Of a stretch of DNA of 37,946 bases, positions 1 through 37,946 are shown piece after piece. The stretch covers positions 1 to 37,946 of IMG/VR virus record IMGVR_UViG_3300009163_000006, one strand, 5' to 3'. The notes beneath the pieces were generated by a model, which was not told where the DNA came from, did not search any database, and worked only from the letters and a program-made list of their open reading frames with translations. Both the position numbers and the translations under genes were made by a program. The stretch's first letter is position 1, and every line of letters begins with the position of its first letter. Source of the stretch: a virus.

Positions 1-123
1 CCACGCCGTCAACCGACGCGCCGACCGCTTGCTGAAGCTCGACCGCGCTCTCGTGAGGTCCCGCGTTCACGACAAAATCGAAGGTCATGATCTCGACACC
101 GGGCGGCAGCAGGTCGCAGCGCA
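1..123. repeat. Left copy of the 123-bp terminal direct repeat (circle junction)
   Basis: Bases 1-123 are identical to 37824-37946. The endolysin reading frame runs without a break from one end of the window to the other if the two copies are merged. This is what an assembler leaves when it linearises a circular or circularly permuted molecule. A genuine terminal redundancy of this size lying inside a gene is less likely. The unique length is 37,823 bp. Confidence 0.95.
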
Positions 124-334
124 GCGCGTGCCAATAGAGCGAGCGATAGATGGCGTCAGTCTCGGCCAGCGTGATCAGCCGCACATCGTCAGCAACGCAC
201 GCCAGGCCGCGCCAGTGAGTCAGCGTGGCGAGGGTGACGCCGTAGTTTGTGGGTCCGCCTGGGTCATGCGGGTCATCGCTGAAGCCGCCCTCCTCGCGCA
301 GGGTGAAGGCGATGGCCGTGTCAAACGGGGTCAT
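1..334 (-). CDS. Endolysin, GH108 (DUF847) lysozyme: N-terminal part, split by the window ends
   Basis: Peptidoglycan-degrading endolysin that would cleave the host wall at the end of infection. Translation from the ATG at 334 gives MTPFDTAIAFTLREEGGF, the start of the GH108 family, with the catalytic Glu of the EGG motif at residue 15, followed by DPHDPGGPTNYGVT. The frame runs off at base 1 and continues at 37823 down to the stop at 37642, giving 171 aa in total, the usual size of this family. The second half contains the PG-binding-3-like region (VDGVVGPLT). The start overlaps the stop of the small membrane protein gene upstream (ATGA), and the holin gene follows, so this is the core of the lysis cassette. 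No signal peptide is seen, so export probably depends on a holin. Confidence 0.9.
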   Translation of the reverse strand, partial: MTPFDTAIAFTLREEGGFSDDPHDPGGPTNYGVTLATLTHWRGLACVADDVRLITLAETDAIYRSLYWHALRCDLLPPGVEIMTFDFVVNAGPHESAVELQQAVGASVDGV

Positions 335-498
335 TTCGCCGACACGTGGAGCAGGGCGCCGACGATCACAGAAAAGAGCGCCGCCGCCAGGCCGCGAAGG
401 GTCCATTTGCCAAGCTCCGCGAATTTCTTGTCGAGCCACTCGGCTGTGGCTTCTTTGAGCGCTGCTTTCATCACGTCGAGGGGGAGTTCATCTGGCAT
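331..498 (-). CDS. Small single-pass membrane protein, holin-like candidate
   Basis: A 55-aa ORF read from the ATG at 498. It has an amphipathic charged N-terminal half (about residues 1-34, beginning MPDELPLDVMKAALKEAT), one hydrophobic segment (about 37-52, GLAAALFSVIVGALL) and a short tail ending HVSAK. Its start overlaps the stop of the preceding gene (TGATG) and its stop overlaps the endolysin start (ATGA), so it is translated with the lysin. Position and shape suggest a small holin, antiholin or membrane partner of lysis, but one transmembrane segment is weak evidence. A second, better holin candidate lies just downstream of the endolysin (37361-37630). Confidence 0.7.
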   Translation of the reverse strand: MPDELPLDVMKAALKEATAEWLDKKFAELGKWTLRGLAAALFSVIVGALLHVSAK

Positions 499-854
499 CA
501 GTTGACGTCCTGAAACGCGATTACGGTCTTGGCCTGGCCGAACGTATCGGTGAACCGAACCTGCACTTGATACGTCTGTCCGGGTGTCCCGCCCGTCACC
601 ATCAGCGCGATGCGCGGGCCTGCGCTAACGACGGTGACGCCAGGCGAGAACACAACCGATTTCGGGCCGGTGTCCCAGGTCGGCGCAGTGGAAACCGTCA
701 GTGGACTGGTATCGCCGGTGATTGGCACAATGGTGATCGTCGGGGTTCCAACCTGCACGTCGCCGGGAAGGAACCAGGTCGTGAGATCGAAATACCGCAG
801 CATATTGTCGGTCGACATAATCGGTGACCAGTAGCGTGGGGCGAGATCGGTCAT
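498..854 (-). CDS. Fiber/tail adaptor-like beta-sandwich protein
   Basis: 118 aa, with no transmembrane segment. The pattern of a beta-rich domain with a hydrophobic core ending in GGTPGQTYQVQVRFTDTFG is what is seen in small phage proteins that link tail fibers to the tail or baseplate. The resemblance is in pattern only (the 'gTxGttYtV..rvtt..G' signature), not a proven family match. It lies at the end of the fiber gene block and just before the lysis genes. Its start overlaps the stop of the gene upstream by ATGA (851-854), and its stop shares one base with the next start. Probably a virion component. Confidence 0.65.
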   Translation of the reverse strand: MTDLAPRYWSPIMSTDNMLRYFDLTTWFLPGDVQVGTPTITIVPITGDTSPLTVSTAPTWDTGPKSVVFSPGVTVVSAGPRIALMVTGGTPGQTYQVQVRFTDTFGQAKTVIAFQDVN

Positions 855-1276
855 GCTGACGGCTCCAGTGGGATGAGGATGGCGTTGGCGTCGAGCAGGA
901 TGCGGATGGCGTTGCGTGGCGCGAGGACTGCGATGGCGTTGGTGTCAGCGGGGATCAGCGCGACAGCACCGCGCGGCATTTGCAGCGGGATTACGATGTA
1001 GCGTAGCCACGCAGGGACGACGCCATCCCTGCGTGCCGTCGTCAGCCACTCAAGTGCATTGCTGGAATCGCCCGACAGCACAAACGTGTGCTGGGATATC
1101 TCGACCGGGACGGCTGTAATACTTGATACGCTTCCGCCGATATCCGTAGGCGTATTTACGTCAGAGAATAATCTAGTTATTGCCGAGACCGGGACACCGG
1201 CGTCATACGTGATAATGACGACGTTAACGCCAACGCCGGAAATTGGCGCGGTTCCAACAGGTGAAAACCCTAGCAT
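851..1276 (-). CDS. Hypothetical virion-associated protein
   Basis: 141 aa beginning MLGFSPVGTAPIS, an opening often seen in short phage structural proteins encoded after tail fibers. I do not recognise a domain. The C-terminal half is rich in Ala, Ile and Pro with repeated 'NAI' steps (TNAIAVLAPRNAIRILLDANAI), suggesting a short beta or Ig-like repeat structure. It begins 7 bases before the stop of the small fiber-partner gene 1270-1449 and is coupled to 498-854 by ATGA. Its place between fibers and lysis genes suggests a minor structural or fiber-accessory role, which is inference. Confidence 0.6.
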   Translation of the reverse strand: MLGFSPVGTAPISGVGVNVVIITYDAGVPVSAITRLFSDVNTPTDIGGSVSSITAVPVEISQHTFVLSGDSSNALEWLTTARRDGVVPAWLRYIVIPLQMPRGAVALIPADTNAIAVLAPRNAIRILLDANAILIPLEPSA

Positions 1277-1449
1277 CGCGGTGCGGGCTCAACTTTCGTG
1301 TTCTCAGGGGGCGTCCAATCGGACACGCCGTCCCACAAGATGGTGTTGACTACAGAACCAGCGGGAATGGTGACGGTCGTTACCGTGCCGTCCTCGGCCA
1401 TCTGCATCTGCTCAATGTCGATTGTCGTGATCACGTTGTATCGGTTCAT
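1270..1449 (-). CDS. Small fiber-partner protein, copy b
   Basis: 59 aa starting MNRYNVITTIDIEQMQMAED and ending in WTPPENTKVEPAPRC. It begins two bases after the stop of the glycine-rich fiber 1452-2690. Over the 56 shared positions it matches copy a (2687-2857) at 47 residues, so the pair comes from a tandem duplication. Small proteins with a 'TPPENTKV' tail, encoded directly after a fiber gene, are often fiber chaperones or capping subunits, but I cannot assign a family. The start is the ATG at 1449, supported by the exactly conserved start and spacing in both copies; the longer upstream extension in this frame is antisense-like noise within the fiber gene. Confidence 0.7.
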   Translation of the reverse strand: MNRYNVITTIDIEQMQMAEDGTVTTVTIPAGSVVNTILWDGVSDWTPPENTKVEPAPRC

Positions 1450-1451
1450 GA

Positions 1452-2690
1452 CTACCACTCCACCACAATGACTATACCTGCGCCGCCAGCGCCACCAACA
1501 CCTCCCAAGAGAGAGTTGGTGCTGTTGCCAGCGCCACCACCGCCGCCACCGCCACCATACGCACCGCCAGCACCACCAGCACCACCAGCCACGGTTGCCG
1601 CAGACGACCCGCCGCCTGCTCCACCCGCCGCGCCAGCTTCGTTCCACATAGCGCCGCCAGAAAAGGAAGTTCCAGCGGTCCCGGCACCACCGCCCGCCGC
1701 TCCTCCGGGATTCGTCCAATTCGTGCCATACAGAGCCGTCTGTGCTGCACCGGAAATCGCGCCCGCAGCGGTTGCGCCGCCAACGGCGAAACCGCCTCCC
1801 GATCCGCCGCCACTTGGTCCCGCGAGTAGATTGTTTCCTCCTAAGAAAGACGCACCAATCGCGCTGCTTCCGCCGCCTCCTGTTCCAGCGTGAGATGCGG
1901 TTGCTACGCCCCCAGCCGCGCCAAATCCACCGTTTGAACCCAACCCCGTTCCGCCTCCACCTGCTGCCGCATTAGACCCAGCGTTACCAGCGGATGGGTA
2001 ATCGCCACCGGACCCACCGCCGCCAGATGCAACCCCGACTGCACCCCCACCGCCGCCCCCCCCGCCGCCGGCCATAACGCCATAAGAGGTGACGTTGGCG
2101 ACACCAAAACTTGAGTAACCGCCGTTTCCGCCGACAGGAGTGCCGGACGTTCCGCCCGCACCGAACGATCCAACAGTGATTGACACGCTGCTTGCAACAA
2201 CAGACGCCGCCATGGTGCGAAACCGCCAACCCGCGCCGCCGCCACCAGCACCACCAGAACCACCTGTGGCGGCAGCATAAGAGCCACCATATCCACCACC
2301 GCCACCACCACCGACAGCGAGCACTTGGACAACGGTGGATGTTGCCAATTTCGTGTAGGTGCCGGACGACGTAAACGTCGTGACAGTCGGCGCAATCGGG
2401 ATGCTTCCCGACACCGTGGGCAGCGTCAGCGTGCCGGTGTTGACGATGGTGCCGATGATGGGGCTGGTGAGCGTCGGACTGGTCCCCAGGACATTAGCAC
2501 CGCTTCCCGTGCTCGTCGTAACACCAGTGCCGCCCTGCGCCACGGGCAGCGCGCTCGCCAACGTCACGCCCGTGGATGTGACGGTGATCTGCGTCACGCC
2601 CGCACCCTGAAGCGCCAGGTTGCCCGACGCATCAGCAGTCGTGACTACGCCGCCGCCGCCCGTCGTCGTTGCGTTGATGGTGCTGGTCAT
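1452..2690 (-). CDS. Glycine-rich tail fiber protein, copy B
   Basis: 412 aa. Residues 1-100 form a fiber-like stem (SALPVAQGGTGVTTSTGS, then TSPTLTSPIIGT, a repeat motif of phage fibers). The remainder is a glycine-rich domain opening with TVTTFTSSGTYTK and closing with GGAGGAGIVIVVEW, the hallmark of the Gly-rich domain of phage fibers. It shares its last 150 or so residues in style, and its end nearly exactly, with copy A (2860-3876). Its N-terminal stem differs: copy A begins SSIVVAGDTSGSVTLAAPA. It is coupled by ATGA to the small partner gene upstream (2687-2857). It probably forms a receptor-contacting tip on the virion. The region also reads as long proline-rich ORFs on the opposite strand; these are shadows of the GGC/GGT codons. 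Confidence 0.8.
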   Translation of the reverse strand: MTSTINATTTGGGGVVTTADASGNLALQGAGVTQITVTSTGVTLASALPVAQGGTGVTTSTGSGANVLGTSPTLTSPIIGTIVNTGTLTLPTVSGSIPIAPTVTTFTSSGTYTKLATSTVVQVLAVGGGGGGGYGGSYAAATGGSGGAGGGGAGWRFRTMAASVVASSVSITVGSFGAGGTSGTPVGGNGGYSSFGVANVTSYGVMAGGGGGGGGGAVGVASGGGGSGGDYPSAGNAGSNAAAGGGGTGLGSNGGFGAAGGVATASHAGTGGGGSSAIGASFLGGNNLLAGPSGGGSGGGFAVGGATAAGAISGAAQTALYGTNWTNPGGAAGGGAGTAGTSFSGGAMWNEAGAAGGAGGGSSAATVAGGAGGAGGAYGGGGGGGGAGNSTNSLLGGVGGAGGAGIVIVVEW

Positions 2691-2857
2691 GCGGGTTCAA
2701 CCCTCGTGTTCTCAGGAGGCGCCCACTCGGCGGCGCCATCCCACAGGACGGTGTTGACCACAGAGCCAGCGGGGATGGTGACGATCGTGACTGTGCCGTC
2801 CTCGACCATCTGCATCTGTTCAATGTCAACTGTTGTGATCACGTTGTATCTGTTCAT
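2687..2857 (-). CDS. Small fiber-partner protein, copy a
   Basis: 56 aa from the ATG at 2857, opening MNRYNVITTVDIEQMQMVED and ending WAPPENTRVEPA. It is 84 percent identical to copy b at 1270-1449, with mostly conservative changes (I/V, D/E, K/R). It starts two bases after the stop of glycine-rich fiber A, the same spacing as in copy b, and its stop overlaps the start of fiber B (ATGA). Conservation of the protein under substitution argues for a real, selected gene despite its length. The function is unknown; a fiber-assembly or fiber-capping role is inferred from the one-to-one pairing with the fibers. Confidence 0.7.
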   Translation of the reverse strand: MNRYNVITTVDIEQMQMVEDGTVTIVTIPAGSVVNTVLWDGAAEWAPPENTRVEPA

Positions 2858-2859
2858 CT

Positions 2860-3876
2860 TTACCACTCCACCACTATGACTACACCTGCGCCGCCAGCGC
2901 CGCCTGCGCCGCCGACAAAACCACCAGTCGAATTGCCTGCACCACCACCACCACCGCCACCGCCATACGCGCCGCCAGCACCGCCCGCGCCGCCGTTGGC
3001 CGCCGCGCCAGAACCGCCACCACTGCCGCCACTGGCAAGGATGCCTGCGCTGGAGCCAATTTGCGAAACGGTTGATCCAGAGAAGCCCGCGCCCCCGGCA
3101 GTGGCAATCGCGCCGCCGTTTACAATAGAGTTATTCCCCAAAATAATATTAAAACCGTTGCCGCCACCGGCAGATGCCGATCCGGCGTTAAAGCCACCAC
3201 CTGATCCGCCTCCAGTAGCACCAAAGGGTAGATTGCCCCCAGCACTAGAGACGCCCAATGCGCTTGTGCCTCCTCCGCTAGCCCCGCCGCCATAAAAAGA
3301 ATAGTTTCCTGCTATGCCAGTGCCGCCATTGGTTCCAAACGCAAATCCATTTCCGCCAGTGGTGCTGCCCGCGCCGCCCTGAATGTTACGCCCTCCTGCT
3401 GGTGATCCGCCCCCTCCGCTAGTGGCTGCCGAGGAACCGCCGCCACCACCGCCGCCACCGCCGCCGAACAACTGCGCGCCAAAACTGGAAATCCCGCCGG
3501 CCGCACCGGCGCCAGTTGTGCCGCCCGCGCCGATAGCGCCAACCGTAACCGCAACCGAAGCAGCCAGCGTGCTTGCCGGGTAAGTGGCTTGATCCCACGC
3601 CCCGCCACCACCACCGCCACCACCAGAGCCGCCGCCAACGGCGGCGTAAGTTCCGCCGAACCCACCACCACCGCCACCGCCGACAACAAGAACTTGGACA
3701 ACAGTTGACGTGGTTTTCTTGGTAAACGTGCCGGACGACGCAAACGTCGTGACAGTCGGCGCAATCGGGATGCTTCCCGACACCGTGGGCAACGTCAGCG
3801 TCGTGCTACCCGCCACGGCAGGCGCTGCAAGCGTGACGGAGCCGGAAGTGTCGCCCGCGACGACGATTGAACTCAT
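2860..3876 (-). CDS. Glycine-rich tail fiber protein, copy A
   Basis: 338 aa using the ATG at 3876, which overlaps the stop of the upstream fiber gene by ATGA; an in-frame ATG at 3888 is possible. The N-terminus SSIVVAGDTSGSVTLAAPA is a common phage fiber stem motif. From LTLPTVSGSIPIAPTVTTF onward it aligns closely with copy B, then becomes a long Gly/Ala/Ser-rich domain ending GGAGGAGVVIVVEW. Glycine-rich tips of this type form polyglycine-II sandwiches in some phage adhesins; that this one does so is inference. Together with copy B and the two small partners it forms a duplicated two-gene cassette, which could broaden or switch receptor specificity. Confidence 0.8.
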   Translation of the reverse strand: MSSIVVAGDTSGSVTLAAPAVAGSTTLTLPTVSGSIPIAPTVTTFASSGTFTKKTTSTVVQVLVVGGGGGGGFGGTYAAVGGGSGGGGGGGGAWDQATYPASTLAASVAVTVGAIGAGGTTGAGAAGGISSFGAQLFGGGGGGGGGGSSAATSGGGGSPAGGRNIQGGAGSTTGGNGFAFGTNGGTGIAGNYSFYGGGASGGGTSALGVSSAGGNLPFGATGGGSGGGFNAGSASAGGGNGFNIILGNNSIVNGGAIATAGGAGFSGSTVSQIGSSAGILASGGSGGGSGAAANGGAGGAGGAYGGGGGGGGAGNSTGGFVGGAGGAGGAGVVIVVEW

Positions 3877-4481
3877 AGTGTGATCCACCTCTGGCCGGAT
3901 GTGACTGTTACGGTAACGCCACTGGCAAGGGTCATCGGACCCACCGACATGCCATTCGTTCCCGCCGCAATCGTCGTGCTGGCCGTGATTGTGTTGTTGT
4001 TGAAGATGATTCCGTTGGTTGCGCGAACGGAGGCGCCTGACACCGCGCCAGTAGCTGTCAGACTGGTGCCGGTGGCCGCGCCAATGTTCGGCGTCGTCAG
4101 CGTCGGGCTGGTGGCGAGCACCAGGCTACCGGTGCCGGATACCGCGTAATTCTGGATAGCCCCCGTGTCGTTGATCTGGACGAAACCAGACGCTGGGGCG
4201 GTCAGGAAAATATCCGACGCTCCCGTCAGGGACACCAGGGCGTTCGCGTTGCTCGAAGCAGTTACTGTTGTGCGCGCCAGACCCGTTGCGCTCGTAAGCG
4301 TTCCAACACCGATCTCCCAGAACAAGCCCGACTGCGAGACGATCGCGTAATAACAGGTGTCTGAAATCGCCAGCACCGATGCAAACGTCCGAAAATTAGC
4401 CGCTGCCCCGGCGAGGGTGATACTCCCCGTGCCGACCGTAGCGGTCGTTTCTTTTACCCGGTCTCTGCTGACAAACGACAT
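3873..4481 (-). CDS. Tail fiber protein
   Basis: 202 aa. The first 95 or so residues (MSFVSRDRVKETTATVGTGS, then FWEIGVGTLTSATGLARTTV) match the N-terminal domain found at the start of many phage fibers ('RVKETT..GTG.I.LAGA... WE.G.GT...L.RT'). A similar domain opens the collar protein at 5646-6629 (EWGTGVF, then LTRTTVLGNSAG), suggesting both attach to the same tail structure. The C-terminal half (TTPNIGAATGTSLTATGAVS) is a triple-stranded fiber-type repeat. It overlaps the glycine-rich fiber A start by ATGA. Likely the shaft that anchors the fiber complex to the tail tip. Confidence 0.7.
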   Translation of the reverse strand: MSFVSRDRVKETTATVGTGSITLAGAAANFRTFASVLAISDTCYYAIVSQSGLFWEIGVGTLTSATGLARTTVTASSNANALVSLTGASDIFLTAPASGFVQINDTGAIQNYAVSGTGSLVLATSPTLTTPNIGAATGTSLTATGAVSGASVRATNGIIFNNNTITASTTIAAGTNGMSVGPMTLASGVTVTVTSGQRWITL

Positions 4482-4495
4482 TTTACATCACTCGC

Positions 4496-5587
4496 TTATG
4501 TGGTCAGACCGCTTGGGCGCAGCGTCCAGCTTCCGTTCGCTGGCGCCTGGCCTGCCGCGAGCGTCAGCCGGAGCCAGAGACCTTGAGCCTGCGCCGCGGT
4601 ATTCGCAGCGGCCGATTGCTGAACAGGCGTGACGATCTGTGGCGCGGCGCCGGACGAGTATGAACCGACGCCAGATGCCGGAGCCGTCTGCCGGTTCGTC
4701 GCGGTCACGGTGTCGTTCAGCGTAGAGCACGGCGCCAGGTCGAGCGCCCCGCTGCCAGCATACAGCCCCGCCGGGTCGGTCTGCTTGGCCACCGTCATCG
4801 TCGTCAGCGCCGTAGTGCCGTCCGTATTGAGGGCGAAGATTTTCTCGTAATAAATCCGGGTCGAGCCACCGATCACGTCAGCCGACACGCCCGCGAATGG
4901 CCGGATCACCGCCGTGACCGGGTTCGGCAGGATCGGAAACAGGAAGCCGTTCGCCACTTCGTATGTCGAGGTGGCATCAGGCACCGTAGTCCATGCGCGG
5001 TTCACAGCCACAATATCCGTCCCATACTGGCCGGTGCCGGTGCCGGAGAGCGAGCAGACCTGCCGCAGTTGGCCCGAGCCTGTGCCGCCCGTGACGCGGA
5101 TGATTTGGCCGAGGGTGACACCGGTGCCGTCACCCGATTGGAGTTTGAAGATCGGCGGAGTAACGCCTGTTGGGTTAGCCGACCCCGTTTGTGCCGTATG
5201 TGCAGTGATCGACAGGGTGTGCGCCATCAGCGCGACATCGCCCGTCGCAGCGGTGCCTGCGGGGTTCGCCAGCGGGCCGTTGGCAGTCGCACCAGAGAGC
5301 GCGCCATAGAGGAGGCGGGAGAGGGATTTGGTGCCTGAGACCTTGGTGGTGCCGGTCAGGGTCAGCGTCTCGGACTGGACGATGCCGCTGCTGTCTCGAC
5401 CCGAGTAGACGATTTTGGTGGCGGTATCGCCAGCCGCAGACGACACAACATCCATCATCGCCGCGGCGCTCAGGTCCGCAAAACTGATAATTCGCGTGAG
5501 ATCGACAGCGCCGCCGACTGCGGCGCTGTCGGCTTCGGGCATGGACGCAGACCCGTAGAAGATGACCTCTTGCGGCCAGACGCTCAT
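4496..5587 (-). CDS. Hypothetical virion-associated protein
   Basis: 363 aa, preceded by a Shine-Dalgarno-like AGGAT upstream of the ATG at 5587. It is Ala/Gly/Thr-rich and beta-dominated, with no hydrophobic segment. Two features stand out. Around residues 55-75 there is a SETLTLTGTTKVSG stretch like that of phage structural proteins that decorate tails. The centre has GDGTGVTLGQIIRVTGG and RIYYEKIFALNTDGTTALTT. I do not recognise a named family. It sits between the collar protein and the fiber genes in the late operon and is probably a baseplate or fiber component. Confidence 0.7.
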   Translation of the reverse strand: MSVWPQEVIFYGSASMPEADSAAVGGAVDLTRIISFADLSAAAMMDVVSSAAGDTATKIVYSGRDSSGIVQSETLTLTGTTKVSGTKSLSRLLYGALSGATANGPLANPAGTAATGDVALMAHTLSITAHTAQTGSANPTGVTPPIFKLQSGDGTGVTLGQIIRVTGGTGSGQLRQVCSLSGTGTGQYGTDIVAVNRAWTTVPDATSTYEVANGFLFPILPNPVTAVIRPFAGVSADVIGGSTRIYYEKIFALNTDGTTALTTMTVAKQTDPAGLYAGSGALDLAPCSTLNDTVTATNRQTAPASGVGSYSSGAAPQIVTPVQQSAAANTAAQAQGLWLRLTLAAGQAPANGSWTLRPSGLTT

Positions 5588-5645
5588 GAAATAAATCCTC
5601 TGTGTATGGGGAGGCCGTCACCAGATGGCGGAGAGAACCTGGTCT

Positions 5646-6629
5646 TTACGCAGCAGCATAAATGACAAAATTTGTCACGAAGGCTGGCGGTATATTAGCT
5701 GCGGTGCCGGAACCTGCGTTGTTCACTGACACCCCTGTCGAGTTGGTATTGGTGTTGTTGATGCCGGTGTACGCTGTGGCTGTGGTTATGGATTGCGTGC
5801 CATTACCCGACCAGGAGCTATAAGCCCCCGCCGTGACACCGACTCCAGCCGGTGCAGTCACGCTATGCGAATGGCCGGGGTCGGTGATTAGATGCCCGTG
5901 CGGGGTTTCTGTCGTGCCGTGGGTGTGAGTCGGCAGCCGTTCGTCGCCACCGACAGCGCCCAACGTAGTGCCCGTCACGCCACTGTTCGCGGCGGTTAAC
6001 CGGTTTGCCGCAGTTCCGTTCATATTGTCTCGACCGAACGAAGCTCGGCCGCGGCGGTCAGGCACGTTGAATGTCGTCGAGCCGTCACCGGCGCCATACG
6101 TCGTGCTGAGTGCAGCGAACAGCGCGGCATACGTTGTGCGGCTGACCGCCTGACCAGCGCACCACAGATACAGTGCAGGCAGAGATATGCCGGCCCAATC
6201 AACGATCTCGCCAACCATTCGCGATCCGCCACCAGCAAACGATGATGCTGTCAGCGATCCGGTAATTGTCGCGTTCCCCGCCGCGGCGAGGTTATTGGGA
6301 AGCGACACGTTCGTCGATGCGTCTTGATAGACCACCCGTTCGGCTGGCACCTCATTGTAAACGGTCGTTGTAGTGGTGAAATTGAGGCGCGCTGTCGTGC
6401 CCGCGCTATTCCCCAGGACCGTCGTTCGCGTAAGTGAGTTGGGAGCGCCTGTATTAAATACGCCAGTGCCCCACTCCGTCTGCGAGCCGTCGCTCAAGAA
6501 ATAAAAACACGCTGCGCCATTGGCAAATACAGACGACCAGGCGAGGCGACCGGTGATGGCTCCAGCAAGGTTGATGGTGGCCGAAGTGCCCGGCGCCGTT
6601 GACGTTTCGGCAACATAATTCCGCAGCAT
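5646..6629 (-). CDS. Tail collar domain fiber protein
   Basis: 327 aa. Residues 139-195 form the phage tail collar domain: VGEIVDWAGISLPALYLWC..., then YGAGDGSTTFNVPDRRGR. The C-terminal part (about 230-270) has paired His motifs (LPTHTHGT, TPHGH, DPGHSHS) like those that bind metal in T4 gp12-type and other short-tail-fiber tips, and ends in PPAFVTNFVIYA, a typical last strand of collar proteins. The first 100 residues resemble the fiber N-terminal domain also seen in 3873-4481. It starts four bases after the stop of the gene upstream. Expected to be a receptor-binding or attachment part of the tail tip. Confidence 0.85.
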   Translation of the reverse strand: MLRNYVAETSTAPGTSATINLAGAITGRLAWSSVFANGAACFYFLSDGSQTEWGTGVFNTGAPNSLTRTTVLGNSAGTTARLNFTTTTTVYNEVPAERVVYQDASTNVSLPNNLAAAGNATITGSLTASSFAGGGSRMVGEIVDWAGISLPALYLWCAGQAVSRTTYAALFAALSTTYGAGDGSTTFNVPDRRGRASFGRDNMNGTAANRLTAANSGVTGTTLGAVGGDERLPTHTHGTTETPHGHLITDPGHSHSVTAPAGVGVTAGAYSSWSGNGTQSITTATAYTGINNTNTNSTGVSVNNAGSGTAANIPPAFVTNFVIYAAA

Positions 6630-6632
6630 CGG

Positions 6633-7439
6633 TTATAGCCTCTCAGTTATCTGCGCACGATATGATCGCATCGTCGTGCTACTGGCTGTGTATGTCAGAT
6701 CCGAGGTCGGTTTCAGGCGACCCAGGACTGTCTCAGCGGCGATATCGGCCGATGCCGTGTCGGGGATGTAGATAACGTTCCCACTGCGCCGCGCCACCTG
6801 ATCGAGCGGCATCACTGAGGCCCAGACCTCGGCTGCAGAGATCGCGGTCAACGCGAGAGACCAGTGGCGACGCAGCCAGCGGGCGATTGGGAACTCCTGG
6901 CCCCCGAGAGTGACGACCTCGTCAATCCGGTCATCCCGACCGAACGAACTTTGCCAGTCCGCGCCAACCGTTGGAACCCAGACCGGACCAGCATAGGCGA
7001 GCGGGATATTGATAAAGCTATCAGGATTTGCAGCGTCGTTAATATCCACCTGACAATATCGCGCGACCTGATCGGTCGCAGCAACAACAACTGATTGACC
7101 AATACCGGCGACAATCCCGGCAGAGACTGTGCCGCTGTCATAGATCACCCCGCTCGACATATCGGCGACCGATCCCACACGCCAGCGGACGGTTGCGGCG
7201 GAGGTGAGGTTTGTCCGCGCAAGGGCGAAGGCGCGCCAGGTGACGGCGGCGCCGGCGTCGATCCGCGCATAGGCACCGTCGGCAGAGGTCACGACGCCGG
7301 TGACGGTCTGCCAGGCGGTCGACGACGAGCCTTGATCGGACGACCAGCCAGACGCGACCGACATGTTGGCCGCATTGGATCCGGCAGAGAGCGCACCGGT
7401 CGAGGCATAGTTCGTCCAGCCAAAAAGAGAGCGTGCCAT
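6633..7439 (-). CDS. Tail tip-associated protein
   Basis: 268 aa from the ATG at 7439, which overlaps the upstream stop (TGATG). The much longer frame reaching 7625 lies inside the preceding gene and is ignored. The N-terminal two-thirds look like a carbohydrate-binding or jelly-roll-type beta-sandwich (ATVRWRVGSVADMSSGVIYDS, split here as ATVRWRVG and SSGVIYDSG, then VARYCQVDINDAANPDSFINI), followed by FGRDDRIDEVVTLGG and a C-terminal alpha/beta part. This pattern is common in proteins encoded just after the tail tip protein in alphaproteobacterial siphophages. The function is probably structural at the tail tip; the exact family is uncertain. Confidence 0.65.
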   Translation of the reverse strand: MARSLFGWTNYASTGALSAGSNAANMSVASGWSSDQGSSSTAWQTVTGVVTSADGAYARIDAGAAVTWRAFALARTNLTSAATVRWRVGSVADMSSGVIYDSGTVSAGIVAGIGQSVVVAATDQVARYCQVDINDAANPDSFINIPLAYAGPVWVPTVGADWQSSFGRDDRIDEVVTLGGQEFPIARWLRRHWSLALTAISAAEVWASVMPLDQVARRSGNVIYIPDTASADIAAETVLGRLKPTSDLTYTASSTTMRSYRAQITERL

Positions 7440-9076
7440 CAGACAAGCACCTGAAATGTGATGGTAGAATCCTGTGATCGGAGCTGCGCGCCGACGATGA
7501 CGCCAAGGGCGCCGTTGCGCAGGTTGTCGAGCGGGAACGCCAGGGAGATAAGATTCCCGAGGTCGAGCGTCAGCCCTGTCAGAACAGGGATTGTGACGTC
7601 GTAGAGCCGTCGTCTGGTGGCCCACAGCGCCAGCATGTCCGTCGCAGCGGTCGTCGCGTCAGCACCATTGAGCAAGCCTCCACCGATCACTGCGGGATCA
7701 TTGGGTCGGCGATACGCCGTCAAAATCGCTGTGGATGATGCGCCGTTAACGCGCCACTGGTTCGCAACAAAGGATTGTCGGGCAGCCGTCGCGAGTGGCG
7801 AGAGACCCGATGTCTGCACCGCCCAGGCGCGCTGATAACCCACCCGGATGCGGAAGGGTGGTGGGTATAGCATCTTGGGTAAATCGCGCGGCATTACCGA
7901 GATGACTGTCGCCGTATTTAACGAAATCGCCGGCGTTCCCGATGGCGCTCGCAGCGCAAACGCAGACAAGGTGCCGTCGATCTTCGGAAATAGCTTGGCA
8001 CCGAAGCCGCCGATGACAAAGGCTGCTGCCGTCGCACCGTCGACCTGGTCATCAGGACCGATCCAAAGGCCGGAGGCATAAGGATAGGCCGCGTCGAGCG
8101 TGGCGAAGGCGCTGGTATCGAGATAAGAGGCGGGCAGCGCCGCATCCTCGGTCAGCAGATAGCGCGCGATCGCGAATGCTGTTGTCTGCACGCCCGCCGT
8201 CGGGAACTGGCCCGTCACGTCGACGGTGATCTGGCGCACTGCGGTCGAGCCAAGCTGGAACAGGCCGCGGCTGTTGTCGGTGCGATATTTACCCGACGGC
8301 GTCGATCCGACGTAAAGGTTCGTGGTGTTGCTGTCGAACACGATGTTTGGGTCAGCGCCCTCGTAGAGGGCTTGCACGGTGCCAGGGCCATCAGAATACT
8401 GATAAATCAGCGCAGTAGCATCGACCAATACGGGCGCCACGTTTCTGATCGGATATGTCGAGGTTCCGCCGCGCGCCTTGGGTAAGGGCTTGCCGGTCAG
8501 GTCCGCGCCGCCATTGAGGCCTCCGGCGCCTGTGTAGAGACTGGAAGAGATCGGCCGCTCAAGCCAATACGTCGCGTCCCGCAGCGGAATATCGAGGGTC
8601 TCGATGCCAAGCGTCCACGGCTGAGCGATCCCCTTGAATGCCGTCGTGAGGCTGGCCTTTGTTGGGTCAATCCAGTAGCCGCGCGCCAGGTCGTAAGCCT
8701 TTGTCCCAAAATAAATCCTGACCTCGCGGCCGTCCGAGTTCTGTGCAGCGACCAGGCTATCGAAACGGCCATCGGTGTTGTTGAGCGAAATGGTGCCCCA
8801 GGCCGCGGCTGCTGCTGACGCTCCCGGATCGAGATTGATCCGACGATCGATCGCAAAAGCCTGCTCGATGATCGGTGGATATGACACGACGCCGCCGGCG
8901 TCGGTAGAGCGCGAGCGATAGCCAGTGTCAGAGCCATATATGGTTCCCGACGCTGCCGTGACCGAGACCGGCAGCACACCGCGCGGGCTGGTTCCGTGGC
9001 CAGGGCTGACGCCTGCCGTGACAACGGCTGGCAGATAAGTATCAACCTCCGCGAGATAAACCGTGCCGGCCGTCAT
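7439..9076 (-). CDS. Tail tip / baseplate hub-like protein
   Basis: 545 aa encoded directly after the tape measure, overlapping it by ATGA (9073-9076), which is where the distal-tail and hub proteins of siphophages are found. It begins MTAGTVYLAEVDTYLP and includes RRINLDPGASAAAAAWGTIS followed by LNNTDGRFDS, a stretch typical of tail-tip proteins with a split tail-tube-like domain. The C-terminus (TLDLGNLISLAFP, then GALGVIVGAQLRSQDSTITF) resembles the end of hub proteins, where a beta domain closes the tube. No protease or lysozyme motif is visible. I am confident it is a tail tip component, less so about its exact role. Confidence 0.7.
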   Translation of the reverse strand: MTAGTVYLAEVDTYLPAVVTAGVSPGHGTSPRGVLPVSVTAASGTIYGSDTGYRSRSTDAGGVVSYPPIIEQAFAIDRRINLDPGASAAAAAWGTISLNNTDGRFDSLVAAQNSDGREVRIYFGTKAYDLARGYWIDPTKASLTTAFKGIAQPWTLGIETLDIPLRDATYWLERPISSSLYTGAGGLNGGADLTGKPLPKARGGTSTYPIRNVAPVLVDATALIYQYSDGPGTVQALYEGADPNIVFDSNTTNLYVGSTPSGKYRTDNSRGLFQLGSTAVRQITVDVTGQFPTAGVQTTAFAIARYLLTEDAALPASYLDTSAFATLDAAYPYASGLWIGPDDQVDGATAAAFVIGGFGAKLFPKIDGTLSAFALRAPSGTPAISLNTATVISVMPRDLPKMLYPPPFRIRVGYQRAWAVQTSGLSPLATAARQSFVANQWRVNGASSTAILTAYRRPNDPAVIGGGLLNGADATTAATDMLALWATRRRLYDVTIPVLTGLTLDLGNLISLAFPLDNLRNGALGVIVGAQLRSQDSTITFQVLV

Positions 9077-12000
9077 GCGGCGACCCGCGCCGGCGCGCTG
9101 GTATTCTGTGCAACCTCCGTGCGCAGCTTTGTCACTTCATCTTGAAGGTTCCCGATGGCGGTGACCAGTTGGTCGGTCTGATTCTGGGTTGTCGCAGCGA
9201 GGAACGACGCGGTGAGTGTGTCAGCTGACTGCGATGCCGCCTGACTGAGCATATCCACGACGTGGGAGAAATCAGTGGCATAGGCAAGACCGGACCCGTT
9301 CACATTGCGCGATACGGTTAACAGGTTCGTCGCATAACTCTGCACCTGGCTGAGGCTGCTGGCATCGCCTTGGATCGCACTGCCAGCCACTGCATCAAAC
9401 TGGCGCTGTGCAGACAGCAACTGCGCCTGCGGCGAGAGCGGCGATGCGCCTGAGGTCGATAGTCCCTGAGCGAAGGTCCTGAGCGAGGATACGACACCCA
9501 TCGCGGCCGACGCTGCCTGCAATCGGGGGCCGTCGACGACGGATTTACGCTCAGCATCGAGGGCAGTGTTTAGCTCGCCCAGGATCCGCGCATAGTCCGT
9601 CGTCGAGGCGTAAGCGTCGCCGAACGCATCTGTGAGCTGCTTGGCGGCAGTAGCGCGCTGCTGGGAAGCCTGGAGATCGAAATTCAGGATATTCGCTTCG
9701 GCCGTGTGTCCGGTCGCGGCCAGGAGGCGAGACTGATAGCCGGTTTCAGCCTGCGACACGACAAGGGCGATGGCATCCCGTGCGGCCTGGGTCTGCTTGG
9801 CCTGCGCCGCAGATAGGTCGTCGGTGGCCAGGCCGAACGCCTTTGCCTTGGTGATGGCATCCTCGAACGTCTTGGTGAGTGCATCGATTGCCGTCTTGAT
9901 CGATCCGTCGCCGCCGATCAAAGCGGGTATCGTTTGCTGCACCAAGGTCTGAAAGTCGTTCAAATTGGTCGGGTCGGAGAATTCGCGGCCGGCAAGCTGG
10001 CCATTGAACTTGGCATCCGTGGACGTGAAGCGGAGCGCGCTGAACCCAGTGTCGAGACTTCCAGGCATGACGCCTGCGTTATTGCCGCCAACCTGATACG
10101 AGCCTGAAGCCTTCAAGCCGTTGGCTTTCAGCCAATCGTTGACCTTCGCCATCTCGGCGGTGTCGGCCGCATATTGTTCTTTCGCAATCGAGTCGATGTG
10201 GGCATTATCAACGCCGAGCATGCCCGTGGAATCGGTTGTTACGTCATAAGACCACCCGTGGTGAGCCTTGCCTGGGCCAAACAACGAACCGACGATGCCT
10301 CCTAGGAGACCGCCAACGACGCCGCCGATCGGGCCGAATATTGCCGCGCCTGCAAGCCCGCCGAGCCCCGAGCCGACCATCCCTTGCTGCGTGTTCCCCG
10401 TTCGCATAAGGCTTGACGCCATGTTGCCGAGCCCGAACCCCGCAGCAGCCCCGCCTAGGCTGGCCATCATTGAGCCGCCGGAAAACACGCTTTGGCTGCC
10501 GTTGAATGCGTTTGACAGGCCGGACCCCTGCGAGAAGAGCCCGCCAACACCGGAGTCAGCCGGCATCGGCCCGACGAAATCAGCCGATGGGCGCGCGGAC
10601 TCGCCCATCGAAAACAGACCGCCACCGCCAAACATCGAAAGGCTCGGGAGAGAGCCGCCCGTGAATGAGTTCATGAGGGGGTTGACGACACTGAGTTTGA
10701 GCATCTGCTGAATCACCGACGTCGCCACGCCGCGGGCCACGTTGCCCCAATTTACTGCCGCCCGCTGACCGCCGATGAAGGCATTCGTGATGGCACTTCC
10801 AACCTGGTCGAATGCCTGGGAGGCAGCCTGGGCGATGCCGTCGTACAGAGACTGCTGCTGGCGTAGCTGATAGTTCGCGCTCGCGATTGTGCGCGACTGC
10901 TCCACAAGGGCCTTCTGCGTGTCAGTGAGGCTGTCGGCATCCGCGGCCTTCCCGCCGGAGATCAGTGAGCGGATGGTGCGGAGCGCCGCCAGTTCGCGCT
11001 CGCGCTGTTCCGCGGAGACGCCGATCAGTTCGCCCTCCGCTTTGAGATCGGACAGCATCCCTTGACCTGCGCGAATCTGCTTGGCGGCGTCAGAATCAGC
11101 ATTCAGGAGTTGCTGCTTCTCGATCTTCTGACCCATCAGAACAACCTCAGCCGTCAGCGCTGCCTTGATCTTAGGATCTGTCGCCGCATCCCGGTTGGCA
11201 ACGAGCGACTTAGTCGCATCGCGGATCTTCTGATCGAGGGTGGCGTAATAGGTCGCGCGATCGCCACTCTTCTCGGCGACGATCAGCTTCTCGGTCGCCG
11301 CGATCTGCTCATTCATATCGAGCAGCTGCTGCGCGCCTTTCGAGGCCTCCTGCGCCGCGTTGCGGTTCAGGATCGCATCCGCGAGCGCAGCCTCAGCAAC
11401 GCCGCCCTTGGTAGCGGCCTGCGCATGAGCCTCGGCCTGCGCCCGGGCGCGCAACATCGATGCACGGCCCTCGTCGCTGGCTCGCACCAGAGCCATCTCG
11501 GCTGTGGTCTGGCGGAGGATGACGTCCATTTCCTCTTGACGCGCGGCGCCTTCCTCGATGATCACCTTTTTGAGTGAGAGACGCCGCTGTTCCTCCATCG
11601 CGAGGCCGGTCAAGCCTTTGTCGCGGATTATGTTTTCTGCGTCGATTTCAGCTTGAGCTGTTGAGCGACCAGCAGGACCAGCCCTCGCCAAGCGCTGCGC
11701 ATCCGCGACAGCTTGCTGCGATGGCTGGAGTTCTTTGGATTGCCGCTGGCTTTCCCCGTAGCCAGATGTCCCGACGTACGATCCGCCCACGTCATTTGGC
11801 GATCCCGCGAATGATTGATTTGACATCGTCAGGCCGAGGATTTCGCTCCTCATGCCAGTTACTCGATCGCTTAGGATTTGTCGGGCAGCACCTGTAATTT
11901 GTAAATCGCCATAGCTGTCTCGCGAACTAAGCTGCGTCTCGATCTTTGCCATATCGGCTTGCAGTTGAGAGACAGAGGATCCGCTGTTCGACGACCCAGT

Positions 12001-13254
12001 GGCCGTAACAATATTTGTAGTTCCTTTAACAACTGAAGCCAAATAATCTAGATACCATTTTACAGCACCATTTTTTACAACAGCATCTGCAAATGAACCC
12101 CAGGCGTTCGACATTTCACGCAGCGATGCTGTCATCGGAGTTAGTGCATCGTGGTCAAGCCCTTTTACTTGTTTGTTGAGTTGATCCATTACTAGTGTGA
12201 CTGCTTCAGTCCGCTGACCATGCTCGAGCATCACCCGCACAGCGACACGCTGATCGGCGGTCAGAATGTTTAGCTCGTCGTCGAGGCTCTTGATCGCTGA
12301 ATAGGATCCGCCTGCCGCATCGCCGAGCCGTTTTGCAGCCGTTTGAGGATCGGTGCCAACTGCAGTCGCCGTATCAGCCGTCAAACCTGCCACCTGACCG
12401 ATCTGCGCTGATCCCAGAGCGGGGTTGCGCGATAAGGTCGACAGGATGCTCACCGCGTCATTGCGCGCGATCCCTCCGTTTTGCAGGACGCGGACATAAG
12501 ATTGAAGCCCCGACGCTGCAATTTCCCCGTCGCGTCCGACAGCACGGAGGTTGATCGAGAGCGCGCGCGACTGCGCGTCAAGATCCGACGCATGAATGAC
12601 AATTGCGGCAAAGGCGACGCCGACTGCGATAGCAGCCGCTGTCGGCGTCAGCAGCGCAGCCGCAACCGACTTTGCGGCCTGTCCGACAAGACTAAACCCG
12701 GTGCCGGTCGACAGCATCACGTCAACGACCTGATGCCCCTGCTGCACCAGCGTTGTGAAGATCGGCTGGCCACTGGCGATCGACGAAGCCGCCTGCATCG
12801 ACTGCACGCCTAGCTGGCGCATGGCGAAAGCCGATGCACCGGCGCTGACACCAGCCTGAGCGACTGCGGCACCCGCAACGCCGAATCGCTCGGCCATCGC
12901 CGCGGCGCTGTCTCGCGCCTTCTGTAGGTCCTGATCTCGCACTAACCCTGCGCGACGTGTCTGCTCGATCGACTGCTCCTGATCAACTCGGCCGACCTCG
13001 AGGGCGCGATTGATCGCCTGCACGGATTGCTCATGGTCGCGATTGATTTTTATGACTTTGGCCGTCAGGACTGCTTGTTCGTCGAGACGACGGTTCACGG
13101 CCTCGTACGTCTTTCCCGTGCGCGTGGCCACCGTATCGACAGCGGCGGTTGCAGTCGCGAGGTCATCCGTGCGCTTCGTGGCCGCAGCTAGGCCTGCGCT
13201 GGCGCCATCCTCGAAAACGGCTGTGAACCGCAGGGTTTCAACATCGAGCGCCAT
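9073..13254 (-). CDS. Tape measure protein
   Basis: 1393 aa, the longest gene, using the ATG at 13254 that shares a base with the upstream stop (TGATG). The N-terminal 140 residues are coiled-coil, rich in Ala, Arg and Glu. Around 145-180 is the lambda gpH-type tape-measure core (MRQLGVQSMQAASSIASGQP, then FTTLVQQGHQVVDVM). A hydrophobic segment spans about 196-221 and a Gly-rich hydrophobic segment about 955-995 (GGVVGGLLGGIVGSLFGPG). Long helical stretches lie between and after them. The protein sets tail length and later enters the host envelope; at about 1.5 angstroms per residue it implies a tail near 200 nm. The length fits a siphovirus. Confidence 0.92.
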   Translation of the reverse strand: MALDVETLRFTAVFEDGASAGLAAATKRTDDLATATAAVDTVATRTGKTYEAVNRRLDEQAVLTAKVIKINRDHEQSVQAINRALEVGRVDQEQSIEQTRRAGLVRDQDLQKARDSAAAMAERFGVAGAAVAQAGVSAGASAFAMRQLGVQSMQAASSIASGQPIFTTLVQQGHQVVDVMLSTGTGFSLVGQAAKSVAAALLTPTAAAIAVGVAFAAIVIHASDLDAQSRALSINLRAVGRDGEIAASGLQSYVRVLQNGGIARNDAVSILSTLSRNPALGSAQIGQVAGLTADTATAVGTDPQTAAKRLGDAAGGSYSAIKSLDDELNILTADQRVAVRVMLEHGQRTEAVTLVMDQLNKQVKGLDHDALTPMTASLREMSNAWGSFADAVVKNGAVKWYLDYLASVVKGTTNIVTATGSSNSGSSVSQLQADMAKIETQLSSRDSYGDLQITGAARQILSDRVTGMRSEILGLTMSNQSFAGSPNDVGGSYVGTSGYGESQRQSKELQPSQQAVADAQRLARAGPAGRSTAQAEIDAENIIRDKGLTGLAMEEQRRLSLKKVIIEEGAARQEEMDVILRQTTAEMALVRASDEGRASMLRARAQAEAHAQAATKGGVAEAALADAILNRNAAQEASKGAQQLLDMNEQIAATEKLIVAEKSGDRATYYATLDQKIRDATKSLVANRDAATDPKIKAALTAEVVLMGQKIEKQQLLNADSDAAKQIRAGQGMLSDLKAEGELIGVSAEQRERELAALRTIRSLISGGKAADADSLTDTQKALVEQSRTIASANYQLRQQQSLYDGIAQAASQAFDQVGSAITNAFIGGQRAAVNWGNVARGVATSVIQQMLKLSVVNPLMNSFTGGSLPSLSMFGGGGLFSMGESARPSADFVGPMPADSGVGGLFSQGSGLSNAFNGSQSVFSGGSMMASLGGAAAGFGLGNMASSLMRTGNTQQGMVGSGLGGLAGAAIFGPIGGVVGGLLGGIVGSLFGPGKAHHGWSYDVTTDSTGMLGVDNAHIDSIAKEQYAADTAEMAKVNDWLKANGLKASGSYQVGGNNAGVMPGSLDTGFSALRFTSTDAKFNGQLAGREFSDPTNLNDFQTLVQQTIPALIGGDGSIKTAIDALTKTFEDAITKAKAFGLATDDLSAAQAKQTQAARDAIALVVSQAETGYQSRLLAATGHTAEANILNFDLQASQQRATAAKQLTDAFGDAYASTTDYARILGELNTALDAERKSVVDGPRLQAASAAMGVVSSLRTFAQGLSTSGASPLSPQAQLLSAQRQFDAVAGSAIQGDASSLSQVQSYATNLLTVSRNVNGSGLAYATDFSHVVDMLSQAASQSADTLTASFLAATTQNQTDQLVTAIGNLQDEVTKLRTEVAQNTSAPARVAA

Positions 13255-13895
13255 CAGCGTTTTACCGATATGACGATGGTCGGATAAGTCAAAGGCTGGC
13301 CCGGCATACGATCGACCCGCGTGCGATGCGCGCGCACAGATGGGCGCGTATGGTGCCGACCTTTCAGAATGTATCCGTTGGGGATGCTCCAAAACTGGCG
13401 TTCGACTTGGAGGATCGGAAAGCGCCGCTGTGTAGCCTGCCGGGTTTCCTCGACGATCTTCTGGCCAATGCCGCGCTGTCCGCCAACGTCAATCTTCCGA
13501 TGATATGGCGCCGTGTTGGTGACCGCGACGGTGATGCCGGCGGGGATGCTGCGCAGGCCGGCAGTCCAAAGACGCCCTTCGACCAGCACGACCCAGGAGG
13601 CCCGATATTTGCCGGCACGAACCGGCGAGCGACCCTGCGCAAAGGCCATTGCGTATGCAGCAGCCTCCCCGAGCACGTTGAAGCGGTACAGAATGACACC
13701 GCCTGGCACCTTCACCGTCTCCTCAACCGCACCGGCGAGGCCGTCGACGAAAGTCTCGTACATCGCAGGAGCCCGGCCAGCGGCGATTAATGCGTCACGA
13801 CCTTCGCGCGCTTTGGTTGCAAACAACCGACCCATATCGGCTGGCTTCACCAGGCTAGAGATCTGGATGGAAACCGAACGACGGACAAAAGCCAT
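13254..13895 (-). CDS. Minor tail protein, possibly HK97 gp10-like fold
   Basis: 213 aa from the ATG at 13895, overlapping the stop of the frameshifted chaperone gene (TAATG) and coupled to the tape measure at its other end. The central segment (GKYRASWVVLVEGRLW, later VAVTNTAPYHRKIDVGGQ) is reminiscent of the HK97 gp10-type proteins, where a conserved N-A-P-Y motif follows a helix of similar length. Such proteins usually sit in the head-tail genes, not next to the tape measure, so the assignment is tentative. Position suggests a minor tail or tail-completion protein. No membrane segment or enzyme motif is visible. Confidence 0.65.
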   Translation of the reverse strand: MAFVRRSVSIQISSLVKPADMGRLFATKAREGRDALIAAGRAPAMYETFVDGLAGAVEETVKVPGGVILYRFNVLGEAAAYAMAFAQGRSPVRAGKYRASWVVLVEGRLWTAGLRSIPAGITVAVTNTAPYHRKIDVGGQRGIGQKIVEETRQATQRRFPILQVERQFWSIPNGYILKGRHHTRPSVRAHRTRVDRMPGQPLTYPTIVISVKR

Positions 13896-14652
13896 TAACT
13901 CTTCTCCCGTTGCGTCCGGTGCCAGTCTATAAACTCGATATCCATCTGGCTGATCCCGAATTCGAGCATTTCGAGATCTCCTCCATGGCGGTCGTGCCAA
14001 AGAACGATGTCGCGCCAGGCGATCGCGCCAGGCACCGGAGCGGACATTCCACCTCCGTGCAGCGGCCGATCCTGGTGTAGCCGATGCCAGGCCCGCCATA
14101 TCCACGTCAGCCACGGCGCGGGCGTCGCGACCTCGTCGCCCATGACCGCATGGGCTGCGCTGGCCGCCGAGGGATCAAGCTCAGCGACGCGGGCGAGCCA
14201 CTCAGCAGTCTCGGGCCTCCGCTCTAAGTGCGCGCGGAGACACTTCCGGAGTTTCCCTGCGCGTCCTCCATCGCCGCGGCCTTCTGCCGGCCAACTTGGC
14301 CGCAGGCACCGAACGCGACGGCAGTCAGTTCGCCGTACGCTGGATCACGCACGAGGTCACAGAAACGCTCAAACGTGACCGGTGCGTTTGACTCGTTGAG
14401 TCCGCGAACATCGATCAGAGCGGTTGCGATCATCGCCTCGACGTTGATCATGGCCAGGGTCTCAGAGCGGATGCGCTCCTCGCCGCCGGCCTCGCGTCCT
14501 GCTCGCTTGCGGCCGGCCGCGACGGCATCGAGATAGGCGTAACCCAACGCACGACAGCGTATCTCGATACCGCCGTATTCTGCACCGGGGTCGATCCATT
14601 CGCCGTCGCGCATGGCGTTGGCGTCGCGTTTAAAAGCGCTGATTTCAGCCAT
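13895..14652 (-). CDS. Tail assembly chaperone, long form made by -1 frameshift
   Basis: Predicted fusion of the 134 N-terminal residues of the upstream ORF with 118 residues read in the -1 frame, 252 aa in all. The shift occurs at GGGAAAC (14257 to 14251 on this strand), read G-GGA-AAC, and the -1 frame is then open from there to the stop at 13895, passing the 0-frame stop at 14224. The extension contains RPETAEWLARVAELDPSAAS, then APWLTWIWRAWHRLHQ and IAWRDIVLWHDR. This matches the organisation of lambda gpG/gpGT: a short and a long chaperone bind the tape measure and the tail tube subunit during assembly. The frameshift itself is predicted, not observed. Confidence 0.75.
14224..14652 (-). 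CDS. Tail assembly chaperone, short form
   Basis: 142 aa from the ATG at 14652, preceded by AGGAG. It is the 0-frame product of the chaperone locus directly after the major tail tube protein and before the tape measure, the same gene order as lambda V-G-T-H. It is largely helical (FERFCDLVRDPAYGELTAVAF) and contains a conserved-looking motif near the start (FKRDANAMRDGEWIDPG). Eight residues after the slippery codons it stops. Most ribosomes should make this short form and a few percent the long one, as in other siphophages. Identification rests on position, length and the slippery site, not on a strong domain signature. Confidence 0.8.
   Translation of the reverse strand: MAEISAFKRDANAMRDGEWIDPGAEYGGIEIRCRALGYAYLDAVAAGRKRAGREAGGEERIRSETLAMINVEAMIATALIDVRGLNESNAPVTFERFCDLVRDPAYGELTAVAFGACGQVGRQKAAAMEDAQGNSGSVSART
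14251..14257 (-). other. Slippery heptamer GGGAAAC for -1 frameshift
   Basis: Read on the minus strand, the sequence is G GGA AAC in the chaperone frame, an X-XXY-YYZ heptamer of the kind used in phage tail genes. It is 8 codons before the 0-frame stop, and the -1 frame is open for 118 codons downstream. Both tRNA positions can re-pair after a one-base slip (GGA to GGG, AAC to AAA). Confidence 0.8.
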
Positions 14653-14687
14653 AAAAACTCCTGGAGGGATTGCAAAACGCCGGGAAT

Positions 14688-14705
14688 CCGACCCCGCAGG
14701 GTCGG
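14688..14705 (-). other. Intercistronic hairpin after the major tail gene
   Basis: CCGACCC-CGCA-GGGTCGG: a perfect 7-bp stem with a 4-base loop, 7 bases beyond the stop of the tail tube gene. No run of T follows, so it is not a standard intrinsic terminator. It could stabilise or cap the upstream mRNA or partly attenuate transcription into the chaperone genes, which are needed in smaller amounts. Confidence 0.5.
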
Positions 14706-14711
14706 CTCCGA

Positions 14712-16169
14712 TCAGGCTTCGTAATATTCGAAGCGGTCGGCCTGGGCCTCACAGGCCGTCGTCGAGTCAAACGATGTGGTCCATGCGAGCGGCAGCGTCA
14801 CATCTTGGTTTTTCCCACCGGCATTTGGGCTGCCGTCGGTGAAAGTGACGCGAGGGAAGGTCCAGACTACGGCCTGGGAGTTGATCGCCACCCTGGCTGA
14901 GAGGCTCGAGACTGTGCCGGCCATCAGCTTCGCCAGCAGCGCGCTCGAGCCGAAGTAAGTCTCGAGCGTGCCGGTGCAGCCGAACTCACCGGCTCCGAGA
15001 GCCGCCGCGCCGACGGTCCCTACAGCCGTGATCATCCGGACGTTGTTAGCAACCTGGAAATTCAGTGCCTTAGCCCAGTTCGGCGAAACGATGGTCGCGC
15101 CGGCTTCGGCGATGCGTCCGACTGAAACGTTCGCGGTCATCACGACATTAGTTGTCGCCGCGTCGTATGTGGTGCCATTGGCGACGGTGCCAATGGATCC
15201 AGACATCCCGATCAGATTGACGCTGCCGGTGATCGGCTGTTCGGTCGTGAGGGACTGGCTGAACTGGTCGACCACCATGCCCTTCTGCAGCAGAAACGTC
15301 GGCGTCACTTGGTCGAGATGACCGCGCTCGATCGACATAGAGGTGATCGTCGTGCCATTGCGGAGATAGTCGCCGAAGAAAACTGAGATTGTCTTGGCAG
15401 TGCCGGTGTCGATGGTCCAGCCAGATGGCAGATTGTCGCAGGTCAGAGATGTTGCCGCGATCGCCGTGATCCGGATCCAATCGTTGTTTGCAGCGGTGGC
15501 GAACTTGCTCCCAGCCGCGGTTCCGCCCACCTTGACCCATTGACCGATGGCCAGGCCCAAAGTGGTGAAATTCAACGTTGTCGCGCCCAAGCCAGTGGCG
15601 GACGCTGTGATGTCTGCACTGGCTCCCTGAAACCCAACGACTTTGACACGAGCCGCCGCAGCAGGCGCAGCCTCAGTGGCGTACGCGGCACCCGTGCAGG
15701 TGAATGAGGTTGTGCCCCCCGTGGACACGCGGTTGACGCCATTGTTGGCGGCCAGCGCAAACCCCGTCGTGCGCACGAGCTGGCCGACTGCGAAGGCAGC
15801 GCCGGACGTGACAGTGACGACGTTGGTCGTGGTTGTGACTGCGGTTATGGCGCTCGAGGCGGTTCCGTCATTGTCGCGGAACGGCGCGTTCGTCCAGGTA
15901 GCAAAAAAACCAGACTGAATGAGTTCAGAGAGGAAAGTATTGTCGGTCGGGAAGCTGAATTCGAAATTCAAACCGCCGCTGTTTTCTTCATTGACCTTCG
16001 TCGGATCCGCCGACATCCGGTCCGCTCGGATTTCACCCGGCGTGAAGAATTTCGGGACGTATTTGAGGCTCTCTGCCGTGATGCGTGCGGTTCGCATGCG
16101 CGGAGTTGCCGGCAGAGTTCCCAACGTTGTCTCGCGGATGAGCGCCACCCGCAGCCGGTTGCTGTCCAT
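14712..16169 (-). CDS. Major tail tube protein
   Basis: 485 aa. The N-terminus (LRVALIRETTLGTLPATPRM, then RITAESLKYVPKFFTPGEIR) is characteristic of the Phage_tube_2 family of tail tube subunits: 'E.T.G..p..P...R.T.esL.' and a following S/P-rich segment. The protein is longer than most members (about 300 aa) because of a Thr/Ala-rich insertion of about 150 residues (about 110-260; GNPD-free, with repeated AAxGxxR and TTTSFTCTGAAYATEA-like stretches), probably an extra Ig-like domain on the tail surface. It ends in TTACEAQADRFEYYEA. The gene lies between the tail terminator and the chaperones, the expected place. Confidence 0.85.
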   Translation of the reverse strand: MDSNRLRVALIRETTLGTLPATPRMRTARITAESLKYVPKFFTPGEIRADRMSADPTKVNEENSGGLNFEFSFPTDNTFLSELIQSGFFATWTNAPFRDNDGTASSAITAVTTTTNVVTVTSGAAFAVGQLVRTTGFALAANNGVNRVSTGGTTSFTCTGAAYATEAAPAAAARVKVVGFQGASADITASATGLGATTLNFTTLGLAIGQWVKVGGTAAGSKFATAANNDWIRITAIAATSLTCDNLPSGWTIDTGTAKTISVFFGDYLRNGTTITSMSIERGHLDQVTPTFLLQKGMVVDQFSQSLTTEQPITGSVNLIGMSGSIGTVANGTTYDAATTNVVMTANVSVGRIAEAGATIVSPNWAKALNFQVANNVRMITAVGTVGAAALGAGEFGCTGTLETYFGSSALLAKLMAGTVSSLSARVAINSQAVVWTFPRVTFTDGSPNAGGKNQDVTLPLAWTTSFDSTTACEAQADRFEYYEA

Positions 16170-16215
16170 CGATTAAGTCTCCGTAATTGAGGTTATGGGT
16201 CGGCGGAGGCCAGGC

Positions 16216-16644
16216 TTAGCCGCGGAGCCAATCGATCCGCAGTGTGAGACCCCACCAATCGCCATTGTCGAGGCCTGCAGCACCGTCCCCGATGCTCATG
16301 TTCTGCATTCGGATTGCGCCGGTCAGGATCTGGCCGCGAAGAAGGTTTGCGAGCGCGGTCGCAGTCTGGCGCGCCACTAGCGATCCAGTGCCAGATTGCA
16401 CAAAACAATCGATCATGATTGCACCCTCCTCGATCCATCGTTCACCTGGACTAGCTCCCGTGCCGATCGAAGCCTGGTCGTAAATGGTTCCGGTGATTGT
16501 CACTGCTGCCCAGTTGGCTGGCGCGCCTGGGGCCTCGACCAAGCTAGGCGGCGTGAAGGTCTCATTTTCCCAACTGAGCGGACAACCAGACCAATTCGCT
16601 GCTAAATATGCGCGAATGGCGGAAAATGCGATATCGCTGGCCAT
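16216..16644 (-). CDS. Tail terminator-like protein (DUF4128)
   Basis: 142 aa beginning MASDIAFSAIRAYLAANWSG, with WENETFTPP and later a RWIEEGAIMIDCFVQSGTGS strand. The fold and length match the DUF4128 / lambda gpU-like tail terminator group: an N-terminal helix, the 'W.NE.F.PP' signature, then a strand with a W-x-E-x-G motif and a helix (ARQTATALANLLRGQ). Such proteins cap the tail tube and bind the head connector. It is one base after the stop of 16646-16978, and directly upstream of the tail tube gene, in agreement with that role. Confidence 0.8.
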   Translation of the reverse strand: MASDIAFSAIRAYLAANWSGCPLSWENETFTPPSLVEAPGAPANWAAVTITGTIYDQASIGTGASPGERWIEEGAIMIDCFVQSGTGSLVARQTATALANLLRGQILTGAIRMQNMSIGDGAAGLDNGDWWGLTLRIDWLRG

Positions 16645-16645
16645 T

Positions 16646-16978
16646 TCATGCGCCTCGCACGGTCATGATGTGGAGAGCGACAACCCCGCCGATCGGGCGA
16701 GTATCGACCACTTCGATCGTATATGAGGCCGAACCGACCGTGATCCTGTCATTGATCCTGGGAGGACCTGGCCAAGAGGTCTCGGCGATTTCTCGGTTCG
16801 ATATCCTGATTTCACGCTGCTGCTGCTGAACGCCAGGCGCCGGATCTGCCGAACTTGCGCCAGATATGAAGCCAAAGACCGCCACATCAATGGGTGCCAC
16901 GCCAGTCGCGATCCGCCGGAGCGTCATCGGCTGACCGTATGCCGAAGTCATTCGGATCGCGGCGTCGATCAACGACAT
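16646..16978 (-). CDS. Head closure / head-tail joining-like protein
   Basis: 110 aa from the ATG at 16978, which shares a base with the stop of the connector gene (TGATG). A longer start at 16996 is in frame but breaks that coupling. It has a beta-rich core: LRRIATGVAPIDVAVFGFIS, then QREIRISNREIAE, then INDRITVGSASYTIEVVDTR, ending ALHIMTVRG. The 'I...d.i..gg..Y.I..V...' pattern is typical of head-closure (stopper) proteins such as SPP1 gp16 and the Phage_H_T_join group. It lies between the gp6-like connector and the tail terminator, where the stopper is expected. Confidence 0.65.
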   Translation of the reverse strand: MSLIDAAIRMTSAYGQPMTLRRIATGVAPIDVAVFGFISGASSADPAPGVQQQQREIRISNREIAETSWPGPPRINDRITVGSASYTIEVVDTRPIGGVVALHIMTVRGA

Positions 16979-17634
16979 CAGATGGCAAACCGGCAATATG
17001 ACGAGAGCAGACCAATGACGCTTGCGGCAAGCGCTCCTTCAGATCCGTCTGGTCGTGTTCCGACCCAGTAATCTTGCCGGCCGATGCCTACGATCTCTTC
17101 GAGTTTCAGCCTGGGGTCGCGGGCGGACGCAAACCAGTAGTCTTTGACCGTATCAATACAGGCGCGCTCGAGGTCAGCCGGGATCGGGGACGCTGGAGAT
17201 CCCGGTATCGCGTCCGCTTGGTCATATCCCGCTGTATACGTGACTGCATATCGGGTCTCGATCGGCTGGCGATCATTCCAGAACTCAGATGACGTCGGAA
17301 AATAAGACGGCTGCCCTGACCAACCATCCGCTCGATAGAGTGTCGCGTTTGCACTGTCCTCGGTCGAATACGTCGCCGACGAGACGGTGATCCCACTGTC
17401 CATATAGGTGATCAGAGCGACCGAAATCAGCGGTTTACGGGGGAGGACAAGCCGCAGGTCTGACCGGACGGTACGACGAACTGTCATGACCTCAGTGGTC
17501 GTCGCCCGGGCAAAACTGCGGTCACAGTGCCGCTCGATCGCCGCGCCAGCCTGAAGGATCAGTCTGTTAATGAACGTGACACGGCTGCTGTCAATCTGCA
17601 GTTCGTCGATCACGTTCGCGGCGGTCGTGAGCAT
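16978..17634 (-). CDS. Head-tail connector protein, gp6-like
   Basis: 218 aa. The N-terminal helical part (ANVIDELQIDSSRVTFINRL, then QAGAAIERHCDRSFARATTT) and the later strand plus helix (VTYTAGY, then PIPADLERACIDTVKDYWFA) are the two halves of the phage gp6-like head-tail connector family, where 'P..l..A.....k..y' is diagnostic. The family forms the ring that extends the portal towards the tail. The protein is longer than typical members (about 110-180 aa), with an insertion around residues 85-130 (ATLYRADGWSGQPSYFPTSS). The gene overlaps the stopper gene by one base (TGATG). Confidence 0.85.
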   Translation of the reverse strand: MLTTAANVIDELQIDSSRVTFINRLILQAGAAIERHCDRSFARATTTEVMTVRRTVRSDLRLVLPRKPLISVALITYMDSGITVSSATYSTEDSANATLYRADGWSGQPSYFPTSSEFWNDRQPIETRYAVTYTAGYDQADAIPGSPASPIPADLERACIDTVKDYWFASARDPRLKLEEIVGIGRQDYWVGTRPDGSEGALAASVIGLLSSYCRFAI

Positions 17635-17640
17635 TTGGCG

Positions 17641-17817
17641 CTACTCCGGCTGCGTTGCAATGCTTTCGGCGTACGCAATCGCCTCGGGCGCAGGGTCTGC
17701 CCAGCCAGAGGCGATTGCATCGCTCGCACTGACGTCGTCGATTTCGGCGACGTCATTACAGCGATACGCCTTCTCGGCGATGTAGGTGTCGACCAGGATG
17801 CGAACCTTTATGGTCAT
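17641..17817 (-). CDS. Small hypothetical protein after the major capsid
   Basis: 58 aa from the ATG at 17817, preceded by GGAG at good spacing. The frame is open back to 17967, but no earlier start has such a site. It begins MTIKVRILVDTYIAEKAYRC and continues DVAEIDDVSASDAIASGWAD. Short proteins with this arrangement, a first strand, then 'kpGdv.ev....a..Li..G.A', are common between capsid and connector genes in siphophages. They may be head-decoration or completion proteins, but this has not been shown. The intercistronic hairpin 17857-17884 lies just upstream. Confidence 0.7.
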   Translation of the reverse strand: MTIKVRILVDTYIAEKAYRCNDVAEIDDVSASDAIASGWADPAPEAIAYAESIATQPE

Positions 17818-17856
17818 GAGTGGGATCTCCTCGAATGCGGATGATGGTGAAGCGAT

Positions 17857-17884
17857 AGCAGGAGCGCCTTTGAACGCTCCTGCT
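17857..17884 (-). other. Intercistronic hairpin after the major capsid gene
   Basis: AGCAGGAGCG and CGCTCCTGCT form a perfect 10-bp stem with an 8-base loop, 13 bases past the capsid stop. On the minus strand the bases after it are ATCGCTTC, without a T run, so it is not a clear terminator. A role as a 3' stabiliser of the abundant capsid message or as a partial terminator fits the position. Confidence 0.6.
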
Positions 17885-17897
17885 GGACGCCGAGCCA

Positions 17898-19193
17898 CTA
17901 GGTCGCGCTGTGCTGGTAGTATTTCACAGCTGCCGTATCGAGCAGGTTGCCGCCAGTACGCATCCACGCCAAGAATCCGACCTGGCCGAGCTTGGCATAA
18001 GCGCTGTCGGTGAAGCGGAACATCAACAGGTCCATGGCATCGCGGATGGCGTACTGGCTGAGATCGCCGAACACCATTGATTTCGCACTAGCCGCCGGCG
18101 CGACGATGTCGTTGTTGACCCAGACCGGATAGCCAAGCAGGTAGTCGAAGATCTGCGGCGTGTTCTGATTGGCGAAGCCACCGCCCGACATGTCCTGCGC
18201 ATTCGCAGACTCTGGCGTGGCGTTCATGCCAATCCGCAAGCCGCCGTCGTAGCTGGGCGTCCAGATCGGACGGCCGGCGGTGTCCTTGATTTTCCGCATC
18301 ACCTTCAGCAGACTATCAGATGTCATGAACGAGCAGGTCGCGCTGTCGCGATAGGCCGGATCCAGCGCATGCACCAGATCGACCAGGTCGTCATAAATGA
18401 TCGTCAGCGTCTGGCCTGTCGTGCCCACTTTGCCGGCGGTGGCTTTGGGGACAATGCCGTCGGGCTGCGCGGTTCCGGTGCCGACCGTGTAGCCGGTGTT
18501 TGCGATACGACCGAGGCGCTGGCCAAGGCGCTTCGCAACGAAGGCCTCGATGTCGATCACGCTGTCCTGCAGCAACTCGATCGGAACCGCGACGACCTTG
18601 GAGGATGCTTTGAACACGTTCAGGCTGACAGTTCCGAAGGTCGGATCGGCAGCGGTCGCCGTCGTATTCTGCGCGATCCATTCGCCGACTTCGCCGGTGC
18701 CGTCAGAGGTCGGGAACGAGAGCGGTTTGCCGTCAGCAGTCGGGATGATCTGGGAGACCTTGCGCATGGTCCCATAGGCTTTCATCGCGTCGATAATCCG
18801 CGAGGAAATCAGCGACGGCACGGTATAACCGCCTTCGCTGCCCGTGGTCGTCGACATCGTGTTTCGCACCACGGCCCACTGCTCTGCCGTGATCGCTTTC
18901 TCGCCTTCGCGCAGCCAGGTGTCGAAGATGCGGCCCGGATGGTTTTCCGGCAGGTCGCGCTTATTGCGCGCGGTCCGCTCTGTCGTCGCATTTTCGAGCT
19001 TCGCGTCGGCGTCGATATCGAGGAGGCGCTGGTAATTTTTGGTCTGGTTCTCGACGGAATCGAGTTCGTTCGTCAGAGCGTCGTAGGTGGCCTGCGCGGA
19101 CGTATCCCATTTACCAGCAGGATGATCGTCGAGCAGTTTCTTTGCGTCGGCGCGGAGGACGGTCGCCCGCTCCCGCAGGGTTTGGATGGACAT
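17898..19193 (-). CDS. Major capsid protein, HK97 fold
   Basis: 431 aa with the layout of the HK97-type Phage_capsid family. The first 105 or so residues are a helical, charged delta/scaffold domain (LRERATVLRADAKKLLDDHP, then ALTNELDSVENQTKNYQRLL). The mature capsid part begins near MSTTTGSEGGYTVP, where the prohead protease would cut, and contains GEWIAQNTTATAADPTFGTV, split here as GEWIAQN and DPTFGTVSLN, then the family-typical VAVPIELLQDS and FGDLSQYAIRD. No cross-linking residues are claimed. The gene follows the ClpP-like protease and precedes the connector. The start at 19193 has an upstream AGGAG (on this strand, 19198-19203). Confidence 0.92.
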   Translation of the reverse strand: MSIQTLRERATVLRADAKKLLDDHPAGKWDTSAQATYDALTNELDSVENQTKNYQRLLDIDADAKLENATTERTARNKRDLPENHPGRIFDTWLREGEKAITAEQWAVVRNTMSTTTGSEGGYTVPSLISSRIIDAMKAYGTMRKVSQIIPTADGKPLSFPTSDGTGEVGEWIAQNTTATAADPTFGTVSLNVFKASSKVVAVPIELLQDSVIDIEAFVAKRLGQRLGRIANTGYTVGTGTAQPDGIVPKATAGKVGTTGQTLTIIYDDLVDLVHALDPAYRDSATCSFMTSDSLLKVMRKIKDTAGRPIWTPSYDGGLRIGMNATPESANAQDMSGGGFANQNTPQIFDYLLGYPVWVNNDIVAPAASAKSMVFGDLSQYAIRDAMDLLMFRFTDSAYAKLGQVGFLAWMRTGGNLLDTAAVKYYQHSAT

Positions 19194-19227
19194 AGTAGGC
19201 TCCTTGTTTGGTGACGTGGGAGGCGGG

Positions 19228-19971
19228 TTAAGCTGCGGTCCGCTCGTAGAGGCGAAGACGGCGCTCGGCGGCAGCGCGGAGCGCGGCCTGGTCAGGCTGC
19301 TCCTGATCGGGCCTCTGCAGTGCCGCGATTTGATCGGCTAGCGCTTGTGGGACCCGGTCATATGCAGCCAGATTGTGGGCTCGAAGCTGTGCATCGGCAG
19401 CCAGCACGGCGTCAGCGAGGCCCGCTGCGACGGCTTCCTCGGCGGTAAACCAAGTCTCCGCCGCCATCCAGTCAAGCGCTTGCTGCTGGCCGACTGAGGC
19501 CTTAGCGGCGTAATCAGCCGCGATCTGGCTATCGACTTTTTCGAGTAGATCAGCCAATGCGCGCAATCCGGGCGCATTATCCATCGCGAGGGCCCACGAC
19601 TGGTGGATCATCAGGAAGCTGCCGATCGCCATAGAGAGAGAGTTAGCCGAGACGGCGATGGTGCTGGCGGCGCTGGCAGCCAGGCCGTCGACGATCACCG
19701 CTGTGGGCCCTTGGTGTGCGCGGATGAGCGAGGCGATGGCGCGGCCCTCGAACACGTCGCCGCCTGGGGAGTTGACGCGGATCGTGAGAGGCTCAGCGCC
19801 GGCGCCAGCGATAGCTTTTGCAAAACCCTGCGCCGAAACTCCCCAAGAGGCGTCGATCACGTCATAAATCAGCACCTCGATGCCAGGGGCTGCCTGGTTG
19901 CGGCGGGCCTGGATCGGAGTGCCTGCGCCGTTGTTCTGAGCGATCAGTTGACGCAGGCGATTACGTGGCAT
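19228..19971 (-). CDS. Prohead maturation protease, ClpP-like (S14)
   Basis: 247 aa from the ATG at 19971, overlapping the last 11 bases of the portal gene. Longer frames upstream read through the portal and are ignored. It cuts the capsid scaffold domain during head maturation. The family features are clear: an N-terminal strand (IEVLIYDVIDASWG), IRVNSPGGDVFEG, the serine region VDGLAASAAST with the probable nucleophile at Ser100, and MIHQSW with the catalytic His at about 123. A third catalytic Asp is expected about 20 residues further on. The C-terminal 60 residues are helical and charged (ALRAAAERRLRLYER). It sits between portal and capsid as in HK97-type phages. Confidence 0.9.
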   Translation of the reverse strand: MPRNRLRQLIAQNNGAGTPIQARRNQAAPGIEVLIYDVIDASWGVSAQGFAKAIAGAGAEPLTIRVNSPGGDVFEGRAIASLIRAHQGPTAVIVDGLAASAASTIAVSANSLSMAIGSFLMIHQSWALAMDNAPGLRALADLLEKVDSQIAADYAAKASVGQQQALDWMAAETWFTAEEAVAAGLADAVLAADAQLRAHNLAAYDRVPQALADQIAALQRPDQEQPDQAALRAAAERRLRLYERTAA

Positions 19972-21190
19972 TGGCGGGGCCTCCTGGGGCTGTGCGAGGG
20001 TCATAAAGTTCGGCTGAGGCGCCGCCCATCGGTGCGAAACCCTCTGTGAGGCGAGCCTCATCCGCGCTGATGATGCCGGGACCTTGGCTTCCGCCGACCA
20101 GCTCGCGTAGGAATTTTGCTCGGGCAGCGCTATCGCCGCGGAGGAGTTCGTCGACGTTGAATTTGACCAATGTTCCGGCCGTTCGGAACAGTTTTCGGTT
20201 CAACTCCTGCTCGATCGTCGTCAGCCGCTCTTGCAGCGTGTATTTCACAAACCCGAGGCTCATATGTTCAACGCCAGATCCCCAGGAAGTGGTGTTCTCG
20301 TTCGCGCCGATCATGAAGCCCGGCACGCCAAACGACCGAGCGATGTCGATGACCTGGAATTTGCGCGCCTCCAGAAGCTGGCTGTCCGCGGCGGACATCG
20401 ACAATTCTTTGACGTCCATGCCCTCTGTGAGCACCATCGGGCGATAGGCGTTGTCGAGGCCGGCATAACGATCTTCGAACTGCTGGCGCAGCTCGTCGAC
20501 TTGCCCTTTTGCCATTTTTCCGTTGGTCTTGAGCACGTGTCTCACCATGGCGCCAGCACCGAAGAACCGACCCGAGAAGTCATCTGTCGCGAGGGCGATG
20601 CCGATTCCGTTTCTGGCGCCCCACTGAATCGCCGACATGCCGCGGATGCCGTCGTATCCGAACCCCGGAATGTGGATCATGTCGTCCTGATCGACACCGC
20701 GGCGCTGGCCATCTGGGTCAACAAAAAAGTAGGCCAAACGACCTGCACGCAGTTCCACCGTGACCGTGTACGGCCAGAGCGGAAGCAGTTCGATCGGCTG
20801 ACCAGCCCGATCCCGCTGAATCCAACAATAGCCGTCGCCGCGCAGCAATTCGGACTTAATCAGCCATTTCCACATGGCGGAGGCGGTCCAGCGCACGTGC
20901 GGCTGCTCGTTGAGCAACCACCAGAGATTATGGCTTTCGTTGATCCGCTGACGTGTTCCGCCAGCCATCCGGCGGTAAATGTCGAGAGGCATGGACGCGA
21001 TAGCACCGGCGATAATCCGGACGCAGGCGTAAACTGCCGACACCCGCATGGAGCTGGTTTCGCTGACTTGCATCCCGGAGGCCGTTTGCGGCGCCCCGAA
21101 GATTTCCATGATGCGGGGATCGGAGCTTGTGACCGTCTGCTGATTCTGCACTGATAGGCGCGGCTCAATCCGGTCCTTCAGAGGCCTCAT
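19961..21190 (-). CDS. Portal protein, HK97 family
   Basis: 409 aa. The sequence matches the HK97-type Phage_portal family: SAVYACVRIIAGAIASMPLD, then NEQPHVRWTASAMWKWLIKS, DGYCWIQRDRAGQPIELLPL, a DDMIHIPGFG strand, and LLEARKFQVIDIARSFGVPG, the conserved C-terminal core, with LVKFNVDELLRGDSAARAKF. Twelve portal subunits form the gate through which DNA enters and leaves the head. The start overlaps the large terminase stop (ATGA), and the protease gene begins inside the 3' end. Length is normal for the family. Confidence 0.92.
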   Translation of the reverse strand: MRPLKDRIEPRLSVQNQQTVTSSDPRIMEIFGAPQTASGMQVSETSSMRVSAVYACVRIIAGAIASMPLDIYRRMAGGTRQRINESHNLWWLLNEQPHVRWTASAMWKWLIKSELLRGDGYCWIQRDRAGQPIELLPLWPYTVTVELRAGRLAYFFVDPDGQRRGVDQDDMIHIPGFGYDGIRGMSAIQWGARNGIGIALATDDFSGRFFGAGAMVRHVLKTNGKMAKGQVDELRQQFEDRYAGLDNAYRPMVLTEGMDVKELSMSAADSQLLEARKFQVIDIARSFGVPGFMIGANENTTSWGSGVEHMSLGFVKYTLQERLTTIEQELNRKLFRTAGTLVKFNVDELLRGDSAARAKFLRELVGGSQGPGIISADEARLTEGFAPMGGASAELYDPRTAPGGPANAT

Positions 21191-22875
21191 AATAGCTCGT
21201 ATCCTTTTTCGATCACGGCGCTCAGTGGCTCAGGATTGCGGCTCATCAGCGCCACCGCATCGAACAGGGCCATCAGTGGATCAATCTTGCCGGCGCCGGC
21301 AGCCTGCTTGGTGATCACAATTGCATTGCCTTTCGGCTCAGCCTTGGCGTTTCCTAAAGCGTAAGATAGGAGCGGCTGGCCACAGTGAACGAAGGTTCGG
21401 TTGGCCAGCTTGATCTCCGTCGTCTTGATCGCCCCGTTGAGCGTCCAGCCCTGCGAGATGCCGACAACGCGATCTGCGCCAGCGATCTTCTTCTCGGCCA
21501 GAGCATCGACGATCGCGCCGACGCCCATGGGGTCGAGGCCGACGGCGGCGAGCAGTCCGCTTTCTTCGATCTCGCCGACGATCTCTGCGAGGTCGGCGAT
21601 CGCAATTTCCATATCGTCGCTAATCACCAGGTCGCCATCAGCGGCAAAGCCTTCGAAAGTGGAAGCCTCGCCCTTGCGCCGCTCCTCCAGCACCAGCCGA
21701 TGCAGCCAAGCCTTTCCCCAGTGAAGCCAGCGCTTGGTGCCCGTTTCGCGACCAATGACGGCCAGGCCAAGCATGTCGTCAAGCCCACCTCCGTCAATGC
21801 CGATAGTGATGACCTCGGACTGCTCAATCAGGCCGCGGAGGGAGAGACCCGGCTCGACGGCCTTGATCCAGTGGTCCGCGCCGCGCCAGCGGTCGATCTT
21901 GAGGCCGAGGCCGATCTCGATGTTCAGGTGCTGCGAGGCCCAGATCTGGATCGCATGGTCACCCTTCATCCGTTCGGCTTGCCAGTCCTTGATCAGGCTA
22001 TCAAGCTGGAGCGAACGCCCGAGGTTTGGCATCACCATTGACCAGGTCGTGGGATTGTACCATTTCGGGATCTCGCCCACTTCCGCCTGGGCGATGTCGT
22101 CAGGGAATTCGTAGAGCACCGGCAGGACGCGGCCGTCAAAGCGACCATCCCGCACGGCGCGGGCCATGTTCAGTTCATCACGGAAGGCCCCAGTCGGTGG
22201 CTGATCCGATTGTGTGGTGATCATCGCGAGGAAGCCCTCGGTCGATTTTTCCAGACCGCCGCGAAGCTGGCGAAAAACCTTGCTGGCGTGCGGTGATTTG
22301 CCGAGAAGATGGATTTCATCCAGCAGAACGCCCACAGGGCGCGGGCCGGTCAATATGTCGAGGTCGAACGTCTTGACCTTGAGCTTGGCATTAGTGACGC
22401 GGTCGACAATCTCTTTGAGGTGGCTGCGAACTTGAAAACGCTTGATCAGCTCGGCATCCAACTCAATCATGCCAGCAGCCTGGCTGAACGCTAAATCAGC
22501 GATTGCATGCGTCGGGCCGATGATAAGGTATTCAGCACGAGGCCTAGCGTTCATCAGCAGCGCAGTGACCATGATGCCAGCGCCGTAGGTCGTTTTTGAG
22601 TTCCCCTTTGGAACCAACGTGAACAACTCCCTGATGTGGCGAACGTTTGTCTTCGGGTCTCGGCTGCCAAAGAGGGCCGCGACGATGTCGCGGAACCAGT
22701 CGCCGGCTGCATCCCGCAAAAGCGGCGTTCCAGGGACATCAGGCAGGCGCAGGCTGTCGAAAAACTTCACCGCTAGTTCTGCTTCCGCGCTGAAGAGCGG
22801 AAGGTCCGGAACCAGGCTGCGGCCGCGACGAATTCGGTCTTGCCAATCTGGACACGCCAAATCCCAAGACGCCAT
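21187..22875 (-). CDS. Terminase large subunit
   Basis: 562 aa DNA-packaging motor and nuclease. The ATPase domain has an unusual Walker A, LVPKGNSKTT at 87-96, followed by a Walker B, VGVLLDEIHL at 181-190, with the catalytic Glu two residues after the Asp. The coupling motif is near residue 220 (AMITTQSDQPP). The RNase H-type nuclease begins with IGIDGGGLDD at about 358-367, with further acidic residues at LVISDDMEIA and a final DP near AVGLDPMGVG. These features match the Terminase_1 / HK97-type family. It is coupled to the small subunit (TGATG) and the portal (ATGA). Confidence 0.93.
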   Translation of the reverse strand: MASWDLACPDWQDRIRRGRSLVPDLPLFSAEAELAVKFFDSLRLPDVPGTPLLRDAAGDWFRDIVAALFGSRDPKTNVRHIRELFTLVPKGNSKTTYGAGIMVTALLMNARPRAEYLIIGPTHAIADLAFSQAAGMIELDAELIKRFQVRSHLKEIVDRVTNAKLKVKTFDLDILTGPRPVGVLLDEIHLLGKSPHASKVFRQLRGGLEKSTEGFLAMITTQSDQPPTGAFRDELNMARAVRDGRFDGRVLPVLYEFPDDIAQAEVGEIPKWYNPTTWSMVMPNLGRSLQLDSLIKDWQAERMKGDHAIQIWASQHLNIEIGLGLKIDRWRGADHWIKAVEPGLSLRGLIEQSEVITIGIDGGGLDDMLGLAVIGRETGTKRWLHWGKAWLHRLVLEERRKGEASTFEGFAADGDLVISDDMEIAIADLAEIVGEIEESGLLAAVGLDPMGVGAIVDALAEKKIAGADRVVGISQGWTLNGAIKTTEIKLANRTFVHCGQPLLSYALGNAKAEPKGNAIVITKQAAGAGKIDPLMALFDAVALMSRNPEPLSAVIEKGYELL

Positions 22876-23324
22876 CAGTTCGCCCGGATTCCGGCGGCGC
22901 GGCGGGCCATCAGTTCGCCCATTGAAGTGGCGCGGTCAGGCTTCGCGGCGTCTATCTTCGCTTGGATTTTCTTTCCCACCTTTTGCATTTTTGGCGGGAC
23001 TATGGCGTTGCCGGAACTCTCAGATCGCTCAATCTGGCGCGACAACTCCCTGATTGCAGCCACGCTGCCCCTGTCCGCCTCAGCCCAAAGGCGGTCGACT
23101 AGTTCAGCAAGAATTCGAGCGCGGCCTTGTTTGAGCTGCGGCAAATATTTTCTGCGCAAGGTCTGCTCAGAAATACCGATCGCCGCGGCGATCTGCTCGT
23201 TGTTTTGGTTAATCGCTCGGAGCAGTTCCACCTTCCGCTGATTTTCAGGCGTTATTTCGTGCGCCGGCCGTCCTCGCTTTTCGACCAACACCGCGTCGTC
23301 CTCCCGGTCGAAATCGTGCACCAT
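22875..23324 (-). CDS. Terminase small subunit
   Basis: 149 aa. The charged N-terminus contains RGRPAHEITPENQRKVELLR, then AINQNNEQIAAAIGISEQTL, a clear helix-turn-helix, followed by RRKYLPQLKQGRARILAELV and a helical oligomerisation segment. This is the design of small terminases that recognise the packaging site and recruit the large subunit. The C-terminal tail is basic (MQKVGKKIQAKIDAAKPDRA). The stop shares a base with the start of the large subunit. The repeat-rich gap upstream (23325-23485) is a candidate for the site it binds. Confidence 0.85.
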   Translation of the reverse strand: MVHDFDREDDAVLVEKRGRPAHEITPENQRKVELLRAINQNNEQIAAAIGISEQTLRRKYLPQLKQGRARILAELVDRLWAEADRGSVAAIRELSRQIERSESSGNAIVPPKMQKVGKKIQAKIDAAKPDRATSMGELMARRAAGIRAN

Positions 23325-23485
23325 AAAAAAACCTCTGAATGAGCCCCAAGCGGTATACCCCCCAATCGGTCCACAGTTTGGACCACCCCGGGGTCTCCCG
23401 CGTTGGACGCGGGTCTTAGGTGGCAGTCATGCGTTTCACGACGTATAAAATACGTTTCACGACGTTTTCCGACGCTTTCCGACGA
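23325..23485 (-). other. Repeat-rich gap, candidate cos/pac site or terminase promoter region
   Basis: No gene. It holds two hairpins, GGTCCA-cagtt-TGGACC (23368-23384) and CCCGCGT-tgg-ACGCGGG (23397-23413). It also holds a 13-bp direct repeat CGTTTCACGACGT at 23432-23444 and 23453-23465 (21-bp period), an inverted repeat ACGTAT-aaa-ATACGT centred on the A/T-rich spacer between them, and TTTCCGACG at 23466-23474 and 23476-23484. A cluster like this between an HNH gene and the small terminase is where HK97-type phages keep their cos site. Confidence 0.55.
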
Positions 23486-23815
23486 TCAGGTCGGCTGGGC
23501 CATCCGGCTGGCTCGACTCGCGAGCGTTTTCCGGGTGTGACAGGCCCCACAGAGGGCTTGGCCATTGGCAGGGTCGAACGGCGCACCGCCGTCGCGCAGC
23601 TCGCGGATGTGGTCGGCGAACAGGCGACCACCGGCCGCTGTGCCGACACATGCTGGCCCTTGGCACCGCTCTCCGGAGCGGGCGACGACTACAGAGCGCC
23701 ATTCCCGATGCTGCGGCGTCAGGTAGTGTGGATCAGTGACCTTCGCCGGGTTGGTGGCGATCAACGGCGCCTGGCGAGCCACGAGGGGCGGCAAACACCG
23801 GAGTCGAATGCTCAT
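23486..23815 (-). CDS. HNH endonuclease, packaging-associated
   Basis: 109 aa from the ATG at 23815; a start at 23833 is possible. Neither has a strong ribosome-binding site. It has the HNH layout: RSGERCQGPACVGTAAGG, then FADHIRELRDGG (the H of the motif), then NGQALCGACHTRKT. CxxxxC and CxxC pairs probably bind zinc. HNH proteins next to terminase genes promote cos cleavage by the terminase in HK97 and related phages. The N-terminal 30 residues are Arg/Pro/Leu-rich and have no motif. The gene lies on the far side of the repeat-rich gap from the small terminase. Confidence 0.8.
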   Translation of the reverse strand: MSIRLRCLPPLVARQAPLIATNPAKVTDPHYLTPQHREWRSVVVARSGERCQGPACVGTAAGGRLFADHIRELRDGGAPFDPANGQALCGACHTRKTLASRASRMAQPT

Positions 23816-23929
23816 CAGATGCCATGCGCCCATAAAGAAAGCGCCCGGAAGGAAGTGACCTGCCGAGCGCGCTATTCAGATGATGACGAAAACATGCAAT
23901 TATCTGTCCCCGATGTCAATCGTTTATTT

Positions 23930-24418
23930 TCACGCTGTGCCGTATGCCTCGGAAAGCCGCTGTAAAGCTGCCTTTAGTTGAAACGACGCTGTGCCGCGGC
24001 GCCATTTCCGAACTGCGTCGTATTCGTGCAACGGAAAGCCTTTGATCACCACCCAGTTGACAACACCCTCGCTCGCCGCGAGCCCCATCGCCTGACACCC
24101 ACGACGCCAGCAGTCGGCGGCAGACAGAGCGCGTTCCTGCGGTGCGAGCCATACGCCGCCAGTCGACGAGAACGGGACATCGCGACCGAACGGCAACGGG
24201 CCCAGGCCGCGACCCGCACCAATGTGCTGGTGAGCCTGGAGGTATATCCGTGCCGCCTGGCGCTGACCGGGCGTCATGTCGATCGCGTCCAGCGTGTCAG
24301 CCCGCCTGGCGCGCCGAGTGCTGACGGTCGGTGAGACTGCAACATCCTCGATGACGACGGCCGGTCCGAAGCCAGTGCCGTGGTCGACGCCTGGATCAGG
24401 TTTAAATTTTCGCGCCAT
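23930..24418 (-). CDS. DUF6456-like regulatory protein
   Basis: 162 aa from the ATG at 24418 (TGATG overlap with the gene upstream). The middle region (DMTPGQRQAARIYLQAHQ) and the C-terminus (SAADCWRRGCQAMG, then VNWVVIKGFPLHEYDAVRKW and LKAALQRLSEAYG) have the layout of the DUF6456 domain, common in alphaproteobacterial prophages and in some chromosomal regulators. In the DUF6456 family a helix pair 'R...al...G......l...C.f..gL...E...GWP...AK..L...L..L..hYG' is shared. Its function is not known; a late-operon regulator is plausible from its place just before the packaging genes, coupled to two HTH proteins. Match strength is moderate. Confidence 0.6.
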   Translation of the reverse strand: MARKFKPDPGVDHGTGFGPAVVIEDVAVSPTVSTRRARRADTLDAIDMTPGQRQAARIYLQAHQHIGAGRGLGPLPFGRDVPFSSTGGVWLAPQERALSAADCWRRGCQAMGLAASEGVVNWVVIKGFPLHEYDAVRKWRRGTASFQLKAALQRLSEAYGTA

Positions 24419-24927
24419 CAATTATCCTCTCGAAAAGTCAAAACGCCACCCCTGCGGCAGGGCTCGCCATCGAGGAGTGTGCCGGCGGTGATCAGGCCCC
24501 AGGTGAGCGGGTGACCGACTGGGAGTGGATCTGATGCGAGCTCACGGAGCGACCCGTCAGCGCGGACTGTGGGAGGAGACGAGATGCGGGTGCGGACCGG
24601 CTTGACCCGATGCCGGATGTGATAACTGATCGTGTCCGGCTTGATTCCGGTCGCCTTGGCCATCGACACGATCGTCGAGCCCTTGGCCACCTCGGCGCGG
24701 ATAAACACGTCGAGCGCCGGCGTGATCGTGCGCTGTGTCTCAAGTTGCACACCAGCGGCCTCGCGCAGATGGCGCAGCTTGACTTGCACCGCGCCAACCG
24801 ATCGGTTCTGCGACGCGCACAGTATCCGCAGCGCCTCGCCCCTGAGGGATTTTATGACGTAGGGCGCGATCTCGGCGAGTTGCTCAGCCGACCATCGAAT
24901 GCGTTGGTCGTCCTCAACAGACGGCAT
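24418..24927 (-). CDS. HTH DNA-binding protein, paralog 1
   Basis: 169 aa. The N-terminus has a Myb/GcrA-like HTH (IRWSAEQLAEIAPYV, then ASQNRSVGAVQVKLRHLREA), the middle a second HTH of resolvase type (KGSTIVSMAKATGIKPDTIS), and the C-terminus a conserved tail SDPLPVGHPLTWGLITAG. It aligns along its whole length with the next gene upstream (24914-25366), so the pair is a diverged tandem duplication. GcrA-like HTHs are typical of Alphaproteobacteria. Both overlap their neighbours by translation coupling and lie between the ATPase and the packaging genes, so they are candidates for switching on late expression. That role is inference. Confidence 0.75.
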   Translation of the reverse strand: MPSVEDDQRIRWSAEQLAEIAPYVIKSLRGEALRILCASQNRSVGAVQVKLRHLREAAGVQLETQRTITPALDVFIRAEVAKGSTIVSMAKATGIKPDTISYHIRHRVKPVRTRISSPPTVRADGSLRELASDPLPVGHPLTWGLITAGTLLDGEPCRRGGVLTFREDN

Positions 24928-25366
24928 ATCCCAAACCCTCCAAAATCGTCCCCTGCGTGATCAGGGACCAGGAGATCGAATGGCCGGCCGGGAGCGGGTC
25001 CCATGAGCGGGTTTGAGGACGGACCGGTGCGACAACGACTGGCACGATCGCAGCGGTCCGGACTTTGGTGAGCGTTTCGATGCGCCGCCTGCAAATACCA
25101 GTCGTCCGGCAGATCGACGTCACAGTTTCGCCTGATGCGGCCCGCGCCTGGATTGAGGCGATCCGCTCAGGAGACAGGATGGCGCGCGGCTGGTTCAGCT
25201 GCACTCCGGCCTGGCGCCGCATGGTCAGCATTTTTGTTTTGACGCCCTCCAGCGTGCGGCCGGTCTTGTCGGCGAGGGCTCGCACCACTTTGGCGGGGAG
25301 CGGGATCGAGATGTAAGGCGTGAGGACGGCTACGTCGGCGGGGAGCCATTTTGCGTGGTTGGTCAT
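24914..25366 (-). CDS. HTH DNA-binding protein, paralog 2
   Basis: 150 aa. It shares with 24418-24927 the first HTH (ALADKTGRTLEGVKTKMLTM), a central HTH (SGETVTSICRTTGICRRRIE), the linker RRQAGVQLNQPRAILSPERI, and the C-terminal motif WDPLPAGHSISWSLITQGT. The start is the ATG at 25366, overlapping the upstream stop by ATGA; the stop lies inside the start of paralog 1 (14-base overlap). Identity between the two is modest outside the motifs, so the duplication is old or the copies have specialised. A DNA-binding role is well supported; the target is unknown. Confidence 0.75.
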   Translation of the reverse strand: MTNHAKWLPADVAVLTPYISIPLPAKVVRALADKTGRTLEGVKTKMLTMRRQAGVQLNQPRAILSPERIASIQARAASGETVTSICRTTGICRRRIETLTKVRTAAIVPVVVAPVRPQTRSWDPLPAGHSISWSLITQGTILEGLGYAVC

Positions 25367-25539
25367 TTGGAGACATCACCAAATGTCCGGGCGCCATAAC
25401 CGGACATCGGAGGGATATATCGTAGATATATACCCCCCGATTGATGTCCGGCTTGTCCGGGTGCCTGAGTCCGGGTCTGTCCGGGTCTGTCCGGGTTAAT
25501 GTCCGGGTTAATGTCCGGGTTAATGTCCGGGGTTTTCAT
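25363..25539 (-). CDS. Small low-complexity protein with DINP repeats
   Basis: 58 aa from the ATG at 25539, with GAGGGG about 8 bases upstream. It opens MKTPDINPDINPDINPDRP and goes on GQTRTQAPGQAGHQS, ending GYGARTFGDVSK. The stop overlaps the start of the HTH gene (ATGA). The repeats are made by 12-bp copies of GTCCGGGTTAAT read in antisense. Translation signals support a real gene, but the protein could also be a by-product of selection on the DNA repeats, which form a cluster that looks like an origin of replication. I do not recognise a domain. Confidence 0.5.
   Translation of the reverse strand: MKTPDINPDINPDINPDRPGQTRTQAPGQAGHQSGGIYLRYIPPMSGYGARTFGDVSK
25383..25531. repeat. GTCCGG repeat cluster, possible replication origin
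   Basis: The motif GTCCGG occurs about ten times in 150 bases. The best copies are GTCCGGGTCT at 25469 and 25479 (10-bp period), GTCCGGGTTAAT at 25489, 25501 and 25513 (12-bp period), and GTCCGGGG at 25525. An inverted pair ATGTCCGG-N9-CCGGACAT occupies 25383-25407, and an A/T-rich dyad ATATATC-gta-GATATAT occupies 25415-25431. Repeats plus an A/T-rich segment next to a RepA-like ATPase gene look like an origin, although most of the cluster is inside a small ORF. Confidence 0.5.
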
Positions 25540-25540
25540 A

Positions 25541-26674
25541 TCAATTCCCCTCTTTTTTATTGCGGTAAATGATCCAAACTCGGTCATTCGACATACCGAC
25601 ACGGTGCGCGTTAATGAGGTCCGTAGATGCCCGAACGAACGCCTTTCGTTTCGTTTCCTGCGCCGATCCGGGCATGGCTTTTTCGTAGAAAGCCGTCCTC
25701 CACCAGGATGAATGAACGGAAACGCACCCAGACGGCAGGCCATGGACCCCCGTTTCGCCATGTTCCGCGATAATGGTGGTGAGCACTTCGAGAGCGCGCT
25801 GGGCATGCCCTGAGAGCGCCTTGTGGCGTGTTGTGGTCTCGGAACTGACCTCTTCATGCTTCACTGAGCACGTCGTCACCGCCTCGCCATGGCGGTTGAG
25901 CCCAATTTCGCAAACATCGAGACTGAATGCGAAAGCGTCTCCTTTCTTCATTTCCCGTTGTTTTACTATGGTCGCAACGCGCGTTTCACCGTCCTCTCCT
26001 ACTGTTACCTCAATTTCCGTATCGATTGCTGCTCGCAACGAAGAATGGCCGCGCGCGCCCTTGGCTGCGTCTTTGCCGCTGTGATGAATAAATTTTACGG
26101 CAGACTTCGTCGCATTACGGATGCGATCCATGTTTCCGACCAGCGCGCCCATATCCTCTGGGGCGTTCTCATTGCCGCCTGCCATGGCGCGCGCCAGGGT
26201 GTCGATCACAACTAGCTTTACGGGAATGCCCATGCGTTTGGCGGCGCGATGAATGGCGTCGATCAGATTTTCGGTGTCGGCATTGGGGTCTAATAGATTG
26301 ATAGACGCCGGGATCGCGGCAAAATAGACGGGGCCTGTAAGTGTATCGTGCTGAGCTTTCCATGCGGCGACTCGGTTTCGGAAGCCATGACCACCCTCAA
26401 GAACGCAGTAGATAACGCCGCCCTGCTCGACGCGGCGACCATTCCACGGTATGCCGGCAGCGATGCAAAGAGCAAGATCAGTCACCCAGAACGTCTTTCC
26501 GCTGTTGCTCTCGCCGTAAACCACGATCGACGATTGTTCGACCAGAACGCCCTGGACGAAATCACGAGCATCTAGCGATATGTGAATGTCATCAAAGTAT
26601 TCGAGTGGTAACGGCGGCGTATCACCGCCAGTCGCCCACCCATCAAGACCGGCACCGGGTCGTTGATAATTCAT
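25541..26674 (-). CDS. RepA-like AAA ATPase (RecA-fold, replication)
   Basis: 377 aa from the ATG at 26674, which overlaps the upstream stop by ATGA; an ATG at 26686 is also in frame. It is a RecA-fold ATPase of the AAA_25/RepA type. Walker A is GESNSGKT at residues 54-61, then an EGGHGFRNRVAAWK segment, Walker B LVVIDTLARAMAGGNEN, a sensor-like KFIHHSGKD, and the arginine-finger-like RGHSSLRAAIDTEIEV. Such proteins act as hexameric replicative helicases or loaders in plasmids and phages. The C-terminal 100 residues look like a winged-helix DNA-binding part (TKRKAFVRASTDLINAHRVG). It is followed by the GTCCGG cluster, in keeping with a replication role. Confidence 0.85.
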   Translation of the reverse strand: MNYQRPGAGLDGWATGGDTPPLPLEYFDDIHISLDARDFVQGVLVEQSSIVVYGESNSGKTFWVTDLALCIAAGIPWNGRRVEQGGVIYCVLEGGHGFRNRVAAWKAQHDTLTGPVYFAAIPASINLLDPNADTENLIDAIHRAAKRMGIPVKLVVIDTLARAMAGGNENAPEDMGALVGNMDRIRNATKSAVKFIHHSGKDAAKGARGHSSLRAAIDTEIEVTVGEDGETRVATIVKQREMKKGDAFAFSLDVCEIGLNRHGEAVTTCSVKHEEVSSETTTRHKALSGHAQRALEVLTTIIAEHGETGVHGLPSGCVSVHSSWWRTAFYEKAMPGSAQETKRKAFVRASTDLINAHRVGMSNDRVWIIYRNKKEGN

Positions 26675-27099
26675 TTTGAAGCCCATTTTGCCCGCCACGC
26701 GCCAATGCTGAGGGCTTCCGCGCACATTTCTACCGTCGCCGGGGGTGTCATATTTTTAGCCAGCGCCACCATGCGCTGTTTGATTTCCAGCAGAGGAGCC
26801 CGGGCTCGGTGCCCCTCCTCGGCCAGACTTGCCAGTGCCCTCTCCTGCGCCATCTGAGCGCGACGTCGGGCCAGAAGGATGCCACTGGCGTGCTCCCGCA
26901 TGTCCCACACCAAGCGTGTTTGCAGCCCTCGCCGGTCAACCGTGGGCAGCGCGGTGACACCTTCTTCGATCACGAACCCAAGCGTCAGTTGCGCGTCCTC
27001 GTCGGTGAGATGCTCGTCCGCCACCAACTCACCCAGTCGGCGAGCCGTGGCGCGATGCTTCTTGAGGCGGTGATCGTCGAAGATGTATGGGGTGCTCAT
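26671..27099 (-). CDS. Hypothetical protein
   Basis: 142 aa, coupled at both ends (ATGA with the gene upstream, ATGA with the ATPase downstream). It is helical and charged throughout: HRLKKHRATARRLGELVADE, then RAQMAQERALASLAEEGHRA, ending LSIGAWRAKWASK. No domain recognised. The pattern of alternating acidic and basic helices is seen in small phage proteins that bind replication factors. Its position directly before the RepA-like ATPase allows a role as its loader or partner, but there is no sequence evidence for this. Confidence 0.65.
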   Translation of the reverse strand: MSTPYIFDDHRLKKHRATARRLGELVADEHLTDEDAQLTLGFVIEEGVTALPTVDRRGLQTRLVWDMREHASGILLARRRAQMAQERALASLAEEGHRARAPLLEIKQRMVALAKNMTPPATVEMCAEALSIGAWRAKWASK

Positions 27100-27473
27100 G
27101 GCGTGCCGCGCGAGCGCCGGACTTTTTCGTAAATCCGGTTCAGAACCGCGATTTGCTTTTCTGATGGTTCACGATCCCGACCTGTCATATCGTCGCAGAA
27201 TTTAAACTCCCATTGCGTAAGGAGTTCGGTGTCGGACAAACAAAACCACGCCTTCCTCTGCCAATCCTGCCCCGACTCTTGTCGTGGTGCTTCCTTTTCT
27301 GGGCGAGACAGCGCAGGAATGATCACTTGTTCCCACGTCAGGCGGTGACGCTTTACCAACTCGTCGGCCTTCTTTGCAGCCGCTGCGCGTTCGCCATCAA
27401 AATTGCTGCCAAGCATTCCGAGTATGTGGACGAGGCGTTTTAAATCAGCGGGCGGGATCATGGTTGTGCTCAT
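27096..27473 (-). CDS. Hypothetical protein, DUF2786-like N-terminus
   Basis: 125 aa using the ATG at 27473 (ATGA overlap with the upstream stop). A start at 27482 is possible but breaks the coupling. The first 50 residues, LKRLVHILGMLGSNFDGERA, then AAKKADELVKRHRLTWEQVI, follow the pattern of DUF2786-type phage proteins, where 'l.kil.ml.s.f.gEaa.Aa.ka..l....gltw..v' is common. The C-terminal part (DWQRKAWFCLSDTELLTQWE, then REPSEKQIAVLNRIYEKVRR) is a recurrent tail in phage proteins that ends with the same 'LS.kQ...L..I..kv' signature. The function is unknown. It belongs to the pre-replication block. Confidence 0.7.
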   Translation of the reverse strand: MSTTMIPPADLKRLVHILGMLGSNFDGERAAAAKKADELVKRHRLTWEQVIIPALSRPEKEAPRQESGQDWQRKAWFCLSDTELLTQWEFKFCDDMTGRDREPSEKQIAVLNRIYEKVRRSRGTP

Positions 27474-27691
27474 CCCGCCCAAACCTTCCGACCCATCTGC
27501 TCAATCACTGAATCCCACACCGGATCAGACGGCGCGCAAATCTCAGCCCGCAGCACCCCATCCGCGCCCTTGTGCCAGCCGCGCACGTGCCAGCCAGCCG
27601 CGCCGACGTGCATCGTCCCGGCGTATGATCCGTCGTCCTGCTTGGCGACAGACAGGGTAAAGTTGATCCACTGACCGTCGGGCGGGTTCAT
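27470..27691 (-). CDS. Hypothetical small protein
   Basis: 73 aa beginning MNPPDGQWINFTLSVAKQDD, then GSYAGTMHVGAAGWHVRGWH. It is a single compact beta-rich unit with an aromatic core (five Trp in 73 residues). The 'kqDdGsy.GtI...' strand loosely recalls DUF736-type proteins, but the rest does not fit, so I leave it unassigned. It overlaps the VRR-NUC gene upstream by ATGA (27688-27691) and the next gene by ATGA. Conserved coupling supports a real gene. Confidence 0.6.
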   Translation of the reverse strand: MNPPDGQWINFTLSVAKQDDGSYAGTMHVGAAGWHVRGWHKGADGVLRAEICAPSDPVWDSVIEQMGRKVWAG

Positions 27692-28206
27692 CCGAACACC
27701 CCACGCGCCCGAGCCCGAGCCATCACCGCCAGTTTCGCCGGCTCAGCTTTCGCCTTCTGTGGCGCAGCTGGGCGGCGTGACTTTTTGACCGGCTCAGCCG
27801 TGGCCAGTTCGCGGTCGTATCCGCTGGCGACGTGCGGCGCCGTAAGGGAAAGCGGCACACCGTGTTGGTGCAGAACGGTCGCCAGACCCTCGACGGAGCG
27901 GACGACAGACCACTGAAACCCGTTGGCGATCATGGCGCGGCCAAAATCTTCCTGAGCAGCGGATGCCGTGTTCGTGCCGGCCTTGAGTTCGACGCCGATG
28001 AACCGACCGCGATACCAGATCATGATGTCGCTGAGCCCCGTCTTGACGCCCTGGGCCTTGAGCCGCTGCCACTCGCGAGCCCGCTGTGCAGGCGTGCCAG
28101 AGTGGGCGCGACCGTGTTCGATGGCGGTAAAAGTGCCCGGCGACGGCAGGAATTGATCCAACCACATGCGGCAGCGAGCCCGGAGACGTGCCTCAGGTTG
28201 CGCCAT
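27688..28206 (-). CDS. VRR-NUC domain nuclease
   Basis: 172 aa from the ATG at 28206, overlapping the end of the gene upstream by 14 bases; the in-frame region up to 28341 lies inside that gene. It has the VRR-NUC fold of the restriction-endonuclease superfamily: AIEHGRAHSG, then KTGLSDIMIWYRGRFIGVEL, where the Asp, and further on ELKAGTNTAS with Glu and Lys, form the catalytic D-ExK, followed by QEDFGRAMIANGFQWSVVRS. Phage VRR-NUC proteins resolve branched DNA during replication and recombination. The C-terminal 40 residues are basic and Ala-rich (RRPAAPQKAKAEPAKLAVMA). It lies in the replication block, away from the plus-strand recombination genes. Confidence 0.85.
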   Translation of the reverse strand: MAQPEARLRARCRMWLDQFLPSPGTFTAIEHGRAHSGTPAQRAREWQRLKAQGVKTGLSDIMIWYRGRFIGVELKAGTNTASAAQEDFGRAMIANGFQWSVVRSVEGLATVLHQHGVPLSLTAPHVASGYDRELATAEPVKKSRRPAAPQKAKAEPAKLAVMARARARGVFG

Positions 28207-28534
28207 CACCCGCCCCAAAAAGCCCTCGGCCGTCGCGTGGTTCGTTAGGCACCGCTCCGGCCGAGGTAAGGTTGGCGTCCTGGCCGTCAGGAAAGGAGCA
28301 ACGGGCAGGAGCGGCACCACACAGCGCGGGATGCAGCGCATCGGGCCGGAGCCCGATCTGGGAAATCAACACCTCTAGATACTGCGCCAGGTCCATCGCC
28401 TCTTCCTGCGCGTGGATCAGCCACTGAAGCTGCGACAAATCGGTCCGATCCAAGCCGACGCCGTATTTCCGCCGGCCAAACTGACTGCGGGCCTCCATTT
28501 TTGCGGTGACGGCTGCGACGATTGGGTCCGTCAC
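28193..28534 (-). CDS. MazG-like nucleotide pyrophosphohydrolase-like protein
   Basis: 113 aa. Residues 15-55, FGRRKYGVGLDRTDLSQLQW, then LIHAQEEAMDLAQYLEVLI, match a group of short phage proteins related to dATP/dGTP pyrophosphohydrolases, with the acidic EE-x-x-D metal-binding motif of the all-alpha NTP-PPase fold. The C-terminal 50 residues (from about 62, GLRPDALHPALCGAAPARCS) are Ala/Gly-rich with no pattern and may be a divergent tail. If active, it would remove unwanted nucleotides or the alarmone of host defence from the pool. The gene overlaps both neighbours (28531-28534 ATGA; 14 bases into the nuclease gene). Confidence 0.65.
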   Translation of the reverse strand: MTDPIVAAVTAKMEARSQFGRRKYGVGLDRTDLSQLQWLIHAQEEAMDLAQYLEVLISQIGLRPDALHPALCGAAPARCSFPDGQDANLTSAGAVPNEPRDGRGLFGAGDGAT

Positions 28535-28890
28535 TTGACGTTCCGCAGCCGCGTGACCGTCACCGGCGCGACATGCGCCTCGGGCGTCAGAGCCAGCCGC
28601 CGCTGCCGCACCTGCTCAGCCCGCGCGATCAATCGAGCCGCCTCACGATCCAGGTGAGTGACAAACCCGGCGCGAATTCTATCCGCCTCGGCGCGGCAGA
28701 CGCTGAACACCTCGCCATACACGTATGCCCGGACCCGCCGCTCAGTGAGGCCCAGGTCGCGTGACGCCTCCGACTGAGCGTGCTCGTTCTTCAGTCCGGT
28801 CGTGCGGTATGAGGTCACAACCTCGTGGACCAGGTGCGCGACTTCCTCGATTTTCTCGCTCGGGATGGACACTTTTCTCCGCGACGTCAT
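28531..28890 (-). CDS. Helical regulator-like protein, unassigned
   Basis: 119 aa from the ATG at 28890, which overlaps the stop of the small ORF upstream (ATGA). The frame upstream to 29058 runs through other genes and is dismissed. It begins MTSRRKVSIPSEKIEEVAHL, then VHEVVTSYRTTGLKNEHAQS, a helical charged protein; EASRDLGLTERRVRAYVYGE looks like a helix-turn-helix with a Gly at the turn. The C-terminus (HLDREAARLIARAEQVRQRR) is a basic amphipathic helix. A DNA-binding regulatory role in the early minus-strand operon is likely but not shown. Confidence 0.6.
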   Translation of the reverse strand: MTSRRKVSIPSEKIEEVAHLVHEVVTSYRTTGLKNEHAQSEASRDLGLTERRVRAYVYGEVFSVCRAEADRIRAGFVTHLDREAARLIARAEQVRQRRLALTPEAHVAPVTVTRLRNVK

Positions 28891-29096
28891 GAAATCACCG
28901 TGCGAGGATTGATCGATATCAAAAGCAGGAAAATCATGATCCGAATTAAATGTCGGGCGAGCGCGGGCGAAACCGCAGCCCCCGCCCGACAACACAGCGC
29001 CAGGGCTGCAAATCGATCCACGATACTGTGGGCGATTACTGGCGCCGATGCCCTGCACGCTCCGGGGTTCGAGAAATTCGTTGCAGGGAATTGCAT
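28887..29096 (-). CDS. Small ORF coupled on both sides, possible membrane protein
   Basis: 69 aa from the ATG at 29096, which shares a base with the cro-like stop (TAATG), and its stop overlaps the start of the next gene (ATGA). The product has a Cys-containing hydrophobic stretch (DRFAALALCCRAGAAVSPAL) and a C-terminal hydrophobic segment (HLIRIMIFLLLISINP) that could cross the membrane once. Coupling at both ends is the main argument that it is translated. There is no clear Shine-Dalgarno, and no family is recognised, so this could be an accidental open frame. Confidence 0.4.
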   Translation of the reverse strand: MQFPATNFSNPGACRASAPVIAHSIVDRFAALALCCRAGAAVSPALARHLIRIMIFLLLISINPRTVIS

Positions 29097-29296
29097 TACA
29101 CGGCCGACTGCGTGTCAGGCGCGTCCCATAAATCGGGGCGCAATTTGTGAAGGGGAATTCCGGTGACTAGCTCGACCTTGCGCGCGTGGATCGCCGGGAC
29201 GCGGGTCCAGCAGACGACAGATGAATGTTTCAGACCGATAGCCGCCCCTAGCTTTGAGGGGCCTCCAGCAGCGCGGACGATCTCTTTGATTTCCAT
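29096..29296 (-). CDS. Cro-like YdaS-family regulator
   Basis: 66 aa from the ATG at 29296. It begins MEIKEIVRAAGGPSKLGAAI and continues GLKHSSVVCWTRVPAIHARK, the YdaS/Cro-type HTH of the 'putative antitoxin of YdaS' family, in which 'A.r..G....LA..lGv..s.Vs.W..R.VP......ie..tG....elRpD.w' is conserved (here GIPLHKLRPDLWD). The protein would compete with the divergent repressor for shared operators. The start at 29296 is chosen because the predicted promoter (-35 at 29333-29328, -10 near 29310-29305) puts transcription start at about 29297; a start at 29305 would overlap the -10 region. The mRNA may therefore be nearly leaderless. Confidence 0.8.
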   Translation of the reverse strand: MEIKEIVRAAGGPSKLGAAIGLKHSSVVCWTRVPAIHARKVELVTGIPLHKLRPDLWDAPDTQSAV

Positions 29297-29304
29297 AGGG
29301 ACCA

Positions 29305-29333
29305 TTGTTGTCCCACACAACACAAAGCGTCAA
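29305..29333 (-). promoter_or_regulatory. Leftward early promoter with overlapping operator
   Basis: On the minus strand TTGACG (29333-29328), five bases, then TGTTGT-GTGGG-ACAACA (29322-29306), and the -10-like CAACAA (29310-29305) at a 17-base spacing. The operator fills the spacer and -10, so its occupation would block RNA polymerase. The same layout, including the -35 to operator distance of five bases, recurs at the rightward promoter 30029-30057. Confidence 0.7.
29306..29322. promoter_or_regulatory. Operator O1, perfect dyad
   Basis: TGTTGT-CCCAC-ACAACA on the plus strand, a 6-5-6 perfect dyad of 17 bp, the size of a lambda-class operator. The identical half-sites recur at 30040-30056. 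O1 overlaps the leftward promoter and sits directly upstream of the Cro-like gene. Confidence 0.7.
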
Positions 29334-29341
29334 CCGCTAAA

Positions 29342-29358
29342 TGTTCCGCCACACAACC
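29342..29358. promoter_or_regulatory. Operator O2, imperfect dyad
   Basis: TGTTCC-GCCAC-ACAACC, matching 9 of 12 half-site bases of the O1 consensus, at a 36-bp centre-to-centre distance from O1. It lies upstream of the repressor start (29391) and may control the repressor's own transcription or help cooperative binding at O1. Confidence 0.5.
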
Positions 29359-29390
29359 CCCGATTGGATGGGATGTGTCATCAAGCGCGA

Positions 29391-29792
29391 ATGAGCCAGG
29401 GTACAGATCGAGGCCGACGTCTCGCGAAATTACGAAAAGACCGCGGCCTCATCCAGGCTGTAGCGGCTGAGGCGATCGGTATTGATCGGTCGACTTTGGC
29501 CGGGATCGAACGCGGAGCCACGCTGGGCCGACACACCCTGTCCGCCATCGCGCAGTTTTACGGCGTGACGTTAGATTACCTTGAACACGGCGCGGGCGGC
29601 TGCAGCGTCACGGAAACGGGCCAGTTCGTCAAAGACGTCACTGAGCTGTCGCTTCTGAACTTGTGGCGGAAGCTCGGTGAGGACGAGAAGCAAAGCGTTG
29701 CATCTCTTCTTGCCGTCCTTGTGAAAGGTGCGGCCGGGGTGAATTCTCCTACCCACGGCTCAGCGCCTGTTGTGTCGTTGGAGCGCGATTAA
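29391..29792 (+). CDS. CI-like repressor, HTH only
   Basis: 133 aa from the ATG at 29391; an ATG at 29373 is in frame. The much longer open frame upstream overlaps the cro-like gene and operators and is rejected. Residues 5-62 form an XRE-type HTH: RGRRLAKLRKDRGLIQAVAA, then EAIGIDRSTLAGIERGATLG, ending TLDYLEHG. The remaining 60 residues are a helical domain (LSLLNLWRKLGEDEKQSVAS, then LLAVLVKGAAGV) that may dimerise. There is no peptidase S24 domain, so the usual RecA-triggered self-cleavage cannot occur. It is transcribed away from the cro-like gene, the standard arrangement of a lysogeny switch. Confidence 0.8.
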   Translation: MSQGTDRGRRLAKLRKDRGLIQAVAAEAIGIDRSTLAGIERGATLGRHTLSAIAQFYGVTLDYLEHGAGGCSVTETGQFVKDVTELSLLNLWRKLGEDEKQSVASLLAVLVKGAAGVNSPTHGSAPVVSLERD

Positions 29793-29923
29793 ACACCGAC
29801 GATACCCCCGCTTGTTAAACGAAACTGTAAGCTGCTCCGTCGATCGGTCGAGATGCAAAACGCCCGAGGCAGATCGTCACAATTAAACAATTGACAAACG
29901 AAAAGCCCAACCCACATCTTCCG

Positions 29924-29971
29924 CCATCGCCATCGCCATCGCCATCGCCATCGCCATCGCCATCGCCACAG
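29924..29971. repeat. Hexamer array (CCATCG)x8
   Basis: Eight exact tandem copies of CCATCG. The length in multiples of six with no interruption suggests recent slippage. It lies outside coding sequence upstream of the rightward promoter and may change in copy number between phage populations. Confidence 0.9.
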
Positions 29972-30003
29972 CCGCAGACCGCAGCCACGTCCTCAGCGAT
30001 AAT

Positions 30004-30020
30004 TGTTGAGTAGTTCAATA
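30004..30020. promoter_or_regulatory. Operator O4, imperfect dyad
   Basis: TGTTGA-GTAGT-TCAATA, matching 9 of 12 consensus half-site bases; flanking bases extend it to AATTGTTGA/TCAATAATT with one mismatch. Its centre is 36 bp from O3, the same as O2 from O1. Confidence 0.45.
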
Positions 30021-30028
30021 ATTTTTGG

Positions 30029-30057
30029 TTGACCGGAGATGTTGTCCGATACAACAT
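30029..30057 (+). promoter_or_regulatory. Rightward early promoter with overlapping operator O3
   Basis: TTGACC (30029-30034), five bases, then TGTTGT-CCGAT-ACAACA (30040-30056, the operator O3, extending to ATGTTGT/ACAACAT), and CAACAT at 17-base spacing as the -10. Layout is identical to the leftward promoter. It would transcribe the operon from 30083 to the exonuclease and beyond. Confidence 0.7.
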
Positions 30058-30060
30058 ACA

Positions 30061-30077
30061 CCCTCCAAACCGGAGGG
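30061..30077 (+). promoter_or_regulatory. Hairpin that pairs the first Shine-Dalgarno
   Basis: CCCTCC-aaacc-GGAGGG. The GGAGGG arm is the ribosome-binding site of the gene starting at 30083 and is fully paired with CCCTCC in a 6-bp stem. Transcription from 30029-30057 would begin near 30064, so part of the left arm might be missing in that mRNA; whether the hairpin forms depends on the exact start. Confidence 0.55.
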
Positions 30078-30082
30078 CCACC

Positions 30083-30253
30083 ATGGACATCCCCGCCACA
30101 ATCGCAGCCGCCGCGGCCAAAATACGCGAGGCCGTCGCCCTAGTCGCAGCCATCCCCGTGCCCACTGACCCATCCGATCAGCGAGCGCAGCGCGGGTTCA
30201 TCCTCGACGGCGAGTGGCTGATAGAGGCGTATCTCGACGCCTGGAGCGCGTGA
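30083..30253 (+). CDS. First early gene, small hypothetical
   Basis: 56 aa from the ATG at 30083 with a strong GGAGGG 5 bases upstream. It begins MDIPATIAAAAAKIREAVAL and has the motif RGFILDGEWLIEAYLDAWSA at the end. It is largely helical and acidic. No family recognised. As the first gene of the repressor-controlled early operon it is a candidate for a host-takeover or immunity function, but nothing in the sequence proves this. It is followed by a two-base gap and the next small gene. Confidence 0.6.
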   Translation: MDIPATIAAAAAKIREAVALVAAIPVPTDPSDQRAQRGFILDGEWLIEAYLDAWSA

Positions 30254-30254
30254 C

Positions 30255-30485
30255 ATGACGATCGTGTACACCGCGACGCTCCCCACCGGCTGGAAAAAAG
30301 AGGTCGATGCGACCGTCAACGGCCATGCCGGGACCCGGCCGATGGTCACCGTCACATTCAGCGCCAATCTTGGCCGGCAAGCGAACACGCAAATCCTCAC
30401 GCCAGCCGAGACCGCTGATCTCGCCGTGATGTTTACCGCCGCCGCCGCCGCCGCATCGCTTGTTGTTGAGGAAATCATCTCATGA
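30255..30485 (+). CDS. Small early hypothetical protein
   Basis: 76 aa beginning MTIVYTATLPTGWKKEVDAT and continuing VNGHAGTRPMVTVTFSANLG, a strand-rich N-terminus, then a helical hydrophobic Ala-rich stretch (TAAAAAASLVVEEIIS). No domain is recognised. The gene starts one base after the stop of 30083-30253 and ends overlapping the start of the XRE regulator (ATGA), so all three are translated together. A strong GACATG context replaces a clear Shine-Dalgarno. Confidence 0.55.
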   Translation: MTIVYTATLPTGWKKEVDATVNGHAGTRPMVTVTFSANLGRQANTQILTPAETADLAVMFTAAAAAASLVVEEIIS

Positions 30486-30868
30486 ACATCGGCACAGCAG
30501 TCCGCGCCGCACGAGCTACCCTCGGCATGCGCTCCACCGACGCAGCAGGGCGGATCGGGATCAGCCAGACCTGCCTGACGCGGATCGAAATCGGCCACCA
30601 GGCGCCGAGCCCTCATGTGGCACACCAGATCGCCCGTGGCCTCAAGACGACAGTCCTCTCGCTCAAACTGCGCGCCACCGCTGAGCACCTCGCCGCCGAC
30701 TGCCTGGCAGGTGAATACGCAGCCCTCGATGACGACGCCTCGGCCGGCCTCTTCGAGTTGTCGATGACGCTCGCCGAGCTGGCGGACGACGCAGCGGACC
30801 TCGACGAGCGGGCCCGTCCTCCTACCCACCGCGAGCGCGCCAGGCGCTTGTTTGGCGCAGCGCGGTGA
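30482..30868 (+). CDS. XRE-family regulator
   Basis: 128 aa. The first 60 residues are an XRE/HTH_3 domain: VRAARATLGMRSTDAAGRIG, then ISQTCLTRIEIGHQAPSPHV, with the 'LGMR..daA..igiS...lsriE.G...Ps' pattern. The C-terminal half is acidic and helical (ADDAADLDERARPPTHRERA). It overlaps the gene before (ATGA) and the next gene's GTG start (GTGA). Being inside the early operon, it may shut off the operon later, act as a CII/antirepressor-like switch or regulate a distant target. Confidence 0.75.
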   Translation: MNIGTAVRAARATLGMRSTDAAGRIGISQTCLTRIEIGHQAPSPHVAHQIARGLKTTVLSLKLRATAEHLAADCLAGEYAALDDDASAGLFELSMTLAELADDAADLDERARPPTHRERARRLFGAAR

Positions 30869-31023
30869 CGCTCACGGTCTGCATGATCCCCGTCGCCGGC
30901 CGGTTCGCGGTCCAGGTCTCCGGCGACGGCTGGACGGCTGCCAGCCACATCACGTCACCGGACGGCGCAGTGGCCTGGGCGCGCGTGCAGATCGCCAGCC
31001 GCTCATCGAAGGACCAGATATGA
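30865..31023 (+). CDS. Small hypothetical protein, GTG start
   Basis: 52 aa starting at the GTG 30865, which overlaps the upstream stop (GTGA); an internal ATG at 30883 is the alternative. It reads VTLTVCMIPVAGRFAVQVSG, then DGWTAASHITSPDGAVAWAR, ending RSSKDQI. It contains a single compact beta-strand domain with DGW and PDGAVAWAR turns. The stop overlaps the exonuclease start (ATGA). The longer frame in another phase from 30852 is an artefact of that overlap. No function assigned. Confidence 0.55.
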   Translation: MTLTVCMIPVAGRFAVQVSGDGWTAASHITSPDGAVAWARVQIASRSSKDQI

Positions 31024-31691
31024 AAATATACTCCACGCTGATCCAGGGCACCGACGAGTGGCTCGACGCGCGCTGCGGCCTGATCACTGCCAGCGAGATG
31101 AAGCTCATCGTCACGCCGACGTTCAAGCCGGCGAGCAATGACCGTGAGCGCGCGCACCTCTACGAACTCCTGGCCCAGCGGATCACCCGCTACGTCGAGC
31201 CGCGTTACGTCAACAGCGACATGCTCCGCGGTCACACAGACGAGATCGAGGCCCGCGCGCTGTATGCCCGGAATTACAATGAGGTCCAGGAGGTCGGGTT
31301 CATCACCAACGACGTCTGGGGATTCACGCTGGGATACAGCCCGGACGGCCTGGTGGGCGATGACGGCCTGATCGAAATCAAGTCACGCGCGCAGAAATTC
31401 CAGATTGAAACGATCATCAGCGGAGAGATGCCCGCCGATTACTTGCTGCAGGTGCAGACAGGGATGCTGGTGAGCGGGCGCAGGTGGTGCGACTTCATCA
31501 GTTACTGCGGCGGCATGCCCATGATGACGATCCGCGTCTATCCCGATCCCGTCATCCGCGCGGCGATCCTGAATGCTGCGGAGGCGTTCGAGGAGCGGCT
31601 GATCGAGCGGCTCCGGCAATACGAGGCCGCGATCGACGGACCGGGCCTGATCCCAACCGAACGTTTGGTTGAACTGGAGATGCACGCATGA
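31020..31691 (+). CDS. YqaJ-type (lambda-exonuclease-like) recombination nuclease
   Basis: 223 aa from the ATG at 31020. It degrades 5'-strands at double-strand ends to expose single strands for annealing. The YqaJ-type features are visible: a start with IQGTDEWLDARCGLITASEM, the Asp of GYSPDGLV, the ExK of LIEIKSRAQ, and the downstream QVQTGMLVSGR with the family's conserved Gln. The end of the domain is DFISYCGGMPMMTIRVYPDP. It pairs with the next gene, its expected partner. Length is normal (about 200-230 aa). Confidence 0.88.
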   Translation: MKIYSTLIQGTDEWLDARCGLITASEMKLIVTPTFKPASNDRERAHLYELLAQRITRYVEPRYVNSDMLRGHTDEIEARALYARNYNEVQEVGFITNDVWGFTLGYSPDGLVGDDGLIEIKSRAQKFQIETIISGEMPADYLLQVQTGMLVSGRRWCDFISYCGGMPMMTIRVYPDPVIRAAILNAAEAFEERLIERLRQYEAAIDGPGLIPTERLVELEMHA

Positions 31692-32296
31692 GCGACATGA
31701 GCGACACCATCATCCCGAAATCCGACCAATTGAACGCAGACAGCCTGCTCGCCGGGCCGCTGACGATCCGGATCACCGGCGTGTCGATCGTGCTGGGTGA
31801 ACAGCCCGCCACGATCAACTATGACGGCGACGGCGGTCGGCCATTCCGCCCTGGCCTGTCGATGCGCCGCGTGCTCGTCACTCTGTGGGGCCCGGACGCG
31901 AAGCTCTATGTCGGCCGGTCGCTCACCCTCTACACAGACCCATCTGTCGTTTTTGGTGGCATGGCCGTGGGCGGCATTAGGATCAGCCACGCCTCGCACA
32001 TCGCCGAGCCGGTCACGATGATGCTGACCTCCACGAAGGGGAAACGGAAGCCTTTCACGGTTCGCCCGCTCGTCGTCGACGACGCTGCGACCTCATGGGC
32101 TGATGCGACCGTGGCGTCGATTGCCGCCGCCGTCGATCACGCTGCGCTGGAGGAAATCACCAAACAGCCCTCCGTGGTGAAACGACGCGCGCAGCTCGCC
32201 GAGCGCCGGCCGGAACTGGCTGAGCGGGTGTCCGATGCGATCGCGAGTGCGCTGGCGGTGTTCGATCGGGCTGACGCTGGGGAGATGGAGGTATGA
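31688..32296 (+). CDS. Conserved partner of the phage exonuclease
   Basis: 202 aa coupled by ATGA to the exonuclease gene. It begins with LLAGPLTIRITGVSIVLGEQ, then GRPFRPGLSMRRVLVTLWGP and FGGMAVGGIRISHASHIAEP, ending in a helical C-terminus (RRAQLAERRPELAERVSDAI). Proteins with this N-terminal signature ('DL..gP.tI.It.V.......P..i.y.Gd...P.kP.kSMrRVl...WG.d') are seen beside YqaJ-type nucleases in proteobacterial phages. The partner of such a nuclease is usually a single-strand annealing or binding protein, so this is a candidate for that role. That step is inference; there is no RecT or Redbeta motif. Confidence 0.65.
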   Translation: MSDMSDTIIPKSDQLNADSLLAGPLTIRITGVSIVLGEQPATINYDGDGGRPFRPGLSMRRVLVTLWGPDAKLYVGRSLTLYTDPSVVFGGMAVGGIRISHASHIAEPVTMMLTSTKGKRKPFTVRPLVVDDAATSWADATVASIAAAVDHAALEEITKQPSVVKRRAQLAERRPELAERVSDAIASALAVFDRADAGEMEV

Positions 32297-32793
32297 GCTG
32301 GTCCCCCGTCGTCCTGAGTGCGTCGATCAAGCATAACAGCAAGCCCGCCGTGCGCGTGGGTTGCATCCGCGCCGGCGGTAGGTTCCAGCAAGCGATGATG
32401 GTGACAATCGATTGTTCTGTGATCGACACCCCTCCGGAATGGCTTAAAATCGGGCAGCGTGTCGATGTGCTGCTGGGTCATGGCGAGCACGCGGGTTGGA
32501 TACGCCTCGTCCCTGGAAATCAAGTCGCGATATCCACGCCCGGCGGCAAGAACGCCAGATCCAGTTTGCTTCTGCTGCGCCTGCCCGGTTTTCCGGGTTT
32601 GCCGCCCGCAGCCTGTAAAACCATAGAGGCCGAATTCGACCATTCCGATAGCTGGATCGAAATCAAGCTCCCCGGCTGGTTTGCCGCCAAAGCTCCGGTT
32701 GTCGCGGCCCCGGCAGCCGCGCCGGTCACGCGGTCAAACGGTCTTGCGCTGGCGAGACAGTATCATACGTTTCCGAAGGGGGCGGTAGCATGA
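32293..32793 (+). CDS. Hypothetical early protein
   Basis: 166 aa beginning MSWSPVVLSASIKHNSKPAV. It has a hydrophobic central part with LKIGQRVDVLLGHGEHAGWI and LLRLPGFPGLPPAACKTIEA, and a Trp-rich end (DSWIEIKLPGWFAAK), followed by an Ala/Pro linker (VVAAPAAAPVTR) of about 15 residues. Long Ala/Pro linkers join separate domains, so the last 20 residues may form a short peptide that binds a partner. No family recognised. Coupled by ATGA at both ends. Confidence 0.6.
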   Translation: MSWSPVVLSASIKHNSKPAVRVGCIRAGGRFQQAMMVTIDCSVIDTPPEWLKIGQRVDVLLGHGEHAGWIRLVPGNQVAISTPGGKNARSSLLLLRLPGFPGLPPAACKTIEAEFDHSDSWIEIKLPGWFAAKAPVVAAPAAAPVTRSNGLALARQYHTFPKGAVA

Positions 32794-33218
32794 GCCGTTA
32801 CGACGTATCGCAAGACATGCGCGTGGTGTGGTTCTTGCTCGCGCCGGAGCGCGAAATGCTCGCCGCTGAAATGGTGGCGCGCAACCTGAATGCTCGGGCC
32901 GAGCATCCGATAGAAGGCTATGTCGGGTGGATGTCGTCGCTTGATTGGGAGCCCGACGAGCCCGACGACATTCCTCCCGACGACGTGGGCCGAATCATCA
33001 CGGTTCACGCCACGATCCCCAACCCTGAGTTTTTCGCTATCGCGGCGGCGCTCGGGGATGAGGGGATGATGGACGTGTCTCTCAATGGATCGGCGTTCAG
33101 TGCAGAAATCCGAACCGGGATACCGCCTCAGATGGTGATCTACACCGATCGCCTTGAAAGCGCGCTGGGGTCCAGGATCGCAAAAGCGGTCAAGATTTTG
33201 GAGGGTGAAACGCCATGA
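32790..33218 (+). CDS. Hypothetical early protein
   Basis: 142 aa from the ATG at 32790 (ATGA overlap). The N-terminal 60 residues, MSRYDVSQDMRVVWFLLAPE, then REMLAAEMVARNLNAR, contain an acidic stretch (DWEPDEPDDIPPDDVGRI). The middle has VHATIPNPEFFAIAAALGDE and the end RTGIPPQMVIYTDRLESALG. The strongly acidic segment could mimic DNA or bind a basic partner. No domain recognised. It is followed by the pentapeptide-repeat gene with an ATGA overlap. Confidence 0.6.
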   Translation: MSRYDVSQDMRVVWFLLAPEREMLAAEMVARNLNARAEHPIEGYVGWMSSLDWEPDEPDDIPPDDVGRIITVHATIPNPEFFAIAAALGDEGMMDVSLNGSAFSAEIRTGIPPQMVIYTDRLESALGSRIAKAVKILEGETP

Positions 33219-33973
33219 CCGACATTATCAAAGACGCGGTGCGGGCGGAGGATGCGCCCGGAATGTTTCAGATCAAACAGCGCTTTACCGGCGACGTGTT
33301 ATTCGAGTGCAAACTGCCCGTCGAAGTTGAAACAGCACCGTATAAACTGAAGCTTGGGTTTGCGGTCAAGGCTGCGGTGAAAGCCTGTGCCAATCTGGCC
33401 CGTGCCAATCTGGCCGATGCCGATCTGGCCTGTGCCAATCTGGCCCGTGCCAATCTGGCCGGTGCCAATCTGGCCTGTGCCAATCTGGCCGGTGCCAATC
33501 TGGTCTGTGCCAATCTGGCCCGTGCCAATCTGGCCGGTGCCAATCTGGTCGATGCCAATCTGGTCGATGCCGATCTGGCCGGTGCCAATCTGGCCTGTGC
33601 CAATCTGGTCGATGCCAATCTGGCCGGTGCCAATCTGGTCGATGCCAATCTGGTCGATGCCGATCTGGCCAGCGCCGATCTGGCCGGTGCCAATCTGGCC
33701 CGTGCCGATCTGGCCTGTGCCAATCTGGCCCGTGCCAATCTGGCCGGTGCCAATCTGGTCGATGCAGGGCAACGCAGCGACGGTTACAGGTTCATTGGCT
33801 GGGTCATAGGCGGCGTTCTGCAAATTCGCGCTGGGTGCCGCAACTTGTCGATTACTGAAGCCCGCAAACATTGGGCCAAGACTCGCGGCGGAACGCAACT
33901 CGGCGACGAAACAATGGTCATCCTCGACCATATTGAGCGAGTGGCAAAAATTCGGAGGCTGTTAAAATCATGA
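33215..33973 (+). CDS. Pentapeptide-repeat protein
   Basis: 252 aa. Residues 59-184 are 25 consecutive A-(N/D)-L-x-x pentapeptides, one of the cleanest arrays possible, forming a right-handed quadrilateral beta-helix. Proteins of this type (MfpA, Qnr) mimic DNA and bind type II topoisomerases, but the family has many roles. An N-terminal domain precedes the array (FQIKQRFTGDVLFECKLPVE) and a C-terminal one follows (YRFIGWVIGGVLQIRAGCRN, then LSITEARKHW). Both flanks belong to a known phage version of the family. The start overlaps the preceding gene (ATGA). The DNA repeat is nearly perfect, a sign of recent expansion. Confidence 0.85.
   Translation: MTDIIKDAVRAEDAPGMFQIKQRFTGDVLFECKLPVEVETAPYKLKLGFAVKAAVKACANLARANLADADLACANLARANLAGANLACANLAGANLVCANLARANLAGANLVDANLVDADLAGANLACANLVDANLAGANLVDANLVDADLASADLAGANLARADLACANLARANLAGANLVDAGQRSDGYRFIGWVIGGVLQIRAGCRNLSITEARKHWAKTRGGTQLGDETMVILDHIERVAKIRRLLKS
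33389..33766. repeat. 15-bp tandem coding repeats of the pentapeptide array
   Basis: About 25 copies of the unit GCCAATCTGGCCNGT with small variations (GCC to GAT at the N/D position, GGCC to GGTC at the last codons). The periodicity keeps every reading frame open on both strands, producing long but meaningless ORFs antisense to the gene. Confidence 0.9.
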
Positions 33974-34281
33974 CCGACATCATCCAAGACGCGGTGCGGG
34001 CGGGGTGCGCGTTTTCGCAATTCGGTGGGTGCCAGTATCCCGACAGGTGCGGTTGTCACAACCGGGCATGGGCGGAAAGAGCCGCCCGCCACGCGGCTGA
34101 GGCGATGCGTGAGAAAGCGGCGCAGAACGCCGATTGTGGGTGCGAGTGCCGCCCAATGGTGCTCATGGCTTTGACGACAAGCAACTGGGCTGCGTCTGCA
34201 TATTGTTCATTATCCAACATTTGCGGCGCCATCGAAGCCGCACAAATCCGCGCCATTCCCATCGAAGGAGAGACGACGTGA
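33970..34281 (+). CDS. Cysteine-rich small protein
   Basis: 103 aa with nine Cys: AGCAFSQFGGCQYPDRCGCH, then NADCGCECRP, then AYCSLSNIC. Patterns C-x7-C-x5-CxC and C-x-C-x-C could bind zinc or an iron-sulfur cluster. The first 11 residues, MTDIIQDAVRA, match the start of the pentapeptide-repeat protein just upstream (MTDIIKDAVRA) at 10 positions, and 32 of the first 34 bases are identical, so the two genes have exchanged or duplicated their 5' ends. No family assigned. The stop overlaps the next GTG start. Confidence 0.65.
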   Translation: MTDIIQDAVRAGCAFSQFGGCQYPDRCGCHNRAWAERAARHAAEAMREKAAQNADCGCECRPMVLMALTTSNWAASAYCSLSNICGAIEAAQIRAIPIEGETT

Positions 34282-34481
34282 TCACGGATCAGATGGTGGA
34301 GGCGGCGTTGCAAGCGTATTGCGGCCAGGATCACCAATTGGATTTTGGTGTGCTGGGGGACCATCTTAAAGCCATGCGCGCCGCCCTCGAAGCCGCCGAG
34401 GACGCGGGGTTCTGCATTGATACCATCCGCGAGCCCACCCACTGGCGTCCACTGCCCGCAGCACCGAAGGGAGAGAAGTGA
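34278..34481 (+). CDS. Small hypothetical protein, GTG start
   Basis: 67 aa from the GTG at 34278 (GTGA overlap with the gene before) with GGAGAG 6 bases upstream. It reads VITDQMVEAALQAYCGQDHQ, then LKAMRAALEAAEDAGFCIDT, ending WRPLPAAPKGEK. Phage proteins with 'M.eaAl.Ay........mRaAleaA' are frequent in early regions of proteobacterial phages and have no known function. The open frame before the GTG lies inside the Cys-rich gene. Confidence 0.65.
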   Translation: MITDQMVEAALQAYCGQDHQLDFGVLGDHLKAMRAALEAAEDAGFCIDTIREPTHWRPLPAAPKGEK

Positions 34482-34858
34482 TGGACCCGACAGCCATTCG
34501 CAAGCTGCTGACCGAGGCCCGCGCGTGCATGCGCGCCTGTGGTTGGCAACTTGCCACGGCAGGCGATCCTCAATCCGATGGCGTGCTTGAGGCCGCGTGC
34601 AGCGACGTTGAAGAACGCATGGGGGAATACCTATCCGCACCCGATCCCCGAGATGCCACCATCGCCGCCCTCCGCGCCGAGGTGAAGCGGTTGCGAGATG
34701 CGTTGTTCGAAATGATCCGCACGCTTGATGAATACGGGCGCATTGAACGCGGCGCAGGCGGCATGACTATTGAGGCGCAAATTCGCCACACTGTAATTAA
34801 CCGCATCCCTGCGTGGGCAGTCGAAGAAGCCCGCGCCGCGTTGGACGATGCGCCATGA
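34481..34858 (+). CDS. Hypothetical protein with a coiled-coil segment
   Basis: 125 aa from the ATG at 34481 (TGATG overlap). The N-terminal half is helical (AIRKLLTEARACMRACGWQL), the centre has a heptad-like segment (IAALRAEVKRLRDALFEMIR, then TLDEYGRIERGAGG) that may form a coiled coil, and the end is RIPAWAVEEARAALDDAP. The 'ALRAEVKRLRDAL' block is typical of small phage coiled-coil proteins. It is coupled to the Lar-like gene by ATGA. No function assigned. Confidence 0.65.
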   Translation: MDPTAIRKLLTEARACMRACGWQLATAGDPQSDGVLEAACSDVEERMGEYLSAPDPRDATIAALRAEVKRLRDALFEMIRTLDEYGRIERGAGGMTIEAQIRHTVINRIPAWAVEEARAALDDAP

Positions 34859-35043
34859 ACGGGTTGTTGCCGTGCCCGTTTTGTGGCGGGGAGGCTGATA
34901 CCGTGCCGCACGCGATGTGCGCGCCGGGGACTGACCCTATTGTGTTCTGCGATGCATGCCACGCAACGGCAATGGATCACGCCGCCTGGAACCGCCGCGC
35001 CCACTCCGCCCTCGCCCCGCTGAACCAGGAGATTGCGCCATGA
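34855..35043 (+). CDS. Lar-like restriction alleviation protein
   Basis: 62 aa from the ATG at 34855 (ATGA overlap). It begins MNGLLPCPFCGGEADTVPHA and continues PIVFCDACHATAMDHAAWNR, the Lar family signature 'LlPCPFCGg...v........v.C..C.a.....aa..WNrR', with two CxxC pairs for one zinc. Rac-prophage Lar lowers type I restriction by raising methylation of unmodified DNA. Whether this copy does so is inference; the family has also many members of unknown function. It sits in the early operon, the place expected for a protein that must act soon after entry. Confidence 0.8.
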   Translation: MNGLLPCPFCGGEADTVPHAMCAPGTDPIVFCDACHATAMDHAAWNRRAHSALAPLNQEIAP

Positions 35044-35291
35044 GCACGACAAAAATAATCGATGCCCCACCGGCGCTCTGGCGACTTGAGCGCGTGCTTG
35101 AGATGACCGGCCTCGGTCGATCGACGATATATCGGCGAATCGGGACAAGAGATTTCCCTGCGCCGCGCGATCTTGGCGGAGGGCCGGTAGCCTGGAGGTC
35201 GGATGAAATTATCGCTTGGATCGAATCGCGGCCAGTGGCGGCGGGACACAAGGTGGGACACATTATCAATGACTCTACTTTAATTAAGTGA
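35040..35291 (+). CDS. AlpA-family excisionase / regulator
   Basis: 83 aa from the ATG at 35040, coupled by ATGA. A winged-helix-type MerR-like HTH is visible: LWRLERVLEMTGLGRSTIYR, then RIGTRDFPAPRDLGGGPVAW, ending RSDEIIAWIESRP. This is the AlpA (phage regulatory protein) family, small proteins that act as excisionase (RDF) for the neighbouring integrase or as its transcription activator. Its 3' end contains GGGACACA twice, which look like arm-type or Xis sites. The gene is followed by the attP-like region. Confidence 0.85.
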   Translation: MSTTKIIDAPPALWRLERVLEMTGLGRSTIYRRIGTRDFPAPRDLGGGPVAWRSDEIIAWIESRPVAAGHKVGHIINDSTLIK

Positions 35292-35316
35292 TTTCAATAA
35301 GTTCTAGAGTATATTC

Positions 35317-35336
35317 GGTTCCTACTTCGGGAGCCA
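35317..35336 (+). other. Putative att core resembling a tRNA 3' end
   Basis: TCCTACTTCGGGAGCCA within this segment differs at two bases from a sequence typical of bacterial tRNA-Asn 3' ends (TCCTACTCGGGGAGCCA, G at the discriminator position), from my memory of alphaproteobacterial tRNAs. Phage integrases of this kind often use tRNA 3' ends. The identity of the tRNA is not certain. Confidence 0.4.
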
Positions 35337-35351
35337 TTGACCCCGCCTACA

Positions 35352-35385
35352 TGATCCCGCGACGTGTCAAAACGTCGCGGGATCA
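35352..35385. terminator. 14-bp stem hairpin between alpA and integrase
   Basis: TGATCCCGCGACGT-GTCAAA-ACGTCGCGGGATCA, a perfect 14-bp stem with a 6-base loop. It could terminate transcription from the early operon before the integrase, but there is no T run after it (AATCGTTTAAGG). Alternatively it is a DNA-binding site (integrase, excisionase or IHF) in attP. Confidence 0.5.
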
Positions 35386-35463
35386 ATCGTTTAAGGGGTT
35401 GCGCGCGCCTCCTGCCATCCCGCATTGTCCCTACCCGGCTCAACCCCAATCCGGGACATTGGT

Positions 35464-35479
35464 CGGGACACGTGTCCCG
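35464..35479. promoter_or_regulatory. 16-bp perfect palindrome before the integrase
   Basis: CGGGACACGTGTCCCG. It consists of two GGGACA motifs meeting head to head, 14 bases before the integrase start, and shares the GGGACA motif with the arm repeats. It is a candidate operator or integrase site. Confidence 0.55.
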
Positions 35480-35492
35480 GCATGGAGAGACA

Positions 35493-36701
35493 ATGGTTTT
35501 GACGGTTTCCGCGATTCGCGCGGCGAAGGCCAGATCGACCCGGTATAAACTCACCGACGGCGATGGCCTGCATATTCTGGTGCTGCCGTCAGGTTCTAAA
35601 TCTTGGCGCTGGCGATACCAGAAGGCTGGCGTCGAGCACCTCGTCACCCTGGGCACCTGGCCGGATTTAAGCGTGACGGATGCGCGGCGTGCGCGTGACG
35701 AAGGGAGGGCAGCCCTGTCGGCGCCAGCGGTTGCGCCGTCTCGCACCCTTGCCGAGGTCGCTGCCGATTGGCTCGCGGCGCAAACGCCGCTCTGGAAACC
35801 GCACCATGCGGCAGACGTGAAAGCAAGCCTGGATCGAGAGATACTCCCCGCCCTCGGCCATCGGCCGCTGGCAACAATCACTGCGCCAAATCTTCTCGTC
35901 GCACTGCGGCCGGTCCAGGACCGGGGAGCGATCGAACTTGCACACCGGCTGCGGCAGCGGCTGGCCGGTGTGTGGACGTATGCGATCGCTGCGGGCGAGG
36001 CAACGGTGAACCCTGCTGCCGGCCTGGAGGCGGCGCTGAAGCCTGTTGTCCGGCAGGGTCGACAACCCGCAGTGGTGACGCTTGACGACGCCCGGGCAGC
36101 GCTGGCAGCCGCCGAGAGCATCCCGGCTCATCCGGTGACTCGTCTGGGCATGCGCCTGCTCGCCCTGACCGCTCTGAGGCCTGGCGAATTACGCGGTGGG
36201 CGCTGGCAGGAGATAGAAGGCTTGAATGGAACCGAGCCGGTCTGGCGCGTTCCGGCTGGGCGGATGAAACACATTCAAGCCCGAGCCGCGGTGACGTCCG
36301 ACCACGTCGTGCCGCTCTCCCGCCAGGCCGTCGAAGCGCTGGCGGTGCTGCGGACAGTCGCGCCAGGCGATCTGCTGTTTCCGAGCTGGTCCGCGATAAT
36401 GAGGCCGATGAGCGAGAATGCCCTCATATATCTGCTTCAGCGCGCTGGTCTCGGTGGCGTGCAGGTGCCGCACGGCTGGCGTGCGACATTCAGCACCGTC
36501 ATGAACGAGACATACCCTGCCGATCGAGGAGCGATTGACTTGATGCTGGCGCACACTCCCGCCGGCGCAGTGGAAGCTGCCTATAATCGGGCGAAGCACA
36601 TGACCAGGCGGCGTGAGTTGGCGCAGGCATGGGCTGATATGCTGCTGCTCGACGCACGCCCTGTCGGCGAACTGGCGAGCGGCCCACGCAAAACACGATG
36701 A
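35493..36701 (+). CDS. Tyrosine integrase with DUF4102 arm-binding domain
   Basis: 402 aa from the ATG at 35493, preceded by GGAGAG 4 bases upstream. The longer frame from 35364 starts inside the hairpin and is rejected. Residues 1-75 (VSAIRAAKARSTRYKLTDGD, then GLHILVLPSGSKSWRWRYQK) form the DUF4102 arm-binding domain, and 85-185 a SAM-like core-binding domain. The catalytic domain has the Arg of TALRPGELRGG, then HGWRATFSTVMNE with His-x-x-Arg, and VEAAYNRAKHM with the Tyr nucleophile. It inserts the phage at attB, probably a tRNA gene, as such integrases often do. Excision would use the AlpA-like protein. Confidence 0.93.
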   Translation: MVLTVSAIRAAKARSTRYKLTDGDGLHILVLPSGSKSWRWRYQKAGVEHLVTLGTWPDLSVTDARRARDEGRAALSAPAVAPSRTLAEVAADWLAAQTPLWKPHHAADVKASLDREILPALGHRPLATITAPNLLVALRPVQDRGAIELAHRLRQRLAGVWTYAIAAGEATVNPAAGLEAALKPVVRQGRQPAVVTLDDARAALAAAESIPAHPVTRLGMRLLALTALRPGELRGGRWQEIEGLNGTEPVWRVPAGRMKHIQARAAVTSDHVVPLSRQAVEALAVLRTVAPGDLLFPSWSAIMRPMSENALIYLLQRAGLGGVQVPHGWRATFSTVMNETYPADRGAIDLMLAHTPAGAVEAAYNRAKHMTRRRELAQAWADMLLLDARPVGELASGPRKTR

Positions 36702-36805
36702 TTTAAATCGGCCGGCCGGACCCGCACCAATGCAGCGCCCGGCCGACCCTCCCGCACCGCTGATCCAACGGACGATAAACGCCGGAGTCGCGGAGCAGTC
36801 GGAGG
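36702..36805. other. Convergent gap between integrase and lipoprotein genes
   Basis: 104 bases where plus- and minus-strand transcription meet. It begins with two palindromes side by side, GATTTAAATC (36700-36709, overlapping the integrase stop) and CGGCCGGCCG (36709-36718), and a second CCCGGCCG follows. No hairpin with a T run is clear. No gene is seen. Confidence 0.6.
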
Positions 36806-37003
36806 CTATTGAAGCACCACACAAGGCGGCAGCACCGTCAGGGAGCAGTCCGGAGGCCGAGCCTCCCGCGCCGCCATATAATCGAGCACCGACGAGCCGA
36901 GCTTCATCTCGCCGGCCAGCAGCCCGACGCCGGCATACACCGCAGCCACCGGCACAGCGTGGCACCCAGCGAGGAGCAGCAGCGCCATGCCGGCACGGAT
37001 CAC
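36806..37003 (-). CDS. Small lipoprotein, second of the lysis cassette
   Basis: 65 aa from the GTG at 37003, which overlaps the stop of the gene upstream (GTGA); an internal ATG at 36988 gives a shorter form. It opens (V)IRAGMALLLLAGCHAVPVAA with a lipobox LLAGC (lipidation at about Cys14), then a short hydrophobic stretch (AVYAGVGLLAGEM) and two further Cys at the end (DCSLTVLPPCVVLQ). A lipidated small protein at the end of the lysis genes is a candidate outer-membrane spanin (o-spanin), although its composition is not Pro-rich as in Rz1. It is the last gene of the late operon. Confidence 0.65.
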   Translation of the reverse strand: MIRAGMALLLLAGCHAVPVAAVYAGVGLLAGEMKLGSSVLDYMAAREARPPDCSLTVLPPCVVLQ

Positions 37004-37323
37004 GCCGCAGGGACCACCACAGCGATCGCAGGCACGGCGGAGGGGATTGCAGGCGGCACCACTGGCACCGTCCGCAGCCCTGCGACCAGCGGACACGTCG
37101 CGGCGACGACCGATGCGGCCTTGTTGGTGACGGTCACTGCCTTGGCGTCGAGCGCATCCACAATCGCAAACACGCCGGCGGAATTGGCGCAGAAGAGTTG
37201 ACCGGCGGTGACGGCGGTGTTGAGCACCTGCACGCCGGTCGGGGTGAGCCCGCCGGTCGAGGTGCAAGCGGCGATGAGAAACGCGCAGCCGATAGCGGCC
37301 GCGAAAGCGGAGATGCGACGCAT
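37000..37323 (-). CDS. Lipoprotein with signal peptide
   Basis: 107 aa from the ATG at 37323, with AAGGA about 8 bases upstream. It has a signal peptide MRRISAFAAAIGCAFLIAAC and a lipobox (LIAAC, Cys20). The mature part is TSTGGLTPTGVQVLNTAVTA, then a central segment with two Cys (about 45 and 77) and an Ala/Val/Pro-rich hydrophobic end (VVPPAIPSAVPAIAVVVPAA). The pair of lipoproteins after holin and endolysin in phages of Alphaproteobacteria is recurrent in my recollection, with no proven function. Its stop overlaps the next GTG start. Confidence 0.7.
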   Translation of the reverse strand: MRRISAFAAAIGCAFLIAACTSTGGLTPTGVQVLNTAVTAGQLFCANSAGVFAIVDALDAKAVTVTNKAASVVAATCPLVAGLRTVPVVPPAIPSAVPAIAVVVPAA

Positions 37324-37360
37324 GGGGGGGGTTCCTTGAACGGAGGGGACGAAAGAAGCG

Positions 37361-37630
37361 TCAGGCGCCGGGCGAAGTGGGGGGAGCGGCGGGGGGAGAT
37401 GCTGGGATCATCTGTGCCAGGACATCAAGGGCGATCATGGCGTCAGATTTCGTGCCGCGCTCCCGGATCAGGACACCAAGAGCGCCCGCAACCATGACGC
37501 CGTAGAGCGTCACGTCCTGCCAGATGCCGGGATCGACTTTGATATGAGCGGCGGTGAGGAGGGCTGCGATCGTCGCCCATGTTGTCGCCTCACCCAGCCT
37601 GGTGGCGAGGTATTTGATTAGATCTGACAT
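37361..37630 (-). CDS. Holin
   Basis: 89 aa. It begins MSDLIKYLATRLGEATTWAT and goes on IAALLTAAHIKVDPGIWQDV, then TLYGVMVAGALGVLIRERGT. This is the common phage holin layout: a short N-terminal part with 'RL.E.sTWa.la.ll.a..i', then a hydrophobic helix at 18-28, a second transmembrane helix at 40-55 (VTLYGVMVAGALGVLI) followed by basic RERG. The end is Pro-rich (PASPPAAPPTSPGA). It forms holes in the inner membrane that release the endolysin. It starts 11 bases after the endolysin stop, with AAAGGA overlapping the stop region. Confidence 0.8.
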   Translation of the reverse strand: MSDLIKYLATRLGEATTWATIAALLTAAHIKVDPGIWQDVTLYGVMVAGALGVLIRERGTKSDAMIALDVLAQMIPASPPAAPPTSPGA

Positions 37631-37641
37631 CGTCGGTCCTT

Positions 37642-37946
37642 TCAGTTTGTCGCGGCGAGCTGCACGGCGAGATCTGTGCAGCGCGCGAGACGAGCGAGCC
37701 AGCCGTGTCCATACCGTGCGAAGCCTGGCCGGCTGCGATAGCGTGCCTGGTGGAGATCGTGGAGATTGCCGATGAGGGTGGCCCGGTCGGCACCCCTGGC
37801 AGCGAGGGCCGTCAGAGGACCGACCACGCCGTCAACCGACGCGCCGACCGCTTGCTGAAGCTCGACCGCGCTCTCGTGAGGTCCCGCGTTCACGACAAAA
37901 TCGAAGGTCATGATCTCGACACCGGGCGGCAGCAGGTCGCAGCGCA
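37642..37946 (-). CDS. Endolysin, GH108 (DUF847) lysozyme: C-terminal part, split by the window ends
   Basis: Continuation of the endolysin that begins at 334 and leaves the window at 1. The first 123 bases (37946-37824) duplicate 123-1, and 37823-37642 complete the gene. This part contains MTFDFVVNAGPHESAVELQQ, then AVGASVDGVVGPLTALAARG, the PG-binding-3-like C-terminal domain typical of the GH108 family, and ends RCTDLAVQLAATN. The whole protein is 171 aa. The holin gene follows with an 11-base gap. Confidence 0.9.
   Translation of the reverse strand, partial: RCDLLPPGVEIMTFDFVVNAGPHESAVELQQAVGASVDGVVGPLTALAARGADRATLIGNLHDLHQARYRSRPGFARYGHGWLARLARCTDLAVQLAATN
37824..37946. repeat. Right copy of the 123-bp terminal direct repeat
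   Basis: Identical to 1-123. Merging the two copies restores the endolysin frame and gives a circular map of 37,823 bp. Confidence 0.95.

Follow-up and report, generated by a model that had tools for sequence, protein, structure and literature searches.

A cluster of short repeats at positions 25384-25531 of the window, by which we mean the entire 37946-nt stretch of viral DNA analysed here, is very probably the site at which a temperate phage starts its DNA replication. We consider it likely that this segment is the replication origin of the phage, that it is read by the protein encoded just upstream, and that an explanation combining helicase, winged helix and iterons holds as a whole. The window encodes a terminase large subunit, portal, capsid/major head and tail/tape measure proteins and an integrase.

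A dense repeat array adjoins the end of an ATPase gene

The initial annotation had described about ten GTCCGG motifs packed into 150 bases. Our count is exactly ten sites (GTCCGG/CCGGAC), all at 25385-25530. No 150-bp stretch of the window is denser, and 100 dinucleotide shuffles yielded a maximum of four sites per 150 bp. GTCCGG occurs 39 times across this G+C-rich window against 33 expected; it is the clustering of the motif, not its overall frequency, that is unusual. Outside the array, the heptamers CCGGACA/TGTCCGG are found four times, approximately the number expected by chance, and never twice within 400 bp.

The array directly adjoins the end of the ATPase gene at 25541, and the order of its elements from that stop codon is eight direct copies, a dyad, an inverted copy and one more direct copy. 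The eight direct iteron-like repeats (25445-25530, minus strand) read CCGGACA on the gene strand, apart from one copy that is CCGGACT, and are spaced by 12, 12, 12, 10, 10, 14 and 9 bp. Next comes an A/T-rich, G/C-flanked dyad (25409-25437), a candidate unwinding or hairpin element with ATATATC-gta-GATATAT at 25415-25431, and beyond it lie the inverted copy (25400-25406, plus strand; hexamer at 25400-25405) and the outer direct copy (25384-25390, minus strand). The 10- and 12-bp periods, the inverted pair, the perfect dyad and the position directly downstream of the ATPase gene, all of which had been noted earlier from the sequence, are therefore present as described. Rfam and tRNA scans gave no match.

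The ATPase combines a RepA-like helicase with a predicted winged helix

The proposed initiator is a 377-aa protein encoded on the minus strand (25541-26674, with a GTG at 26725 as a possible alternative start), which matches the Pfam family AAA_25 (E=3.7e-36). When its AlphaFold2 model (pLDDT 79.7) was compared with RSF1010 RepA (1g8y) using Foldseek, the target-normalised TM-score was 0.71, with RAD51 and KaiC folds comparable by E-value. By fold, the protein thus has the RecA-like hexameric helicase core of the RSF1010 RepA/AAA_25 family, the hexamer itself being predicted. The earlier label "RepA-like" was apt insofar as it denotes this RSF1010-type helicase family; the reader function appears to reside in a fused winged helix.

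The last 100 amino acids, modelled alone with AlphaFold2 (pLDDT 88), have an H-E-H-H-E-E order, and in this model the C-terminus (approximately residues 286-371; 25562-25819, minus strand) is a winged helix of the form helix-strand-helix-helix-wing. The top Foldseek matches of this domain were mostly winged helix-turn-helix proteins (CRP, E2F/DP, NtcA), with probabilities of 0.9 or above and E-values of only 0.03-0.3. The predicted recognition helix H3, which is also marked by the covariation described below, spans residues 339-355 (25610-25660, minus strand) and carries R343 and K344 (25643-25648, minus strand) near its N-terminus.

Several relatives of this ATPase are fused to a primase domain, either an N-terminal PrimPol (loci L007, L013, L028 and L005) or a Toprim_3 domain (L365, phage CRP-406). 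The window ATPase has neither a PrimPol nor a Toprim domain, and no primase gene was recognised among the window proteins that were scanned. The neighbouring minus-strand genes at 26671-28341 encode DUF2786-like and VRR-NUC proteins, with no primase recognised there.

The array accompanies the ATPase gene in relatives while its sequence changes

To collect relatives, we scanned IMG/VR with the ATPase, which gave 23 loci, and obtained many more by alignment queries; a contig scan with the window protein returned two relatives only, and a genome search supplied prophages that were held out. Most relatives have the same layout directly 3' of the ATPase stop with a different repeat sequence, including CGGGACA, CCGGACA, CGTGACA, CGTAACA, CGCAACA, CCAGACA, ACGGACA and TGGGACA as well as GTATGAA, GTATAAA, ATCACAT, TGCACAA and others. 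Within 400 bp downstream of the gene, the best 7-mer reached five or more copies at 50 of 65 nonredundant loci, compared with 12 of 898 other 400-bp windows (p ~1e-58). With a threshold of at least four copies, 134 of 149 unique relatives had such a 7-mer, and in the remaining 15 no 7-mer exceeded three copies. A repeat cluster 3' of the helicase gene, as in an origin made up of a helicase-initiator and downstream iterons, is thus found more often than chance allows.

These relatives also allowed us to judge the 58-aa open reading frame (25363-25539, minus strand) that runs through the array and is the 3' portion of an open frame extending over 25363-25857. As the initial annotation had pointed out, the repeats encode DINP repeats in this frame, which is preceded by a plausible ribosome-binding site, so that they might exist as the coding sequence of a small DINP-repeat protein. 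We reject this reading, to which we assign a negligible probability, as relatives have other repeats with unrelated translations, and in relative L006, which keeps the dyad, the same frame contains three stops before the shared dyad segment. The recognition helix, moreover, tracks the DNA sequence. Conservation of the repeats only as protein had been named as grounds for abandoning an origin; what relatives conserve is the layout, and neither the DNA sequence nor the reading frame. The open reading frame is probably incidental.

The arrangement of the arrays is also shared. In relatives, the median distance from the ATPase stop to the first repeat is 7 bp, and same-strand repeat spacings cluster at 9, 10 and 12 bp, which is compatible with approximately one helical turn. 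At 31 loci having a clear palindrome, the repeats are oriented inwards, with 119 forward and 32 reverse copies on the left and 17 and 49, respectively, on the right (Fisher 2e-13). The palindromes vary in sequence while retaining symmetry (GGGTATATATCTACGATATATCCC, CCCCCCTTTAGGGGGG and others). When the repeats were masked, stems scoring at least 7 were present in 31 of 69 element regions and in 208 of 1238 controls, showing that the palindrome is enriched, though not universal, among relatives. The repeat sets thus flank a palindromic or melting centre, which was detected in part of the relatives. As many of these centres are G/C-rich hairpins just 3' of the gene, they could be taken for transcription terminators with the repeats incidental to them. 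We find this very unlikely, given that centres such as CCCCCCTTTAGGGGGG have no following T-run and that neither the orientation of the repeats in the arrays nor the covariation with the recognition helix would follow from a terminator.

The array occurs in phages of Rhizobium (16-3, RHph_X2_25), Roseobacter (CRP-831, CRP-406) and Klebsiella (VLCpiS11a) and in plasmid records from Xanthobacter, Methylobacterium (pMRAD08) and Klebsiella; it was absent from the distant relatives checked (Microcystis, Caulobacter GB2A, Gordonia Mahdia and a Polaromonas plasmid). In 16-3, the predicted origin spans 56,250-56,606. Five records were examined for further clusters, and each had one repeat cluster per genome. 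Two of the records that carry the array combine capsid, terminase and integrase genes with an AAA_25 gene. The 17-kb circular Klebsiella record pKp_Goe_795-4 (CP018459.1), in which the AAA_25 replication gene is followed by GTGCGGCA repeats, resembles a capsid-encoding phage satellite, and the 38-kb phage-like Caenibius plasmid record p1 (NZ_CP081845.1) has 12 copies of TGCGGAA just downstream of its AAA_25 gene.

The 67 proteins encoded downstream of the arrays fall into clusters of 12, 8, 3, 2 and 2 plus singletons. Downstream neighbours are therefore mostly unrelated between loci, and the array goes with the ATPase and not with a particular downstream gene. This bears on the possibility that the array is a regulatory operator, through which the winged-helix ATPase or another helix-turn-helix protein regulates the downstream operon or itself while replication starts elsewhere. 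The array does lie 5' of the next gene, which encodes a 150-aa HTH-like protein (24914-25366, minus strand) and is outside the element, and covariation shows that the ATPase reads the repeats, not what its binding does. An operator nevertheless seems unlikely to us, both because of the changing neighbours and because the array is located 3' of the ATPase gene, not at its promoter, and reaches up to 16 copies in paired orientation about a palindrome. A packaging (cos/pac) or partition site would be in keeping with the terminase genes 2 kb downstream in the window. We regard such a site as highly improbable, since array and ATPase stay together where the surroundings differ and since 16-3 has its annotated cos at the end of the genome, 3.6 kb from its array; as for partition, no ParB-like reader was found beside the array, and the covarying reader is the helicase.

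Two residues of the recognition helix covary with the repeat sequence

To identify the reader, we took 69 dereplicated loci whose repeat has the form NNNNACA and calculated mutual information between each repeat base and every variable column of the whole ATPase. Bases 1 and 2 of the repeat scored highest with residue 343, bases 3 and 4 with residue 344. K343 occurred with G at base 2 in 20 of 20 cases and Q343 with C at base 2 in 12 of 12. All 42 cases of a K or R at 344 had G at base 4, while V, T, S or A at 344 went mostly with A or T at base 4. R343 is found with either G or C and is uninformative; the window ATPase (R343/K344, repeat CCGGACA) has a combination that the rule allows.

As raw Fisher values ignore shared ancestry, we chose phylogenetically independent pairs, using non-overlapping paths on a tree of the AAA domain only (28 repeat-different and 16 repeat-same pairs). 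The column that best separated the two kinds of pair was 344, followed by 343: column 344 differed in 0.61 of repeat-different and 0.12 of same-repeat pairs (p 0.004), and column 343 in 0.71 and 0.25, respectively (p 0.005). In the pairs L281/L275 and L285/L030, the AAA domain is near-identical, and repeat and helix have changed jointly. In a held-out set of prophages from bacterial genomes and plasmid loci, the K/Q343 rule was obeyed in 7 of 8 cases, which alone is not significant on so few (p 0.14); the basic-344 rule, with its high base rate, was obeyed in 18 of 19. The exceptions were L387, where K343 goes with C, and L401, where K344 goes with T.

Because residues 343 and 344 covary with the repeats, with support from the phylogeny-controlled pairs and the held-out prophages, we take the helicase to be the repeat reader. 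These sequence comparisons strongly support recognition by the ATPase itself, and together with the structure models they point to its C-terminal DNA-binding domain as the part that reads the repeats. In two prophage loci (L389 and L390), the ATPase C-terminus cannot be aligned with the winged helix, yet CGGAACA arrays lie downstream, which suggests that other reader domains exist.

Probable origin function and proposed mechanism

We infer origin function from a reader that belongs to a replication family, from the presence of the array in plasmids and from a layout that matches tested origins of phage-inducible chromosomal islands (PICIs). The family of the reader comprises replicative helicases, which are fused to primases in relatives, and the array is carried by small plasmid records. 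In one of these, the 21-kb pMRAD08, which also looks phage-derived, AAA_25 was the sole replication-type Pfam match among ten proteins scanned. The initial annotation had proposed GC skew as a check; the skew extremes lie away from the array in the window, 16-3 and CRP-831, so that skew is uninformative as an origin marker here, probably since it follows gene direction.

In the mechanism that we propose, the recognition helix would bind CCGGACA iterons on both sides of the palindromic centre through residues 343/344, a step that the covariation supports. Once bound, protomers may form hexamers around the centre, be it A/T-rich or a hairpin, and these would melt it and expose single strands. 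Priming could be carried out by the fused PrimPol or Toprim domain in many relatives and, in the window phage, by a primase from elsewhere, probably host DnaG. Lineages would switch the repeat sequence and the recognition helix together.

We think it somewhat more probable than the contrary that these loci represent a widespread family of phages with a single RepA-like polypeptide as helicase and origin reader, and often as primase too, with the origin after its own gene and specificity set mainly by residues 343/344, and that the joint switching of repeats and helix defines replication-compatibility groups that may be predictable or swappable. If so, origins could be placed from sequence alone in many temperate phages, prophages and phage-like plasmids that lack an annotated origin, and each would be linked to a protein-DNA recognition rule open to testing.

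Relationship to known replication systems

The pri-rep-ori module of PICIs and SaPIs has an origin of the same place and form. The tested origin of EcCICFT073 lies immediately 3' of rep, with two iteron sets flanking an A/T-rich centre (PMC6092414), and its sequence shows repeats of the AGGTAGA type directly after the rep gene. In PICIs and SaPIs such as SaPIbov1, rep and primase are sometimes fused and the helicase C-terminus recognises the iterons (PMC6092414, PMC7581432). The EcCICFT073 Rep, however, is of the SF3 type (D5_N/Pox_D5) with no significant similarity to the AAA_25 ATPase of the window, and PICIs are satellites without full virion genes, whereas the window is a full phage. By helicase family and virion genes, the window element is therefore not a PICI, although it probably works like a PICI origin.

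RSF1010 (IncQ) shares the helicase fold of its RepA with the window ATPase, and its oriV contains iterons and short stem-loops (PMC4234260). In RSF1010 the RepA helicase, RepB' primase and RepC iteron binder are three proteins, whereas here helicase and reader form one polypeptide, to which primase is also fused in many relatives. No RepB- or RepC-like Pfam match was found among the window proteins scanned, which sets the phage apart from RSF1010/IncQ replicons. Phage P4 alpha is a primase and helicase in one protein, with a C-terminal winged helix for binding the origin repeats (PMC4234260); like pRN1 ORF904, it is a related design. The present family differs in being AAA_25/RepA-like, a primase domain is missing from the window protein, and where P4 has ori and crr, each genome here has a single array, with no further cluster resembling crr. 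In pRN1 ORF904 and BPP-1-type phages, the replication protein has a winged helix at its C-terminus and is followed downstream by the origin, which varies in sequence while its structure is conserved (PMC4234260), but those systems pair an SF3 helicase with a large stem-loop that has no iterons, in place of the iterons and small palindrome seen here.

Lambda O/P and Rep_3 iteron plasmids share the logic of iterons plus an A/T-rich element but use other initiator families; here no separate initiator or loader was identified, and neither the ATPase nor its neighbours gave a Rep_3-type Pfam match. Of the RepA-iteron system suggested initially, the iteron-like sites, the adjacent RepA-like reader (by covariation) and, probably, the origin role hold; its RepA is of the RSF1010 type and not a plasmid RepA/Rep_3 initiator. 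The principle that a helicase C-terminus recognises iterons downstream of its own gene is already known from SaPIs, SCCmec Cch2 and PICIs. In the open-access papers searched, no mapped origin of 16-3 came up, nor did any phage iterons linked to AAA_25; as far as this literature shows, the AAA_25 helicase type, its spread among temperate phages and prophages and the covariation of two residues with the repeats are new.

Other features of the window

The HTH-like protein encoded next to the array and the one encoded at 24418-24927 (minus strand) appear by eye to be paralogous to each other, with the common tail motif DPLPxGHxxxWxLITxGTxLxG, and both have weak matches to phrog_323, a D5-like transcriptional regulator. 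A perfect CGCCAT hexanucleotide tandem of 7.8 copies at 29922-29968 corresponds to a DGDGDG run in a minus-strand ORF. The strongest tandem-repeat signal of the window comes from approximately 25 copies of a 15-bp unit at 33383-33758 (plus strand), which encode a pentapeptide-repeat protein (33215-33973, Pfam E 4e-42).
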